Below, piece by piece: positions 1 to 64,000 of a DNA stretch of 64,000 nucleotides. The DNA comes from a bacterium. GTDB lineage: Bacteria; SZUA-79; Acidulodesulfobacterales; Acidulodesulfobacteraceae. The position numbers and the translations under genes were made by a program. A model generated the notes under the pieces. That model saw only the letters and a program-made list of their open reading frames with translations. It was not told the DNA's origin and made no database searches. The DNA lies in assembly GCA_003232385.1 (NCBI GenBank), contig QIJE01000040.1, positions 16,666 to 80,665 of the forward strand. The letters are read 5' to 3'. Numbering within the stretch: position 1 is the stretch's first letter; every line of letters begins with the position of its first letter.

Positions 1-1595
1 GGAGATAGTGCAGTTTTGAGGGGATTGGGAAGTGTGAATGTAAAATTAGTAATTCCGTCTGGAACGGATTCAAAATCTATATGCCCGCCGTGAAGTTCGA
101 TAATTTTTTTAGTAAGCGCCAGTCCAAGACCGGTACCCTCGTACTGCCTTGAATAATTGCCGTCCGCCTGAACGAATTCCTCAAATATTTTATTTTTAAA
201 ATCTTCGCTAATACCGATACCCCTGTTAACGACTTCTAATCGGATATACTCAAGCACCTTATCTTCGGAATTATCATATCTCTTTGACCTGAAGTTAGAT
301 ACGGTTTTAATATCGAACGGGGGAAGGATATTTTTGCATATTATTTTTATTTCCGTATTTTCAAAGGAAAACTTAACGGCATTGCTCAACAAATTATACA
401 TTATCTGCTTGAATTTAATTCTGTCGGAATATAGTTTATAATCTTTTCCGCAATCGTTGTCTATAGAAATAGAAATGTTTTTCTTGTCTGCAAGGGACTG
501 CAAGACTAATACAACCTCGCCCAAGGCCTCATTTAACGGAAACACCGAATATTCCAATGAAAACATCCCTGCCTCTATTTTTGAGATATCAAGTATATTA
601 TTTATCAGCTGAAGCAGATGCTTGCCGGATATTAAAATATTATTAATGTATTTTTTGTATTTTTCGCTCAAATCGGCCGAATCTACAAGCAGGTCGGAAT
701 AACCTATGATAGCGTTAAGAGGCGTTCTTAGTTCGTGAGACATATTCGCGATAAATTTAGATTTTAACTCATTTGCCCTTGCAAGCTCCTTATTGCTTTT
801 CTCAAGCTGCTTTGTCCTTTCTATAACTTTATACTCAAGATTTTCGTTAAGCTCTTTGAGCTTATTTTCATGGATCTTTTTTTCGGTAATATCTTTAGAT
901 ATTCCGATTGTCCCGATTATTTCGCCGGCTTCGTTTAAAATACGAGATATAGTGAGGGAAATGTCGATGACAGCCCCATCCTTTTTTTTCAGAACGGTTT
1001 CATGATTCGCAATAAATTTATCATTGTTAAGTTTCTTAAAAATATCGTCCCTTTCTTCCGGATTAATATAAAAATCGGAGGCTCTTTTTCCGATAACCTC
1101 TCTTTTAGAATAGCCGAGTATGTTCTCTCCGCCCTTATTAAACTCGGTAATAATCCCGCTACGATCGGTAACCATTATCATATCGAATGAATCGTCAAGA
1201 ATATTCTGAAAGTATGCCTTTCGTTCCTTCAATTGACTAATGACATTTTCTTTGTCTATGTGGCTTTTATGTCTATCATAAAGAAGATCATAAATTAATT
1301 TAGAGCTGATTGAGTTGATTATCTCTACTTCACGATCGTGAAGAACCACAAGTTCCGGCAACTCCAGTTCCGTTTTTCCGGTTAAATTCAAAATTATATT
1401 AAAATTTATACCATTATCTTTTACTTCTTTTATAGTCTTAAAACATCTGATGTTTAATTTTTTTGCATATAAAACCCCTTCGTTTGTTAAATTTCTGGCT
1501 ACAAGAGCGACCGTTACGACGTTTTTGTCGTCCAAGAACATTTCCATAAGAGTTTTAGCGGCATTTCCACCGCCGTAAATCAGTATCTTAGCCAT
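1..1595 (-). CDS. PAS-domain sensor histidine kinase with Rossmann-like N-terminus (3' end cut by window)
   Basis: I read this frame directly from an ATG at 1595; it stays open to the window edge. Residues about 1-110 start with a glycine-rich beta-alpha turn (ILIYGGGNAAKTL) and look like a Rossmann fold rather than a sensor domain. A PAS domain follows at about 125-235, then a coiled linker. The HisKA H-box SHELRTPLNAI has its phospho-acceptor His near residue 285. The N-box (MYNLLSNAVKF) lies near 400 and the G-boxes (GIGIS, GTGLGLAL) near 457-495. The catalytic core looks complete at the left edge, but another domain could follow outside. No transmembrane segment is seen, so it is probably cytoplasmic. 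The response regulator just upstream (1668-2072) is the likely partner. The kinase call is firm; the signal is unknown. Confidence 0.9.
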   Translation of the reverse strand, partial: MAKILIYGGGNAAKTLMEMFLDDKNVVTVALVARNLTNEGVLYAKKLNIRCFKTIKEVKDNGINFNIILNLTGKTELELPELVVLHDREVEIINSISSKLIYDLLYDRHKSHIDKENVISQLKERKAYFQNILDDSFDMIMVTDRSGIITEFNKGGENILGYSKREVIGKRASDFYINPEERDDIFKKLNNDKFIANHETVLKKKDGAVIDISLTISRILNEAGEIIGTIGISKDITEKKIHENKLKELNENLEYKVIERTKQLEKSNKELARANELKSKFIANMSHELRTPLNAIIGYSDLLVDSADLSEKYKKYINNILISGKHLLQLINNILDISKIEAGMFSLEYSVFPLNEALGEVVLVLQSLADKKNISISIDNDCGKDYKLYSDRIKFKQIMYNLLSNAVKFSFENTEIKIICKNILPPFDIKTVSNFRSKRYDNSEDKVLEYIRLEVVNRGIGISEDFKNKIFEEFVQADGNYSRQYEGTGLGLALTKKIIELHGGHIDFESVPDGITNFTFTLPNPLKTALS

Positions 1596-1667
1596 AACGT
1601 CATTTAAAAAATTACTATTCTTTTTCAAACTAAATAAAAATCTCCTTTCATCATATATAATTTTATT

Positions 1668-2072
1668 TTATAAATCTTTTTCTAATAGAATACTGATTTT
1701 TTCCATCAATGAGCTTTTTTCTATAGGTTTTGTCGCATAATCGTCCGCACCCGCGGCAAAACTTTCACCCGCAGCTTCACTGCTACTTAACGCACTGAGC
1801 ATTAATATCGGGATTCTCTTATAAATCTTACGTATTGCTTTAAGAACGTCTATTCCGTTAATCTTTGGAATCATAATATCTATTATTATGAGGTCAAAAA
1901 TGCAATTGTCCGTTATTTTATCTAAGGCTTCTTTGCCGTTTTCAGCTATAACTACGCCGGCATCGAACGAAGACTGGATGATAATTTTTAAAAGTTCCGA
2001 ATGCATTTTGTTGTCTTCGACAATAAGTATGCGCTTATAAGTATTACCTGCTTTATGCAATGAATTTATCAT
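1668..2072 (-). CDS. Single-domain response regulator
   Basis: A stand-alone CheY-like receiver of 134 aa. The acidic pocket is VEDN near residues 18-21, the phospho-acceptor is Asp65 in IIIDIMIP, a Ser/Ala switch region (LSALSS) follows, and the conserved Lys is in ATKPI. There is no output domain, so it probably acts by protein contact or in a phosphorelay. It lies 72 bases upstream of the histidine kinase on the same strand, which suggests one operon and a cognate pair. It is unlikely to be the motor CheY, because a better CheY lies in the che operon at 28808. Confidence 0.85.
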   Translation of the reverse strand: MINSLHKAGNTYKRILIVEDNKMHSELLKIIIQSSFDAGVVIAENGKEALDKITDNCIFDLIIIDIMIPKINGIDVLKAIRKIYKRIPILMLSALSSSEAAGESFAAGADDYATKPIEKSSLMEKISILLEKDL

Positions 2073-2134
2073 AATTCTTAATTATTTCAAATTTATGCCG
2101 TCACATTACTTCAAGTAATACATTAGATATATTC

Positions 2135-2500
2135 TTACGACATATCAGACCTTTTTTCTATTTCCTCTGCATTTGTCTTGCAAATAATGCACATAGTCGC
2201 CTCCGGTCTTGATTCTAATCGCTTTTCCGATATCTCTCCGCTACAGCCTTCGCATATACCGTATGTTCTATTCTCTATCCTTTTTAACGCTTCCTCTATT
2301 TTAGGTATAAGTTTTCTTTCTCTGTCTCTTATTCTTAATTCGAAGTTTCTATCGGATTCCAGCGTGGCTCTATCGGTAGGATCTGGGAAATTATCATCCT
2401 CTTTCGTCATCGTATCAACGGTTTTTAGAGCTTCGTTCAGTAAGGATTCCAATTTTTTATTAAGTACCGTTTTAAAATGCAATAACCTTTCTTCTGTCAC
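2135..2500 (-). CDS. dksA: DksA/TraR-family zinc-finger transcription factor
   Basis: A 121-aa protein with an N-terminal coiled-coil half and a C-terminal four-cysteine zinc finger (Cys83, Cys86, Cys104, Cys107; CxxC-x17-CxxC). The block DPTDRATLES and the stretch RIRDRERKLIPKIEEAL match DksA. DksA binds the RNA polymerase secondary channel and, with ppGpp, adjusts initiation at stable-RNA and amino-acid promoters. In several bacteria it also affects flagellar gene expression. The family call is strong; true DksA versus a paralogue cannot be settled here. It sits between a two-component pair and mqnC, all on the minus strand. Confidence 0.88.
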   Translation of the reverse strand: MTEERLLHFKTVLNKKLESLLNEALKTVDTMTKEDDNFPDPTDRATLESDRNFELRIRDRERKLIPKIEEALKRIENRTYGICEGCSGEISEKRLESRPEATMCIICKTNAEEIEKRSDMS

Positions 2501-2574
2501 CGGTGGTTTTCCTCTGTATTCTCTATTAATTTATTTTTAGCAAGCACAATTATATCATATTTTTATGATTACTA

Positions 2575-3639
2575 TTAATAAAATTTTATTATATTATAGT
2601 TATTAACCCTCTGAGCGGGAATAAACCCTGCATCTTTGATAAGCCTTACCATCATTTTCTCATCTATCGTATTATTGGACGTACCGGCGGCCTTAACTAC
2701 ATTTTCCTCTATCATGGTCGAGCCCATATCGTTAGCGCCGAAACCTAAAGCGACCTGACCCATTTTTGCGCCCTGCGTAACCCATGACGCCTGAATATTA
2801 TCGAAATTATCTAAAACTATCCTTGAAATAGCAAGTACCTTGAGATAATAATGCCCATAAACCCCTCTGGGATTCAACGCCGTATTTTTACCCTGAAAAC
2901 TCCATGGAATAAAGGCTTTAAAGCCGCCGGTTCTGTCTTGAAGATTCCGTAGTTTAAAAAGATGCCCGATTATGTCTTCGTCGGTCTCTACGGTTCCGAA
3001 CATCATGGTTGCAGATGAATTCAACCCGGATAAATGTACTTCTTCCATGACCCCTAACCACCTATCGGAGCTAATCTTATTTGGGCTAATCTTTCTCCTT
3101 ACCTTATCGGATAATATTTCTGCACCGCCGCCCGGCACGGAAGAAAGCCCTGCTTTTTTTAAAAGACGAATTACTTCTTTGACGGTAATACCGTTCAAGT
3201 CCGCAAAATAGGCAATCTCAGGGGGGGAAAAGGCATGAACGTGGATATCGAATTTTTTCTTAATTTCACGCAATAGGGTTAGATAATAATCAAAATCGAG
3301 AGCCGGATTTAACCCTCCCTGAAGTAAAATTTGGGAACCGCACAACTCTTTAGTTTCCCTAATTTTGCTGAATATTTCCTCCATAGACAGAACATAAGCA
3401 CCTTTGGATCCCGGTTTTCTATAAAATGCACAAAATTTGCACTCCGACGTGCATACATTGGTATAGTTTATATTTCTGTCTACTATGAAGGTAACAATAT
3501 TTTTAGGATGTTTATATTTTCTACAGTCGTCGGCCATTTTTCCCAACTCAAGCAGGCTCTTATTCCTAAATAGATAAAACGCCTTGCTATCGCTTATTCT
3601 CTCCTGTATCTCTTTATTCGCCATTTTATTTTTTCTCAT
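2575..3639 (-). CDS. mqnC: Dehypoxanthine futalosine cyclase, radical SAM (MqnC)
   Basis: A 354-aa radical SAM enzyme. The 4Fe-4S cluster motif is C-x3-C-x2-C (Cys63, Cys67, Cys70, in CTSECKFC). MqnC closes the spiro ring of cyclic dehypoxanthine futalosine in the futalosine route to menaquinone. MqnC-type blocks are visible: ILLQGGLNP, PGGGAEIL, ATMMFGTVET and AFIPWSFQGKNT. MqnE has a different C-terminal core, so MqnC is the better call. No other mqn gene is in the window, so the pathway is split. It lies just downstream of fliI on the same strand (gap 20 bases) with no functional link to it. Met6 is an alternative start. Confidence 0.88.
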   Translation of the reverse strand: MRKNKMANKEIQERISDSKAFYLFRNKSLLELGKMADDCRKYKHPKNIVTFIVDRNINYTNVCTSECKFCAFYRKPGSKGAYVLSMEEIFSKIRETKELCGSQILLQGGLNPALDFDYYLTLLREIKKKFDIHVHAFSPPEIAYFADLNGITVKEVIRLLKKAGLSSVPGGGAEILSDKVRRKISPNKISSDRWLGVMEEVHLSGLNSSATMMFGTVETDEDIIGHLFKLRNLQDRTGGFKAFIPWSFQGKNTALNPRGVYGHYYLKVLAISRIVLDNFDNIQASWVTQGAKMGQVALGFGANDMGSTMIEENVVKAAGTSNNTIDEKMMVRLIKDAGFIPAQRVNNYNIIKFY

Positions 3640-3659
3640 TATATTAAAATATATTTTCT

Positions 3660-4985
3660 CTAATTCAGTAGAGTTTGCAATCCCCTTATGCTTTCATCAA
3701 ACGAATATTTCTTGTCGGGTGTCTGTCTGATAAAATCTTCTATCTTTCCTATCCGGTCTATCGCAAAATCTATTTTTTCGTTAGAACCCTTGGAATATGC
3801 GCCTATATTTATAAGGTCCTCGTTTATCCTGTAAACGGACGCTGTGTTTAAAACATCCCTTGCTTTAAGCAAATGCTCGTCGGAAACGATATCCGGCATA
3901 ACCCTTGATAAGCTATTGAGTACATCTATTGCCGGGAAAACTCCTTTCTCGGCAATCTTTCTAGAGAGAATAATGTGCCCGTCAAGAATAGACCGGACGG
4001 TATCCGATATCGGTTCATTCATATCGTCGCCTTCGACTAGAACCGTATATATTCCGGTAATGCTACCCTTATCGGAACCGGCGGCTCTCTCTAGGAGCTT
4101 CGGCAGGATACTGAAGACGGATGGGGTATAGCCCTTTACCGTGGGAGGCTCGCCGGCCGATAACCCTATTTCACGCGCAGCCATTGCAAATCTCGTTATT
4201 GAATCCATTAAAAATAAAACGTTACACCCCTTGTCCCTAAAGTATTCGGCTACCGCCGTTGCCGCAAACGCCCCGCGAAGCCTGACGAGCGGCGATTTAT
4301 CGGATGTGGCGACTATAACGATCGATTTTTTTAATCCCTCTTCCCCAAGATTTTTTTCGACAAATTCCTTGACTTCGCGTCCCCTTTCGCCGATCAGGGC
4401 AATAACGTTTATATCGGACTGGGAATATTTAGTAATCATCCCGAGAAGGACGCTTTTACCTACTCCGGAACCGGCAAAAATTCCAATCCTCTGTCCTTTG
4501 CCTACGGTAAGAAAGGAATTTATGGCCCTGACTCCGACATCCATAACCTCTAAAATTCTTTTTCTGGAAAGAGGAGAAGGGGGATCGTTGATTATCTTTG
4601 CGTAATCTTTACAGTGAATCTCGCCTTTACCGTCTATAGGGTTGCATAGGGGGTCTATAACCCTACCCTTAAGGGCCTCTCCGACAGGAAATTTCTCTTC
4701 TTCGTCAAGCAGGGTAACTTCGCTTTCCAAGCTTATACCGGAGATATCACCGAACGGCATAAGAATAGTTTTATCCTGATTGAAGCCGATAACCTCGGCA
4801 ATTACATCTCCGAGTTCGTTATTACGACCCACGCTTTTAATACGACATATTTTTCCTATGGAAAGCGCCGGATGTTTGGTTTCAAGGATAAGTCCGACGG
4901 CCTTCGTCAGCCTTCCTTTAATTAAGAACAGGGTTGCATTTTCAAGTAAATCGCTGTATTCCCTTAGATTAATAAGTCTTCCCAT
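3660..4985 (-). CDS. fliI: Flagellum-specific ATPase FliI
   Basis: A 441-aa F1-beta-like ATPase that energises flagellar type III export together with FliH and FliJ on the cytoplasmic side of the basal body. Walker A is AGSGVGKS at residues 171-178. Walker B is VLFLMDSITRFA, followed by the family signature around GEPPTVKGYTPSVF. Length is normal. It is detached from fliH (end of the plus-strand cluster, 56622) and fliJ (44513), so the usual fliH-fliI-fliJ block is broken up here. The FlgJ-like gene lies 24 bases upstream. Confidence 0.96.
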   Translation of the reverse strand: MGRLINLREYSDLLENATLFLIKGRLTKAVGLILETKHPALSIGKICRIKSVGRNNELGDVIAEVIGFNQDKTILMPFGDISGISLESEVTLLDEEEKFPVGEALKGRVIDPLCNPIDGKGEIHCKDYAKIINDPPSPLSRKRILEVMDVGVRAINSFLTVGKGQRIGIFAGSGVGKSVLLGMITKYSQSDINVIALIGERGREVKEFVEKNLGEEGLKKSIVIVATSDKSPLVRLRGAFAATAVAEYFRDKGCNVLFLMDSITRFAMAAREIGLSAGEPPTVKGYTPSVFSILPKLLERAAGSDKGSITGIYTVLVEGDDMNEPISDTVRSILDGHIILSRKIAEKGVFPAIDVLNSLSRVMPDIVSDEHLLKARDVLNTASVYRINEDLINIGAYSKGSNEKIDFAIDRIGKIEDFIRQTPDKKYSFDESIRGLQTLLN

Positions 4986-5009
4986 ATCGTCTTATACCGT
5001 ACTTATTAT

Positions 5010-5861
5010 TTAAGATTTAGAGCCTAAGGAATTATATTCGCCGTAAAGAGAGAGAACCTTTTTAACGTAATTTTCCGTTTCTTCGAACGGCGGTACACCT
5101 TTATATTTGTTGACGTTTTCTATCCCCGCATTATAAGCGGCAAGCGCAAGTTCCACATTTCCACCGTAAAGATTTAAAAGTTTTTTAAGATATGCGGTGC
5201 CGCCTAAAACATTTTCTTCGGGGTTATACGGATTTACACCAAGTTCCTTTGCCGTTCCAGGCATAATTTGCATAAGCCCGACGGCACCTTTATCGGAAAC
5301 GGCATAAGGATCGAATCCGGATTCGGTTTTTATAACCGCCTTTATCAAATCGTACGAAACACCGTATGTTTCGGATGCCTTTTTTGCAAGCCCGTCTACC
5401 GTAGCGTAACTTAGATCCTTGATATCGCCGACATTATATTTAGAAGATAAATTATATGCCCTGAACAAATTACCGGCGGCGGAAAGCTTGGACACCGCGG
5501 CATCTAACTCTTTAAGTCCTCCGGCGGTAACCATGGAAGGATGGTCCTTAAAGTAATCCACTATCATTCTGCCTATACCTATACCCCTGCCATAATTTTC
5601 GTTATCCGATACGGCCTTGTAAAAAAGCGAAGTAAATATTTCGTAACCCGTCCCGCGGTCTATAAACGAACCCTTTTCAACCCCTTTGGCCATGGAATCG
5701 AAAATCATATTTAAAAAGAGACCTTCGAATTTTGAAGCGACAAACTTTATTTTGTTAAGTTCTTCGGGCGTGATCTCGCCCCTTTTAGTCTTTCCGGCTT
5801 TTTCGTTTTTATCCGCCCCCCCTACTGCGAGCGGAACATTTAAGGCATCTGTGATATTCAT
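5010..5861 (-). CDS. flgJ: FlgJ-type rod-binding protein fused to SLT lytic transglycosylase
   Basis: A 283-aa two-domain protein. Residues about 36-105 are a FlgJ N-terminal rod-scaffold domain ([37 protein letters not shown]). Residues about 165-275 are a lysozyme-like SLT domain with catalytic Glu180 in [12 protein letters not shown], plus [13 protein letters not shown] and LALAAYNAG. It should cap the growing rod and open peptidoglycan for it in the periplasm. In enterobacterial FlgJ the second domain is a glucosaminidase, so this is a different enzyme doing the same job. No signal peptide is seen, as expected for export through the flagellar apparatus. No other flgJ follows flgI in this window. 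Confidence 0.9.
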
Positions 5862-6030
5862 ATATTCAATATCTTTCGGTTAAAAATACTGTTTATAAAA
5901 TTATATCATAATAAAACTCTTAATAAAAGAAGGCTAATAATCAAAAAATGATTTAAAAAATAACGGATATATATTACTATATATTAGATCAAAACTAAAA
6001 ATTCAATCTAAATTTTATGATAATAAAAAT
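5862..6030. other. Divergent intergenic region between flgJ-like and motA
   Basis: This 169-base A/T-rich spacer must carry the start signals for the minus-strand flgJ-fliI-mqnC group and the plus-strand motAB pair. I see no -24/-12 sigma-54 element and no convincing sigma-28 element in either direction. No small ORF or hairpin stands out. Confidence 0.5.
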
Positions 6031-6813
6031 ATGGATATAGCCTCCATCGTAGGGTTTATTCTGGGTATAGGCGGCATCTTAGTCGGCAATTTGATGCAGG
6101 GTTCTACTATTATGCAACTGATAGACCCGATAGGATTAGTTATAGTCCTCGTAGGAACCGCCGGGGCTACTATTGCGGGAAATCCTACCAAAAATTTAAT
6201 AAAAGCCACCCTTAGCATCAAAGAAATATTTCTACCTCCAAAAGTGGAATATGAAAATACGATATCCGAAATTCTTAACTACGCTACAAAAGCAAGGAAA
6301 AACGGGGTGCTCGCCTTGGAATCGGATATAGATACCAACCCCGACTTTTTTATAAAAAAGGCATTATCGTTGGTAGTAGACGGAATAGACCCTCAGGTGG
6401 TTATGGAAATTATGGAAACCGAATTATCCAACATAGAAGAATTCGGGGAAGAAAGCGCCGGGGTTTACGAACAAGCGGGGGGGTATTCCCCAACCCTCGG
6501 CATAATAGGCGCCGTTTTAGGGTTAATTCACGTTATGCAGCACTTAAACAACCCCAATAAATTAGGCATGGGCATAGCTGTAGCGTTCACTGCAACGTTT
6601 TACGGTCTCGCGTTTGCAAACGTCGTTTTATTTCCCATATCCAGCAAGCTTAAGATAAACTTGAAAGCAAAGGTTTTAAAGTATGAAATTATGCTTATGG
6701 GAATAAAATCTATCCAAAATGGTGAAAACCCCAGACTTATAGAGGAAAAACTAAAATCATTTTTAAATGATGCGCAGAGAAAAATATATGAAGCAAAACA
6801 TTCGGAGAAATAA
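6031..6813 (+). CDS. motA: Flagellar motor stator protein MotA
   Basis: A 260-aa inner-membrane protein with four predicted transmembrane segments: two near the N-terminus (about 1-22 and 30-50) and two around 145-200. The proline-bearing block GYSPTLGIIGAVLGLIHVM is characteristic of MotA. With MotB it forms the proton- or sodium-driven stator that pushes on FliG. motB follows after a 2-base gap, so the two are co-translated. Confidence 0.95.
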   Translation: MDIASIVGFILGIGGILVGNLMQGSTIMQLIDPIGLVIVLVGTAGATIAGNPTKNLIKATLSIKEIFLPPKVEYENTISEILNYATKARKNGVLALESDIDTNPDFFIKKALSLVVDGIDPQVVMEIMETELSNIEEFGEESAGVYEQAGGYSPTLGIIGAVLGLIHVMQHLNNPNKLGMGIAVAFTATFYGLAFANVVLFPISSKLKINLKAKVLKYEIMLMGIKSIQNGENPRLIEEKLKSFLNDAQRKIYEAKHSEK

Positions 6814-6815
6814 AA

Positions 6816-7607
6816 ATGAGAAGAAAAAAGAAACCCCCCGAGGGATCTAATAAGGAAAGATGGATGATAAGCTACGGCGATTTCTTAACTACTCTGCTGT
6901 CGTTTTTTATAGTAATGTTCGCCATATCTAAGGTTAATAATGTGAGGCTTAAGGAGCTGGCAGTATCTATTCAGCAAGCGTTCGGGGCGAATAAATTTAT
7001 CACTGTTTCTAAGTCAAGACCGAATATTGCCGCAACACCGAGCTTAGTAGTTGCGCATGTCGCCCCGTCACAATTTAAAGTCTCCAAATCTAATAAAACA
7101 TTAATCAAGGAAGAAAAATATGAGACGGTAGTTTTTAACAACATTGAAAAGCAAATAAAATCATTCGCATTCGGAAACAGCGCCTATAGATCGTCGTTTG
7201 TAATATACAAATCTACGCGGGGACTTATTATATCCCTAAAAGGCTCGAGTTTTTTTCGATCCGGAAGTGCAAGGATATTAAAAAAATACTATCCGCTTTT
7301 AAAATATATAGCATCAGAATTACTTAACGTAAAAAACAACGTTACTATTGAAGGTTACACCGATTCTACGCCTATCCACACGATAAGATATCCTAATAAT
7401 TGGATGCTTTCTACTGCCAGGGCGGTTAGCGTCTTAGGCTTTTTCATAAAAAGCGTTAACTTTCCCCCGGAAAGACTTTCCGCCTCCGGCTATGGAAAAT
7501 ATAAACCCGTCGCAAGCAATAAAACGGCAGCCGGGCGGGCACTAAACCGAAGAGTAAATATTGTAGTCCTTTCGACTTTTTTGAATAATGAACTTCCCAG
7601 ATCTTAA
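6816..7607 (+). CDS. motB: Flagellar motor stator protein MotB
   Basis: A 263-aa protein with a short basic N-terminus, one transmembrane helix carrying the ion-binding Asp22 in SYGDFLTTLLSFF, and a C-terminal OmpA-like peptidoglycan-binding domain (EGYTDSTPI, LSTARAVSVLGFF, NRRVNIVV). It anchors the stator to the cell wall and provides the ion path with MotA. Its stop overlaps the stop of the convergent gene at 7604, leaving no room for a separate terminator. Confidence 0.95.
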   Translation: MRRKKKPPEGSNKERWMISYGDFLTTLLSFFIVMFAISKVNNVRLKELAVSIQQAFGANKFITVSKSRPNIAATPSLVVAHVAPSQFKVSKSNKTLIKEEKYETVVFNNIEKQIKSFAFGNSAYRSSFVIYKSTRGLIISLKGSSFFRSGSARILKKYYPLLKYIASELLNVKNNVTIEGYTDSTPIHTIRYPNNWMLSTARAVSVLGFFIKSVNFPPERLSASGYGKYKPVASNKTAAGRALNRRVNIVVLSTFLNNELPRS

Positions 7608-8581
7608 GAGGATTTCTTAATCTGTTGCCTTTGTTTTTCAAGAGTAAATTTAATTATTTCATCCCTGTCAGACTCATTTATGGCGATAAACTTGCACGCT
7701 ATAGCTATATCGCCTGAATCGCTTTTGTCTTCGATATAAACCTTTACCACTTGAGCCTGCGCTTTTATAATAAACTGAGGAACGGCAGGGAATAGCATTG
7801 TAATTTTTATAATACTACCCTGTTTTAGATTTCTGTTTTTATCGTTTTTTTTGTCAGTCCACATAACCCCTGAACCGCTTATGGATACAAGTTTTTCTTT
7901 AACGTCCGCAAAAATAGACGCCTCCGGATTGAGCAGCAGTGAAAGAATAACGTCTAATTTACTGTTTATTGCAATGAGGAGCCTGTCTATGTGCGGATTT
8001 ACCGAGGCTTCCGCATCTCCTTCCGCCTGCGACTGGTAAATTTTAGGCGAGATCATATTATAAATTCCGTAAACGGATGTCGTAAAAGAAGGCTTGGAAA
8101 TATAAGCATCTTTCGTATTAAGAAACTCTTCTACGGAAATCTCTTCATAAATAAACTGAATCGTCGCCTTTATGCGCAGAAATTCCCTACCTTCTCTCTC
8201 AGCCGACATTTCGGTAATTTTAATTTTTAATGAAATATTTTTTGCACTTTTAGAAATATTTTTCAATAAGGGTTTATATGTAAGGGTTTGGTATAAACCG
8301 GGGCATATCATGCTGAAATCGGTGGAGTTTTTTATTAAAGACAAGTCTTCGTCTATATCGTGGCCGTCTTTGCCTGATTCTAGCGCATGCGTGTCGTTAA
8401 GCATATCTTTGTCTTTGTCTGCGTAGTTTGAAAAATGTTGTTTTTCTGCAGGCGAGGATGCATAAAGAAGAATGAATAGAAAACCATCTTCTATTCTATC
8501 AATAAATCCTCGAAATTTTTTTTGAGGCGTTTTAAAAATTATATCCTGATTTTTATAAAAACGACTGCCTAAATTATCCAT
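7604..8581 (-). CDS. PilZ-like domain protein
   Basis: A 325-aa protein without membrane segments. The C-terminal third looks like a PilZ beta-barrel: SISGSGVMW in the place of the D/N-x-S-x-x-G motif, then GSIIKITMLFPAV, and a C-terminal helix ending in DRDEIIKFTLEKQRQ. I do not see a convincing RxxxR arm, so c-di-GMP binding is doubtful. The preceding INSKLDVILSLLLN segment resembles linkers of atypical PilZ proteins. The N-terminal half is not recognised. It lies 12 bases downstream of the small gene at 8594 (same operon) and converges on motB, so a role in motility control is plausible. Confidence 0.6.
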   Translation of the reverse strand: MDNLGSRFYKNQDIIFKTPQKKFRGFIDRIEDGFLFILLYASSPAEKQHFSNYADKDKDMLNDTHALESGKDGHDIDEDLSLIKNSTDFSMICPGLYQTLTYKPLLKNISKSAKNISLKIKITEMSAEREGREFLRIKATIQFIYEEISVEEFLNTKDAYISKPSFTTSVYGIYNMISPKIYQSQAEGDAEASVNPHIDRLLIAINSKLDVILSLLLNPEASIFADVKEKLVSISGSGVMWTDKKNDKNRNLKQGSIIKITMLFPAVPQFIIKAQAQVVKVYIEDKSDSGDIAIACKFIAINESDRDEIIKFTLEKQRQQIKKSS

Positions 8582-8593
8582 GTCTCTCTATGA

Positions 8594-8953
8594 CTATGTA
8601 GGATTATTAACTCCATATGCTTTAATTGCATTAGAAATTTTTTCTAACATTGAAATCTTTTTACCCATCTCCGATTTCCTTTCTGTTAAAATACTAGTGA
8701 TAACCCCATCCGATTCCATTATATCAGATAATTTTTGTTTGAGCAAAGGAATGAGCGCCTGGTCAACATCTTCTTCCGTCGGTCCCATAGTTATTTTGGA
8801 AAAAAGTGCGGTCAAAAAAACCTTTTTATCAAACACGTGATAAATGTCGGTAATTTTCTCTCTTCTTTCATGAAGAATAAGCAGTATGTATTTGTTTACG
8901 ACAATAATTTCATCCGCAATTTTAATTTTTAAATCCAAGGAGTTTTTAGTCAT
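8594..8953 (-). CDS. Hypothetical small helical protein
   Basis: A 119-aa, probably all-helical, soluble protein that I do not recognise. Its helical, charged character and the K-x2-L-x2-L pattern near the end (RKSEMGKKISMLEKI) recall flagellar chaperones such as FlgN or FliT, but the match is too weak to name. A better flgN candidate lies at 15582. It is the first gene of a two-gene unit with the PilZ-like protein and starts divergently from the gene at 9061. Confidence 0.6.
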   Translation of the reverse strand: MTKNSLDLKIKIADEIIVVNKYILLILHERREKITDIYHVFDKKVFLTALFSKITMGPTEEDVDQALIPLLKQKLSDIMESDGVITSILTERKSEMGKKISMLEKISNAIKAYGVNNPT

Positions 8954-9060
8954 ATTTTTATTGAATTATAACACGATATTTTTATCTTATCTCTATAATT
9001 TTATAATATAATATGGTATGATACAAGTTATATATAACAGTAGGGATATTTTGATTATAT

Positions 9061-9387
9061 ATGAAAAAAATTTTAATAGAAAACGTTAAAAAAGGCGATG
9101 TGCTGGCCAAGGATATTATCTCCGGCAACAATCTTACCGCTCTTAAAAAAGGGGTGACGCTTGACGAAAATATTATAAAAAGGATAAAACGGCTAACGCT
9201 TATTAATAGCGGATTTGAGGGGAATTATATATTTATCGAAGAAAATTCTGCCGGCAATGAAAAAAATATAGAGAAAGAGCTATCCCTGCTGGCAAAAAGA
9301 TTTGAGGATATCGACGGGGATGGATTTATGCGCGGCATTAAAGAAATCATAAAATCGGCAATATTAAAAAACTACGGCAGAAACTGA
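9061..9387 (+). CDS. Small protein resembling the N-terminal domain of HD-GYP proteins
   Basis: A 108-aa protein. Its first 65 residues follow the pattern seen at the N-terminus of many HD-GYP phosphodiesterases: MKKILIENVKKGDVLAKDI, a turn, LKKGVTLDENIIKRIKRL, then a beta strand ending in NYIFIEE. The remaining helical tail is unassigned. It lies only 5 bases upstream of the HDOD gene, so the two products probably act together, as if a normally fused domain were made separately. Function unknown; the domain resemblance is by eye only. Confidence 0.6.
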   Translation: MKKILIENVKKGDVLAKDIISGNNLTALKKGVTLDENIIKRIKRLTLINSGFEGNYIFIEENSAGNEKNIEKELSLLAKRFEDIDGDGFMRGIKEIIKSAILKNYGRN

Positions 9388-9392
9388 AATGT

Positions 9393-10295
9393 ATGAATAT
9401 TCAAAATAAGCCGAAAAGAAGAGGCGACATTCTATACGAGTTGGTTTCCTCGATAAAAAGAATAAAAGATATACCCACACTGCCGAAGATATTATCGAAG
9501 ATTTCGGAAGAAATGGGTAACGACGATTACTCAATAAAGGACATTGGCGAATTAATGAGCCTTGACATAAGTTTTTCGTCAAGGATTTTAAGAATGGTGA
9601 ACTCCCCTTTTTACGGGTTCCCCCAGCGAATATATAGCATAAAGCATGCTATTGTTCTTCTTGGAGCAAACGTCTTGAAAAGTATTGTTATTTCCACTTC
9701 GGTTTTTACCATAATGAAAGAAGCCATGGAAGGGCTATGGGAACACAGCCTTTTTTGTGCCTTCACAGCAAAGTATATTGCCGCAATGCTCCTTAACGGC
9801 AGTGACAAAAAGGGAAATAAGATGTCAAAAGAGAACGGCATCGCGGATGCAGATATGATGTTTTCAGCCGGGCTTATGCACGACATTGGAAAAGTTATTA
9901 CGGCAATCGCTTTTAGGGATGATTTCAAAAAAATCATGATAATCGCCGAAGAAGATAAGAGACCGCTAACCGATATAGAACATGATATATTAAATATCTC
10001 CCATGATCAGTTGGGATACATGCTTGCAAAGGAATGGAACCTGCCTTCGTCCATTTATCTGCCTATAAAATATCACCATAACGTAAACCTTGCAAGTGAA
10101 TTTAAAACGGAAACGGCAATATTGAATCTTTCCGATTTTTTAACGCGAGCTATGGGTATAGGCTATTCCGGAAACACATATATCGAAAAGATAAATACGG
10201 ATACCGTAAATATTTTAAATATAGATTTAAATTTCATAAAAAATATAGTAGAAGAAGTTTATCCCTTTAAAAACGAATTATCTATATTCGACTGA
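9393..10295 (+). CDS. HDOD-domain signalling protein
   Basis: A 300-aa cytoplasmic protein with a full HDOD domain: IKDIPTLPKILSKISEEM at about 23-41, LDISFSSRILRMVNSPFYG near 57-75, IYSIKHAIVLLG near 80-91, and the HD pair in GLMHDIGK at 163-164. A further HHD-like block follows (HDQLGYMLAKEWNLP). HDOD proteins are regulatory relatives of HD-GYP phosphodiesterases and often sit in chemotaxis and c-di-GMP circuits. The His/Asp set is partly preserved, so catalysis cannot be excluded. It sits between the small gene at 9061 and a GGDEF gene, forming a c-di-GMP-flavoured operon. Confidence 0.85.
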   Translation: MNIQNKPKRRGDILYELVSSIKRIKDIPTLPKILSKISEEMGNDDYSIKDIGELMSLDISFSSRILRMVNSPFYGFPQRIYSIKHAIVLLGANVLKSIVISTSVFTIMKEAMEGLWEHSLFCAFTAKYIAAMLLNGSDKKGNKMSKENGIADADMMFSAGLMHDIGKVITAIAFRDDFKKIMIIAEEDKRPLTDIEHDILNISHDQLGYMLAKEWNLPSSIYLPIKYHHNVNLASEFKTETAILNLSDFLTRAMGIGYSGNTYIEKINTDTVNILNIDLNFIKNIVEEVYPFKNELSIFD

Positions 10296-10335
10296 TTAAA
10301 AATAAGGAACCGGATATAAGATCTAATCGTGCGAT

Positions 10336-11319
10336 ATGTGTAAAGATAAAAAAAATGATCTGGATATATTTGTCGTTTTAGACGGAAGCTCTGACTATAG
10401 ATCCTTAGTTAATGAAGAATTAGAGGGATATAATATTAAGCTGTTTGACTCGTTTAACCAGGCATATTACTCGCTATATATCTCAATACCTCAGTTAATA
10501 ATAATAGCCGCAAAAATAGCCTTTAAAAGCGGGGATGCCCGTAAAAGGCAATTTGAAATGATTAACGATATGCGGTTGGACAATATACTCAGCAATATTC
10601 CTATTCTTTTCATACTTCCCGTTAATTTCGATTTCAAAGATATAAAAAATGAAAAATACTTTTTGAAAAATTATATCAAAGAACCCCTTAACCCATTTGA
10701 ACTTAGATATAAAACGGATAGCATCGTATGCGCGTCAAAATCCGCTTTAGACGCAAATCCCCTAACTAAATTACCGGGTAATTCGTCTATAATGGAATCC
10801 GTTAAGAATAAATTGGATAATAAAACGATTTTTTCCTTCGCTTATGTAGATATAGATAATTTTAAGTCGTATAACGACAAATACGGGTTTTTAAGGGGCG
10901 ACGAGGTTATTATGATGGCGTCGAGGCTTATCGCTAATACGGTTTATAATATCTCAAAAACAAGGCATAGGAATATTGAAAAATACGTATTCATAGGACA
11001 TATCGGAGGGGATGACTTTATCTTAATATCTCATCCGGAAGATATGAAGGATATCGCCGATATCGTAGTGAATGATTTCGATAAAATAATACTTTCGTTT
11101 TACAACGATATCGATAAAAAAAGGGGTTATATCGAAACATACGATAGGCGAAAAAAACTAAACCGTTTTCCGGTGATGAGCCTTTCCGTTGCCGTAATCC
11201 CCAATGTAAATAAAAGAATTACCCACTACGGACAGATTAGCGAAATAGCTTCCGGACTAAAGGCTTTAGCTAAAGAAAAAACGGGGTCCAATATAGTCTT
11301 GGATAAAAGACAAGATTAA
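10336..11319 (+). CDS. GGDEF-domain protein with pseudo-receiver N-terminus
   Basis: A 327-aa protein. Residues 1-125 resemble a receiver fold (IFVVLDGSSDY, IPILFILPV, KNYIKEPLNPFEL) but lack a clear phospho-acceptor Asp. Residues about 138-325 are a GGDEF domain: NPLTKLPGN, VDIDNFKSYNDKYGFLRGDE, and the active-site loop GGDDF at 224-228. The fourth residue is Asp instead of the usual Glu, so diguanylate cyclase activity is possible but not assured. It follows the HDOD gene in the same direction. Its stop overlaps the fliW stop by four bases. Confidence 0.8.
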   Translation: MCKDKKNDLDIFVVLDGSSDYRSLVNEELEGYNIKLFDSFNQAYYSLYISIPQLIIIAAKIAFKSGDARKRQFEMINDMRLDNILSNIPILFILPVNFDFKDIKNEKYFLKNYIKEPLNPFELRYKTDSIVCASKSALDANPLTKLPGNSSIMESVKNKLDNKTIFSFAYVDIDNFKSYNDKYGFLRGDEVIMMASRLIANTVYNISKTRHRNIEKYVFIGHIGGDDFILISHPEDMKDIADIVVNDFDKIILSFYNDIDKKRGYIETYDRRKKLNRFPVMSLSVAVIPNVNKRITHYGQISEIASGLKALAKEKTGSNIVLDKRQD

Positions 11320-11861
11320 AGCATATCCGATTTATTTTTATTTTCGACGCCAATTGAGTCTGTGAGCTTGGATACCCTTTGTAAATCAGACCGGCTATCG
11401 CTACTATTTTTTACTATCGGCAATTTTTGTTTTGCAGAATACATATCGTTATTTAAGACTGTCTGGATAGCCTTATTGTTTTTCGTGTTTATAATAATAG
11501 GACCCTTTAAATTTACAGTAGATAAATATAGATCAGGGCAAGCCGTCATTATAACAAATATTATTGCTTTCTCTTTGGCGGAAAGACATAATATTTCCTT
11601 TTCTTCCTCTAAAATAGGAATACTATAATCCTTGAAAAAAAAATTTGGGTCGGCGATAATGAAGCATAATTTTTCGTCTTCTATACTTTGCAGAATAAAA
11701 AACGGTATATTTTCTTCCTTATTTATATTTAAAATACAAAATTTTTTATAAGAATTGAACCCTAATATGGGCTTAACAAATTCGATTATTTTTGATTTTT
11801 CTACCGTTACCCCGTCCGGATAATAAATACTTCTTACTAAAATTTCATTTTCGCCGTTCAC
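11316..11861 (-). CDS. fliW: Flagellar assembly factor FliW
   Basis: A 181-aa protein starting at GTG 11861, supported by a GGAGG 8 bases upstream. The FliW core includes IIEFVKPILGFNSYKKF, the middle strands around CFIIADPNFFF and, near the end, LYLSTVNLKGPIIINTKNN. About 40 C-terminal residues are extra and low in similarity. FliW binds flagellin and sequesters CsrA, linking flagellin level to its own translation. It lies directly downstream of csrA, the standard arrangement. Confidence 0.92.
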   Translation of the reverse strand: MNGENEILVRSIYYPDGVTVEKSKIIEFVKPILGFNSYKKFCILNINKEENIPFFILQSIEDEKLCFIIADPNFFFKDYSIPILEEEKEILCLSAKEKAIIFVIMTACPDLYLSTVNLKGPIIINTKNNKAIQTVLNNDMYSAKQKLPIVKNSSDSRSDLQRVSKLTDSIGVENKNKSDML

Positions 11862-11882
11862 TTATAAAACCTCCATATTCAT

Positions 11883-12119
11883 TTATTTTTTTAGCGGTTT
11901 TTTTATTAATTTCGATAGATCTTCGAAGTCGAGATTTAAATTCGAAGCGTTTACGTTTTCATTTTCTATTACGTCGTAGAGCTCTTTTCTTAAAATACCG
12001 ACTTCTTTAGGGGCGTCTATCCCGATCCTCACCGTATTTCCCGTAACCGATATAATCTCAATGGTTATAGCGTCACCTATTTTTATACTTTCACCCGTTT
12101 TTCTAGCAAGAATAAGCAT
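11883..12119 (-). CDS. csrA: Carbon storage/translational regulator CsrA
   Basis: A 78-aa RNA-binding protein with the full CsrA core: [44 protein letters not shown]-type helix ([10 protein letters not shown]). The dimer binds GGA in hairpin loops near ribosome binding sites, typically repressing flagellin translation, and is antagonised by FliW encoded next. No clear Shine-Dalgarno lies just before the ATG. Instead an 11-bp hairpin ends 12 bases upstream of it and carries a GGA at the loop-stem junction (12131-12165). Confidence 0.95.
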
Positions 12120-12130
12120 ATAATAATCAA

Positions 12131-12165
12131 TACAAAGTATCCTATTTTCAATCAGATACTTTGTA
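12131..12165 (-). promoter_or_regulatory. Hairpin with GGA in the csrA leader
   Basis: TACAAAGTATC at 12131-12141 and GATACTTTGTA at 12155-12165 are perfect inverted repeats (11 bp, 13-nt loop). In the flgL-csrA transcript the 3' edge of the loop reads AATAGGATAC, with GGA at the loop-stem junction, which resembles the CsrA recognition sequence. It ends 12 bases before the csrA start. No T-run follows, so a terminator is less likely than an RNA-processing or autoregulatory element. Confidence 0.55.
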
Positions 12166-12178
12166 AAAAACTTTTAAA

Positions 12179-13156
12179 TTATTTAAGATAATTAAGGAGA
12201 ATAGGAGTCAAAGACGTAATATCTGAAGCCGCTTCAAGCGTAGCCTTATAGGAGTTCTGCGCCTGCGTGAGACTTGTCATGGCCTTGGCGACATTAACAT
12301 CCTGAGTCTGTCCTAAAAGTTGTGAAATATTAGATAATACGATCCGATAACTCTCCCGTTGTCCGTTCAACCTCTGCACGATAGTACCGAGAGTAGATTG
12401 AGCCGATAATATCCGATTAAGTCCGTTTGTAACTCCGCCGATTATAGCCGAGGAGTTGTGCCGATAAACCCCCTTTGAAAGCTCTGATTTAAAAAGAGAA
12501 AGAACCGATATTAAACCTGAGGGGGTGTGAGAAGCGCTCGTTGCCGTATCATTGCCGAATATCGCATCGGCAGTAAGAGACGGCATAATAGTTTCGTTTT
12601 TCGCAATCCGGTAAGACTGTTTTACATCTGTTCCCGTATAGGTATAAACGTTATAATGAACTTTAGCAGATGTTCCGTTTGAATCTATAGCGGAGTAATA
12701 AGCCGATGCGGCAGTATATGCGGAAACTTGATTAGGATTATCTCCGGTAAAAATATTATGTCCGTTATAAGAGGTATCGGCAGACTGTAAGAGCTCGTTT
12801 ATGATCTGACCCGCTTCTTTAGCGGCATCCGTATCATTAACAGACGTATTAGTACCGTTCGCCATTTCAATTGCAAGTGTCTTTGCCTGGTTTACTACGC
12901 CGATGACGTTATTTAGGGTTGAAGAGGCCAAAGAAGCGACTCCGTCGGCAAGACCGACATTAGAATTATATTGTGTTATAAGCGCAGTACTGTTCTTGTA
13001 AGATAGAATATTTACCATGCCTTCAGGGTTATCTTGCGGATAGTTAATTTTTAAACCGCTTGAAATCTCGTCCTGAAGATTATAAGCCTTATTAGACTCG
13101 CTTAAAAGCTCGTTATTTATTCTATTATATATCATACTGTCGGTTATCTGAATCAT
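12179..13156 (-). CDS. flgL: Flagellar hook-filament junction protein FlgL (HAP3)
   Basis: A 325-aa flagellin-like protein. The N-terminal D0/D1 helix (MIQITDSMIYNRINNEL, LSSGLKI-type EISSGLKINYPQDNP) and the C-terminal helix (SYKATLEAASDITSLTPI, ILLNYLK) frame a variable middle. FlgL joins the FlgK ring to the filament. It follows flgK by 55 bases in the flgF-to-fliW operon. Flagellin itself is not in this window; the position after flgK and the length favour FlgL. Confidence 0.93.
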   Translation of the reverse strand: MIQITDSMIYNRINNELLSESNKAYNLQDEISSGLKINYPQDNPEGMVNILSYKNSTALITQYNSNVGLADGVASLASSTLNNVIGVVNQAKTLAIEMANGTNTSVNDTDAAKEAGQIINELLQSADTSYNGHNIFTGDNPNQVSAYTAASAYYSAIDSNGTSAKVHYNVYTYTGTDVKQSYRIAKNETIMPSLTADAIFGNDTATSASHTPSGLISVLSLFKSELSKGVYRHNSSAIIGGVTNGLNRILSAQSTLGTIVQRLNGQRESYRIVLSNISQLLGQTQDVNVAKAMTSLTQAQNSYKATLEAASDITSLTPILLNYLK

Positions 13157-13211
13157 TTAAATCACCTCGCTCGCACAAAAATTTATAGTTTTACCGCCTA
13201 TGTTGTAATTA

Positions 13212-15581
13212 TTAAGGAACGATGTTTAAAAGAGCCGTCATAATAGCCTCTACCGAATGCGTTATTGCTGCCGCCGCCTGATAAGAATTCTGATAATTAA
13301 CTAAATCGGTCATCTGCCGGTTCATATTCACACCCACGAAGGACTGCAATTGATTTTGCAAATTTGAAATAACCGAGGTTGAGTTGGTGTAATTAGCATG
13401 CGTACTTTGAGCCTGAGTTCCGATATTAGACACGATACCGGAATAGTAAGTTGAAATAGGCGTATCGACTCCGTTAATCGGTACATTATTATTTTGAAGC
13501 GATCCGATATTTAAGGCGTTTTCATTATTTCCGTCAAGGCCGACTGATTTCATTTGAGACAAGGTCATATTTGTAGCATATATCGAAGGAGTCGAGCCGG
13601 ACTGTGGAGATATAATATTTGCAGTAAACGAATCTCCGTTTGAAGGCGTTCCTGTTATTTTCACATGGAAATTTCGGGCAGATACGGTTGAACCTATATT
13701 ATTTTGATTACCGAAAAATATGGAATAATCATTCTGTCCTAAACTTGATACAGTTGGAGGGATTGATAAATATTGCGTCTCTCCGGTAGTTTTGTTGTTA
13801 ACGGAAAATGCCGAAACGACGGTGCCGGAACTATATGCTTTTGTAAGACCGGAACTCAATGTTATATTCGTAGTATTGTTCGTACTGTTATAAATGACAC
13901 TCCCTGAAGCATTAGAGACGGTATAATTCGTACTCCCTATTAATATTTGCTGGCCTACCGAAAAATTATCCCGCGTATTTAAATTATTCTGAAAGTTTCC
14001 GTTTATCGTAATCGTAGTAGCACCTGAAGCGGCAGCAGACGAGAGATCAGACGAAACATAAGTTATATCGTACTGTCCGCCGTTATTACTGTTTGGAATA
14101 GCAGTTCCATCGGTTACATCGGTGGGGTTAATCACCGCACCGGCATTTATAATAGCGTCGCCGGCGTTACCGGGGCTAACAGCCGTTGCAACGGCAGAAG
14201 CGGCGGCAACATGAGAGGTAGACAAATTCGGATTAACCGCCATAATGAAAGCGGGATCGGTTGTCAGCTGATTGACAATAAAAGTATCACCGTTTTTCGG
14301 AGCAGCTCCGTCTGTAGATGTTCCGGTAATATCGACTGAAACCCCGCCGAAATCAATCGTATATACGCTTTGTCCGTATTTATTGGCCTTAGAAGAAACG
14401 CTAACCTCGGAACCGCTCAGAGTTTGACCCGTAGTGGTGTTTTTAACGATAAAAGTACCTCCGCCGGTCGTCGAAACCGTATAGTCGTTCCCTGTGAGCT
14501 TAGACGGATCGGTAACGTATCCGGTAGAGATAACAGCATCGGTTACCGTTTTATTTGTTGCGGTATTAGTTCCTACGGCGGCAGTTAAATCGGGATTAAA
14601 AAAATAATTCCCCGTCAAACCGCCAAGCCCGTAACCGCTATGTTGCAGAGAGTTGACATTGTCGACTATGGACGCTGACAAGGAATTTAATTGTTTTATA
14701 TAAGACGGAGCCGCGACATGTTCAAGGTTTACATAAGCACCCAGACTACCCCCTGTAATATCCTTAGTAACACTCTGCGTAGAGCCGTCCGGTCCGTTCC
14801 ACATAATATCTAATGCGGACGTATTAGATGAATCAATGTGTGTCGAAAGACTAAAAGGTGAATCACTTATTACGATAGGCACATTACCTATGGATATATT
14901 GATTTTACCGCTATTATTTTCATAATATGAAATATTGACTAATTTGGAAAGCGCATTCACGGAATTCATTCTCTCGTCCCGCAGTTCGTTGGCATTGCCT
15001 CCCGCATTTTTAGCATACGTAACCTGCTTATTGAGCGAAGCGATCCTATCGGCAAGGTTGTTAATTTCCGGTATAGCGCCTTTAATAGAGGTATTTGTCG
15101 AAGACAATATATTCATTACGGCAGTGTAGGCGTTATTAATATTTCCGGAAAGGGAATTTGCATCCGAAAGCAATGCGGTTCTCTGTGCCGTATTCGACGA
15201 GTCGTTTGCAACATTTTGAAAATCGTTGAAAAATTTGGATATTGCCGAACTAAAACCGGAGCCGGACTGGTCGTTAAATAAGTTTTGTATCTGGTCCAAC
15301 CCCTGATATGAAGTGGCGTAATAGCTATTTAAGGTAGTTTCTCCGTTAACCTCAGACTGGACAAAATCATTCGTATTTCTTTGAATATGCGATACGTTTA
15401 CGCCTGTCCCGTAAGTGTAAGGCTCTCCTACAACCGCCGGAGCTTCGACTATAACCGGAGTTTCACTGTCGTAAAAAGGGGTGTTAGCATTAGCGACGTT
15501 TTGAGAAACGGTATTCATAGCAGTCTGATTTGTCGTCATTGCCGATTCGGCAATATCGAATATATTGTTTATGGTAAGCAT
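13212..15581 (-). CDS. flgK: Flagellar hook-associated protein FlgK (HAP1), enlarged
   Basis: A 789-aa protein. The N-terminus has the rod/hook motif (ESAMTTNQTAMNTVSQNVA, NANTPFY) and the FlgK region around ISKFFNDFQNVANDSSN. The C-terminus (LVNYQNSYQAAAAITHSVE, IMTALLNIV) is typical. FlgK usually has about 450-650 residues; the extra length is a Ser/Thr/Asn/Gly-rich surface insertion spanning roughly residues 320-690. It caps the hook and seats FlgL. Its ATG directly abuts the flgN stop. Confidence 0.93.
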   Translation of the reverse strand: MLTINNIFDIAESAMTTNQTAMNTVSQNVANANTPFYDSETPVIVEAPAVVGEPYTYGTGVNVSHIQRNTNDFVQSEVNGETTLNSYYATSYQGLDQIQNLFNDQSGSGFSSAISKFFNDFQNVANDSSNTAQRTALLSDANSLSGNINNAYTAVMNILSSTNTSIKGAIPEINNLADRIASLNKQVTYAKNAGGNANELRDERMNSVNALSKLVNISYYENNSGKINISIGNVPIVISDSPFSLSTHIDSSNTSALDIMWNGPDGSTQSVTKDITGGSLGAYVNLEHVAAPSYIKQLNSLSASIVDNVNSLQHSGYGLGGLTGNYFFNPDLTAAVGTNTATNKTVTDAVISTGYVTDPSKLTGNDYTVSTTGGGTFIVKNTTTGQTLSGSEVSVSSKANKYGQSVYTIDFGGVSVDITGTSTDGAAPKNGDTFIVNQLTTDPAFIMAVNPNLSTSHVAAASAVATAVSPGNAGDAIINAGAVINPTDVTDGTAIPNSNNGGQYDITYVSSDLSSAAASGATTITINGNFQNNLNTRDNFSVGQQILIGSTNYTVSNASGSVIYNSTNNTTNITLSSGLTKAYSSGTVVSAFSVNNKTTGETQYLSIPPTVSSLGQNDYSIFFGNQNNIGSTVSARNFHVKITGTPSNGDSFTANIISPQSGSTPSIYATNMTLSQMKSVGLDGNNENALNIGSLQNNNVPINGVDTPISTYYSGIVSNIGTQAQSTHANYTNSTSVISNLQNQLQSFVGVNMNRQMTDLVNYQNSYQAAAAITHSVEAIMTALLNIVP

Positions 15582-16055
15582 TTAAACCTTGACCCCGGGT
15601 CCTATTAAAATATTTTTTAACGGAAAAAAACCGGATTCATTTGAACCGGACCTATCGTAAATCGAACTTTTGCTGAATGCATCGGTAATAAATGAGATCG
15701 TTAGCTGATTATAGTGCATGTTTTTTTTAATTAAGCCGGAAAACGCCTCGTTGATTTTACCGATTTCGATAACCGCATCTTTTATCCGATTTTTCAAGTG
15801 TTCAAACTCCTCGCTTTTTCTGCTTTCATTTATTTTTTCGCACGGCTGCAAAAATGAAACGGTTTGAAGCCTGCCCTTCAGCCTTCCTATTAATTCGTTT
15901 AACCGTTCTTTCTTTTTGTTAAATATATCTATGTTTTCAAAGATATTAAAATTTGAACTCAAAAATAGATAAGATTCTTTAATCTCCTTTTTCAGGTTTA
16001 AAATAATTTTGAGTATCTCGTTAAGATTATTTCTATATTCGGATAAATTTTCCAT
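15582..16055 (-). CDS. flgN: FlgN-like export chaperone
   Basis: A 157-aa, strongly helical protein between flgM and flgK, exactly where FlgN is usually encoded. FlgN binds the C-termini of FlgK and FlgL and guides them to the export gate. Sequence similarity is low, as is normal for this family, but the repeated Leu/Lys heptads (LNEILKIILNLKKEIKES, LNELIGRLKGRL) and size fit. The assignment rests mainly on position. Confidence 0.75.
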   Translation of the reverse strand: MENLSEYRNNLNEILKIILNLKKEIKESYLFLSSNFNIFENIDIFNKKKERLNELIGRLKGRLQTVSFLQPCEKINESRKSEEFEHLKNRIKDAVIEIGKINEAFSGLIKKNMHYNQLTISFITDAFSKSSIYDRSGSNESGFFPLKNILIGPGVKV

Positions 16056-16065
16056 AATAAATATA

Positions 16066-16356
16066 TTACTCGTTTGTTATATTTAAATTTTCAAGCAATC
16101 CCCGTGCTATTTTAGAACCATCGGCATAACTTCCGAGCATTACCGACTGTCTTACGGCATTGAGTTTTTCCGCAGGAACCGACTGTGCCGTATCTATGGA
16201 ATTTTTTAAATTGCTTATAAAACCGGCCCCGCCGGATATATTAACCTCATCACTGCCGGTTTGACTTATTTTTAAGCTTATCCCTTTTTTTTTGCCGCCG
16301 ACGTTTTTCGGAATTTCGCCGACAATCGGAGGAACATTATGAATGCTAATTGTCAT
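16066..16356 (-). CDS. flgM: Anti-sigma-28 factor FlgM
   Basis: A 96-aa protein with a disordered, Gly/Lys-rich N-terminal half and a FlgM C-terminal block: DEVNISGGAGFISNLKN, VPAEKLNAVRQSVMLGSYA, DGSKIARGLLENL. FlgM holds FliA inactive until the hook is finished and FlgM is exported. The target sigma factor is encoded at 32488 in a different operon. It sits between flgI and flgN, 110 bases after flgI. Confidence 0.9.
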   Translation of the reverse strand: MTISIHNVPPIVGEIPKNVGGKKKGISLKISQTGSDEVNISGGAGFISNLKNSIDTAQSVPAEKLNAVRQSVMLGSYADGSKIARGLLENLNITNE

Positions 16357-16466
16357 ATGCTAAGGCCTTCTTTTATCACTTAATTATTTTTACCGGTTTT
16401 TAACCTTCTCTACACATAACAATCGTCATTTTTTAACGATATCTTTAATCCCCCTCCCCCATATTA

Positions 16467-17525
16467 TTAAATTATCTTGATTTGCGCCGAAAGAGCTCCC
16501 GCCGCTTTAATGGATTCAAGTATCGAAATGATGCTGGAAGTAGAAGCACCGACGGCATTCAATGCCTTTATAAGCTGCTGCACGGTTAACCCTCTCTTTA
16601 AAAAAAACGCGTTGGGGACCCTTTTCTTGCCGATTTTGAGAGTGATGTTTTTGTTGGATATTGCCACCGGATTTATTTCAATATTGCCACCCATCACTAC
16701 GGTTCCGGAACGCTCATCAATAACTATAATTGCCCTTAAATGCGTTTTTACGTTTATGCCATTTACTTTAGAAATAAACTCCGCTACGTTTCCTTTATAT
16801 GAAGCCGGAACATTAATAGATACTTCTGTAGAGTTTAAGGACTTTGCCGTTCCATTACCGAATTTTATGTTTATAGCTGATGCCATCATAGAAGCATTTG
16901 TGAAATTTGGATTTTTTAATATTAAACGAACCGTATTAAACGAGTTCAGTCTTATAGGGATTCCTTTTTCAACTATTCCGCCGTTATCTACTATCCCTGA
17001 AGTCTGGAAATTCTGAGATACCGGGATATAACCCGGAAGCGGCATGACGTTTTGAGCGGTAACGTTTCCTCCGGTGGATACGCTTCCCTGGGCCAATGTG
17101 TAAACCTTGCCGTTTGATCCCTTTAACGGAGTCATAAGCAAAACACCGCCCTGCAAACTTTCGGCATTTCCGATAGAACTGACCGTAACACTTATTCGTT
17201 CGCCGGGTACGGCGAAAGGAGGAAGTTCCGCAGTCACCATAACGGCAGCGGTATCCCTTATCTCATAGAGAGAAGCCTGATCGGTATTTACCCCCAACTT
17301 AGACAACATCGTAACTATACTTTGCCGGGTAACGTTAACTCCCCACCGGTCTCCGGTACCGTTAAGCCCTACTACGAGACCGTAACCGACCATAGGGTTA
17401 CTCATTGCCCCGTAAATGGAAGTAATATTACCTATTTTAGCCGCGAAAGAAGAATTCGGGTTCGTATTTATGATGAATAGGCTAATTAAAAACAATAAGG
17501 GTATAAAGAATATTTTTTTCTTCAT
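16467..17525 (-). CDS. flgI: Flagellar P-ring protein FlgI
   Basis: A 352-aa protein with an N-terminal signal peptide (basic start, hydrophobic core about residues 5-20, small residues before AAKIGNITSIYG). FlgI family blocks include NPMVGYGLVVGLNGTGDR, VMVTAELPPFAVPGERI, GGVLLMTPLKG and IVIDERSGTVVMGG. It polymerises in the peptidoglycan layer as the bushing around the rod, with help from FlgA. It follows flgH in the ring operon. Confidence 0.96.
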   Translation of the reverse strand: MKKKIFFIPLLFLISLFIINTNPNSSFAAKIGNITSIYGAMSNPMVGYGLVVGLNGTGDRWGVNVTRQSIVTMLSKLGVNTDQASLYEIRDTAAVMVTAELPPFAVPGERISVTVSSIGNAESLQGGVLLMTPLKGSNGKVYTLAQGSVSTGGNVTAQNVMPLPGYIPVSQNFQTSGIVDNGGIVEKGIPIRLNSFNTVRLILKNPNFTNASMMASAINIKFGNGTAKSLNSTEVSINVPASYKGNVAEFISKVNGINVKTHLRAIIVIDERSGTVVMGGNIEINPVAISNKNITLKIGKKRVPNAFFLKRGLTVQQLIKALNAVGASTSSIISILESIKAAGALSAQIKII

Positions 17526-17553
17526 TGCTATTTTTAGTAAGTAATTATATACA

Positions 17554-18252
17554 TTAAAATGGCCATATAAATTCCATCGCTTTATAAAGCCAGTTTGGAC
17601 TCTGCTGAGTATTTATATAACCCTTGCCGTTTATCCAAACCCTTAAATCGGAAATTTGGCTGGATAAAACGGTATTTGCCTGAGATATATTAGTGGGTCT
17701 AACAACCCCTTTAATCAATAAATATCTAGTTTCTCCGTTTACCGAGACCTCTCTTTCACCCTTCAACTCTATGTTACCGTTGGGAAACACCCTGACAACC
17801 TGAGCCTGCATCATCGTCGAAATATTACCAGATTCGGAAACCCCGCCGCCTCCGTTAAATTTTTCCGCATTAGAACCGTCATAGCCGGTAGGTTTTGACG
17901 TCGAAAGGCTACCAAAAGCAATGCTACCCTTACCGGATGAAGTATGCGAAAGCACGATTCCGGATGAGTCGCTTACCCTAGTCCTATTGTTTATTATTAC
18001 GGTAACGGTATCGTTAATCCTTAACGCTACGTTATCGGCATAGAGGTCTGCCCCATTTGAGCTGCTCCATAAGGAGCCTAAAACGGGCTTGCTCGCAATT
18101 CCACCGTTTTTTGCCGTAGGTTTTACGTATGTAGGGGGAATCATAGATTTTGGCGGGGTAACTCCGCCGCAACCGCTCAATATGACGGGTATTAGTGCCG
18201 ACAAAAACGAAAAAACAAATAGATATTTTTTCACCGATTTTCTTATTTTCAT
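17554..18252 (-). CDS. flgH: Flagellar L-ring lipoprotein FlgH
   Basis: A 232-aa outer-membrane lipoprotein. The lipobox is LSGC with the acylated Cys at residue 28. The FlgH core includes GSLWSSSNGADLYADNVALR, NDTVTVIINN and PNGNIELKGEREVSVNGE, ending with INTQQSPNWL. It builds the ring in the outer membrane, which marks the organism as diderm. The gene follows flgA by 6 bases. Confidence 0.95.
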   Translation of the reverse strand: MKIRKSVKKYLFVFSFLSALIPVILSGCGGVTPPKSMIPPTYVKPTAKNGGIASKPVLGSLWSSSNGADLYADNVALRINDTVTVIINNRTRVSDSSGIVLSHTSSGKGSIAFGSLSTSKPTGYDGSNAEKFNGGGGVSESGNISTMMQAQVVRVFPNGNIELKGEREVSVNGETRYLLIKGVVRPTNISQANTVLSSQISDLRVWINGKGYINTQQSPNWLYKAMEFIWPF

Positions 18253-18258
18253 AAACTT

Positions 18259-18987
18259 TTACCTTACCGTAACGATTTTATCAGATTTTATTACACAACT
18301 TAAAACTGCTCCGGAATGTATATTTTTTACTCGTATTATAGAATTCAAAGCGCCTGACTGGAGAGCCACTCCCCTTGTCTCTAAAACCAACCCATAGCTT
18401 TTATATACTATATCCACCTCATCTCCGAAAACTATTACCATTTTTTCTTCTGTATCTTCTTTGGACAGCGTCGAATTTTGCGGGATAACAAATCTTGCCT
18501 CCCTGCCTATCACATATTTTTTGCTCAGGTAATAACCCCCCGATAAGCTCGGAATACTTACATAAGAAATTTTAACGTCGTCTCGTTTTATGATTTGAAA
18601 TTTTCCTATTGTTTGAGAAGCAACCACAACGGGGGCATAAATTTTCGTTTTAAAAGAAACATAAGCTATTCCCTTGACTAAATCGTTTTCTCTATCTAAT
18701 AATTTTACTATTACCGTATGATAACCGGAAAATTCGGGATTATCTATTTTCGACTTCATAAAGTACACCCCTATGTTCTTAACGGGTACGGTAAAAGTAA
18801 AGCCGTTAAAACTGAAATACTTTCTAAATTTTAACCCTATCTCTTTTAGATATGAATTAATCACAAACCTTTTTAATTGCGTATGGTTAGTGCCGCTAAC
18901 GCCCCCCGCAAAAGATGTAGTTACTCCATGAGACGATAATAAACCGGCATATAAAAATAAAAAGGCTAAAATTATTTTTCTCGGCAT
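18259..18987 (-). CDS. flgA: P-ring assembly chaperone FlgA
   Basis: A 242-aa periplasmic protein with a signal peptide (hydrophobic stretch about residues 5-20). The C-terminal SAF-type region is clear: ASQTIGKFQIIKRDDVKI, KYVIGREARFVIPQNSTL and GDEVDIVYKSYGLVLETRGV. FlgA chaperones FlgI. Its place between flgG and flgH supports the call. Confidence 0.88.
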   Translation of the reverse strand: MPRKIILAFLFLYAGLLSSHGVTTSFAGGVSGTNHTQLKRFVINSYLKEIGLKFRKYFSFNGFTFTVPVKNIGVYFMKSKIDNPEFSGYHTVIVKLLDRENDLVKGIAYVSFKTKIYAPVVVASQTIGKFQIIKRDDVKISYVSIPSLSGGYYLSKKYVIGREARFVIPQNSTLSKEDTEEKMVIVFGDEVDIVYKSYGLVLETRGVALQSGALNSIIRVKNIHSGAVLSCVIKSDKIVTVR

Positions 18988-19031
18988 AAATAATCGGCTT
19001 TTATATACTTACATTATTATTTAATATAACC

Positions 19032-19817
19032 TTACGGTATTAAACCGTCCATGACCCGCAGCATCTGATTGGCAACGGTAATGGCCTTGGAATCTATCGT
19101 GTATGCATTTTGAGCCGTTATCATTGATACCATCTGGCCTACTAAATTTACGTTCGACATTTCTAAAAAACCCTGCTGAATAGTCCCTATCCCGTTTGCA
19201 TTCGGCGTTCCTATTTGCGGAACTCCGGAAGCGGATGTTTGCAAATAGAGATTACTGCCTATACTGTTGAGCCCGGCGGGATTGATGAAATTAGCAAGTG
19301 TTACGGTTCCTATTTGAACAGGATCGGTCTGACCCGAAACGGCCGCCGATACCGTACCGTTTTGAGAGATTGTTATAGAGGATGCGTTAGGAGGAACGGT
19401 AATAGGCGGAATAAGCGAGTAACCGTTAGCATCTACCAACTGACCCTGCGAGTTTGTCTGGAAAGTACCGTCTCTGGTATAAGCGGTCTCGCCGTTAGAC
19501 ATATGTACCTGAAAGAATCCCTGACCCGATATTGCTAAATCTAACGGATTAGAAGTTTTTTGGAGGTCTCCCTGCGTAAATTCCTTTTCTATGGAAGATA
19601 TCTTCGTTCCAAGACCAATTTGAATGCCGGTAGGAACCTGCGTATATTCGGACGAATAAGCCCCGGGAGATTTGACCGTCTGATAAAAAAGGTCTTCAAA
19701 ATTAACCCTAGACTCCTTATATCCCGTGGTATTAGTATTCGCAAGATTATTGGAGATATTGTCTATTTCTACTTGTTGGGCCTCCATGCCGGTGGAAGCA
19801 GTCCATAATGCCCTCAT
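19032..19817 (-). CDS. flgG: Flagellar distal rod protein FlgG
   Basis: A 261-aa rod protein. N-terminal motif MRALWTASTGMEAQQVEIDN followed by NNLANTNTTGYK; the segment KTSNPLDLAISGQGFFQV and the C-terminal LVGQMVSMITAQNAYTIDSK are typical. Length is normal. It forms the distal rod spanning the periplasm. It follows flgF by 91 bases in the same operon. Confidence 0.96.
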   Translation of the reverse strand: MRALWTASTGMEAQQVEIDNISNNLANTNTTGYKESRVNFEDLFYQTVKSPGAYSSEYTQVPTGIQIGLGTKISSIEKEFTQGDLQKTSNPLDLAISGQGFFQVHMSNGETAYTRDGTFQTNSQGQLVDANGYSLIPPITVPPNASSITISQNGTVSAAVSGQTDPVQIGTVTLANFINPAGLNSIGSNLYLQTSASGVPQIGTPNANGIGTIQQGFLEMSNVNLVGQMVSMITAQNAYTIDSKAITVANQMLRVMDGLIP

Positions 19818-19908
19818 TTATAATGTCCCCCATGAGAAACGCCGTTATCGTTAAATTAGTTGTCCGGCACATTCCTTTTTAAACGGAACGCCGCCCCGTT
19901 AAACTTCT

Positions 19909-20685
19909 CTAAACCGCAGCACCTACAATGTTTATGGCCGCATTGTTAACGCTGCTATACGATTTTATAAGCTCTATCATATCGTTGTAAACCCGGGAAA
20001 TGTTTATCATTCCCACCATGCTCTTAATCTCGTTAACATTTGACTCTTCAACATAGCCCTGGAGTATATCCGGGTTTTGATTTTTGACAGGGGCGCCGGA
20101 ATCCTTAGTTGCCGAAAACATCGTATCTCCATGCTTAGCCAAATATTCCGAATCTTTAAAGTTAACCGTCAATATCTTCCCTTGGTATATCCCTCTACTC
20201 ATTGTAGAATTCTTTAGATTTATTATACCTGTACGCGTAACCGTAACGTCTGCCCCTTCCTTATTTAAAAATATCGGTTTTTCATCGGTGTCTAGAACGG
20301 GGAAACCGTTTTGATTGACGAGTTCACCGGCTTCGTTCAGCGAGAAGACGCCATTTCTAGTATATTCAATTCCATCCGAGGTCTGAATTGCAAAATATCC
20401 GCTTCCGTTGATCGCCAAATCAAGTCTATTGCCGGTTTTTTTCATCGCACCCTGGGAAGTATTCACATAACTGCCGAGTGTTATAGGATATGCTTTATCT
20501 ACAAACGGTTTTTTACTTTCGGAATTTAAAATAGAAACGGCTTTTTGGGATAAGAACTCTCCAAAAAGCGCATTGCTGCTCTTGTACCCGATAGTATTTA
20601 CATTGGACAAGTTATTTGTAATCATAGACATTTTTTTTTCTTCCGATAAGATTCCGCTTAAAGCTATATAAGAACCGCCGTCCAT
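19909..20685 (-). CDS. flgF: Flagellar proximal rod protein FlgF
   Basis: A 258-aa rod protein from the ATG at 20685. A longer frame opens at 20739, but the extra 18 residues are hydrophobic and unlike the family. The internal start has a good ribosome site (AAAGGGTG) and begins with the expected MDGGSYIALSGILSEEKKMS. Other motifs are NNLSNVNTIGYKSS, GNRLDLAINGSGYFAI and GYVEESNVNEIKSMVGMI. It is the first gene of the ring/junction operon and has a sigma-54 promoter 43 bases upstream. Confidence 0.92.
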   Translation of the reverse strand: MDGGSYIALSGILSEEKKMSMITNNLSNVNTIGYKSSNALFGEFLSQKAVSILNSESKKPFVDKAYPITLGSYVNTSQGAMKKTGNRLDLAINGSGYFAIQTSDGIEYTRNGVFSLNEAGELVNQNGFPVLDTDEKPIFLNKEGADVTVTRTGIINLKNSTMSRGIYQGKILTVNFKDSEYLAKHGDTMFSATKDSGAPVKNQNPDILQGYVEESNVNEIKSMVGMINISRVYNDMIELIKSYSSVNNAAINIVGAAV

Positions 20686-20727
20686 TTGATCACCCTTTAT
20701 ATTATATAGTAAGTATATGATGATTAA

Positions 20728-20743
20728 TGCAATTAACATACCA
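20728..20743 (-). promoter_or_regulatory. Sigma-54 promoter of the flgF operon
   Basis: On the minus strand this reads TGGTAT-GTTAA-TTGCA: GG and GC separated by exactly 10 bases. The -24 box has TGGTA instead of TGGCA; the -12 box is consensus. The flgF ATG is 43 bases downstream. Three other flagellar operons here have the same element. Confidence 0.8.
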
Positions 20744-20910
20744 AAAGCACATGATCAATTTCCGGAATTGCGTTTACCCGTAAAATTACCGCACAGAACG
20801 GAAAGAAATCATATACCTCCTCCCCCTTGAGATATGCGCTATAGGAAAAATTTTCCCATATTATTTTAATTGTGAGGAAAATATGTCTAAGTAAAAAGCT
20901 ATCTTGATAT

Positions 20911-20940
20911 TTGACACTCGACCGTCTTTTCTCTTATAAT
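20911..20940 (+). promoter_or_regulatory. Consensus sigma-70 promoter
   Basis: TTGACA at 20911-20916 and TATAAT at 20935-20940, both perfect, with an 18-base spacer. Transcription would begin near 20947 and read the DsrE-like gene at 20990 and probably the PilZ gene after it. It is one of the best housekeeping promoters in the window. Confidence 0.8.
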
Positions 20941-20989
20941 ATAAAATATTCTTATATTATAAGAAGGTACATAAATATACGAGGGTGCC

Positions 20990-21304
20990 GTGGATAAAAC
21001 GCTGGCGTTCATTATTACAAAAGATAAACATATAAACTATATTGTCGGACTGGTTAGCGCAGCGGCAAAAAAGAATTACGATATTAAGATTTTTATAATG
21101 GATAGAGGAGTATTTCTCACGGAAAACGATAAGTTTATCTCAATTATTAAAAAAAATAATATCGGTAATGTCTCGGTTTGCGAATATTCCTGTAACGTAA
21201 ACGGGGTATCGTCACGGACAAAAGAATTTAATTATGCCTCGCAATTCGAGAACGCAAAAATGATCAACAAACTAAAAAAACACGACCGAATAGTCTTATT
21301 TTAA
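20990..21304 (+). CDS. DsrE/DsrF-like small protein
   Basis: A 104-aa protein starting at GTG 20990, with GAGG placed five bases before it. The pattern FIITKDKHINYIVGLVSAA, then KIFIMDRGVFLT and a following Cys-containing segment (VSVCEYSC), fits the DsrE/DsrF/YchN fold, whose members handle persulfide sulfur in sulfur-metabolising bacteria. Which Cys would be active is unclear and no dsr or tus genes are nearby. Transcribed from its own sigma-70 promoter, with a PilZ gene 101 bases downstream. Fold call moderate, function unknown. Confidence 0.6.
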   Translation: MDKTLAFIITKDKHINYIVGLVSAAAKKNYDIKIFIMDRGVFLTENDKFISIIKKNNIGNVSVCEYSCNVNGVSSRTKEFNYASQFENAKMINKLKKHDRIVLF

Positions 21305-21405
21305 TTCGGATTACACAATTATATAGACATTCCAGAGTATACGTTTATCGTTTTGGCGTCGGATTTGTTTTCGGACATACGATATAAAAAGACCTTAAGG
21401 AAATT

Positions 21406-22125
21406 ATGTTCGAAATAAAAAAATTAAAAGAAAATCCCAATATTAAAATATATTCAAAAAAGCATGAAATTCATGCTATACTAAAAAATTTCGCCAATCA
21501 AAAAAAACCTATCGTCATAATCCCAATTCCTTTTAGCGAAGAATATTTCACGAATATTATTGAAGTAAACAACGATTATATAGTTATTGATTCTATAATT
21601 CCCAAGGTAGGCAATATAAAACTCGCGGAATCATCTTACATTAAGGCCGTTTTTAAATTTAACAACAACGAACATTATTTTATTTCAAAATTATACGACT
21701 ATAAAAAATATAAAGAATACTTCGTTTTCTATATTTATAAGCCAATTGAAATATTATCATTAGAAAAAAGAAAATTTTTCAGAATAGAGCCGTCTGTAAA
21801 CAGACCGGTTAGATTGTCTTTTTTATTAGACGATAAATATTATGACACAAAGATGTTTGATCTTTCCGGAGAAGGATTTTCTTTTCTGCTTAAATTTCCG
21901 TTAGAAAAACACACCGTTTTAGAAGAGGTGAAAATTAAGTTTCCCGACGAGTTACCTGAAATTATGATACGGGCGGAAATAAGATCGATAATAAAATTAG
22001 ATAACCTGAAATATAAAATCGGCACTCAAGCTATTAATTTAAAACCAAAGGCTCAAGACATCATGTTTAGATATATATTTAAAAGGCAGAGGGAGATAGT
22101 TGCTTTTATGAAGGGTTCCGTTTAA
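21406..22125 (+). CDS. YcgR-like flagellar brake protein with PilZ domain
   Basis: A 239-aa cytoplasmic protein. An N-terminal YcgR-type beta domain occupies about residues 1-115. The C-terminal PilZ domain carries both c-di-GMP-binding motifs: RKFFR at 122-126 and DLSGEG at 152-157. Bound to c-di-GMP, such proteins act on FliG/MotA or FliM to slow or bias the motor. Its end overlaps the convergent flhX-like gene by 20 bases. Together with the GGDEF and HDOD genes it points to c-di-GMP control of motility. Confidence 0.82.
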   Translation: MFEIKKLKENPNIKIYSKKHEIHAILKNFANQKKPIVIIPIPFSEEYFTNIIEVNNDYIVIDSIIPKVGNIKLAESSYIKAVFKFNNNEHYFISKLYDYKKYKEYFVFYIYKPIEILSLEKRKFFRIEPSVNRPVRLSFLLDDKYYDTKMFDLSGEGFSFLLKFPLEKHTVLEEVKIKFPDELPEIMIRAEIRSIIKLDNLKYKIGTQAINLKPKAQDIMFRYIFKRQREIVAFMKGSV

Positions 22126-22423
22126 GTCGAAAATTCCGTGAATCTCCGGCGGCTTTCTCGTTTACTTTCCAAAGAAATGCAAAAATTTTAGAAACGGCCT
22201 TGTAAAGCTCCGGCGGAATTTCGTCGTAAATATCTAATCTATCAAGCACGTCTGCCAATATCTTATTTTCCATTACAGGTATATTTTCTTTTTTTGCTAT
22301 TTCTATTATTTTTTCGGCAACCTTACCCTTGCCTTTTGCGATTAATACGGGAGCGCTATTTTTTTCTCCGTCATATTTCAGGGCGGACGCTTTAATATTT
22401 TTGCCTGTTTTAGACTCTTTCAT
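22106..22423 (-). CDS. FlhB C-terminal-domain homologue (FlhX-like)
   Basis: A 105-aa protein that aligns with the part of FlhB after its NPTH cleavage site: ALKYDGEKNSAPVLIAKG, ENIPVMENKILADVL and EIPPELYKAVSKIFAFLWKVN. The full FlhB at 37370 has the matching ALRYDGKKHNAPVLLVKG. Free-standing copies (FlhX, YlqH) are known and can replace the cleaved FlhB C-domain in the export switch. It has no membrane segment. It overlaps the FliK-like gene by 14 bases, so the pair is coupled, which fits a shared job in export-substrate switching. Confidence 0.85.
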   Translation of the reverse strand: MKESKTGKNIKASALKYDGEKNSAPVLIAKGKGKVAEKIIEIAKKENIPVMENKILADVLDRLDIYDEIPPELYKAVSKIFAFLWKVNEKAAGDSRNFRLKRNPS

Positions 22424-23276
22424 TTATTATCTTACCGTCGGAAAATACATTATAGCGGGTATCGCCGTTTAAATTATCTCCGTCATTTTTGAAGGACACG
22501 TCTTTAAGGCTTACCCCTTCTAACGACATAATTTCCTTAAATAAATTTAAATTTCTGCCTATTAATTTCTTTGCGGCATTAGAGCAATTTTGAAAATTTA
22601 CGCTCAAAGATTTGTTAAAAAAATATGAGAATAATTTGACGTTGCCTAACGGAAATAAATTTACTTCAAGCATGAACATATATGCTTTTCTCCCTGCATT
22701 TAAAAACGGTTTATTACCCTGTCCGTCTTTAAAAATATGGGAGGAATTAGAATTAGACGACGTTAAAATAACAGAACCTGCACCGGCGCCGTAATTAAAA
22801 TTAACGTGAATAAATAAAAAATTGCCCTTTACGGAAACGGTTAAGCTTTGATCGCTTATATTCAAATCTGAGGTAAAAAGGGATTTTAAATTCGTTTCTA
22901 TGGAATTTGAATAAATTTCATTATATAAATCAAGTGCTTTTTGCATGTCCTTATTGTTTAAATCATTTAATATCTTAAAAATTATTTTGCCGTTATCATC
23001 AACGCTTGCAAGACGAAGACTAACCGGCATGCTAAAACCGTCGTCGAAAGTTTTTCTCAGTACAAATTCGTTACGAAGGTCATCCGGGATGTCCGCCTTA
23101 AATAATTTGCCGTTTAGACTGAACGTTCCGCTTAAAGAGTTTTCCGTCCCTATCAGGTTTGCTTCTATCATATCGCCCGAATTTACGATATCCAAAAGGG
23201 AAGCGGTCATTTTATCTTTGAATATTGCCGATATATTGTCGGGGGAAAAAAGTAAGGGATTAATGCCGCGGTTCAT
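22410..23276 (-). CDS. Second FliK-like protein (hook-length control-like)
   Basis: A 288-aa protein. The C-terminal 90 residues resemble the FliK substrate-switch domain: a membrane-free LEVNLFPLGNVKLFSYFF, strand SLSVNFQNCSNAA, then a helix and LEGVSLKDVSF. The N-terminal part is not recognised. The canonical fliK lies at 44979, so this would be a paralogue. The coupled FlhB C-domain gene immediately downstream supports a switching role, because FliK acts on that domain of FlhB. Confidence is moderate, as FliK proteins diverge widely. Confidence 0.6.
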   Translation of the reverse strand: MNRGINPLLFSPDNISAIFKDKMTASLLDIVNSGDMIEANLIGTENSLSGTFSLNGKLFKADIPDDLRNEFVLRKTFDDGFSMPVSLRLASVDDNGKIIFKILNDLNNKDMQKALDLYNEIYSNSIETNLKSLFTSDLNISDQSLTVSVKGNFLFIHVNFNYGAGAGSVILTSSNSNSSHIFKDGQGNKPFLNAGRKAYMFMLEVNLFPLGNVKLFSYFFNKSLSVNFQNCSNAAKKLIGRNLNLFKEIMSLEGVSLKDVSFKNDGDNLNGDTRYNVFSDGKIINERV

Positions 23277-23551
23277 AAGATTAAATCCACGTGAGAGGGA
23301 TTTTCTTCTTCTTCTTTTTCTTCTTCTTTTTTTTCTTTTTCTTTTTCTTTTGGTTTTTCTTTTTCGTCATTAACCGGCTCTAATACTTCGCTCAATTCTA
23401 TTACAATGTTTTTCTGCATTTTATTGGTATTCTCCATTTTTTCACGAGCTATATTGCCGGAATTTACCGCTAAAGCATGAGAAGACGATGCTATCTTTTC
23501 AATAGACGATAAATTTGAAATAATTTGTTGAATCTCAACTAAATCCATCAT
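23273..23551 (-). CDS. Small protein with Lys/Glu-rich tail
   Basis: A 92-aa protein of unknown function. Residues 1-55 form a helical region (DLVEIQQIISNLSSIEKIA). Residues 60-85 are a nearly pure Lys/Glu tract, encoded by a CTT/CTTTTT-rich simple repeat at about 23300-23370 on the plus strand. It overlaps both neighbours by four bases (parP-like upstream, FliK-like downstream), so it is translated as part of the chain. The repeat could be prone to slippage. Confidence 0.6.
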   Translation of the reverse strand: MMDLVEIQQIISNLSSIEKIASSSHALAVNSGNIAREKMENTNKMQKNIVIELSEVLEPVNDEKEKPKEKEKEKKEEEKEEEENPSHVDLIL

Positions 23552-24258
23552 GACGTTAAATAATTAAAGACACTTTCTATGTCTATTATGGAATAAATTT
23601 TTTTCTCTTCATCTCGAAAAACATCTAAAAGTATGCTATTAGATTTTTTAAATTTAAACGTTGACGAAGAAATAAGGTGCTTATTCTTAATTTTCATTAT
23701 GTTATTTATGCGATCTACGGATAAACCGAAAAATTTATTCTTATAAATACATATTATAGTATAGCTAAGCGTAGCTTTAACACTGATATGCATAGAGACT
23801 ATCATAGAGAAATCGTAAATAGGCACCATTCTATTGCGATATGAAATTACTCCGAGATGCCCCTGTTTTTTAGAAAAGATACTAACCGGCTTTTTATATT
23901 TTATAATCTCGTTAATACTTAACGCCGGCAAAGCATAAAGAGAATCTCCAGAGACAAAAGTAAAGTAACCGATCTCTTTTTCACCGTCTATTTTAGTCGT
24001 AACCGCAGAAACAGAGCTAATTATCCGAACTATATCCTGCCGAGGCTCTAAAGACAAATCGGGCTTGGAAACGGCATGGACCGAGGCTTCCGGAGTTAAT
24101 AAATTTTCTACGGGGTAAACGAGCGCACGTGTCAACTTTTCCGCTTCAGGAGATTCTTCGATCTTTTCAGATAAAAGACCGTCTATCCATGGAGTTACTA
24201 TATCTGAACCTACCGCTTTTAAATCATTTAAATCATATAACTTAAAGGTTTCGTTCAT
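23548..24258 (-). CDS. CheW-like protein with N-terminal extension, ParP-like
   Basis: A 236-aa protein. Residues about 97-236 form a CheW-type domain (IGYFTFVSGDSLYALPALSI, HLGVISYRNRMVPIYDF, KNKFFGLSVDRINNIMKI). Residues 1-95 are an acidic extension of unknown structure. It overlaps the ParA-like gene by four bases (ATGA). In Vibrio the che operon order cheA-cheB-parC-parP-cheW is known: ParP has an N-terminal part that binds ParC and a C-terminal CheW-like domain that joins the chemoreceptor array. Architecture and order here suggest the same role. It could also be just a second CheW. Confidence 0.7.
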   Translation of the reverse strand: MNETFKLYDLNDLKAVGSDIVTPWIDGLLSEKIEESPEAEKLTRALVYPVENLLTPEASVHAVSKPDLSLEPRQDIVRIISSVSAVTTKIDGEKEIGYFTFVSGDSLYALPALSINEIIKYKKPVSIFSKKQGHLGVISYRNRMVPIYDFSMIVSMHISVKATLSYTIICIYKNKFFGLSVDRINNIMKIKNKHLISSSTFKFKKSNSILLDVFRDEEKKIYSIIDIESVFNYLTS

Positions 24259-25064
24259 TTTTTATTCCCCTCATTATCTCCGCCGTCCAAACCGTTAATT
24301 ATTTCACGGGCTACTTCAATATAGTCCAAAGCCCCTCTAGAATTAATGTCTATATAGGTAAGCGGTTTTTTTATCAAACTCGCATCCCTAAACTTCGTGT
24401 CTATATTAATTAAACCGCTAAAATGATTATTTCTATACTTATTCTTAAAGTAATCCGCCGACTTAAGCGACGAATTAGTCCTTCTATCGAACATGGTGAT
24501 TAAGAGCCTGTACGTACATTTGGTATTTAACGCTTTTTCTATTTTAGTTATAGTAGAGAGCAACAAATCAACACCCCTCGCCGATAAAAAATCCGCCATA
24601 ACCGGAATAATAATTTCATCGCTCGCTGCAACGGCACTAATAAGAAGTACACTCAATGCAGGAGACGAATCTATTATTATATAATCGTAACTATTTTTAA
24701 AAAACTTTAATTTTTCTCTTAGTTTTAACCCTCCGCCCTTAGAAATCGATAGTTCCGCTTCTATTCTGGCTAAGTTAATATTTGAAGGGAGCAGGTCTAT
24801 GCATCCCCCGTTTTTAAGCCTATATTTATTTATAATAGCATCGGCAGGATTAAAAGAATCGGATGTCATCAGATCGCCAACATAACATTCCAATTTTTCG
24901 GGCTCTACGGCGAGATGACTGGTAAGGCTTGCCTGAGGGTCCAAGTCTATCAAGAGAACCCTGAACCCAAAAACAGAAAGGGAACTACCGAGGGTAATTA
25001 CTGTAGTTGTTTTGCCTACGCCTCCTTTTTGGTTTGCGGTCGTAAAAATATACGGGGCTTTCAT
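24255..25064 (-). CDS. ParA/MinD-type ATPase, ParC-like
   Basis: A 269-aa ATPase with the deviant Walker A KGGVGKTT at residues 13-20, LLIDLDPQASLTSHL (Walker A') and YIIIDSSPALSVLLISA (Walker B). This is the Soj/ParA class, not FlhG, which is separately encoded at 33219. No parB or parS is seen. It sits between cheW and the ParP-like gene, where ParC (polar positioning of chemoreceptor arrays) is found in vibrios and pseudomonads. I infer that role from context. Confidence 0.8.
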   Translation of the reverse strand: MKAPYIFTTANQKGGVGKTTTVITLGSSLSVFGFRVLLIDLDPQASLTSHLAVEPEKLECYVGDLMTSDSFNPADAIINKYRLKNGGCIDLLPSNINLARIEAELSISKGGGLKLREKLKFFKNSYDYIIIDSSPALSVLLISAVAASDEIIIPVMADFLSARGVDLLLSTITKIEKALNTKCTYRLLITMFDRRTNSSLKSADYFKNKYRNNHFSGLINIDTKFRDASLIKKPLTYIDINSRGALDYIEVAREIINGLDGGDNEGNKK

Positions 25065-25067
25065 AAA

Positions 25068-25583
25068 TCACTTCATTATACCTTCTATAAGCTTGTGCTC
25101 TCCTGTCGTAAATATTTTATCGATATCTAAAAGTATTATAAGCCTTTCGTCCAATTTGCCTACGCCTTTGATATAATCAGAATCTAAACCGGCAATTAAA
25201 GGTGGCGGAGGCTGAATAGTCGATGAATTAATTCTTAAGACCTCGGAGACACTGTCGACAATAAGACCTATGATTTTATTCATTATATTTACCACGATAA
25301 CCCTGGCATCCTTTGTTGCTTCTTTGATACTAAGGTGAAATTTCTTTCTTATATCCACTATAGGAATAACCCTGCCTCTCAGGTTGATAACACCTTCTAC
25401 AAAATCCGGCGCCTTAGGAATCTTAGTTATTTCGACGATTCTATTTATTTCCTGAACCTTCAAAATATCCAAAGCGAACTCTTCGTTGCCTAATTTAAAG
25501 GTGACAAGTTGGACTATTTCGTCGACTTCGGAACTTACTGCACTGTTATTTTGAACTCCGGTTTCCTTAATAGCGACCTCCAT
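25068..25583 (-). CDS. cheW: Chemotaxis coupling protein CheW
   Basis: A 171-aa single-domain CheW that links receptors to CheA. Typical blocks are LVTFKLGNEEFALDILKVQE, GVINLRGRVIPIVDIRKKF and GLIVDSVSEVLRI. About 25 N-terminal residues precede the domain. It has a good upstream ribosome site (GGAGG). It lies between cheB and the ParA-like gene. Confidence 0.94.
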   Translation of the reverse strand: MEVAIKETGVQNNSAVSSEVDEIVQLVTFKLGNEEFALDILKVQEINRIVEITKIPKAPDFVEGVINLRGRVIPIVDIRKKFHLSIKEATKDARVIVVNIMNKIIGLIVDSVSEVLRINSSTIQPPPPLIAGLDSDYIKGVGKLDERLIILLDIDKIFTTGEHKLIEGIMK

Positions 25584-25637
25584 AAATTTCCTCCAAGAAT
25601 GAGATGAATAAGACCGTATATATTATATATAAAAAAA

Positions 25638-26693
25638 CTAACCCATAATTTCCTTTATTATTTCACTGCCTATTTTGTACACGGGAAGAACGGTATCCGC
25701 TAAACCTGCATCCACAACCACCTTTGGCATACCGTAAACAACACAGGTAGCCTCATCCTGAGCTATCGTTTTTCCTCCCCCTTCTTTAATCTTTTTCATA
25801 CCCAAAAGTCCATCCGAACCCATTCCGGTCAATATAATTCCAAGAGCCTTCCCCGGATATTCCTTTGCCACCGATTCCATCATGAAGCTGACCGACGGTC
25901 TGTTTATTAGGTCGACAGGCTCATTGGAAAGCGTTATTCTAATACCTTCCCTACCCGCTTTCTCTATGCTGAGATGTTTATCTCCAGGCGATAGATAGGC
26001 TGTCCCCGGCATAATCATTTCGCCTCCGGATGCCTCTATAACATTAATATGAGACATTGAAGATAATCGCTTGGCAAAAGACCCCGTGAATGCCTTAGGC
26101 ATATGTTGGACCATAATTATGGGAACCGGAAAATTTTCCGGAATTTTAGGTATGACATCTTGGAGGGCTCTCGGTCCTCCGGTTGAAGAACCTATTGCAA
26201 CGATATTTATTTTATTTTTACCGTCGGTATTCTCTTCAAGCGATGTCTGTTCCACGGCAGTGATGTCCTCGTACTGCCTGAAAACATACTTTTTTACCGT
26301 AATGGCCCTTATCTTTGAAAGCAGGTCGTCTTTTATTTTTAAGATATTAAGTGATACATTGGAAAGATTTTTAGGGATATAATCAACGGCTCCTATATCA
26401 AGGGCATCTAATGTCCCTTCTGCCCCATCCTCGGTAAGCGAACTTAACATTATCACGGGTAGAGGAAATTTTTCCATAATAATTTTAAGCGCCTTCAGCC
26501 CGTCCATGACGGGCATTTCGATATCCATCGTTACTATGTCCGGTTTTAGGTCTTGAACTTGACTGATTGCATCAAGTCCGTCCTTTGCAAACCCCACTAC
26601 CGTAATATCTTTTTCTCCCTCAAGAAGAGAATTTATGGCCCTCCTCATAAACGGCGAATCATCGACTATTAAAATCCTGATATGCCCTGCCAT
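25638..26693 (-). CDS. cheB: Chemotaxis methylesterase/deamidase CheB
   Basis: A 351-aa two-domain protein. The receiver has VDDSPFMRRAI and phospho-acceptor Asp57 in VTMDIEMP. The C-terminal methylesterase domain has the catalytic Ser in GSSTGGPRAL, His in VQHMP and Asp in GMGSDGLLG. It removes methyl groups from chemoreceptors as part of adaptation. Length is normal. The matching methyltransferase CheR is at 29646. Confidence 0.96.
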   Translation of the reverse strand: MAGHIRILIVDDSPFMRRAINSLLEGEKDITVVGFAKDGLDAISQVQDLKPDIVTMDIEMPVMDGLKALKIIMEKFPLPVIMLSSLTEDGAEGTLDALDIGAVDYIPKNLSNVSLNILKIKDDLLSKIRAITVKKYVFRQYEDITAVEQTSLEENTDGKNKINIVAIGSSTGGPRALQDVIPKIPENFPVPIIMVQHMPKAFTGSFAKRLSSMSHINVIEASGGEMIMPGTAYLSPGDKHLSIEKAGREGIRITLSNEPVDLINRPSVSFMMESVAKEYPGKALGIILTGMGSDGLLGMKKIKEGGGKTIAQDEATCVVYGMPKVVVDAGLADTVLPVYKIGSEIIKEIMG

Positions 26694-26779
26694 AAGATTT
26701 CAAACCCCCCTTTCGTTAATCCCTAATAATGTTAACATAATTTTATTATTCATAACAGTTCGGTTTATCTTAATCTGCA

Positions 26780-28777
26780 TTATTTAATTTTAACCGCTTC
26801 TATCATTGATGCCACGTCTATTATTAAAACCACTTTACCGTCACCCGTTATAGTCGCGCCGGAAATCCCCTTATACCCTAATTCATAGTCGCCTAAAGAC
26901 TTAATAACAACCTCTTCCTGGCCGTAAAGGTTGTCTACCGCTATACCGACCTTTTTTTCTGCAAGAGCGACAACCACAACATATATTTCCTTATCGGTAT
27001 AACTTGAAAAACCTTTATCGGCATTTTCGTAAATCTCAAATTCATTTCCGAGCCTGAGCAGAGATAAAACGGATTCTCTAAGGTTTATAACTTCGTGCTT
27101 ATCTATCGTCTGAATAGTCGATTCTTTTATTCTAAGTGTTTCAACTATAGAATTAAGCGGAATGGCGAAAACTTGACCTTCTACTCCGACAATCAGGGTT
27201 TGAATTATAGCTACGGTCAGAGGAAGTTTTAATATAATATCGGAACCCCGTCCCGGTTTAGATTCTATTTCGATAATTCCGTTAAGTTTCTGTATATTGG
27301 TCTTTACGACGTCCATCCCCACGCCTCTTCCTGAAATTTCGGTGGCCTCGTCTTTAGTGCTGAATCCCGGTGTAAAAATAAGGTTTAACGCATCTTTATC
27401 CGAAAGACTTATCGCCGTTTTTTCATCTATTACTCCCTTTTCTACGGCTTTTCGTTTGATAATATTAGCATCGATACCGCCGCCGTCGTCCGTAACCGAT
27501 ATAATAATGTAGTTTCCTTCATGTTCGGCGACTAATTTTATAGTTCCCCTTTCCGGCTTTCCGTTTTTGATTCTACCCTCTTTATCTTCTATGCCATGGT
27601 CCACGCTATTTCTTATCAGATGAACGAGGGGGTCTCCTATTTCTTCTATTACCGATTTATCAAGTTCCGTTTCTTCGCCGAATATTTGCAGGTCTATGTC
27701 TTTGTCTAATTCGCGGGAAAGGTCTCTAACCATTCTGGGAAATTTACTGAATACCTTCTTAACCGGCTGCATCCTCGTTTTCATAACCGCAAGCTGAAGA
27801 TCCGTAGTCACTAAACTTAGGTTAGCTACCACCTGTGCCAATACCGAAGAGAGGTCATCGTCTGCATATTTAGATTCTAATTTTGATGAAATATTGAACA
27901 ACCTGTTTCTTGCAAGAACTAATTCTCCTACAAGGTTCATTACATTATCAAGTCTTTCGATGCCCACCCTAACTGTAGTTTCTTTTATTTCGGACATATG
28001 AACCGGAGCGAGTTTTTGCGGAACAACGGGAAGGGGCTTCGATACGGGCGAAGGTTTATTCCGGCATTCCTCCACAGTAGCCTCTGCTTTAGTTACGGGA
28101 GGCGGCTCTATATCTACGGATTCCGCTTTTGGCTTTTCTTCCGACCCTTTTCTCCCGCGTTCCTCCTCTTCCTTCTCCCTATAAATCTGCTCAAGTTCTT
28201 CTTTGGAAATCAGGTTATCTTCTAAAAGAATGTCGCCTAAATTTTTAGTCTTTTTTTTACCGGAATCCGAACCATCGGCTAACCGGGCATGTTGTCCTTC
28301 GGAACAGGCAGGATCTATCCCCCCGCCTTCGCCCTCGGATAAGGACGATTCTTCCTTGGGAGAAGGAGTCTCAATATCCGACCCTTCGGACATTTCGTTA
28401 AGTTTTTTAATAAGCTTGGTATTATCTATAGGGGGGTTACCTTCCGTACCGGTTTCGGAAATGGTAATTATCATGGCTTTCAACGTATCCATAGTTTTCA
28501 GCAGGTAATCCGTCATTTCGGCGGTGAGAACCATCTCTCCCTGCCTTAACTTATTGAGAATATTTTCGGCGCTGTGTGCAAGTTCAATTATATTCTGAAA
28601 ACCGAGGAAACCGGCGGAACCCTTTATGGTATGCGCCGCCCTGAATATCGTATTCAGTATATCTTTATTATCCGGTTGCTTCTCTAATTCTATGAAGTTT
28701 TCGTTAAGGCTTTCAAGAAGTTCAAGTGCTTCCTGAATAAAATCGTCAACAATCTCCTGCATCGAATCGTCCATCAT
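26780..28777 (-). CDS. cheA: Chemotaxis histidine kinase CheA
   Basis: A 665-aa kinase. The Hpt domain carries His49 in AAHTIKGSAGFLGF. A variable region (about 130-260) rich in Glu/Ser/Pro includes a short helical motif (LGDILLEDNLISKEELEQIY) in place of a classic P2 domain. Dimerisation and HATPase domains follow (ETTVRVGIERLDNVMNLVGE, HLIRNSVDHGIE, GRGVGMDVVK), and a CheW-like regulatory domain ends the protein. It phosphorylates CheY and CheB. Confidence 0.96.
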   Translation of the reverse strand: MMDDSMQEIVDDFIQEALELLESLNENFIELEKQPDNKDILNTIFRAAHTIKGSAGFLGFQNIIELAHSAENILNKLRQGEMVLTAEMTDYLLKTMDTLKAMIITISETGTEGNPPIDNTKLIKKLNEMSEGSDIETPSPKEESSLSEGEGGGIDPACSEGQHARLADGSDSGKKKTKNLGDILLEDNLISKEELEQIYREKEEEERGRKGSEEKPKAESVDIEPPPVTKAEATVEECRNKPSPVSKPLPVVPQKLAPVHMSEIKETTVRVGIERLDNVMNLVGELVLARNRLFNISSKLESKYADDDLSSVLAQVVANLSLVTTDLQLAVMKTRMQPVKKVFSKFPRMVRDLSRELDKDIDLQIFGEETELDKSVIEEIGDPLVHLIRNSVDHGIEDKEGRIKNGKPERGTIKLVAEHEGNYIIISVTDDGGGIDANIIKRKAVEKGVIDEKTAISLSDKDALNLIFTPGFSTKDEATEISGRGVGMDVVKTNIQKLNGIIEIESKPGRGSDIILKLPLTVAIIQTLIVGVEGQVFAIPLNSIVETLRIKESTIQTIDKHEVINLRESVLSLLRLGNEFEIYENADKGFSSYTDKEIYVVVVALAEKKVGIAVDNLYGQEEVVIKSLGDYELGYKGISGATITGDGKVVLIIDVASMIEAVKIK

Positions 28778-28807
28778 TCTGCTCCGATAGTAAAACGTTA
28801 GTTTAAA

Positions 28808-29191
28808 CTAATCCGGGAATATCTTAGATATTTTCTCCTGAAGAACTTCGGCGGTGAATGGCTTTACTATGTAATTATTAACCCCTGCCTTAACGGCTTC
28901 TATGACATTTTCTTTTTTTGATTCAGCCGTAACCATTAAAAACGGCAAGTCTTTTACGGTTTCGCTTGTTCTAACCTTTTTTAACAGTTCTATGCCGCTC
29001 ATTTCCGGCATATTCCAGTCCGAAATAACAAAATCGTAATCTCCGTCGATAATTTTAGATAGGGCTATCTCACCGTTTTCAGCTTCGTCTATATTTGCGA
29101 ACCCTATTTGCTTCAAAATATTTTTAATAATTCTTCTCATAGTGGAAAAATCGTCTACTATGAGAATTTTCATAGAAAGATCTATCGCCAT
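28808..29191 (-). CDS. cheY: Chemotaxis response regulator CheY
   Basis: A 127-aa receiver closely matching motor-type CheY: LIVDDFSTMRRIIKNIL, phospho-acceptor Asp58 in VISDWNMPEMSG, MVTAES with the switch Thr, and Lys in YIVKPFTAE. It binds FliM to change rotation. It lies directly upstream of cheA. Of the two receivers in this operon this one is the likely motor regulator. Confidence 0.94.
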   Translation of the reverse strand: MAIDLSMKILIVDDFSTMRRIIKNILKQIGFANIDEAENGEIALSKIIDGDYDFVISDWNMPEMSGIELLKKVRTSETVKDLPFLMVTAESKKENVIEAVKAGVNNYIVKPFTAEVLQEKISKIFPD

Positions 29192-29275
29192 ATGTAGTAT
29201 CCTTTTAAAATATTTAAAATTATAATAAAAATTTATATTTTTATCAATTACTATTATGATTATTATACGTATTAC

Positions 29276-29644
29276 TCACTCGTAAATATTCTTAACCGCC
29301 TTTTTGGCTATTTCTATTATTGCATTCCATTTAAAAGGCTTCTGTAAAAATGCATAACTTTCGGATAATTCTTTTTTGTCGGGTATATTAGAAGACACGA
29401 GTATTACCGGTATTTTTTTAGTATCTTCGTTTTCTTTGAGATTTTTTAATAATGTTATGCCGTCCATCTCCGGCATATTTAGATCGGTCACTATAAGGTT
29501 TATATCTCCTTTTATGGCTTTTTCTAATGCCTCATATCCGTCGGAAGCGGTTTTTATTTTAAACCCCGCACTTTTAAAGGCAATAGCCATAAATTTTATA
29601 ACAACTAAGGAATCTTCTACTATTAATACCGTGTAATTTTTCAT
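29276..29644 (-). CDS. Second single-domain response regulator in the che operon
   Basis: A 122-aa receiver: VLIVEDSLVVIKFMAIA, Asp54 in IVTDLNMPEMDG, LVSSNIPD in the switch region and LQKPFKW. The switch residue is Ser, and Pro follows the conserved Lys. It lacks the CheY-specific DWNMP. It may be a phosphate sink or serve a different output. It abuts cheR (gap one base) and precedes cheY by 84 bases. Confidence 0.85.
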   Translation of the reverse strand: MKNYTVLIVEDSLVVIKFMAIAFKSAGFKIKTASDGYEALEKAIKGDINLIVTDLNMPEMDGITLLKNLKENEDTKKIPVILVSSNIPDKKELSESYAFLQKPFKWNAIIEIAKKAVKNIYE

Positions 29645-29645
29645 A

Positions 29646-30488
29646 TCATTCCTTCCTATATAACGGCGTTTTACCTATGCCGACTAACTTAAACAAGGTC
29701 GACACGGAATGAAGCGATTCCGAATGCCCTAAGAATAGGTAACCACCGGTTTTTAAGCCTGTATATATATTCACGACGGCTTTTTTCTTCGATTCCGCAT
29801 CAAAATATATTATAACGTTTCTGCATAAAACGACATCAAAGAGATTGAGTAATTTTATTTCTTTTACATCCATAAGATTTATGTTTCGAAAAACCGTAAT
29901 GTTTTTAATTTCATCCTTTATACTGTAAGTATCGTCGTCTATTTTGTTAAAATATTTACGCAAAACAGCCTCGGAAGCATTGCGTAGAGCATAACCGTTA
30001 TAAATGCCGTTTTTTGCCGACGATAAAACTTTTTCGCTGATATCCGTTCCGACTATTTCGAATTCAATATTGGATGAAAAGATATTTTCCTTTATTAAAA
30101 TGGCAACGGTATAAAGCTCTTCACCGGTGGAACACCCCGCACTCCATATTCTTATTTTTTTATAAGCGCCAAAGCTGTTTGTCGATATAATTTGTTTCAA
30201 AATATCTACAAATATTTTAAGCTGAGGCATATCCCTGAAAAAACTGGTTTCGTTTGTCGTAACACTGTTTAACAGCTCCTTTATCTCCAGTTCTTTCTCT
30301 GACGAATATTTCAAATAGTTATAATAATCCTCAAAATTAAGCAGATTTAATGCGGAAAGTCTTTTAGAAAGCCTTGTTTCCAATAGATACTTTTTCTGTT
30401 CACTAAAATATATGCCGGATATTTCATAGACTAAAACCTTTAATTTATTAAATGTTTTAGTAGATAAGTTCACATTTATACAATTCAT
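29646..30488 (-). CDS. cheR: Chemoreceptor methyltransferase CheR
   Basis: A 280-aa SAM-dependent methyltransferase. N-terminal helical domain with SGIYFSEQKKYLLETRLSKR, TTNETSFFRD, then the SAM-binding core IRIWSAGCSTGEELYTVAI and FEIVGTDISEKVL, NLFDVVLCRNVIIYFD and GGYLFLGHSES. It methylates chemoreceptor glutamates; no receptors are encoded in this window. It follows the HEAT protein by six bases. Confidence 0.95.
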   Translation of the reverse strand: MNCINVNLSTKTFNKLKVLVYEISGIYFSEQKKYLLETRLSKRLSALNLLNFEDYYNYLKYSSEKELEIKELLNSVTTNETSFFRDMPQLKIFVDILKQIISTNSFGAYKKIRIWSAGCSTGEELYTVAILIKENIFSSNIEFEIVGTDISEKVLSSAKNGIYNGYALRNASEAVLRKYFNKIDDDTYSIKDEIKNITVFRNINLMDVKEIKLLNLFDVVLCRNVIIYFDAESKKKAVVNIYTGLKTGGYLFLGHSESLHSVSTLFKLVGIGKTPLYRKE

Positions 30489-30494
30489 TAATTT

Positions 30495-32495
30495 CTAATT
30501 TTTTATGAGTTCTAATGAAAAATCTCTTAGGTCTTTATCTATAGATAAACTATATTCCTTAATAATAAGATCAGACTTTTCTTTATTTATGCCTCTCAAT
30601 GCCTGCAATAATGCAATTTTGACCATTTTGCTTTTTTCTTTACGCAAAATAGAAACAAGTTTCTTAAAACTATCCTCGTTGCCCAATTTTTGAATTAACT
30701 CAATTATTTTGTATCTGAATATATCGGAAGACCCAACTGAACCGAGAAAATCAAAAAGCATATGCGAATCCTTTTCTCCCGATTCAAGAAGCGATTCTAA
30801 ATAATTCAATCTGACATCCTCGTCATCGTCTTCGAGCAAAAAAGACATCTCGCCTTTATGATTAATTAAATCGAATTTTTTAAGCACTTTTGCCAAAAGC
30901 CTTTTTAACGGCACAGACTTACAATGCCTAAGGGTTATAAATTTTGCGTATAAATCTAAAATTTCTCTGTCGTTTAGACTGCGATTCTTATTGCCTAGAA
31001 TCGTCAGCGAATACTCCGTTGCTTTGATATTTCTCAAAGAAAGGTTATCTATGAAAAAATAAATATATTTTTTATTCCGCCCGATATTTAAAAGATTGGA
31101 TAAGGTTTCTATGTAAGCATCCGCTACGTCGGAATATTTTTCCATAAGAAGATTGGTAAAAATTTTTTCTATATAAAAAGCATCTTTAGTAATGATACCT
31201 AACAAAGCAACGGAAGACTTTCTGACGTCTCCGCTGACGTCTTCCATATAATAGTTGATGACTATATCGGACAATAAGGGCTTGTAATGAGTAGGTGATA
31301 TGCGTTTAGCATACTTTAAAAGAGGAAGTTTTATTGCAATAAAAAACTTCCTATCTTTATAAAAATCTAAAAGATTTATTATGTCGCCTGGCATAATCTC
31401 CGATAAAACATCAATAAGTATATCTATCTTATCCAAATCCGACGATTGATTCAATGATTTTATATGTTCCATTATATACTTAGGTCTGGTAATCTTTTTT
31501 AATATATTTTTCACATAGACGTATTCAAGTTCGTCCATATCTGTTTTTTGATAATAATCAAACACGAACTTAAATATTTTTCTTGATTTTTTATGATTTG
31601 ATAAGGAAAAATAACACAAAATGGAATCTATAGCATCCTTTTCTTCGTAATCCAACAAAGAAAATATACTTATTTTTAAATTAATTTCGGACAATCTATA
31701 ACACAATTTCTTTTTGGCTACGGATGTATTTTTATCGCGATCCCCTATAAAGCATATTTTATAAAAACTTTTAAGTATATAAATTTTATCCAATTTAAAT
31801 CTATCATTATTGTTTGAAAGATATAAAAAAAAATCAGCTACTTCATCCCCGCCTATTTTGGATAACGATTCTATTATCATATTTCTAACAACCCTGTCTT
31901 GAGTCGCCAAAAACATCTCCTTTAATTTAGGAAACATACCCTTTAATTTTAATTCTCCTATAGAAAAAACAGCTGCAGATAAAACTAAAAAATTGTCGTT
32001 AAGCGCTCCGAAAAGAAGTTTGCCGGGATTAAGTTTTAATATTCCTATAGATTCTATCGCGTTGGCTCTGGTAATTTCATCGCTGCTACCCGCAAGCATG
32101 ATTAAGGTTTTCTCGGGTAGTTTCCGCGGCTTAAAATTGCCGTATCTTATAAGCTCGGCGGCTATTCTGTCATATTGTCCGCTGTTTTTGCCTGCATAGT
32201 CAAGCAAAAAATTGCCGTTTTGTGTTGACATCCGTTTTAACGTATCGAAGGAATTAGACCTTAATTTTATACTAAATGAAGCGGAAACGGAAACATCCAT
32301 GAGTTTTTTAATCAATCCCTTTTTTCCCGAGTTTGCGTTTGTACTTATGATAGCGTCCTGGGCAAATTCGACTATACTGGGGCTGTCTGAATTTAAAAAA
32401 TCGACAAGCCTTTTTTTGTCATTAGCCGTCCCGGTTTCGGCAATATCCTTTATTTCCTCTATGGTTGCTTCTATATTCGCTACCATTTTATTCAT
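30495..32495 (-). CDS. HEAT-repeat-like protein in the fliA-cheR interval
   Basis: A 666-aa soluble, almost entirely helical protein. Repeating units of about 30-40 residues have HEAT character, for example near residues 130-210 (LIMLAGSSDEITRANAIESI, LSAAVFSIGELKLKG, VVRNMIIESLSKIGGDE) and again near the end. No catalytic motif is visible. HEAT arrays usually act as scaffolds. It overlaps fliA by eight bases upstream and lies six bases before cheR, so it is fixed in the flagellar-chemotaxis transcript. A role in the chemotaxis machinery is inferred only from position. Confidence 0.75.
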   Translation of the reverse strand: MNKMVANIEATIEEIKDIAETGTANDKKRLVDFLNSDSPSIVEFAQDAIISTNANSGKKGLIKKLMDVSVSASFSIKLRSNSFDTLKRMSTQNGNFLLDYAGKNSGQYDRIAAELIRYGNFKPRKLPEKTLIMLAGSSDEITRANAIESIGILKLNPGKLLFGALNDNFLVLSAAVFSIGELKLKGMFPKLKEMFLATQDRVVRNMIIESLSKIGGDEVADFFLYLSNNNDRFKLDKIYILKSFYKICFIGDRDKNTSVAKKKLCYRLSEINLKISIFSLLDYEEKDAIDSILCYFSLSNHKKSRKIFKFVFDYYQKTDMDELEYVYVKNILKKITRPKYIMEHIKSLNQSSDLDKIDILIDVLSEIMPGDIINLLDFYKDRKFFIAIKLPLLKYAKRISPTHYKPLLSDIVINYYMEDVSGDVRKSSVALLGIITKDAFYIEKIFTNLLMEKYSDVADAYIETLSNLLNIGRNKKYIYFFIDNLSLRNIKATEYSLTILGNKNRSLNDREILDLYAKFITLRHCKSVPLKRLLAKVLKKFDLINHKGEMSFLLEDDDEDVRLNYLESLLESGEKDSHMLFDFLGSVGSSDIFRYKIIELIQKLGNEDSFKKLVSILRKEKSKMVKIALLQALRGINKEKSDLIIKEYSLSIDKDLRDFSLELIKN

Positions 32496-33207
32496 AAGAT
32501 TTCAGTTTTAACCTTAATTTTATAATAGCTTTAGAATGAATCTGGCAGATTCTGGATTCCGTTAAACTTAATATATCTCCTATTTCTTTCAATGTCAGTT
32601 CATCATGATAATACATCATTAAAACATTTCTTTCAATCTCTCCCAATATATTTATGTATTTTTGTAGAATATTTTTTTTCTCGTCGATCAAAAGACTGTC
32701 TATTATGGAAGGGTCTTTGCTTTCTAACGAATCTAAAGATTCGAGGCGTGCCTTATCTAAAAACATAAAGTCCTTATCCGATAAAAACGATGCCCCTCGT
32801 ATCTTATAAAGCATATCGTTAAATTCAGGGATAGTCGCGTCTAATTCTATCGCTACTTCATCATCTGCGGGCATTCTTCCTAATTTCTGTTCTAATTTTA
32901 AATAAGCCTTCTCTATTCTGCCGGATAGTTCGCGAACATTTCTCGGCATATAATCTAACTTTCTTACACCATCTAATATCGAACCTTTTATCCTTGTTAT
33001 GGCGTAAAACTTAAAGTTTTCGTTTTTGGACGGATCAAACTTTACAGCCGCGTCTATCAGACCCTCTATCCCCATATCTATAAGGTCGTCTCTGTCGACT
33101 ATACCGTTAAATTTCATCATCATAAAATTAGCGACCTTATTGACGAGATTATAATTCTCTTCTATTAATTTTTTAGATCCCTGATTTATTTTTTCCATAT
33201 TATTCAT
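32488..33207 (-). CDS. fliA: Flagellar sigma factor FliA (sigma-28)
   Basis: A 239-aa sigma-70-family factor with region 2 (FNGIVDRDDLIDMGIEGLIDA, FKFYAITRIKGSILDGVRKLD, MPRNVRELSGRI), region 3 (LGRMPADDEVAIEL) and region 4 (LIGEIERNVLMMYYHDELTL-type block, EIGDILSLTESRICQIHSKA). The combination is diagnostic of FliA. It should transcribe late flagellar genes and is held by FlgM (16066). I found no convincing sigma-28 promoter in this window, so its targets are probably filament and receptor genes elsewhere. Met4 is an alternative start. Confidence 0.95.
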   Translation of the reverse strand: MNNMEKINQGSKKLIEENYNLVNKVANFMMMKFNGIVDRDDLIDMGIEGLIDAAVKFDPSKNENFKFYAITRIKGSILDGVRKLDYMPRNVRELSGRIEKAYLKLEQKLGRMPADDEVAIELDATIPEFNDMLYKIRGASFLSDKDFMFLDKARLESLDSLESKDPSIIDSLLIDEKKNILQKYINILGEIERNVLMMYYHDELTLKEIGDILSLTESRICQIHSKAIIKLRLKLKSYE

Positions 33208-33218
33208 AGCAAAAAGCC

Positions 33219-34067
33219 CTAAAACGACATCAGTAATTTCTTTAGAAAAAATTGGACATTGCCGTTAGATGTCTTACTGTCTTTTCTGGACAATATGCCG
33301 TAAGCTATTTTTTTAATACATTCCGATGCCTTCGAATCCGGAAAAATACTTAACGCCGGTTTTTGCATTATAACCGAACGAGAAATATTATCGTCGTTTA
33401 AAATATGCCCCAGATAGTTTAATGTTACTTTAAGAAATTTATCCGAGACAAGACTTAAATGTTTATAGACTTCCTTTGCTTCTCTCTCGCTCCTGACGTT
33501 ATTTATTATGATATAAAAATATTTTTCACTGTATTTCATACTTAAAACCTTTATAAGCGCATACGCATCGGTAATAGACGTGGGCTCCGGCGTAACTACG
33601 ACAAATATTTCACTTGCGGCGATATTAAAATACAAAACATTAGAAGATATGCCTGCACCGGTGTCTATTAAGAGAATATCTACCGATTGCCCCGAACCGT
33701 CAAGGACGCCGGCAAATTCGTCAAACCTTGACATTAACGTGATTTTTTGGGATTCGGAAAGGTTAGACAATTCAGATACGCCCGAAGAAGCGGGGAGAAC
33801 CATTATGCCGTTGGGGTCGGTCATTATTATATCCTTGAGCTGTCTATCACCGTATATTACCTGTGATATATTATATTTAGGAAAAAGCCCCATTACAACG
33901 GAAACATTGCCTAAACTTAGATCCGCATCCATTATCATAACTCTTTTGCCCATGGAAGCAAAACAATATGCGAGATTACAGACTATATTGGTCTTGCCTA
34001 CACCGCCTTTGCCACTTGTTACGGAAATTATTTTTGTATAAGTATTCTGTTTTTTTTGTCTTTCCAT
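33219..34067 (-). CDS. flhG: Flagellar number regulator FlhG (FleN/YlxH)
   Basis: A 282-aa MinD/ParA-type ATPase: SGKGGVGKTN at 18-27, MIMDADLSLGNVSVVMGL and ILLIDTGAGISSNVL. It partners with FlhF, encoded 14 bases upstream, in setting flagellar number and place, and in some species it restrains the FleQ-type activator (a FleQ-like gene is at 57181). The order flhA-flhF-flhG-fliA is the usual one. Confidence 0.93.
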   Translation of the reverse strand: MERQKKQNTYTKIISVTSGKGGVGKTNIVCNLAYCFASMGKRVMIMDADLSLGNVSVVMGLFPKYNISQVIYGDRQLKDIIMTDPNGIMVLPASSGVSELSNLSESQKITLMSRFDEFAGVLDGSGQSVDILLIDTGAGISSNVLYFNIAASEIFVVVTPEPTSITDAYALIKVLSMKYSEKYFYIIINNVRSEREAKEVYKHLSLVSDKFLKVTLNYLGHILNDDNISRSVIMQKPALSIFPDSKASECIKKIAYGILSRKDSKTSNGNVQFFLKKLLMSF

Positions 34068-34081
34068 TTTTTAATTGCCCC

Positions 34082-35272
34082 TTAAAATTGTATAGATTTC
34101 GGAAAAAATAAGTTATAAATATTTTCGGAATTCGCTTCCTCAATATCTTCGGGAACGTTTTCCCCTGTCGTGATAAAATCAACAACCGAATCCGGAAGTA
34201 AAAATAGGCCTGCAAGATTACCGATATTTTTGGACTCATCCGTTTTAGCGATAATGATACCGGTAACAAAGGCTTTGTTCCTAAACGATTCGTAAGCTCT
34301 AACCGCTTCCTGTTGTTTGAGGTTCGCAGGTAATAAAAGTTCAACGTTTATTTTTCCTTTAAATTTATAGAAAAATTTTGCAAGATTGTTTAGCTGAAAC
34401 AGATTGTTATGATTAACGGCAAAGGTATCAATTACTATAACGTCTGACCGAGAGTTGGAAATGAAAGCGTTTAATCCGGCTTCGTCTTTGATCGAAGCAA
34501 AATCTATCTTAAGTTTGCCGGCATATTTTTTTAGAGTCTCGCATCCCCCTATTTTTGAAACATCTGTTGAACAGACGGAAACATGCATATTTTTTTCGAA
34601 TATGAATTTATTTACAAGTTTAGCCGCCGTTGTCGTTTTTCCTGTTCCTCCGTTTCCCACGACGGCAATAATAATTTTGTCGTTAAACGTATTCCTCAGT
34701 TTTTTTCTTTCTACCTTTTTTTCGATTATCTTTTTTAAAAACTTTTTAAAATATTCTATTTTTTCTTCTTGCTTAAAATTGGTTAGTTTTATGTTTTTAA
34801 AGAATATTTCTATCAATTTGACTGATATCTTTCTCTCAAATGAAAGATTATCTAAATATATAAGCAATTTATTATCTTTTGTCACTGTTTTAGTTTTTTC
34901 ATCCGTTAAGATATTCAAATCAAACTTAATTTCATTCATTAATGTTTTTATATCTTTAAATTTAGAATCCATGGTATATATAACCTTTTCTTCCACAATA
35001 CTATCGAAGTTATCTTTTAAAAACTTTATGTCGTCGTACAGCGGGGTTAGCAGATCTTGATTAACCCGCAGATTCTCTTTAGGCGGAACTATATCGTCAT
35101 CCTTATAATCCACCGCGGCGACTACCTCTACAAAGGGTTTACCAAAAAACCCCAGATCGTTAGGGCCGCTTACCTGCCTCGTTGAAATTATGACGGCATC
35201 CTCACCGAGGTCTTTTTTTATAAGTTCTATAGCATCATGGATGTCTAGTACTTCATACCTTTTAATCTGCAT
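34082..35272 (-). CDS. flhF: Signal-recognition-type GTPase FlhF
   Basis: A 396-aa protein. The N-terminus MQIKRYEVLDIHDAIELIKK, with LGEDAVIISTRQV, is the FlhF B-domain. The NG domain carries the P-loop GNGGTGKTT at 206-214, then a GTP-site segment with VIVIDTFAVNHNN where SRP GTPases have DTAGR. The Ala-Val change in that loop is a deviation, but flagellar FlhF proteins tolerate variation. It marks the pole for basal-body assembly. Located between flhA and flhG. Confidence 0.9.
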   Translation of the reverse strand: MQIKRYEVLDIHDAIELIKKDLGEDAVIISTRQVSGPNDLGFFGKPFVEVVAAVDYKDDDIVPPKENLRVNQDLLTPLYDDIKFLKDNFDSIVEEKVIYTMDSKFKDIKTLMNEIKFDLNILTDEKTKTVTKDNKLLIYLDNLSFERKISVKLIEIFFKNIKLTNFKQEEKIEYFKKFLKKIIEKKVERKKLRNTFNDKIIIAVVGNGGTGKTTTAAKLVNKFIFEKNMHVSVCSTDVSKIGGCETLKKYAGKLKIDFASIKDEAGLNAFISNSRSDVIVIDTFAVNHNNLFQLNNLAKFFYKFKGKINVELLLPANLKQQEAVRAYESFRNKAFVTGIIIAKTDESKNIGNLAGLFLLPDSVVDFITTGENVPEDIEEANSENIYNLFFPKSIQF

Positions 35273-35273
35273 A

Positions 35274-37370
35274 TTATATCTCTATGACCCCTATCGGCTT
35301 AATAGTTACGTTTCTGGACAGTTCTCCGGTAGAAATAACCGTTATACCGGGAGCTATTTCATTCAAAATATTTTTTAAGTAGAGTCTTATCCTTGGGGAC
35401 GTCAATATTACAGGTGATAAACCGGCATCGAAGGATTTTTTTACCCCGTCCTTGACCGCTAAGATAATTTTATCATAATAGGATTGGTCAAGTCCGGAAT
35501 ACTCCTGTCCCGCCTCTTTAGTCTTAACGTATTCATTGAGTATGACCGACTCTAAATTCTTTCCGAGTGTAAGAAGTCTCACAACGTTATCCTGCCCTAT
35601 TACCGTTTTAGTTATAGTTCTTTTCAATGCGCTCCTCGTTAATTCGGTTAAAATAACCGGGTCTTTAGTATTCGGACCGTAATTATGAAGAGCCTCTACT
35701 ATCGTAAGCATATCTTTAATGGGAACTCCTTCAGAAAGCAGATTTCCCAAGACATTTTGGACTACGCTGAGAGAGAGAGCACTCGGAATGAGATCGTCCA
35801 CGATCCCCGGATATTTAGCCGATAATATATCAAGAAGTCGTTGGACATCCTGCCTCGTAAGTAGTTCAGACGCATTGTTCCTGATTATTTCGACTATGTG
35901 TGTCGCTATGACCGCCGGTATCTCCACTATCGTCCACCCTGCCGCCTGAGCCTTTTGTTTTAAGTCTTCGTCTATCCATAAAGCGGGCAAGTTGAAAGCG
36001 GGTTCTTTTGTAACTATACCCGGGATATTTTCAGCAACGTTTCCCGGATTCATGGCGAGAAGCTTACCGGACATCACTTCATAACGCACGACTTCCACTC
36101 CTTTAATTAAAAAGATATATTCATTCGGCTTCAAATTGAGATTGTCTTTTATGTGTATAGGCGACACGATAATTCCCATATCCGTCGCCAGTTGCTTTCT
36201 TATTCCCTTTATCCTCTCCAAAAGTTCTCCGTTTTTAGATGCGTCTACGTAAGGTATAAGGTTATATCCGACCTCCAATTCAAGAATGTCTATTTGCATG
36301 GCATTTTCGATAATTTGAGACTCAGGAATCTCCTTTTTATCGGCAAGAGCCTTTTTGCCGGATTCAATTTTTTTCTTAGTCGCCGTTTTAGAGACGAAAT
36401 AGGCTGTAAACCCTATGATAACGGCAAACAAAATAAACGGCCAATGGGGAAGTCCAGGAATAATACCGAAAAAGAAAATAATGCCGCTTGCGGTATATAA
36501 TACCCTCGGATTCGATAAAAATTGATATGAAAAGTCTTTTGAAAGGTCACTCGCACGGGTGGCTCTCGTCATTATAATACCGCTTGACATCGAAACTATT
36601 AAGGCCGGAATTTGAGAAACGAGGCCTTCTCCTACGGTAAGCAGGGTATAATCCGACGCAGCGCGAATAATAGTCATATGATGCTGAAATATTCCTATCA
36701 AAAGACCCCCTATAATATTTACTACTATAATTATTATAGCGGCTATGACATCTCCCCTTACAAACTTGCTGGCTCCGTCCATAGAACCGTAAAAGTCGAT
36801 TTCTCTTGTTAAATCCGACCTCTTTTCTCTCGCCTCTTCTTCAGTTATAAAACCCGAATTAAGCTCTGCGTCAATGGACATCTGTTTCCCCGGTAAGGCA
36901 TCAAGCGTAAATCTTGCCGATACCTCTGCAACCCTGGTGGCGCCCTTCGTTATAACTAAAAAATTAATCACTATAAAAATTATAAAAATAACTATTCCTA
37001 CGGCAAAATCTCCTCCTACGGCAAATTTTCCAAATGATTTTATGACTGTCCCGGCGGCATCCGGTCCCGTATATCCGTATAACAGTATAAGCCTCGTAGC
37101 CGCTACTTCAAGCGAAAGCCTGAATATGGTGGCTACTAAAAGAATAGTAGGAAATATAGAAAAATCTAACGGCCTTAATATATAAACAGAGATCAGCAAA
37201 ATTATTATACTGAAAGAAATAGAAAAAGTTAAAAATATATCTAGCATCCACGTGGTTATCGGAATGATCATGAGCCCGATAATTACCATGAAAAGAAGCG
37301 CAAGTATTACGTCAGAATTTTTAAGAATTATGTTACCGGAAAATGTACTTCTTTTAACCTGTTCAATCAT
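35274..37370 (-). CDS. flhA: Flagellar export gate protein FlhA
   Basis: A 698-aa protein with about eight N-terminal transmembrane helices and a large cytoplasmic C-domain. The FHIPEP signature region is visible in ARFTLDALPGKQMSIDAELN and the flanking FVRGDVIAAIIIIVVNIIGG. FlhA is the export-gate ring that docks chaperone-substrate complexes. The start abuts the flhB stop (shared base at 37370). Confidence 0.97.
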   Translation of the reverse strand: MIEQVKRSTFSGNIILKNSDVILALLFMVIIGLMIIPITTWMLDIFLTFSISFSIIILLISVYILRPLDFSIFPTILLVATIFRLSLEVAATRLILLYGYTGPDAAGTVIKSFGKFAVGGDFAVGIVIFIIFIVINFLVITKGATRVAEVSARFTLDALPGKQMSIDAELNSGFITEEEAREKRSDLTREIDFYGSMDGASKFVRGDVIAAIIIIVVNIIGGLLIGIFQHHMTIIRAASDYTLLTVGEGLVSQIPALIVSMSSGIIMTRATRASDLSKDFSYQFLSNPRVLYTASGIIFFFGIIPGLPHWPFILFAVIIGFTAYFVSKTATKKKIESGKKALADKKEIPESQIIENAMQIDILELEVGYNLIPYVDASKNGELLERIKGIRKQLATDMGIIVSPIHIKDNLNLKPNEYIFLIKGVEVVRYEVMSGKLLAMNPGNVAENIPGIVTKEPAFNLPALWIDEDLKQKAQAAGWTIVEIPAVIATHIVEIIRNNASELLTRQDVQRLLDILSAKYPGIVDDLIPSALSLSVVQNVLGNLLSEGVPIKDMLTIVEALHNYGPNTKDPVILTELTRSALKRTITKTVIGQDNVVRLLTLGKNLESVILNEYVKTKEAGQEYSGLDQSYYDKIILAVKDGVKKSFDAGLSPVILTSPRIRLYLKNILNEIAPGITVISTGELSRNVTIKPIGVIEI

Positions 37371-38455
37371 TATTTAATAAAACCCCATATTTCTTGAAAT
37401 TTTTTATTAACCGTATACAAATGGGCGAGTATTTCAGCCACGGCTTTATATAAACTTTCAGGAATAGCTTGCCCCGGCTCGCACGTTTCATAAAGCATTC
37501 TCGCCACATACTTATTTTCTATCATGGGGATATCGTTTTCTACGGCAATCTTTTTTATAAGAAAAGCCAGATTATCCGCCCCTTTTACAAGAAGAACCGG
37601 GGCGTTATGTTTTTTACCGTCATATCTAAGCGCTACGGCAAAGTGCGTCGGATTAGTAATAACTATGTGAGCGGTTTTTACCTTTTTTAAAATTTTTCTT
37701 TTGGCTATTTCTCTTTGCATTTTTCTGATTCTACTCTTTGTTTTAGGATCTCCTTCGAACTGTTTGGCTTCATCCTTTACTTCCTGTCGGGTCATCTTCA
37801 GATCTTTATCATACTGATACCTCTGAAAAAAAAAATCAGCGATCGAAAGAACAACCATGGCCAATATTATATTAAAAAAAAGCTCGTAAAGAAGCTTGAA
37901 CATAAACGCTGCATCATATGACGGACTCATATATTGTAAAACAAGTATTTTTTTTAAATAAGGCACAAGCGTAAAATAGACTATGATACTTAAAACAAAA
38001 AATTTAAACACGGACTTGAAAAGTTCATTGATAGACTGAAACGAAAAAAATCTTTTGGCACCGGAAATAGGGTTTATTCTGGTAAAATCAGGAATTAACG
38101 GCTCAAAAGTAAGCAATAAACCTACTTGAGCTAAGTTAGAAACTATAGATGCAAAAAAAACTATAATTATAAACGGAAGAATGGCGTAAATAACGGTATA
38201 AATAAGCCCGTCAACAATTTTAACGCATTCGACGTAATTTAAATTAGGATTAGAAAAATTAGATAAAAAATAAATCAGCTCTGCCGATATAATTTTACCC
38301 ATATGGGAGACATTGAAATATAGGTATATCAGCATAACTATGAATACGAAAGTGGTGCTTACCTCTCTCGATTTCATTACCTGCCCTTTATCTCTTGCTT
38401 CCTGTTTTCTTTTAGGAGTCGCAGACTCCGTCCTATCAAATCGATCTTCCGCCAT
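37370..38455 (-). CDS. flhB: Flagellar export switch protein FlhB
   Basis: A 361-aa protein starting with the family motif DRFDRTESATPKRKQEARDK, followed by four transmembrane helices and a cytoplasmic domain with the autocleavage site NPTH in IVITNPTHFAVALRY. Cleavage lets the gate switch from rod/hook to filament substrates, triggered by FliK. A free-standing copy of its C-terminal domain is encoded at 22106. Confidence 0.96.
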   Translation of the reverse strand: MAEDRFDRTESATPKRKQEARDKGQVMKSREVSTTFVFIVMLIYLYFNVSHMGKIISAELIYFLSNFSNPNLNYVECVKIVDGLIYTVIYAILPFIIIVFFASIVSNLAQVGLLLTFEPLIPDFTRINPISGAKRFFSFQSINELFKSVFKFFVLSIIVYFTLVPYLKKILVLQYMSPSYDAAFMFKLLYELFFNIILAMVVLSIADFFFQRYQYDKDLKMTRQEVKDEAKQFEGDPKTKSRIRKMQREIAKRKILKKVKTAHIVITNPTHFAVALRYDGKKHNAPVLLVKGADNLAFLIKKIAVENDIPMIENKYVARMLYETCEPGQAIPESLYKAVAEILAHLYTVNKKFQEIWGFIK

Positions 38456-38470
38456 AATATTAAAATAACA

Positions 38471-39259
38471 TCAACTTATTAACGATAAAGAATTTATTAA
38501 ATGAATAAATTCTATTTTTAAATTTGAAAAAGAATTTATTACGTAATTCGTAAAATAAGGCGTAGAGATATAAAGTACTAATAATCCAACCGCTATAGTG
38601 ATAGGAAAACCTACCGCAAAAATATTGAATTGAGGAGCAAGTCTCCCCATAAGCGCAATAATTATATTCAACAAAACGGTAACTATAATTATCGGGATAC
38701 TTAAATCAAAGCCTATTAAAAACATCTCCCCTCCTTTTTGCACTAAATATTGAAAAATAAAGGGTGAAAAACTTACGAACGTCAACGGAATAGTCTGAAA
38801 ACTTCTATATAATCCCTCAATAATAAAGAAAAAAGCAGATGTTTCTATTAAAATCATTAAAGCTAAAAAATTCTGCATATTAGATATAAGAGAGACCCGC
38901 TGATTAGATACGAGTGGATTCAAAAGATTTATCATTCCAAAACCTATCTGAATGCTGATAAGTTGCCCTGCAATCTCTACCCCCGTAAATATAATCAGGA
39001 CTAAAAAACCAAAAATAAACCCTATTAAAACCTGCGAAATAATATATAGGGCCAACATAGACAAAGCCACGTGAGGGATCATTTGCGTTTTGATTACCAA
39101 AGGGTATATTATGAGTGACATAAAAAATGCCAGACCTATTTTCCCCCATGCGGGGACGGCGGAACTCCCGATAAAAGGCATAATCACAATCATTGAGATT
39201 ACTCTAAAAAAAATCAGTATAAATTCTATTAATAGATACTCATGGATAACTATCATCAT
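38471..39259 (-). CDS. fliR: Flagellar export gate protein FliR
   Basis: A 262-aa integral membrane protein with about six helices. Recognisable segments are FFRVISMIVIMPFIG near the N-terminus, GVEIAGQLISIQIGFGMINL and, late, GRLAPQFNIFAVGFPITIAVGLL. With FliP and FliQ it forms the helical export gate. It sits between fliQ and flhB in the standard order. Confidence 0.95.
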   Translation of the reverse strand: MMIVIHEYLLIEFILIFFRVISMIVIMPFIGSSAVPAWGKIGLAFFMSLIIYPLVIKTQMIPHVALSMLALYIISQVLIGFIFGFLVLIIFTGVEIAGQLISIQIGFGMINLLNPLVSNQRVSLISNMQNFLALMILIETSAFFFIIEGLYRSFQTIPLTFVSFSPFIFQYLVQKGGEMFLIGFDLSIPIIIVTVLLNIIIALMGRLAPQFNIFAVGFPITIAVGLLVLYISTPYFTNYVINSFSNLKIEFIHLINSLSLIS

Positions 39260-39266
39260 ATCGGAA

Positions 39267-39545
39267 TCAACTGCCTCCTCTTATATATTGCGGGAAGTGA
39301 GTAAAAAGTACTATAGTGAAATCGGCTAATATGCTCAGCATCCACGGACCAAAGACCAGCAAAACTACGATTACTACTAGGATCTTAGGAACAAACGTAA
39401 GCGTCTGATCCTGGAGCTGCGTTACCGCTTGAAACATACTTATCAATATTCCTACGGCAAGGCTCGCTATAAGCGGAGGGGCGCTCAAATAGAGAACGGT
39501 CATTATTACCTTTTGTATGATAAAATTAATGAATGATATAGACAT
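39267..39545 (-). CDS. fliQ: Flagellar export gate protein FliQ
   Basis: A 92-aa, two-helix membrane protein: VIMTVLYLSAPPLIASLAVG, ILISMFQAVTQLQDQTLTFV and PKILVVIVVLLVFGPWML. Length and sequence are typical. Seven bases separate it from fliR, nine from fliP. Confidence 0.95.
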   Translation of the reverse strand: MSISFINFIIQKVIMTVLYLSAPPLIASLAVGILISMFQAVTQLQDQTLTFVPKILVVIVVLLVFGPWMLSILADFTIVLFTHFPQYIRGGS

Positions 39546-39554
39546 ATCGCCCCC

Positions 39555-40268
39555 CTATTTAAAGCTCTGGACTAAAGAACCTATTATCAAATACCAACCG
39601 TCAACCATTACAAAAAGCATAAGTTTAAACGGAAGGGAAATCATGGTAGGGGGCAACATAAGCATCCCCATAGACATTAAGAGACTCGAAACTACAAGGT
39701 CGATTATTAAAAAAGGCAAATATATGAGAAAACTTATCTCGAATGCGGTAGTAAGCTCGCTCACCATAAAAGCCGGAATAAGAACATAAGTAGGCACATC
39801 CCGAGGTGACGCTACACTTTTGATTTTAGCCATTTTCACAAAAAGCTCAAGGTCCTTAAGCCTTGTCTGTTTCAGCATAAATCCTCTGAACGGTTTTATG
39901 CCTTCTTTGTATGCTTTTTGTATTCCTATCCTGCCTTTCGTGTAAGGAATATAGGCATTTTTATATGTTTTACCTATAACCGGAGCCATAATAAAAAACG
40001 TGAGAAAGAGACTTAACCCTATAATTACCTGATTCGGCGGTTCAGTGGTAAGACCGAGCGACGTTCTTAGAAAAGACAGAACTACGACTATTCTAACGAA
40101 TGACGTCATCATTATTAAAATAGAAGGTGCAATGGAAATTACCGTGAAAATAAGAAGTATCTGAATAAGCGTAGAAACTTCGGCATGTTGTGCGTGTCCA
40201 GTAAAAGTTATGCCGGGCAGAGCTATAAGCATGGAATTTCTAAAATTTTTTAATATTCTCGTTTTCAT
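39555..40268 (-). CDS. fliP: Flagellar export gate protein FliP
   Basis: A 237-aa membrane protein with an N-terminal signal-like helix. Diagnostic blocks are SIAPSILIMMTSFVRIVVVL, LRTSLGLTTEPPNQVIIGLS, TYVLIPAFMVSELTTAFEI and SMGMLMLPPTMISLPFKLM. The start at 40268 overlaps fliO by 29 bases. Met13 (40232) would remove the overlap and still give a signal helix; I keep the upstream start because a GGA-containing site precedes it. Confidence 0.93.
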   Translation of the reverse strand: MKTRILKNFRNSMLIALPGITFTGHAQHAEVSTLIQILLIFTVISIAPSILIMMTSFVRIVVVLSFLRTSLGLTTEPPNQVIIGLSLFLTFFIMAPVIGKTYKNAYIPYTKGRIGIQKAYKEGIKPFRGFMLKQTRLKDLELFVKMAKIKSVASPRDVPTYVLIPAFMVSELTTAFEISFLIYLPFLIIDLVVSSLLMSMGMLMLPPTMISLPFKLMLFVMVDGWYLIIGSLVQSFK

Positions 40269-41505
40269 TATTATTATTTTCCATTAATCCCTTTAATCTT
40301 TCTTCTATATCGAAGAATACGCTGTCGGCCTTATTCTTGAATCTTGCGTTAGATATATTTTCTACCTTAAAAGCATTAGATTTATCGTCGCTATTAGCAT
40401 CTTGATATTTTTCCGTATTTATTTTTTGGGAAAATTCACCTCTGTTTCCGGTTTTGACCTTATTTCGCAATATATCCGCAAACTTGCCGTAAGACTTGAT
40501 AAAAGGAGAACCGTCACGAGTAACTCCGGTATCTTCGGAAGAATAATCCGTGACGTTGTCAGACTTGTCCGCTATTGCACTACCGTTAATATCTGCGCTG
40601 TCGGTATCGCCGAGGTTATCGCCCGAGCCGTTGCTTTTACTTTTGATATGCCCTATCACTTGAATGTTAGATTGAGATAAACCTACGAGAAAAAGTTCTC
40701 TATTTACATCTATAAGAAGTATTGACTTTTTATTTCCCAAATTAATGGAAGATATTATTTTTAAATTATTTGATTTTTCCTTTTGTGAGATCCTACCTTT
40801 AAATTTGTTCATCAAAAAATACACTAAATAAATTAATCCTATAATAAGGGCTAAATATACCGCCGTTTTTACTATTTCGAAACCGATGTTAAATATAGGT
40901 GTGCGTTTAGATACAGCCTTAAATGATGATAACATTAGCGGCGCCGACTTTAATTTGCCGCCGCTAATGTGGGATTTCGTATTTTTAAATTTTGCTCTGA
41001 CGGGTTTAATAACGCCCGGTTTTACAAATACGGGGTCCTTCCCTATATTTTTAAATATACCGTAGGCAAATACATGATTGACTTTTATTATAAAATAACT
41101 TCCATAAAATGTTCCATACATATCTTTTTTACTTATTTTGATATTTTTATCAAAATAGATTACTACGTCTAATCCTAAATTTTTATTGGGTATTACCTCT
41201 ACAGCTTTGAATAATCTATTTTTAAACTTAATAAATTTAAATTTCATATCCGATTCGGTATTTTTAAAACTAAGCCGTATGCTGTAATTATTTAAATTTA
41301 ATTTTTTAACAACGCTATTAGGTTTTCGGTTGAACTTGAACCAGATAAAGCTCGAACCTTTATTGTTAGAAGTATATATTCGTTTTAAATATAAAAAATT
41401 ACTTTTCAAGCCGGCATAACTAATACCAGGAAAAGCGCAAATATAACCGGAAAGTGCAAGTGTTACGGCGATAACGAATAATGCGGGCATTTTAAATTTG
41501 TTCAT
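40240..41505 (-). CDS. fliO: FliO-family protein with large extracytoplasmic N-domain
   Basis: A 421-aa protein, much longer than classic FliO (about 120 aa). Residues 1-30 are a signal sequence or helix. Residues about 35-150 are beta-rich and resemble an AMIN-type domain. One transmembrane helix (VYLALIIGLIYLVYFLMNKF) lies near 215-235. The FliO core follows (LKIISSINLGNKKSILLIDV, RELFLVGLSQSNIQVIG), then a polar tail. FliO chaperones FliP assembly. Position between fliN and fliP supports the name. Confidence 0.8.
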   Translation of the reverse strand: MNKFKMPALFVIAVTLALSGYICAFPGISYAGLKSNFLYLKRIYTSNNKGSSFIWFKFNRKPNSVVKKLNLNNYSIRLSFKNTESDMKFKFIKFKNRLFKAVEVIPNKNLGLDVVIYFDKNIKISKKDMYGTFYGSYFIIKVNHVFAYGIFKNIGKDPVFVKPGVIKPVRAKFKNTKSHISGGKLKSAPLMLSSFKAVSKRTPIFNIGFEIVKTAVYLALIIGLIYLVYFLMNKFKGRISQKEKSNNLKIISSINLGNKKSILLIDVNRELFLVGLSQSNIQVIGHIKSKSNGSGDNLGDTDSADINGSAIADKSDNVTDYSSEDTGVTRDGSPFIKSYGKFADILRNKVKTGNRGEFSQKINTEKYQDANSDDKSNAFKVENISNARFKNKADSVFFDIEERLKGLMENNNNENENIKKF

Positions 41506-42173
41506 AATTTATTAACCCTTTCTACCGGGCTAATGATATCGGTCAACCTGACGCCGAATTTATCGTTGACCAAAACAACCTCGCCTCTCGCCATAAGTTT
41601 TCCGTTAACATATATATCTAACGGCTCCCCTGCAAGTTTTGTGAGTTCTAATACCGACCCCTGTCCTAATTGAAGCATATCGTTTATAATCATCTTAGTC
41701 CTTCCGAGTTCGACGGAAATAGTAAGCGGTATATCTAAGATGAAGTCTAAATTTTTAGGCGGTTCGGTTGTTTTATCGGATTCATCAAATGATGCAAATT
41801 CAAGTTTTTTTACGGGTTTTCTAACGGTTTCACCGATATAAGAATTAGAGTTAACGTTACTTTCGTCAGCACCTCTATTCTGCGCGGCAGCCTCCGCTTT
41901 ACGTTCGACCTCTATAGCATTCGGATTTAAATCTATATCCTGTACCGAATCGGTACTACCGCTATTATTATTATTTGAGGCATCCGTTTTCTCGCTCTCT
42001 TTATGCGTACCGGCTCCTTTTTTTAGCGCTGCCTCTGATTCTTCTTTAAAAGCATCATCCCAACTAACATCGTCATTGGAATCCTCAGGACCTGTTTTCT
42101 GCCCCGCCGACGACTCCGCCTCTCCGTCATTTTTTTGTTCCCTTAAGTCTAAATCTTTTTTAGTTTCACTCAT
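41502..42173 (-). CDS. fliN: Flagellar switch protein FliN
   Basis: A 223-aa protein. The last 80 residues are the SpoA/FliN domain (LDIPLTISVELGRTKMIIND, LQLGQGSVLELTKLAGEPLD, NGKLMARGEVVLVNDKFGVR). The first 140 residues are an acidic, low-complexity extension rich in Asp, Glu, Asn and Ser. FliN forms the lower C-ring and helps recruit the export ATPase complex. It overlaps fliM by eight bases and fliO by four. Confidence 0.94.
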   Translation of the reverse strand: MSETKKDLDLREQKNDGEAESSAGQKTGPEDSNDDVSWDDAFKEESEAALKKGAGTHKESEKTDASNNNNSGSTDSVQDIDLNPNAIEVERKAEAAAQNRGADESNVNSNSYIGETVRKPVKKLEFASFDESDKTTEPPKNLDFILDIPLTISVELGRTKMIINDMLQLGQGSVLELTKLAGEPLDIYVNGKLMARGEVVLVNDKFGVRLTDIISPVERVNKL

Positions 42174-43155
42174 AATAACCCTCTTTTCCTACAGGTATAT
42201 CGGATATCAATTTTACCGCAACCTGATTATTAATTTTACCCGGATATGCAATGAATTTTGGAACATTTTCTATCTCCACGATTAAAGGTTCTTCTATTTT
42301 TTTATCTAATACTATTATGTCGCCTTTTTTTATCTTTATGAAATCTTTAGCGGTAATATTAGTTGTACCGATGTTTACTTTTATATTGAGTTCGGATTCC
42401 TTCAGCCTATCCTTGAACCTCTCTATCCACCTTTGGTCTATTTCCAACTGTTCACTCTGAAATCCGCTGTAAAGTTTTTCCTTAACCGGTTCTATCATTG
42501 AATACGGGATACAAATCATAAATCTTGACACCGCCCCTTCTATGTCAACCTCAAACCTGTTTATTATAACAACCTCAGTCGGCGTTACGATGGTAGCAAA
42601 CTGAGGATTTATTTCGCTTCTTTGAAAATCGATATCCACGGAAGCAACCGGCGTCCACGCCTGTTTCATGGCATTAAACGCCATATCGATTATTTTTCTA
42701 ATCAGTTTATTTTCAATGGGGGAAAAATCCCTGCCTTCTATTTTAACGTGTAAATCTGTAGTTCCGCCAAAAAATATGTCTATAAGATTATAAACAAGCC
42801 TTGCGTCTAAAACAAAAATTCCATAACCGCGAAGGGGCGGCATTTTAAATATCGTAAGGCTCGTCGGAAGTGGAATATTTTTTAAAAATTCTCCGAACTT
42901 TTGCATATCTACTGAGGTAGCCGTTATCTCCGCAACCTTTCTTAAAGCGGAAGTCAATTCGTTCCTAAATAAACGGGCAAACCTTTCGTTCATTATCTCA
43001 AGGGTAGGCATCCTACCTCTGACTATTCTATCCTGGGATGCCAAGTCGTACGGTCTTATGCCACCGGTTTCTTCATGCTTTTCCGCCTCGACGGTACCGG
43101 ACGATATTCCCTTAAGCAATGCGTTTACTTCTTCCTGAGATAGTATATCCGTCAT
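42166..43155 (-). CDS. fliM: Flagellar switch protein FliM
   Basis: A 329-aa C-ring protein. The N-terminal CheY-binding peptide is DILSQEEVNALLKGI. Further FliM blocks are YDLASQDRIVRGRMPTLEIM, NERFARLFRNELTSALRK and the C-terminal SpoA domain. It receives CheY-P and transmits the switch to FliG. Length is normal. Confidence 0.96.
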   Translation of the reverse strand: MTDILSQEEVNALLKGISSGTVEAEKHEETGGIRPYDLASQDRIVRGRMPTLEIMNERFARLFRNELTSALRKVAEITATSVDMQKFGEFLKNIPLPTSLTIFKMPPLRGYGIFVLDARLVYNLIDIFFGGTTDLHVKIEGRDFSPIENKLIRKIIDMAFNAMKQAWTPVASVDIDFQRSEINPQFATIVTPTEVVIINRFEVDIEGAVSRFMICIPYSMIEPVKEKLYSGFQSEQLEIDQRWIERFKDRLKESELNIKVNIGTTNITAKDFIKIKKGDIIVLDKKIEEPLIVEIENVPKFIAYPGKINNQVAVKLISDIPVGKEGYYE

Positions 43156-43221
43156 TTTATTATTTTACCTATCATTGTTCACCCCTATCAGTTGAATTAC
43201 GGCAACCTTACGGATAACAAA

Positions 43222-43773
43222 TTACTGAACCAAATAATTATTAAAATAAACGCCGATTACGGTACCGCTGCCCAGAATCCGGTTAAGACTCCTTGCGATT
43301 TGATGCCTTAAAGAAATTATTCCTTCCGGATTTTTGACATCTCTACTTGTTTTAGAATTTAAAATCATAATTATATTATTTCTGATTTCGGGAATAAGCT
43401 TTTTAAAAAGACCGGCATTTGCACCCTGCTTCAACTCAATGGAGATAGAAACCTTTATGTAAGATGTAGCACCCCTATCGGCAAGATTCGTCAAAAAAGG
43501 TTTAAGGCTCATCATCGGTCCGGGTGCTGTCTGTGGAGAAAAAGCAGCAGGTTTACCGAAGGTTTTACTATTTTTATCGTTCTTTGCAAATAAAAAATGA
43601 TATGCCGCAAAGCCTCCGCCTAAAATAAATATAACTAAAATTAAAATGAAAATAATTTTTTTTGCTCCGCCTTTTTTTTTGGCCGATTTGATTTGTGAAA
43701 CGGCAGACATTTCATCCTCGTCAATACCGCCCGTTCCCTCACGCGATTTCCCTACACCCGGTCTATCAGCCAC
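43222..43773 (-). CDS. fliL: Flagellar basal body-associated protein FliL
   Basis: A 183-aa single-pass membrane protein: cytoplasmic N-terminus, transmembrane helix at about 37-60 (IIFILILVIFILGGGFAAYH) and a periplasmic FliL domain (PFLTNLADRGATSYIKVSIS, ILNSKTSRDVKNPEGIISLR). It surrounds and supports the stator. It is the first gene after a sigma-54 promoter at 43861-43876. Confidence 0.93.
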   Translation of the reverse strand: MADRPGVGKSREGTGGIDEDEMSAVSQIKSAKKKGGAKKIIFILILVIFILGGGFAAYHFLFAKNDKNSKTFGKPAAFSPQTAPGPMMSLKPFLTNLADRGATSYIKVSISIELKQGANAGLFKKLIPEIRNNIIMILNSKTSRDVKNPEGIISLRHQIARSLNRILGSGTVIGVYFNNYLVQ

Positions 43774-43860
43774 TTGTATACCCTCCGTCCAATAAGATTT
43801 GAATTATTATAAATTTTAAATATCCGTATATAACATCAACAATGATTAAAAGGCTAAAAG

Positions 43861-43876
43861 CGCAATAATTATGCCA
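43861..43876 (-). promoter_or_regulatory. Sigma-54 promoter upstream of fliL
   Basis: On the minus strand TGGCAT-AATTA-TTGCG, with GG and GC exactly 10 bases apart. It lies about 88 bases before the fliL start in a 225-base non-coding gap. It would read the fliLMNOPQR-flhBAFG-fliA-che series. Confidence 0.85.
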
Positions 43877-43998
43877 TCTATTATATAATAATTACGACAG
43901 ACCGATCCTTATAAATCAATAACAAAATCAACATAATATATGTGAGATATATTGATACACCGGCAAGTACGTATCGTCATTATTTTGACATGTTCGAA

Positions 43999-44448
43999 TC
44001 AGTTTGACCTTCCGGCAATGCTATCCGTAAAAAATACCGCCTCTTTAGTCGGCATTCTTGAGATAATAGCCGATGCAACCCTTGGAGACATATGAGAAAG
44101 AATATATACGGCTATGTTTTTATCTATAAGAGGAAGAATACTTGCCGCCTTCTCGGGGTCCATAGAAGAATATAACATAACTAAGTTGTTAACCCTTGCT
44201 TGTTGCGCCAATTTTATTTGATGAATTTTAACTTCTATTTTCTTAAGTTCTTCTAATTCCGATTTTATTTGTATTTTGAGAACTTTAACCTCTTCTTCTT
44301 TTGCCGAGGCACCGTAAACGTTAGCAACACCGGCAAAGAAAGCATTAAACAAAAATATTGATAGAACTGCGAACATTATAAATACTATTGGCGTGTGCAA
44401 AATTTTAAGCATATTTAAATATTTACACAAAAAGACAAGAATTGTCAA
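43999..44448 (-). CDS. MotE-family protein (MgtE-N-like)
   Basis: A 149-aa protein with one N-terminal membrane or signal helix (about 13-38), a coiled-coil (about 48-85, EVKVLKIQIKSELEELKKIE) and a C-terminal MgtE-N-like domain (SSMDPEKAASILPLIDKNIA, ILSHMSPRVASAIISRM). MotE family members are flagellar periplasmic helpers encoded between fliJ and fliL-type genes. The exact role is not known here. Confidence 0.8.
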   Translation of the reverse strand: MTILVFLCKYLNMLKILHTPIVFIMFAVLSIFLFNAFFAGVANVYGASAKEEEVKVLKIQIKSELEELKKIEVKIHQIKLAQQARVNNLVMLYSSMDPEKAASILPLIDKNIAVYILSHMSPRVASAIISRMPTKEAVFFTDSIAGRSN

Positions 44449-44512
44449 TAGCTCAAAGCGATTGCGTTATCCTAAAATTGCCGAATATATTTTGATTCGT
44501 AACGGGATATAT

Positions 44513-44941
44513 TTATCGGAGAAAACGGTTAGAAGTAAAATCGGAAGTGACAAGCTCTTCGTGTTTTAATTCGGAAATTTTATCTATCGCAAGATATTTT
44601 TGCTTAAGTTTATTAATTTTTTCATATTCTATTTTTGCTTTTATAAGCAGAGTTTTTTTATCTTCAAGCTCCAATTCTACCGATTCTTTTGTTTTCAATA
44701 ACTCGTTTAATTTAAAATCTAATGATTTAAAACGCAATTCAATAAGGTTATAATCGTGGATATTAGAAATATTAAAAAAGCGGGCGGGATAAGATTTTTT
44801 ATAAGAATTTACGGAACTTTGGACATCGAAAATTTTCAAATTAAGCGAAGCTATTTCTTGCCGCACCTTAGAAAGTTCTAAATATTTTTTATCTAAAATA
44901 GTTTTTCGATAATTTAATATATTTTGAAATTTAAAAGCCAT
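44513..44941 (-). CDS. fliJ: Flagellar export protein FliJ
   Basis: A 142-aa, fully coiled-coil protein starting with the FliJ-like FKFQNILNYRKTILDKKYLE and continuing in long heptads. FliJ is the stalk of the export ATPase and a chaperone escort. FliJ sequences are weakly conserved; the start motif, length and place between fliK and motE support the call. Confidence 0.83.
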   Translation of the reverse strand: MAFKFQNILNYRKTILDKKYLELSKVRQEIASLNLKIFDVQSSVNSYKKSYPARFFNISNIHDYNLIELRFKSLDFKLNELLKTKESVELELEDKKTLLIKAKIEYEKINKLKQKYLAIDKISELKHEELVTSDFTSNRFLR

Positions 44942-44978
44942 AAAATAAGTTTAAACAATTAAAGTTAAGAGCTCAAAA

Positions 44979-46355
44979 TTAAACAAAATAATCAATTAAA
45001 GCATTCGGGTTTCGATACGTAAAATCGTTAGAAGCCGAAGAGGCAATGCCGAGAGTCGATGTACCTGCGTCAGAAAAACTATTATCTCTAAATGCTTCGC
45101 CTCTCTTACCCCCCGCCCGGTTATTATTATAATCGGAACCGGAACTTACGTTTAAATTGATAGAAGAAAATCCCTGATTTTTTAGGGTATTCTGCAGTGA
45201 ACCAAATGCAGACTGAAGCATATTTTTGGCGGCCTCATTCTGGGCAAGCATACTTATCGCTATAGAACCGTTGGAAACCGAAGAATTTAAAGAATTTGCG
45301 GCAGCATTGGCATTATCGATAGATATATCTATTTTAACGGTACCGAGAGACGGCGGGGTAAGGGTGATAGTAGCCGATTGAACGCTATTTTTAAGCATAA
45401 ACATAACGGAATTTACGGCAGCAGAGCCATAGGTTTCGCCACCGGTTTCGTTGACGTCATTAATATGCCCACCTGATAAACTAAGTCCGGAAAAATTTCC
45501 GTTAGGGACAGAGTTATTAATGCTCGTCCCGGAACCTTGGACAAAACCGGCATTAATAAAGTCGAGAATTTTATTGTTATTATTGCCGATATCGGTATTT
45601 CCGTTATTACTTTCGGAATTTTTGCCGTCCGCCTGCGAAAGAACAGACTTTACTTCGCTGTTTAAAGCGGCCAAATCTAAAGCGTTTACGATCTCCGAGC
45701 TTTTCGCATGTGTTGCTTTTGTTTTGTCGGATGCATCTTTATCATTTTTACCGGAAGTACTATCCGCAATCTTTTTATCCTTGTTTCCGGTTGTGTCGGA
45801 TAAACCGGCTTTATCCTTTTTAATATCCTTTAAGTCTTTTCCGCCGATATCATTTATTTTTTGATCCGAATTTTTGGATTTATTCGCGCTTTTACCTGTG
45901 CCGTTAAAAGATACGTCGATATCAACCCTTCCATGTTCGGATTTTACGTTTGTTCTGCCGCTCTCTTCGCTATTGTTCTTTTTTTTTACGGAAACAGACA
46001 TGGGAATATTTGTATTCCCGATAAAATACGGCACCTGTCCCCCGACTTCCTTGTTTTTATTCTTTCTTATCTTTACACCGCTTTTTTTGTGCCTATCTTT
46101 TGCATCGGCATCATGCAAACCGGACAAATCAGTCAAATTATTATCTGTAGAAGAGGTATTTGTCTGCGAAACGGCACCGGAGTTATTATTCTTAATCGAG
46201 TCATTTAGGGCTTCTTTAAACCCGGTATTTCTGCCGGAATCGGACTCCGAGCCCGATAAAGAAACGTATCCTTTCGACGAAGAAACACCTCCGCCTAAAT
46301 TAGCGGAGGGGAGCGATGCATCAACAGATAAATTAGATACAAGATTATTTAACAT
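44979..46355 (-). CDS. fliK: Flagellar hook-length control protein FliK
   Basis: A 458-aa protein. The first 300 residues are Ser/Asn/Lys/Asp-rich and low in complexity, as in FliK rulers. The C-terminal hook domain is clear: SATITLTPPSLGTVKIDISI, ISMLAQNEAAKNMLQSAFGS and LQNTLKNQGFSSINLNV. It measures hook length and makes FlhB switch. It lies just downstream of flgE. A second FliK-like protein is encoded at 22410. Confidence 0.9.
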   Translation of the reverse strand: MLNNLVSNLSVDASLPSANLGGGVSSSKGYVSLSGSESDSGRNTGFKEALNDSIKNNNSGAVSQTNTSSTDNNLTDLSGLHDADAKDRHKKSGVKIRKNKNKEVGGQVPYFIGNTNIPMSVSVKKKNNSEESGRTNVKSEHGRVDIDVSFNGTGKSANKSKNSDQKINDIGGKDLKDIKKDKAGLSDTTGNKDKKIADSTSGKNDKDASDKTKATHAKSSEIVNALDLAALNSEVKSVLSQADGKNSESNNGNTDIGNNNNKILDFINAGFVQGSGTSINNSVPNGNFSGLSLSGGHINDVNETGGETYGSAAVNSVMFMLKNSVQSATITLTPPSLGTVKIDISIDNANAAANSLNSSVSNGSIAISMLAQNEAAKNMLQSAFGSLQNTLKNQGFSSINLNVSSGSDYNNNRAGGKRGEAFRDNSFSDAGTSTLGIASSASNDFTYRNPNALIDYFV

Positions 46356-46398
46356 AAGTTATATATCATTATTTTAATGTAAGACCGCCAATACTTCA

Positions 46399-48162
46399 TT
46401 ACGGAATGGCGGTTTCGAGAGCCCTCAATACAGAATTTTCCGTCGTCAGAACCTTAGAATTTGCGACGTAAGCATTCTGCGCAATTATCATATTCGTAAA
46501 TTCCGACGAAATATTAACATTGGATTGTTCCAATGCCGAATCCGTAATATAACCAAAATTTCCGGAATTTGCTACGCCGACTGCCGGCTGACCGGATGAA
46601 TAGCTCTGCGAATAGAGACTATTACCTTCAGAGACGAGCCCCGTGGGTGAGATGAAATTTGCAAGCGCAACCTGGTAAAGATACTTTGTCTGACCGTTTG
46701 AAAAGAGCCCCGAAATCCTTCCGCCCTTATCAACCGTGAAACTTGTAAGAGTTCCCGTAGAATATCCGTTCTGGGTAAACGCTGTCGCGGCGGAAGTCGC
46801 CGCATACTGAGTAACATTGTTAAGATTTAAAGCTACACTTAACGGCTCAGATGCGCCATCAGGAAGCGTCCCCGGTGCCGGACTAACATAAGCCGGGACG
46901 TCCGTCAATGTTTGAGATATTCCGGATGTAATTTGACCCTCGGAATTGAAAGTAATATCTGGAGTTGTAGAGCTTAACGCCTGTCTTTGAGCAGCGGTTC
47001 CATTAATCTTATAATAAACATTCCAACTTCCCGACGTTGAGGACGACGGAGCAAAAGTAACGGTCATCGGAAGCGAGTCTCCTAAAGAATCGTAAGTGTT
47101 AATAGTCGTGGAATAATAATCGTTTGCCGGACCGGTTATAACGCCTCCGCCTGCCGTAAACGAACCGCCGGAGGGAATAGGCATTGCATTTGATAAATTT
47201 ACGGTACTGTTGGAATTTACGCTTGCGACGTTATTGAAAAATTGGTAAGGATCGCTAGTAGATGAAGTCGCGGTCCCATTTGTGTTTATCTGTATATTCG
47301 ACCCTGACAAGATGCCTGATGTACTCGTAAGACCGAGAGTATTCTGTGAAATAGCAGTATTTTCAAGAACGGAAGACGTGAGCGGAGATGATAATGTGAC
47401 GGAAGTAACCGCCGAACCGGACGGTAGTGTCGCAGGGGTATATGTCGTACCTCCGCTGACATAAGAATCGACCGTGTATAAATTATCGGTTCCGTTGCCG
47501 TTGCCTATGAGCAAAGAGGTCGGGGCATTTCCAGTGGCACCGTTATAAGTCATTGTAACGTTAACGGTTGACGAACCGACGGCGGCACTTGACGTCAAAT
47601 ATCCTCCCATAAAACTTCCCGACGTTGTCGTAGGTGCCGTCTGCGTAGATATATTTGAATCAAGATTAGCGGTAAGCACGGCAGTCGTAGTAGCCTCAGG
47701 CGGTATTGCCGATGTCGTAAGACTTATAGGTTGCGGGGTACCCGATGTAGCAATCCCCTGAGCATTTAAAGAATAACCTTGAACGACATTTTGACCGGTA
47801 GAATCGACTATCTGCCCCTGCGCATTTTCACTAAACTGACCATTTCTCGTATAGTAGCTTGAGCCGTTCGGTGACTGCACTATAAAAAAACCGTTTCCGT
47901 CAACCGCCATGTCTAAGGGATTTGAAGTAGTCTCCATTGCCCCCTGCCCGAATTGCTGTTGAATAGAATAAACCGACGTTCCGAGTCCTTCTTGAGAACT
48001 TGAAACGCCGCTTAATGTCTGACTAACAAGATTTTGGAATATAGGATTGGAACTTTTAAAACCGATCGTATTAGAGTTGGCTATATTGTTCCCGATAATG
48101 CCTAAGTATGTCTGATTAGCATTTAAACCCGATACTGCGGTAAAAAGGGCATTGACACTCAT
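46399..48162 (-). CDS. flgE: Flagellar hook protein FlgE
   Basis: A 587-aa protein, longer than the approximately 400 residues of enterobacterial FlgE. N-terminus MSVNALFTAVSGLNANQTYL with NNIANSNTIGFKSS; then NPLDMAVDGNGFFIV; C-terminus SEFTNMIIAQNAYVANSKVL. The middle is a Ser/Thr/Gly-rich surface insertion. It polymerises into the hook after capping by FlgD, encoded directly upstream. Confidence 0.95.
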   Translation of the reverse strand: MSVNALFTAVSGLNANQTYLGIIGNNIANSNTIGFKSSNPIFQNLVSQTLSGVSSSQEGLGTSVYSIQQQFGQGAMETTSNPLDMAVDGNGFFIVQSPNGSSYYTRNGQFSENAQGQIVDSTGQNVVQGYSLNAQGIATSGTPQPISLTTSAIPPEATTTAVLTANLDSNISTQTAPTTTSGSFMGGYLTSSAAVGSSTVNVTMTYNGATGNAPTSLLIGNGNGTDNLYTVDSYVSGGTTYTPATLPSGSAVTSVTLSSPLTSSVLENTAISQNTLGLTSTSGILSGSNIQINTNGTATSSTSDPYQFFNNVASVNSNSTVNLSNAMPIPSGGSFTAGGGVITGPANDYYSTTINTYDSLGDSLPMTVTFAPSSSTSGSWNVYYKINGTAAQRQALSSTTPDITFNSEGQITSGISQTLTDVPAYVSPAPGTLPDGASEPLSVALNLNNVTQYAATSAATAFTQNGYSTGTLTSFTVDKGGRISGLFSNGQTKYLYQVALANFISPTGLVSEGNSLYSQSYSSGQPAVGVANSGNFGYITDSALEQSNVNISSEFTNMIIAQNAYVANSKVLTTENSVLRALETAIP

Positions 48163-48280
48163 ATTTATTCCTCCTTAAATTTATAACGACATCGTATGCC
48201 AATTAATTGACTATTTTTTTATATTAAATAATCCAAAGAGTTTTTCCGCTGTGCGAGAATGACCGCCATAAGTCTTTGTA

Positions 48281-48952
48281 TCAACCCACATTCGTAACAC
48301 TTGACAGCGGAACGATGGAGCCGTTGCTCAGTTTTAGTTCGACTGCACCGCTACTCGATGTAGATAGTCCCGTAACCGTAGCATTTGAATAAGCGGTCGC
48401 GGATAACGGATTACCCGCTGCATCTGTTGCGTTGACCGAAAATGAGTAATTTCCGCTAGGCGCCGATGAACCGTTATTTTCGAGCCCGTTCCAATTAAAC
48501 GATTGAGGACCTAAATTTTGTGGACCCAATTTCGTGTTATAAACAAGATTTCCCGAACCGTTATAAACATCTAACGACACGGAATCGGCATTTTGCGGCA
48601 AGGAATACTTCAAGGGCATACCCGTACCGCTCTTAAATCCAAAGGAATTACCTTTTGCCTGAACCGTCTTGCCTATTAGGCTTACAGTACTACCGAGAGC
48701 CGCCTGATTTTGCGAGGATACTAAACTCTTAAGTGTTGAATTCATAGATGAAAGCTGATTCATGGAGTTAAACTGAGCAAGTTCGGAAATAAAATTAGTA
48801 TTCGACATAGGTTCTAGGGGATTTTGATTTTGAAGTTCCTTGACCATCAGATTCATAAAAGTATTTTCGCTTACAAGTTTTTTAGAACCCGCAGAATTAT
48901 TAGAATTAGGCGCTGCTGCGGTAGCAACGTTAAGTAATGAATTTACAAACAT
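48281..48952 (-). CDS. flgD: Flagellar hook cap/scaffold protein FlgD
   Basis: A 223-aa protein with the FlgD N-terminal motif FMNLMVKELQNQNPLEPMSN and TNFISELAQFNSMNQLSSM, followed by a FLN/TPS-type beta region (SVSLDVYNGSGNLVYNTKLG, GPQSFNWNGLENNG). It caps the growing hook. A sigma-54 promoter lies about 76 bases upstream. Confidence 0.95.
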   Translation of the reverse strand: MFVNSLLNVATAAAPNSNNSAGSKKLVSENTFMNLMVKELQNQNPLEPMSNTNFISELAQFNSMNQLSSMNSTLKSLVSSQNQAALGSTVSLIGKTVQAKGNSFGFKSGTGMPLKYSLPQNADSVSLDVYNGSGNLVYNTKLGPQNLGPQSFNWNGLENNGSSAPSGNYSFSVNATDAAGNPLSATAYSNATVTGLSTSSSGAVELKLSNGSIVPLSSVTNVG

Positions 48953-49027
48953 TTTCTCCTCCTATGTTTTTACAAAGGAAAACTTTTCCTATAAAACTTT
49001 AAGAATAATTCTATCTTATACACAAAC

Positions 49028-49043
49028 AGCAAATATTATGCCA
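49028..49043 (-). promoter_or_regulatory. Sigma-54 promoter of the flgD operon
   Basis: On the minus strand TGGCAT-AATAT-TTGCT, GG-N10-GC exact. It lies in the 119-base gap between the activator gene at 49072 and flgD, and reads flgD-flgE-fliK-fliJ-motE. Confidence 0.85.
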
Positions 49044-49071
49044 AAATTGAAAAATTATTCATAACTTAATA

Positions 49072-50601
49072 TCATAATCCCAACTCTTTAATTTTATTCC
49101 TCAGCGTCCTTGCGGTTATCCCAAGCCTTTCTGCGGCTTTTGTCCTGTTTCCATTCGTTTTTTTAAGAGCGGCGATGATAAGTCTTTCTTCCATTTCCTT
49201 AATGCTAAGGGACATGAAAGCGGCGCCGAACACCGGATCGGAATCAGATACGGTTTTCTCCGCCGGAAGCCCTGCGGCACACGACATATCGGATGACGCA
49301 ATTGATGTTCTTTGAGACTTTGCCGCTCCGTCTGAAACAACGGAAACCGAACTTATATTTACGTCATTTTCCGCTGCGGTAAAGGAGAGATTGAACCTCC
49401 TAAAATGAACGACGTCTATTGCTTCATCTTTCTGAGCAATGATTACCGCTCTTTCTATTATATTTTCAAGCTCCCTTATATTCCCTGGATAACTTAGCGA
49501 AATTAGATACTTCAGTGCCTCCGGGGTTATTCTTTTACAGTCTCGAAAATATTTCTTTACATACCGCCTCATAAAATATTTTGCAAGGGGTGGAATATCC
49601 TCCCTTCTTTCTCTTAACGGCGGGATATGTAAACGAATTACGTTAAGCCTATAAAAAAGGTCTTCCCTAAAAGTCCCTTCCGATATAATTTTTTCTACGT
49701 CTTTATTGGTAGCGGCTATGACTCTGACATTGATATCTACCGGCTCATATCCCCCCACCCTATCAATAGCTTTTTCCTGAAGAACACGCAAAATCTTAGC
49801 CTGAAGATTTTTATCCATATCGGCTATCTCGTCAAGTAAAATAGTACCCTTGTCTGCCTGTTCAAATTTTCCTTTCTTTGACGAAACCGCCCCCGTAAAG
49901 GATCCCTTTTCATAGCCGAAAAGTTCACTCTCTAAAAGCGTGGGGACTATGGCGGAGCAGTTAATGGCTATAAACCTACCCTCTCTTTTACTGAGGCCGT
50001 GTATCCTTTTCGCCACGACCTCTTTCCCGGTTCCTGATTCTCCCGTTATCAAAACCGTCGCATCTGTCGCCGCAGCAATGCCTATAAAAGAATCTATTTC
50101 TTTCATTTTTTCCGATTCGTATATAAAATCCGATTTATTGGAAACACTGCCGTTATTCCTACCGGCACTCAACACAGAGGATAAAGTCGTAAATGCGGAA
50201 ATTTTTTCCGCATTTACGACCACCCTTTCAAAATCGGTAATATCAAAAGGCTTCAAAAGATAATCGGTTGCACCCGATTTCATAGCCGCAACGGCACTTT
50301 CCACTGTTCCATATGCCGTAATAATTACGAAAGGGATATTTTCATAGCCGTTCCGCTTTTTTATTTCGTGCAAAAAGGAAACGCCGTCCATTCCCGGAAG
50401 ACTTAAATCGCTAATTATAAGAAAATAACGGCAGGCGGTATTGCCGATAGATCGCAAGGCATCTTCGGCAGACGCAAATATCTCCCCTTCCCTGCCGGTT
50501 TTTTTCAAGCTTATGCTTAATGCAGAACGCATGTGACGGTCGTCATCCACTATCAGCACTCTGTCCCGCCTATTTAAATTCAATGCTTTATTATTAGACA
50601 T
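49072..50601 (-). CDS. Sigma-54-dependent response regulator (FlgR/FleR-like)
   Basis: A 509-aa regulator from the ATG at 50601. The frame opens 51 codons earlier, but that stretch runs into the divergent kinase gene and is unlike the family. Receiver: LIVDDDRHMRSAL, Asp65 in ISDLSLPG. AAA+ domain: Walker A GESGTGKE at 187-194, sigma-54 contact loop GSFTGA (usually GAFTGA) at 233-238 and LLDEIADM at 255-262. A Fis-type helix-turn-helix ends the protein (NGNRTKAAERLGITARTLRN). It should activate the sigma-54 promoters in this window when phosphorylated by the divergent kinase. Confidence 0.93.
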   Translation of the reverse strand: MSNNKALNLNRRDRVLIVDDDRHMRSALSISLKKTGREGEIFASAEDALRSIGNTACRYFLIISDLSLPGMDGVSFLHEIKKRNGYENIPFVIITAYGTVESAVAAMKSGATDYLLKPFDITDFERVVVNAEKISAFTTLSSVLSAGRNNGSVSNKSDFIYESEKMKEIDSFIGIAAATDATVLITGESGTGKEVVAKRIHGLSKREGRFIAINCSAIVPTLLESELFGYEKGSFTGAVSSKKGKFEQADKGTILLDEIADMDKNLQAKILRVLQEKAIDRVGGYEPVDINVRVIAATNKDVEKIISEGTFREDLFYRLNVIRLHIPPLRERREDIPPLAKYFMRRYVKKYFRDCKRITPEALKYLISLSYPGNIRELENIIERAVIIAQKDEAIDVVHFRRFNLSFTAAENDVNISSVSVVSDGAAKSQRTSIASSDMSCAAGLPAEKTVSDSDPVFGAAFMSLSIKEMEERLIIAALKKTNGNRTKAAERLGITARTLRNKIKELGL

Positions 50602-50664
50602 ATATTTTAGATATATTATAATATAAAATAACAAAAAGGTTAATTTTATGGTAAAATTTTTCAT

Positions 50665-51834
50665 ATGGCAAAAGAACACATGCAGCCGATAGCGGAAATC
50701 ATAACCGGCAATGAGCTTAAAAAGGCATTCGAATCCTTTGAAATCGCATCTCAAAAACTTTCGGAATATTATAAAAATCTTGAAGACGAGATTAAAGATT
50801 TGAAGGAGAATCTTAACACTGTCTTGGAGAGCTTGCCGTTAGGCGTAATAATAACGGACGGCAACAATATCGTTAAATTTATAAATAAATCATTATCGGA
50901 ACTTATTCCCGAATATGATCTTGTAAATTATTTGGATAGAAGCATAGACGATTTCTTAAATTTCTTCTTTAATGATGGTGCATTGAATCACTTTATAAAA
51001 CCGATTTTCAACCCGATAGAAAAAATGATGAAAGTAGGCAGTAAAAGAGTTATCCCGGTATTTCTATACGTAAAAAATATAAATACCGTCAGTAAAAAAA
51101 ATTCCGGAAGAATTTTTATAATACAAAATATTGAAGAAATAAAAAAATTTAAGAGATTAGCAGAATTAGGAGAAATGTCGGCTAAAATAGCACATGAGAT
51201 AAGAAATCCATTAGGCTCCATAGAATTGTTCGCCTCTATTTTACAGAAAGATCTAAAAGATAAAAACGAAGAACATCTTGAAATTATTTCGCATATAATA
51301 TCTGCCGTCAAAAATATGAACGCGACGATAAACAATGTACTTGAATTTTCTAAGATAGTTAAACCTGCACCGTCAAAGTGTAATTTGCTCGAATCAATAA
51401 ATAAATCCATTATTTATGCATCGTATATAATTAAGCAAAAAAATATAAAAATAATAAGAGAAATAGATAAGAATATTTCGGCGGAAATAGACGAAAATCT
51501 CATTGAACAAGCCTTTATTAATATATTAGCTAACGCGGCGTATGCGGCTCCTAACGATTATGGAACCATCGACATAAAATCATCCATCCTACTTTTGGAC
51601 AACGAGAGTAGTTATATATGTATTAATTTCGAAGACAACGGGCCCGGATTCCCTAAGGATATAATTAAAAATATATTTAACCCTTTTTTCTCTACTAAAA
51701 AAAGCGGCGGTACGGGCTTAGGACTCTCTATCGCCCTAAACAACGTCATGATTCACGGAGGATATATAAATGCCGATAATTCGGAAAAACTCGGTGGTGC
51801 AAAAATTAGTGTCTTCCTGCCATATTTGGCATAG
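50665..51834 (+). CDS. PAS-containing sensor histidine kinase (FlgS/FleS-like)
   Basis: A 389-aa soluble kinase. An N-terminal coiled coil (about 20-50) leads into a PAS domain (LESLPLGVIITDGNNIVKFI). The H-box is AKIAHEIRNPLGSIE with His177. The N-box includes FINILANAAYAA, and DNGPGFPKDI and GGTGLGLSIALNN form the ATP lid. No membrane helices, as in FlgS and FleS, which sense basal-body assembly from the cytoplasm. It is divergent from the sigma-54 regulator by 63 bases and lies directly before flgB. Its stop codon overlaps the flgB sigma-54 promoter. Confidence 0.9.
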   Translation: MAKEHMQPIAEIITGNELKKAFESFEIASQKLSEYYKNLEDEIKDLKENLNTVLESLPLGVIITDGNNIVKFINKSLSELIPEYDLVNYLDRSIDDFLNFFFNDGALNHFIKPIFNPIEKMMKVGSKRVIPVFLYVKNINTVSKKNSGRIFIIQNIEEIKKFKRLAELGEMSAKIAHEIRNPLGSIELFASILQKDLKDKNEEHLEIISHIISAVKNMNATINNVLEFSKIVKPAPSKCNLLESINKSIIYASYIIKQKNIKIIREIDKNISAEIDENLIEQAFINILANAAYAAPNDYGTIDIKSSILLLDNESSYICINFEDNGPGFPKDIIKNIFNPFFSTKKSGGTGLGLSIALNNVMIHGGYINADNSEKLGGAKISVFLPYLA

Positions 51835-51842
51835 ATATTGCA
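51827..51842 (+). promoter_or_regulatory. Sigma-54 promoter of the flgB operon
   Basis: TGGCAT-AGATA-TTGCA with GG-N10-GC spacing, a full match. It straddles the end of the histidine kinase gene (stop at 51832-51834) and lies 100 bases before flgB. It would read flgBC-fliEFGH. Confidence 0.85.
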
Positions 51843-51941
51843 GTAACTATAGCAGGTAATATTATGTATATCATTAACACACGCACAGATATTTCAATAT
51901 TGAGGTTTAAGATATGAATTTTAAATCAGAGAGGTTAAAAA

Positions 51942-52370
51942 ATGTTTAGCAAAATATATGATATTTTAGGCGAAAGCCTGAACGTACTTAGCGACAGGCA
52001 AAATATCATAGCATCCAATGTTGCCAATGCGAATACGCCCGGGTACAAGGCTAAAGAATTGAATTTTGAAGAGGTTATGAAAAATCTTGTTCCTTCGCCC
52101 TCTTCCATTCCGATGAAGACAACATCACGCAAGGATTTATCTTATAAAAATATTTATGACGCTACAGAACATAACGGTTCGGGATTTATTAAATCCTTCA
52201 TCAAAAATCAAAAAGACGAATCGGTACCGGCATTAGACGGGAATACCGTCGAAATAGGCAGAGAAATGAGCAATATGACCTCTAATGCGATAAGGTTTCA
52301 AGCTGTAGCGGGTTTGTTGTCGAAGAAATTTGCGACACTGACATATGCAATAACTCAAGCTAATCCGTAA
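51942..52370 (+). CDS. flgB: Flagellar proximal rod protein FlgB
   Basis: A 142-aa rod protein. The N-terminal motif DRQNIIASNVANANTPGYKA and the C-terminal NAIRFQAVAGLLSKKFATL are typical of FlgB. It builds the proximal rod with FlgC, FlgF and FliE. Length is normal; flgC follows after 56 bases. Confidence 0.95.
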   Translation: MFSKIYDILGESLNVLSDRQNIIASNVANANTPGYKAKELNFEEVMKNLVPSPSSIPMKTTSRKDLSYKNIYDATEHNGSGFIKSFIKNQKDESVPALDGNTVEIGREMSNMTSNAIRFQAVAGLLSKKFATLTYAITQANP

Positions 52371-52426
52371 CACGGATCAAGATATATTGAAAAGTTAACA
52401 GAAATGAACAGAAACGAAGGTGTATT

Positions 52427-52819
52427 ATGAGTTTTAACGATTCTTTAAAGATTGCGGCAGAAGGTCTTAATGTAGAAAGAATAAGAATGAACGTCATTGC
52501 TTCCAATCTGGCCAATATCAATACCGATAACGCCGGAAACGGACTGCCCTACGTGAAAAAAGAACCTGTTTTCGAAACGGTTAAATTTAAAAATTATTTC
52601 GGAGTAGAGGTATCAAAGATAGAAAATGTAGAAAATCCGTTTTCAGAAAAATATGACCCCGGCAATCCTTTAGCGAATAAAGCAGGATATGTCAAAATTC
52701 CCAATATATCATCCATAAAGGAGCTTGTAGATATGATATCGGCAACAAAGGCATATAAGGCAGATGCGGAAGTCATAGCAGAATCAAAAGCCATGGCTCG
52801 TGCATCGTTAAAAATTTGA
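52427..52819 (+). CDS. flgC: Flagellar proximal rod protein FlgC
   Basis: A 130-aa rod protein with LNVERIRMNVIASNLANINT at the N-terminus and LVDMISATKAYKADAEVIAE at the C-terminus. GTG-free ATG start with GAAGGTG before it. A 149-base gap separates it from fliE; it contains no ORF, but the fliE start is preceded by a strong AGGAGG-type site (GGAGGGG). Confidence 0.95.
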   Translation: MSFNDSLKIAAEGLNVERIRMNVIASNLANINTDNAGNGLPYVKKEPVFETVKFKNYFGVEVSKIENVENPFSEKYDPGNPLANKAGYVKIPNISSIKELVDMISATKAYKADAEVIAESKAMARASLKI

Positions 52820-52968
52820 CACGGCTATGCTCAATGACCGGTAACTATTTCGGTTAAAATTAAATTAAAATAAAATATGTGATATAATGAAATGAGTAAT
52901 ATATATAATATCGGCGATATTAAACCTAATAAAAAAATTACTAAAAATGGGAAAAGGAGGGGCTTACG

Positions 52969-53283
52969 ATGTCTGTAATTATAAACCCGGACAGCATAAA
53001 AAACCTTAATCCAAACAACATTCTCAAAGGCGGAGAAAATATTGCCGGTGCTCAAAAAGGCGATGGGTCTTTCGGCGATACTCTTTTAAATTCCATAAAT
53101 AAGGTGAATAATCTTCAAATATCCGCCGATAACTCGGCAGAAGATGTTGCTACCGGAAAATCGTCTAATATACATCAGGCAATGATAAATATAGAAAAAG
53201 CAAACGATTCTTTTGAGCTAATGATGCAGGTTAGAAATAAAATTATAACCGCTTACAATCAAATCATGAATATGCAAGTATAA
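52969..53283 (+). CDS. fliE: Flagellar hook-basal body protein FliE
   Basis: A 104-aa protein. The family signature is at the end: SSNIHQAMINIEKANDSFEL, MMQVRNKIITAYNQIMNMQV. FliE joins the MS ring to the rod and opens the export gate. It lies four bases before fliF. Confidence 0.93.
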   Translation: MSVIINPDSIKNLNPNNILKGGENIAGAQKGDGSFGDTLLNSINKVNNLQISADNSAEDVATGKSSNIHQAMINIEKANDSFELMMQVRNKIITAYNQIMNMQV

Positions 53284-53287
53284 ATAA

Positions 53288-53743
53288 ATGGCAGCTACTC
53301 TAAAAAACTTCTCTTCTCAATTAAAAACCTTTTTTAGCGAGCTTTCAATAGAGCGAAAACTCGCATTTTTTTTAGTCGTTATGGCGGTCGCCGTAGCTAT
53401 ATATTTTACTGCAGTATATGTCACGACACCGAATTACGGTGTCCTCTACTCAAATTTAAACCCAACTAGCGCTTCGTCTATAATAACTAAACTTCACTCG
53501 TACGGCATCCCTTACAAACTCGCAGATAGAGGAAAAACCTTATTAATTCCCAAAGGAAGTGTTTATAAAATTAGAATTAAACTGGCATCCATAGGACTGC
53601 CCCATCAGGAAGGGGTCGGGTTCTCTATATTTAATCACGTTCCGATAGGCATGACCGACTTTATACAACACGTAGATTATCAGAGAGCGTTACAGGGCGA
53701 ATTAGAAAGAACAATAAACCAGATTAATTATTGTTTTACCTAG
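53288..53743 (+). CDS. fliF: FliF MS-ring protein, N-terminal fragment (frameshifted)
   Basis: This frame encodes the first 151 residues: a cytoplasmic start, transmembrane helix 1 at about 24-44 (KLAFFLVVMAVAVAIYFTAV) and the first ring-building domain (TTPNYGVLYSNLNPTSASSI, EGVGFSIFNHVPIGMTDF, YQRALQGELERTI). FliF reading should continue from ERTI into the next strand, but the frame hits a TAG at 53741. The missing continuation lies in another frame from 53718. The break is treated under findings. Together the pieces would make a FliF of about 530 residues, a normal length. Confidence 0.9.
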   Translation: MAATLKNFSSQLKTFFSELSIERKLAFFLVVMAVAVAIYFTAVYVTTPNYGVLYSNLNPTSASSIITKLHSYGIPYKLADRGKTLLIPKGSVYKIRIKLASIGLPHQEGVGFSIFNHVPIGMTDFIQHVDYQRALQGELERTINQINYCFT

Positions 53744-54866
53744 GCGTTCCGTCTTCGTTTCAAGAAAAGAGTCCGCAAAGGCATCCATTATAGTTAAGCT
53801 TAAATCCGGTATGTATTTAAGTAGAATGCAGGTGAACGGGATTATACACTTGGTTGCAAGCGCGGTTGACGGCTTAAAACCTAAAAATATTACTATAATT
53901 AATACTGACGGAAAGATTTTATCCATTCCGATAGGAAACTCCTTCAAATATACGGCAAGTCAGTTGGGCTACGTCCATGAAATAGAAAAAAATCTCGAAG
54001 GCAAGATAAACTCTATGTTGATACCGGTCGTCGGAATCGGAAACATTGTCTCTAAGGTTTATGTAAAAGTTAATTTTTCAAGAAAAACCGAATCTCAGCT
54101 AATTTACAACCCGAATACTACGGCTATAGTCTCACAACAAACATATAGTTCATCTTCTACCGGGGCGGTAAGGCCATATGGAATTCCCGGAACAAAATCA
54201 AACCTTCCGCCCGGAAAAATACCGATTCAAGCTGTAAAACCGAGCATCCATACCGTAAAAAAAGAAACGATTAATTACGACGTATCTAAGAAAATAGAAA
54301 AAATTTCTTATCCGACCGGAACTATAAAAAGAATATATGCTTCAGTACTCGTTAACGGAGTGTATAAAAAAATAAAATCTTCAAAGGGTAAGTTTTCAAT
54401 GAAATATGTCCCGAGAAGTTCATCTGAAATGAGCTTATTTAAAAACATAATCAAGACCGCAATCGGATACTCGAAAGCTTCAAAAGACGAAGTCGTGATA
54501 GCCAATATTCCTTTTAAAAAAATGCTTTATACTATACCGGTACCACCTAAAAAAACGATAAAGTCTATAATAGAATCGAACTTCAGCGAAATAGTCAAAT
54601 ACGGGGTTATTTTATTGGGAGTTATATTAATAATATTACTTATTTTAAGGCCACTAATGAAATACATTATGACATATGAATCTAAATCTCCGGCAAGGTC
54701 GTCTGAAGAAGAAAGACTTGAGGCCTTAGATCAAATGAAACGGGAATCCCCTTCTAAACCGGAACCGAGTATGAAAGATATTGCAACTAATATCGTTAGA
54801 TCAGATCCGGAAGCCGCGGCAAATTACGTAAAAAATTTATTAAAAGAAACGGGTAGAGAGACATAA
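53718..54866 (+). CDS. fliF: FliF MS-ring protein, C-terminal fragment (frameshifted)
   Basis: From 53718 this frame reads TRLIIVLPRRSVF and onward through SAKASIIVKLKSGMYL, GIIHLVASAVDGLKPKNITI, which is the direct continuation of FliF. The first ATG in it, 53811, is only an internal Met. A second transmembrane helix lies near the end (YGVILLGVILIILLILRPLM), followed by the FliG-binding tail with SDPEAAANYVKNLLKET. Everything after the break looks intact. fliG starts 4 bases later. Without a full-length FliF no MS ring could form, so this is either an assembly fault or a real loss-of-motility mutation. Confidence 0.88.
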   Translation, partial: TRLIIVLPRRSVFVSRKESAKASIIVKLKSGMYLSRMQVNGIIHLVASAVDGLKPKNITIINTDGKILSIPIGNSFKYTASQLGYVHEIEKNLEGKINSMLIPVVGIGNIVSKVYVKVNFSRKTESQLIYNPNTTAIVSQQTYSSSSTGAVRPYGIPGTKSNLPPGKIPIQAVKPSIHTVKKETINYDVSKKIEKISYPTGTIKRIYASVLVNGVYKKIKSSKGKFSMKYVPRSSSEMSLFKNIIKTAIGYSKASKDEVVIANIPFKKMLYTIPVPPKKTIKSIIESNFSEIVKYGVILLGVILIILLILRPLMKYIMTYESKSPARSSEEERLEALDQMKRESPSKPEPSMKDIATNIVRSDPEAAANYVKNLLKETGRET

Positions 54867-54869
54867 GAT

Positions 54870-55871
54870 ATGCCGAAAAAATTTTCAGGACCCGAGAAAG
54901 CAGCTGTGTTCCTTGTTTCGGTAGGCGAAGAAGCTGCTTCCGAAATAATAAAAAGGTTAGAATTAATGGAAATCCAAAAGATTACCAAATATATGGACCA
55001 GCTCCCCACGATAGAAAAAGAAGATTCTGATTTTATACTTAAAGACTTCAATTCTAATTTTTCAAAAATCGGCTTAGTAGTCAAGGGGGACGACTATATT
55101 AAAAATATTATAGCTAAATCCCTGGACCCCGACAAAGCAAAAAAAATCTTAGATAATCTGCACGGACCGATAGAAGAAGAGGGATTGCAAACACTGAAAT
55201 GGCTCGACCCCCATATTATCGCCGATTTTGTGAAAAACGAGCATCCTCAGACTATAGCACTTATACTCGGGCATTTAGAGCCGACGTCTGCAGCCACGGT
55301 TGTAGGTCTTTTGCCGTCCTCAATAATGTCGCAGGTCGTATTTAGATTATCAAAATTGGAAAGGGTCCCTCCAGGCGTTATAAATGACCTTGATGAAGTG
55401 CTTCAAGAGCAGTTAAAATCGACGGGTTCGACACAAAGCAAGCTTGTAGGGGGTGTCAGAATAGTAGCGGATATTTTAAACAATATGGATAAATCCATAG
55501 AAGAACCTATACTTGCGGATATAGAGAAATTAGATAAGGAAGAAGCGGAAAAGATTAGGGAGCTTATGTTTACATTCGACGACCTTGCGATGGTAGATGA
55601 TAAATCCATGCAACTTATACTTAGAGAAATATCGCACGACCAGATTGTCCTAGCGTTAAAAACCGCATCTGAGGACCTTAAAAACAAAATACTTGCCAAT
55701 GTATCTAAGAGAGCTCAGGAGATGATTAACGATGACTTAGAGGCATTGGGACCGAAGAAACTTTCGGAAGTAGAAAAAATTCAACATGAAATATTAAAAA
55801 TCGTTAGAAGACTTGAGGATGAGGGCAAGATTAGTCTTGCCGTAAAAAATGAAAGCGAAAAACTAGTTTAA
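54870..55871 (+). CDS. fliG: Flagellar motor switch protein FliG
   Basis: A 333-aa protein. N-terminal FSGPEKAAVFLVSVGEEAAS, middle domain with the EHPQ motif in VKNEHPQTIALILGHL and C-terminal torque helix region (FDDLAMVDDKSMQLILREIS). It sits on the MS ring and takes force from the stator. Three bases separate it from fliF. Confidence 0.96.
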   Translation: MPKKFSGPEKAAVFLVSVGEEAASEIIKRLELMEIQKITKYMDQLPTIEKEDSDFILKDFNSNFSKIGLVVKGDDYIKNIIAKSLDPDKAKKILDNLHGPIEEEGLQTLKWLDPHIIADFVKNEHPQTIALILGHLEPTSAATVVGLLPSSIMSQVVFRLSKLERVPPGVINDLDEVLQEQLKSTGSTQSKLVGGVRIVADILNNMDKSIEEPILADIEKLDKEEAEKIRELMFTFDDLAMVDDKSMQLILREISHDQIVLALKTASEDLKNKILANVSKRAQEMINDDLEALGPKKLSEVEKIQHEILKIVRRLEDEGKISLAVKNESEKLV

Positions 55872-55893
55872 TTTCTTTAAAACCGGGGACGGC

Positions 55894-56622
55894 GTGAATA
55901 AAATTTTAAAAGATAATGAATTTAATATTGAAGGGAACGCCTTATATGACGGAAAGAAAACGCTTTTAGTCAATATTCTTAAAACCGAATCCAAAAAAGA
56001 CGACGAAGAGTTGGTAACCGCATTGGAATCGGTTCCTGTTACATTACAGAGATTTGTAATTTCATATTTAGAAAACTATAAACATAAAACTGAGAAAATA
56101 TTAGAAGAAAAAGAGCGGGGTATTTTAGAAAATGCCGAAAAAAGAGGTTATTCTCGGGGATTCAACGAAGGCAAAAAAGAGGCGGCAAGACTGACGGAAG
56201 AAGGGATTAAAGGTATTCTAAAAGCCGCCGATTCCATAGAAAAATTTAAAAATGAATTATACAGAGACGTAAAACAGGATGTAATAGACTTGTCTTTAAA
56301 CATCGCGAAAGCGATAATAAAGTCGGAAGTGGAAACAAATAGAGACTTGATCCTGCGAATAATAGCAGATGCCATAGATAAAGCCGAGGATACGGTAAAT
56401 TTCACGATATATTTAAACTCTGCAGATTACGGCACTTTAAATAAGGATCCGGATGCAATAAAAAATTTTACGGCAAAGGAATCTAATATAGAATTTCTGC
56501 CCGATAGAAACATTTCCCAAGGGGACGTGATAATAAAAACCGATTTTGGCGAAATAGATGCAAGAATAGAAACGCAGATAGAACAAATAAAGAAAATCTT
56601 CACAAAAGTAGCCCCGTGTTAA
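55894..56622 (+). CDS. fliH: Flagellar export ATPase regulator FliH
   Basis: A 242-aa protein starting at GTG 55894. A charged coiled coil (about 60-115, with GYSRGFNEGKKEAARLTEEG) leads into a V-ATPase-E-like C-domain (LSLNIAKAIIKSEVETNRDL, FLPDRNISQGDVIIKTDFGE, IDARIETQIEQIKKIF). FliH binds FliI and anchors it to the C-ring. fliI is not next to it but at 3660. Its stop abuts the convergent gene at 56623. Confidence 0.9.
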   Translation: MNKILKDNEFNIEGNALYDGKKTLLVNILKTESKKDDEELVTALESVPVTLQRFVISYLENYKHKTEKILEEKERGILENAEKRGYSRGFNEGKKEAARLTEEGIKGILKAADSIEKFKNELYRDVKQDVIDLSLNIAKAIIKSEVETNRDLILRIIADAIDKAEDTVNFTIYLNSADYGTLNKDPDAIKNFTAKESNIEFLPDRNISQGDVIIKTDFGEIDARIETQIEQIKKIFTKVAPC

Positions 56623-57159
56623 TCATATTTTCCTGATTTTTTTCATTTTAAGCCTATCTTTTTTCGAAAGTTTATGCGGATTGCCTTTTTTTTCGGAATT
56701 CATCCCGCGGCGGGTCGTTTCGTCTTCTTCATCTTCATAATTCCGGGAAAAACTGCCGTTATTACTACTGCTTATGATGTTTTCAATTACTTTTTCGAAT
56801 TCCACTATACTCATGCAAGAACAGTTTACCCCTGATACGTGGCGTCTAATTTCATTATCGTTAGTAACAACTATCGAATTGCCCATGCTTTTTGCCAATC
56901 TTACTATGACGTCGTCTGCTTTTTCATCTTTCTTAGAATATATTATTTCAATATTTTGACGGTTATATGTAGACTCGTAAGGCTCGTCGGTATTATAACC
57001 GTCAAAAACCACTATCACTTTATTTCTTTTTACATTATAATATTTTGATAAAAAATTTATCGTCAACTCTCTTAATTTTTGAAGTTCGTCGGATTTAAAC
57101 CTTAGCTTAAAATAAGAATTGAAAATAAAGTTGTATCCGTCTATTATTATCGTTATCAT
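56623..57159 (-). CDS. NYN/PIN-like RNase, YacP (Rae1) family
   Basis: A 178-aa protein from the ATG at 57159; the longer frame to 57267 overlaps the divergent gene and adds only hydrophobic residues. The start MITIIIDGYNFIFNSY, then VIVVFDGYNTDEPYE, EKADDVIVRLAKSMG and IVVTNDNEIRRHV give the acidic-site pattern of the YacP/NYN nucleases (Asp7, then later Asp residues). YacP-type Rae1 cleaves mRNA on ribosomes in Bacillus. The C-terminal 40 residues are basic and could bind RNA. Convergent with fliH, no flagellar link expected. Confidence 0.85.
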   Translation of the reverse strand: MITIIIDGYNFIFNSYFKLRFKSDELQKLRELTINFLSKYYNVKRNKVIVVFDGYNTDEPYESTYNRQNIEIIYSKKDEKADDVIVRLAKSMGNSIVVTNDNEIRRHVSGVNCSCMSIVEFEKVIENIISSSNNGSFSRNYEDEEDETTRRGMNSEKKGNPHKLSKKDRLKMKKIRKI

Positions 57160-57180
57160 AATATATAAATTATAAATAAT

Positions 57181-58638
57181 ATGAATAATATTAGTCAAAC
57201 AAAAAAAAATGAAATTATTGTTTATATCATAATTAGGCAAAAAGACATATGTTATAAAATCAGGCATGTTCTTAAAAAAACAGCTGACGAAAAAAAAATG
57301 ATTACGTTAAAGACTGCAAAGGACCTCCCCGCCAAATTCAACAACGATACATATATAATCACCGAAAACAACAGGGCTTTTATTTTGGAGATATCCAAGA
57401 TAACTCCAAAAATAAATGTGAAACTGTTCGTTTATATAGATAATATCCATGAGCTGGACGAACAGGATATTATTTTTTTAATAAAACATAATATCGACCG
57501 CATAATTAATTCAAAAAATATTAAAGATTTGAAATACGAAAAATTTGTTGATGCAAAAATTTTTAAGAAAAAGCACCATAATACCTTTATCGACAAAGCT
57601 TCCACTCTGCTGGATGATTTATGTCATAATAATGACGATATTGCCGAAGCAGACGGAGTCAATATTTACGGAATCTCAAATCATATCAAAACGGTTATAA
57701 AAAAAGCGCACAGGGTGGCACAGGGTGGCAGCAATATCCTGATAACCGGGGAATCCGGGACAGGGAAGGAACTTATTGCAAAATTAATACATAACCAATC
57801 CAAAAGAAATGCCAATCCTATGGTGTCTATAAATTGCGGGGCTTTTCCGGAAGGACTTCTTGAAAGTGAACTGTTCGGATATAAGAAGGGGGCTTTTACA
57901 GGGGCTTTTACCGACAAATTAGGCAGATTCGACCTTGCGGATAAATCTACCATATTTTTAGACGAAATAGGAGATATGAGTCTTTCACTTCAGGTAAAAC
58001 TTCTGAGAGTTATTCAGGAACGTGAGATAGAACCCATAGGATCCTTAAAAATAAAAAAGATAGACGTAAGGATAGTCTCCGCTACAAACAAAAATTTGGA
58101 AGACATGATTTCAAGAAATCTCTTTAGAGAGGATTTTTATTACAGGATTAACGTAATACCGATTCACTTGCCGCCTTTGAGAGAAAGAAGAACCGACATT
58201 ATCGTTTTGATTTATTATTTCATGAAAAAATTTGAAGATTTCCAAGACAATAAGGTTTACGGTATTTCAGAAGATGCTTTTAATATACTTTTAAATTACG
58301 ACTGGAACGGAAACGTAAGAGAACTGGAAAATCTCATGGAGATGTTGGTCGTTCTAAACGAAAGCGGGCTAATTACCATAGAGGATATACCGGAAAAATA
58401 TTTTAATAATAAACGCATTGAGACCGCAAAAACCGTTACGGAAAATTTAGAGATTTTATTAAACAAAGGGGATGCAATAAATTTAAAAAACAATATGGAA
58501 AAAATAGAGATGAACATCATAAATAGAGCAATTAAAATTTCCGGCGGGGTTAAAGGGAAGGCAGCCAAAATGCTCGGTCTTAACAGAACAACTTTAATAG
58601 AAAAATTAAAAAGATATGGAAAACACCGGAATAAATAG
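57181..58638 (+). CDS. Sigma-54-dependent activator, FleQ/FlrA-like
   Basis: A 485-aa activator. Residues 1-130 are a degenerate receiver-like domain without a phospho-acceptor Asp, as in FleQ. The AAA+ domain has Walker A GESGTGKE at 190-197, an intact GAFTGA at 237-242 and FLDEIGDM at 259-266. A Fis-like helix-turn-helix ends it (GGVKGKAAKMLGLNRTTLIE). In the FleQ scheme this is the top-level flagellar regulator, restrained by FlhG and c-di-GMP. It lies 21 bases from the divergent yacP-like gene, and its end overlaps the TPR gene by 23 bases. Confidence 0.88.
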   Translation: MNNISQTKKNEIIVYIIIRQKDICYKIRHVLKKTADEKKMITLKTAKDLPAKFNNDTYIITENNRAFILEISKITPKINVKLFVYIDNIHELDEQDIIFLIKHNIDRIINSKNIKDLKYEKFVDAKIFKKKHHNTFIDKASTLLDDLCHNNDDIAEADGVNIYGISNHIKTVIKKAHRVAQGGSNILITGESGTGKELIAKLIHNQSKRNANPMVSINCGAFPEGLLESELFGYKKGAFTGAFTDKLGRFDLADKSTIFLDEIGDMSLSLQVKLLRVIQEREIEPIGSLKIKKIDVRIVSATNKNLEDMISRNLFREDFYYRINVIPIHLPPLRERRTDIIVLIYYFMKKFEDFQDNKVYGISEDAFNILLNYDWNGNVRELENLMEMLVVLNESGLITIEDIPEKYFNNKRIETAKTVTENLEILLNKGDAINLKNNMEKIEMNIINRAIKISGGVKGKAAKMLGLNRTTLIEKLKRYGKHRNK

Positions 58639-60502
58639 GAATAAGGCGCTTATTCTGCTTACCGTCGCAATAATTATAGCGGTAACGGTTGCAATCAGGA
58701 TATTCTCCCCCGCTATAGTTTACGGAAATACACGACAAGTATCACCTAAGGTTGCAATTTTATATAAAAAGGCCTCCAAAGAATATACCGCAGGCAACCT
58801 GTCGGCTGCCTATAAAACCGTAAAATTTATACTTAACAACTATTATACCGGAAAAATATTGTCCTCGAATATTGATTATCTATACGGAAAAATACTTTAT
58901 AAATATAAAGATTTCTTTATGGCAAAACCCTATTTTCAAAGAATTATCGTTAACGACCCTAATTACAAAAAAATTTATAGGGCTATTTTTTATATGGCTC
59001 GATGCGATTTTAATATGAAAAACTATAAAAGGTCTATAAGAGATTTTAGTTTTCTTTTAAATAAAAATAAAAAAGGCAGTAACCTTTATAATAAATCACT
59101 TGTGTATTTGACCCTTTCTTACGCTTCTTTCGGAAACATAAAGGAAGCTAATAAATTTTACGAGAAAGACAATGTCAAAAATATTTTAAAAAAAATAATA
59201 TACCTCGAAAAAAGAAATAATTATTTCAAGCTAATCTATCTAAACTATTTGATAAACCGTAAGGATGATTTATCAACCGCGCTTTTAATATTAAATAATA
59301 AAAATTTATTCTCTCCTAAAAAAAAATATATATGCTATAAACCTTATTATAGCGGCATTATTGCGTTAAAGAAAAATGAATATCGGACTGCTCAAAATTA
59401 TTTCGCGGAATCTTCAAGCTATTGCACTGGATATTATCGCAAAAGCAGCCTTATATATTATGGCATATCACTCGTCGAACAAAAAGATTTTAGTGGTATT
59501 GGATACATAAAAAACAGACTTTCCACGGAGGGTTTTTTAAATATTAAGCTTATGGCCTTAAAATTTTTGGCTAAATTTTACAAAAAACATGATAAACCCG
59601 AAATAAGCCTCGACTATTTAAAAAGAATACTGTTTGATAACAACGCCATGCACAAAAAAGAAAGAGGTTTGTATGAAAAAGAAGCGGCAGGCTTACTCTA
59701 TAAAGTTATTAAAAAAGATTACGAAAATAACAATTTCAGAGCATGTTTTAGCATATTTAAGCGGATGAAATTTCTAATTCCGAATACATATATTAACCCA
59801 AAAATTTATCTTTATTTATTTAAAATAAAGGCTAAGGAAAAAAAATACAAAGACGCCCTGCCTTATGCCGAAAAATATAACAGTTTGATGAAAAACGCCG
59901 TTTCCGAGTATTATATTTCGAATATTTACTACGCTCTCAAAAAATATCCGAAATCAATTTTATTAATGAATAAAATTAATTCAAAAAACGTTAAAAATAT
60001 CAAACTAAGAAATAAGATTATTAATTTAAAACTCAAACTATACAAACAACTGAATTATAAAAATAATTATATAACTTTATTGAAGAGAAGCCTCAGCCTG
60101 CTTCCACCGATAGATAATATAAATAGCCTTTATTTTTTAGGCCGCAACGAGTTTAATAAAAATAATTTAAAAACGGCAGCGACATATTTTGACCGGCTAA
60201 TCAAAATAGTTAAAAACAATAAAAATGTTTTATATGACACATATTATTATCTCGGACTCATAAATTATAAATTTAACGATTATAATCTATCACTCTTATA
60301 CTTTAAAGAAGGATACGACATAAATAGAACCGGCAAATATTTTCAATACGAACTATCTCAAATAGCATTCATATATTTAAAATATCTACGCAACAAAACT
60401 CTATCATTAAAATATTATAATATTTTATCAACCGATGCAGTTTCTATTACATATAAAAACCTTGCCTCCTCTATGATTTTCGCCGCTAATCTACAGAAAT
60501 AA
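58616..60502 (+). CDS. TPR-repeat protein with N-terminal membrane anchor
   Basis: A 628-aa protein with a signal-anchor helix at about 10-32 (ALILLTVAIIIAVTVAIRIF), so the rest lies outside the cytoplasm or is secreted. The rest is Lys/Tyr/Asn-rich helical repeats of TPR type, for example LYKKASKEYTAGNLSAAYKT, YGKILYKYKDFFMAKPYFQR and YYLGLINYKFNDYNLSLLYF. No catalytic motif. It overlaps the FleQ-like gene by 23 bases. TPR proteins of this kind often serve envelope assembly; the actual role is unknown. Confidence 0.75.
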   Translation: MENTGINRNKALILLTVAIIIAVTVAIRIFSPAIVYGNTRQVSPKVAILYKKASKEYTAGNLSAAYKTVKFILNNYYTGKILSSNIDYLYGKILYKYKDFFMAKPYFQRIIVNDPNYKKIYRAIFYMARCDFNMKNYKRSIRDFSFLLNKNKKGSNLYNKSLVYLTLSYASFGNIKEANKFYEKDNVKNILKKIIYLEKRNNYFKLIYLNYLINRKDDLSTALLILNNKNLFSPKKKYICYKPYYSGIIALKKNEYRTAQNYFAESSSYCTGYYRKSSLIYYGISLVEQKDFSGIGYIKNRLSTEGFLNIKLMALKFLAKFYKKHDKPEISLDYLKRILFDNNAMHKKERGLYEKEAAGLLYKVIKKDYENNNFRACFSIFKRMKFLIPNTYINPKIYLYLFKIKAKEKKYKDALPYAEKYNSLMKNAVSEYYISNIYYALKKYPKSILLMNKINSKNVKNIKLRNKIINLKLKLYKQLNYKNNYITLLKRSLSLLPPIDNINSLYFLGRNEFNKNNLKTAATYFDRLIKIVKNNKNVLYDTYYYLGLINYKFNDYNLSLLYFKEGYDINRTGKYFQYELSQIAFIYLKYLRNKTLSLKYYNILSTDAVSITYKNLASSMIFAANLQK

Positions 60503-60704
60503 TTGGATATACCCTTCCGCTTTAAAAATTACGCTGATTTACCAAAATAATAGTGTCCACCCCTGCAATTACTTTACGGTAAGGATGCTTGTGGAAAAGA
60601 ACATTGTCACGGCAACGCGTAGTTATCGAGTAAAGAGAATAGACGGCAATTACTTTCGACAATACCGACGTTAATACAAGGCTTGACGATTTCAAAAATT
60701 ATGC

Positions 60705-60734
60705 TTGACAATATTTTAAATCATGATATATAAA
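60705..60734 (+). promoter_or_regulatory. Sigma-70 promoter of the acetate transporter
   Basis: TTGACA at 60705-60710 and TATAAA at 60729-60734, spacer 18. Transcription from here would give a leader of about 165 bases before the start at 60905. Confidence 0.65.
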
Positions 60735-60830
60735 TATATATAAGCATACAAAATATTAAAATAAAAATTTTCTGAAAAATGTTAATTTAGAGTATTATAA
60801 TAGTACGAAATACGAAAATGTGAGAATTAA

Positions 60831-60870
60831 CTTGTTTTGTCGAAGAGACGTTTATGCATTTTAAAACAAG
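60831..60870 (+). repeat. Inverted repeat in the leader of the transporter gene
   Basis: CTTGTTTT at 60831-60838 pairs perfectly with AAAACAAG at 60863-60870; one outer A-T pair extends it to nine base pairs. The loop is 24 nt. It lies 20 bases before the ribosome site GGAGGG (60891-60896). It may be an operator or an mRNA structure; no known riboswitch is recognised. Confidence 0.45.
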
Positions 60871-60904
60871 TCTTTATTAACTTTTAAAATGGAGGGACTT
60901 ACGT

Positions 60905-61510
60905 ATGCCTGAAGAAAAAAATGAAACAATGGTAATGTGGCATGTAGGAGACTCAAGCGCATTAGGTTTAATTTCTTATGGGATTGCTTTAGCCTTAATT
61001 AGCATAATGATAAGTGGAATAATGGGGGGATCTAGTTTTTTGATTATATCGATCTTTTTTATCGGAGCCTTTGGTCTCGGTATACCCGGGATATTAGATT
61101 TTTTTAGGGGAAATACCTTTGGAGGGGTTATGTTTTTAGGATGGGGCGTATTTTTCGGCGCATTTGCGCAACTCAACATGGGTCCTACCTTAAAAACCGC
61201 TATGCTTCACGCCGGTCCTACCTTATCATTTTTAGGGTGGTATTTTATATTCTGGGCAGTTTTTGCGTTCTTGACCTTTGTAGGGTCTATTGTAGCTAAA
61301 AAATGGATAATGATGCAAATTGGCTTAGGTCTGACTACGATTATGTTAATACTTGCGGCAATAGCTCATTGGATAGGGGTTTCAGGAGCAAATCCAGGGC
61401 TTATGCTGATTGCAGGCATAGTAGGATTGGCTGCCGCTGCGTGTATGGGTTATACGGCATTTGCCGCATATATGAATGGAATCGCGAAAAAAACCATTCT
61501 TCCGGCGTAA
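60905..61510 (+). CDS. Acetate uptake transporter, AceTr (SatP/YaaH, GPR1/FUN34) family
   Basis: A 201-aa inner-membrane protein with six predicted helices. The family start motif NPxPLGL appears as SSALGL at about 17-22, the signature FFRGNTFGG at 67-74 follows, and late segments (GYTAFAAYMNGIAKKTILPA) match SatP. Members import acetate, succinate or related small acids, usually with protons. It is a single-gene unit with its own sigma-70 promoter, strong ribosome site and terminator. Confidence 0.88.
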   Translation: MPEEKNETMVMWHVGDSSALGLISYGIALALISIMISGIMGGSSFLIISIFFIGAFGLGIPGILDFFRGNTFGGVMFLGWGVFFGAFAQLNMGPTLKTAMLHAGPTLSFLGWYFIFWAVFAFLTFVGSIVAKKWIMMQIGLGLTTIMLILAAIAHWIGVSGANPGLMLIAGIVGLAAAACMGYTAFAAYMNGIAKKTILPA

Positions 61511-61549
61511 TTGCTACGGCATAAAACATTGTAATTATTAGAGAATTTA

Positions 61550-61584
61550 TAAGATAGGGGCCATTTTTTATGACCCCTATCTTA
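61550..61584. terminator. Bidirectional Rho-independent terminator
   Basis: TAAGATAGGGG at 61550-61560 and CCCCTATCTTA at 61574-61584 pair perfectly (11 bp, 13-nt loop). A CTTTTA run follows on the plus strand and an A/T-rich stretch on the minus side. It lies between the transporter stop (61510) and the convergent ATPase stop (61588), so it can serve both. Confidence 0.85.
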
Positions 61585-61587
61585 CTT

Positions 61588-63417
61588 TTATAAAGAAGTG
61601 TATTGCGGTTTTAAGTTTAGTATAAAGGGATTCAAGTATTTAGTATATATAAAAACAGAGCTTCCACTCATGTTTTTTAATTCGTCCGGGGAAATTAACG
61701 GAAACATACCTGAAGCAACGGGGGTTTCATTAAAATCTGCCGATAGCGGCAAGCTTGAATTTCTTCTTACGGATTCTTTATGAAATATATATCGTTCGCC
61801 GGATATTTCAGAATAATATTTGCATGTTTCATAGCCGGCGTGTCCCATGACTATATGCGTCCCTATATTGGAAGTTATTAGAGGAATATCGCCGTAACGG
61901 TCCTTCAAAAATGAAATATCCTGAACCGTTAAGCATACGCCCGTATTCGTCTTTCTAAGATTTGCTAGTTCTATGTCAAAATTATTAATGCTTAATGCCG
62001 GAAACTCGTCAAGATACATGAAAATAGAACACTCGTCTGCAAGCCTATTGCTGTCGTCGTCATTCTTATTTTCGACCGTTAATGCCAATCTCCTCCTTCT
62101 GTTCTCATAAATAGCATTAATAAAGATAGATGTTATAAAAGACATAAGATTATCTCCTCCGGAATTCATTTTTTCCTTAGGTATACCAACTATAAAAAGG
62201 GTGTCTTTATTAAAAAAATCGTAGACGGAAAAGCATCTTGAATTATCTTTATCTTTACATCTAAAGCGTTTTGCGACATTTTCATCGTTTAAAAAATCTA
62301 AATTATTTAGGATATCCGTAACTATTTTAGCCCTCTCATAAACTGGAAGCTCCAGAAAATTACGGAATAAAATTTTTATTTTTTTATCGTTTTCCCCTCT
62401 AAAATTTATTATTTCTTCTTCAATGAATTTAACCCCTCTTTCAAAAAAACTCTTTACGGCAACAAGGTTAAAATATTTGACACCGTATCTGTACTTAAAA
62501 TATAAAAGACACCAATAAAAAAGGTCTATGGATCTTTTGGTGTAATATTTATGTGCATGAATATCGCCGCTCCTCATCTCCCGTTTGTCCAAATGAAAAA
62601 GCATGGATGAAAGATTAAAAAGCTTCTCATCGGATAGCGGCTCTTTATCCTCATTTAACAAAGGGTTAAACCGAATTTGTAAATCAATCCCGCCTGCTTC
62701 GCAAGATTCAGTCTTATAAGGATCAAAAAATATTATGGTTTTACCCGATTTAAGCCAATCTTTTTTTACCGACGCATATAAATTAGGACTGTCTATGTCT
62801 ATCGCGAATACGCTGACATTCGGATATAACGCGTCCCTACAAATGCCGGGAATAATATAGCGGGATGTTTTACCTCCGCCGGTCGGTGAAATAATAAGCG
62901 TATGCTCAAATCTTTTTTTACTATTTAATCCGATCAAAAGACTCGGATTCTTCTTGCCGCCTGAACCCTCTAAGATACCAAGGTCGAACGATTTGTTCTT
63001 CTCATATGTCTCCTTAATTTTTTCCACATCTTCCGTACCTATATGCCCGGATAGTTTAAATCCTTTAGCTTTAATATTATTAATACTACCGATTTTATTT
63101 TTAACGATAAGTAAGAGAAAAAAGAGAACAACCCATAATCCTAAGTACCCGACAAAAATAATAAAGTGAGCATATGCGGAAAAGTATAGAATTGCTCCGC
63201 CGAATGTCGAGATTATAATCACGGCGAATATAATAGATATGACTAATATTGAAAAAAGGGAACATATTGAATCAGGAGCGATTCCGCTTATAAAACCTAT
63301 CAACTTTGAGAAAGACCTCGGATCATAAATACGATAGCTAAAGTTTGACGCTATTTCGCCGTAGTCGGCAAAACGCCCTGTGGCAGCAGGATGAGATTTC
63401 TTAGATTTATTTTTCAA
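61588..63417 (-). CDS. VirD4/TraG-type coupling ATPase (isolated)
   Basis: A 609-aa membrane ATPase. Two N-terminal transmembrane helices lie at about 51-71 and 84-106. Walker A is SPTGGGKT at 177-184 and Walker B is MYLDEFPAL, with the TraM/TraG-type recognition region after it (LRKTNTGVCLTVQDISFLKD, SNIGTHIVMGHAGYETCKYY). Such proteins feed substrates to type IV secretion or conjugation machines. No relaxase, VirB gene or integrase is in the window, so partners would be beyond the right edge or absent. It overlaps the DedA gene by 11 bases upstream. Confidence 0.82.
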   Translation of the reverse strand: MKNKSKKSHPAATGRFADYGEIASNFSYRIYDPRSFSKLIGFISGIAPDSICSLFSILVISIIFAVIIISTFGGAILYFSAYAHFIIFVGYLGLWVVLFFLLLIVKNKIGSINNIKAKGFKLSGHIGTEDVEKIKETYEKNKSFDLGILEGSGGKKNPSLLIGLNSKKRFEHTLIISPTGGGKTSRYIIPGICRDALYPNVSVFAIDIDSPNLYASVKKDWLKSGKTIIFFDPYKTESCEAGGIDLQIRFNPLLNEDKEPLSDEKLFNLSSMLFHLDKREMRSGDIHAHKYYTKRSIDLFYWCLLYFKYRYGVKYFNLVAVKSFFERGVKFIEEEIINFRGENDKKIKILFRNFLELPVYERAKIVTDILNNLDFLNDENVAKRFRCKDKDNSRCFSVYDFFNKDTLFIVGIPKEKMNSGGDNLMSFITSIFINAIYENRRRRLALTVENKNDDDSNRLADECSIFMYLDEFPALSINNFDIELANLRKTNTGVCLTVQDISFLKDRYGDIPLITSNIGTHIVMGHAGYETCKYYSEISGERYIFHKESVRRNSSLPLSADFNETPVASGMFPLISPDELKNMSGSSVFIYTKYLNPFILNLKPQYTSL

Positions 63418-64000
63418 ACAGCACCCTTATATGTTTATAAAAATAGATTGCACCAAGTGCTATAAAAATTAAAGCAACAATAATACCGAATTTGTGTAAA
63501 TATCCCGATATTATGCCGATATTTTTTCCGGCCTCTAATCCTAAATACACTACTAACGTGTTGTAAAGCAATGAACCTAAGATAACGTAAAGGCTAAATT
63601 TTTTATAGTTCATAAAAGATGCACCGGGAGGAAAGCCTATGTAAGTTTTTACGACAGGCAGACACACGCCTATAAACACAGCAAGTCCGCCGTATTTTTT
63701 AAACCATACCGTTGCTTTATCCATATCTTTTTTATTAATGAGAAAATACCGTCCGTATTTCTCTATAAGGGGCCTTCCGCCTTTTTTTCCTATCAAATAA
63801 AGCAATGACGAACCGATATATGTTCCAACGGTAGCACTCAAAACGACAAGATAGAAGTTTAATTTACCTTCTCCCGACAAAAAACCGGAAACACCTAATA
63901 CCGCTTCTGACGGAACCGGGAGGGCGCATGATTCTAAGATCATTAAAAAAATAATTCCGGGATATCCTAGCGAAATAGCCCATGTCAGAAATATACCTAT
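63407..64000 (-). CDS. DedA-family membrane protein (5' end beyond window)
   Basis: The frame is open to the right edge: codons beyond the internal Met at 63943 read IGIFLTWAISLGYPGIIFL, which is the normal DedA sequence before ESCALPVPSEAVLG. Other DedA blocks are GTYIGSSLLYLIGKKGGR and GVCLPVVKTYIGFPPGASFM. The family works in phospholipid/undecaprenyl-phosphate flipping and membrane homeostasis. The true start lies outside. It overlaps the coupling ATPase by 11 bases and is probably co-transcribed with it. Confidence 0.85.
   Translation of the reverse strand: MGIFLTWAISLGYPGIIFLMILESCALPVPSEAVLGVSGFLSGEGKLNFYLVVLSATVGTYIGSSLLYLIGKKGGRPLIEKYGRYFLINKKDMDKATVWFKKYGGLAVFIGVCLPVVKTYIGFPPGASFMNYKKFSLYVILGSLLYNTLVVYLGLEAGKNIGIISGYLHKFGIIVALIFIALGAIYFYKHIRVLFEK

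Follow-up and report, generated by a model that had tools for sequence, protein, structure and literature searches.

A broken fliF gene, flanked by fliE and fliG as expected of its position, is found inside the flagellar cluster of the window (the whole 64-kb stretch of DNA that was analysed). The window belongs to a genome, G000, of 1.54 Mb in 40 contigs that is 95.5% complete. The first frame of fliF begins with the ATG at 53288 and ends in a TAG at 53741-53743, directly past ...LERTINQI. The continuation, IVLPRRSVF..., is read in the next frame and meets no stop as far as 54866 (about 1.1 kb). Open reading frames, translation and Pfam all bear out the earlier note in reading this as a broken gene, with two frames running through the same bases. 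The two pieces match YscJ_FliF 1-105 and then YscJ_FliF 143-178 plus YscJ_FliF_C, so that the two FliF domains are spread over the frames 53288-53743 and 53811-54866 rather than joined in one polypeptide. No second copy of fliF that might compensate is present in G000, where the gene is single copy. Coordinates are collected in Table 1.

Table 1. Features at the fliF locus (window positions) and frame-broken genes elsewhere in the same assembly (locus, with contig in brackets)
Feature	Position	Strand	Basis
flgB, flgC, fliE, intact, upstream of fliF	51942..53283	+	ORFs, Pfam, ortholog comparison
fliF 5' part (TM1, RBM1, start of RBM2; 151 aa)	53288..53743	+	ORF/translation; Pfam YscJ_FliF 1-105
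8-bp perfect inverted repeat AACAATAA/TTATTGTT spanning the junction	53710..53735	+	judged coincidental
ACCAGATTA, supposed repeat, sole copy in the window	53718..53726	+	window search and comparison with relatives
fliF junction; 23 bases of all intact relatives absent	53727..53728	+	alignment with 11 loci; best-split test
fliF 3' part in shifted frame (remaining RBM2, RBM3, beta-collar, TM2, FliG-binding tail)	53730..54866	+	open frame of 382 aa
fliG, fliH, intact, downstream of fliF	54870..56622	+	ORFs, Pfam, relatives
secA, single copy, two frames, -31	L131:9448-12077 (G000:C28)		PF07517 profile search
guaA, frame-broken, -17	L084:1078-2587 (G000:C20)		relatives' ORF search
queC, frame-broken, -11	L138:1899-2646 (G000:C36)		relatives' ORF search
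Unknown gene, frame-broken, about -35	L082:6408-7230 (G000:C18)		relatives' ORF search
Cupin-like gene, frame-broken, +2	L142:1502-1914 (G000:C40)		relatives' ORF search

The DNA of fliF was aligned with that of eleven relatives (L002-L012), whose records are titled as metagenome-assembled genomes. Against them the window gene has a single gap of exactly 23 bases, which is the missing length (2 modulo 3) that had been predicted from family spacing and for which an alignment with relatives had been proposed as the check. In the relatives with complete fliF, YscJ_FliF and YscJ_FliF_C lie within a single frame of 532-547 aa, and none has an indel at the gap site. The intact relative L007 matches the solved FliF MS-ring structure (PDB 6scn) with an E value of 5e-67, and both halves of the window gene align colinearly with FliF. 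The window copy differs from 6scn in being split over two frames and in lacking 23 bases in RBM2, opposite ARTIETLGPVKSARVHLAMP of the structure.

The earlier note had attributed the gap to collapse between 9-bp direct repeats of ACCAGATTA, and this does not survive comparison with the relatives. The element is 9/9 identical to the left flank in 9 of 19 distinct relative sequences, and a search of both strands found no second copy elsewhere in the 64-kb window. The relatives have codons for Ser-Arg/Lys-Val at the far end, 23 bases downstream, where 3-7 of the 9 bases agree with ACCAGATTA; none of the 19 carries a far copy in the unbroken form, and the best match is 7/9. A far copy would require Ser to become Thr and Val to become Leu at two invariant positions. 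The relatives were used to fit a codon model, in which an exact right-hand copy has, the deletion itself left aside, a probability of about 1.7e-5, and a match of at least 8 of 9 bases one of about 0.002. That ACCAGATTA can be read as both N-Q-I and T-R-L is no evidence of a repeat, as the same holds for any string read in two frames. A precise deletion between two ACCAGATTA copies 23 bases apart, whether made by the cell or by the assembler, is consequently very improbable. It does give the correct length, and L010 (scored as its duplicate L020) has TCCAGAGTA, a 7/9 match, at the far position; the L002/L009 clade even has two ACCAGATTA copies. Those copies are only 9 bases apart, however, so that collapse there would drop 9 bases in frame and not 23. 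Similarity at a shift of 23 is also unremarkable among shifts of 6-79, and the secA gap of the same assembly has only about 1 nt of apparent microhomology at its junction. The relatives differ from the window at about 30% of bases, so that a repeat private to the window's lineage is a remote possibility; nothing speaks in its favour. The L002/L009 arrangement (L002:4868-4920, L009:746-800) is a 9-bp tandem of CCAGATTAA in two copies, which doubles the Asn-Gln-Ile; in other relatives its place is taken by Asn-Ser-Ile.

A reversible slip that switches motility off, the biological side of the same proposal, was rejected and is hardly credible. Phase-variable flagellar genes are known from other bacteria (PMC7677240, PMC11868660). 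At the fliF break there is no hypermutable tract, tandem repeat or invertible element; the longest run is T4 and ACCAGATTA is single copy. All relatives carry the long form. If one copy and a unique spacer were lost, the gene could not flip back, since unique sequence, once removed, is beyond regeneration by slippage. The repeat mechanism and the reversible switch jointly deserve a few percent. Two other readings of the site were discarded. Programmed frameshifting or slippage finds no slippery run, and eight conserved residues would be absent regardless. A deletion driven by a hairpin of AACAATAA and TTATTGTT was dropped because the fold is no better than that of shuffled sequences (z-score -0.26) and such repeats, with loops of up to 30, hold 3.3% of window positions.

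The fliF gap is not alone in its assembly. Open reading frames of relatives, which are about 70% identical to G000 at the DNA level, served as queries for 654 kb of the 1.54-Mb assembly, a sample with 334 genes that have orthologs. The scan flagged ten as frame-broken, of which eight were kept after inspection: fliF (-23), fliC (-1), secA (-31), guaA (-17), queC (-11), a pilin-like gene (-5, the weakest of the eight), an unknown gene (about -35) and a cupin-like gene (+2). Most of the lesions are thus deletions of 1-35 bases. The same scan applied to relatives as controls found no broken gene among 254 (157 in G007, 87 in G016/G008/G001 and 10 in L002-L012), and a scan in the reverse direction found none among 156. 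With the two false calls removed, the difference between about 8 of 334 and 0 of 254 is modest (Fisher p = 0.012). One of these calls, a histidine kinase at 50357-51831, was dropped when ten relatives were aligned: the kinase starts at 50665, and the part upstream is only an ORF extension seen in a few relatives. The other, at L070:19417, runs antisense across the start of a gene. Concentration of the lesions on short contigs was not significant (p = 0.19).

The lesion in secA is the most instructive. The PF07517 profile finds SecA in G000 on contig C28 only, as two fragments, 224 aa and 680 aa long, and the gap takes out the conserved DEVDSVLID, part of the nucleotide-binding motor. In all 15 other members of the family that were searched, and in most more distant genomes as well, secA is one continuous match. 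A cell whose only SecA has lost the Walker-B region should not live, and no bacterium is known to live without secA. It follows that false deletions of such size occur in the G000 assembly; lesions similar to that of fliF are found there in genes that cannot be lost, secA and guaA. In one unrelated distant genome secA is likewise in pieces (G027:C2:4128-5959), a sign, perhaps, that this assembly has errors too.

An assembly or consensus error is therefore the favoured explanation of the fliF frame break (probability roughly three in four), because similar frame-breaking deletions occur in secA, guaA, queC and other genes of the same assembly. The true fliF would be intact, with 23 bases lost in the joining of reads or contigs, and several other sites in the 40 contigs would have been hit likewise. 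The fliF gap and the other lesions would then share a technical cause, and the organism is presumably still flagellated. Of the suggestion that the assembly had collapsed a repeat, the assembly fault is thus favoured and the repeat, for lack of a far ACCAGATTA, is not supported. Some observations count against an artefact. At an ordinary k, a short-read assembler would not be expected to create a 23-base deletion that no reads support; G000 has intact rpoC and dnaE; and two of the eight lesions (fliF and fliC) fall in motility genes, as expected from real motility loss. The fliC break, in the main flagellin (L038:1483-2303, G000:C23:16079-16899), is a 1-base frameshift close to a T run, with a contig end 311 bases away, an error of typical kind. 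That flagellin is also cut by contig ends, and its C-terminal part lies on L060 (G000:C34:4836-5090).

Many frameshift pseudogenes of public assemblies are assembly errors, and their numbers vary with the assembler, the platform and the coverage (PMC11017572, Cooley and Wright 2024). The G000 lesions resemble them in that genes of unrelated functions, growth genes included, are intact in relatives and broken in one assembly. The difference is that most of the G000 gaps are of 5-35 bases.

The main competitor is a real deletion of 23 bp that happened recently, through illegitimate recombination at little or no homology, and would leave the strain, or the dominant strain of the sample, fliF-null and without flagella. 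This is unlikely, although well ahead of the other alternatives. Among about 59 window orthologs fliF alone is broken, and a second flagellar gene, fliC, is frame-shifted on another contig. Small indels are a well-documented cause of spontaneous motility loss. For example, in non-motile Campylobacter jejuni motA mutants, among them one with a 5-bp deletion, an indel breaks the frame of a single flagellar gene and the remaining regulon is intact, as for fliF here (PMC3928116); motility is also lost during serial passage of C. jejuni (PMC7677240). In Salmonella, flagellation is abolished by deleting fliF or merely 10 residues of RBM2, and a fliF null is non-motile (PMC8092281). The motA mutations were verified by resequencing, with reversion in three of four classes, whereas in G000 the evidence is sequence, and the lesions extend to secA and other genes outside the flagellar set. 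With secA and guaA broken alike in the same assembly, such lesions are not trustworthy at face value.

Selection on fliF is not relaxed, which also argues against a real deletion, though a very recent loss would leave no such sign. In a two-ratio codon model omega was 0.086 on the window branch (95% about 0.056-0.13) against a background of 0.075 (2dlnL 0.42); constraint on fliF was normal up to a very recent time, or is so even now. Were all the lesions real, the lineage would have an unusually high rate of homology-free microdeletions of 5-35 bp, with gene erosion throughout the genome, fliF and fliC included, and a truncated SecA survived somehow; this is highly improbable. The fliF break is most likely neither a biological switch nor a real feature, and a genuine lesion would be nothing more than an ordinary null mutation. 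One broken gene in an assembly of metagenome type is poor ground for inferring motility loss or phase variation, and whether the breaks in such an assembly can be trusted is quickly seen from its secA and similar genes.

The rest of the flagellar and chemotaxis set in the window looks intact, judged from Pfam and from three orthologous clusters with which it was compared. It includes flgB-E, flgG-I, flgK-N, fliE, fliG-M, fliO-R and fliW, as well as flhA, flhB, motAB, cheA, cheB, cheR and cheW. In flgC (52427-52819) omega was 0.109 on the window branch against 0.029 (2dlnL 6.96, one of seven tests). A 105-aa ORF at 22106-22423, beside a FliK-like gene, has its match confined to the C-terminal region of FlhB (profile 263-334) and looks like a paralogue of that region.
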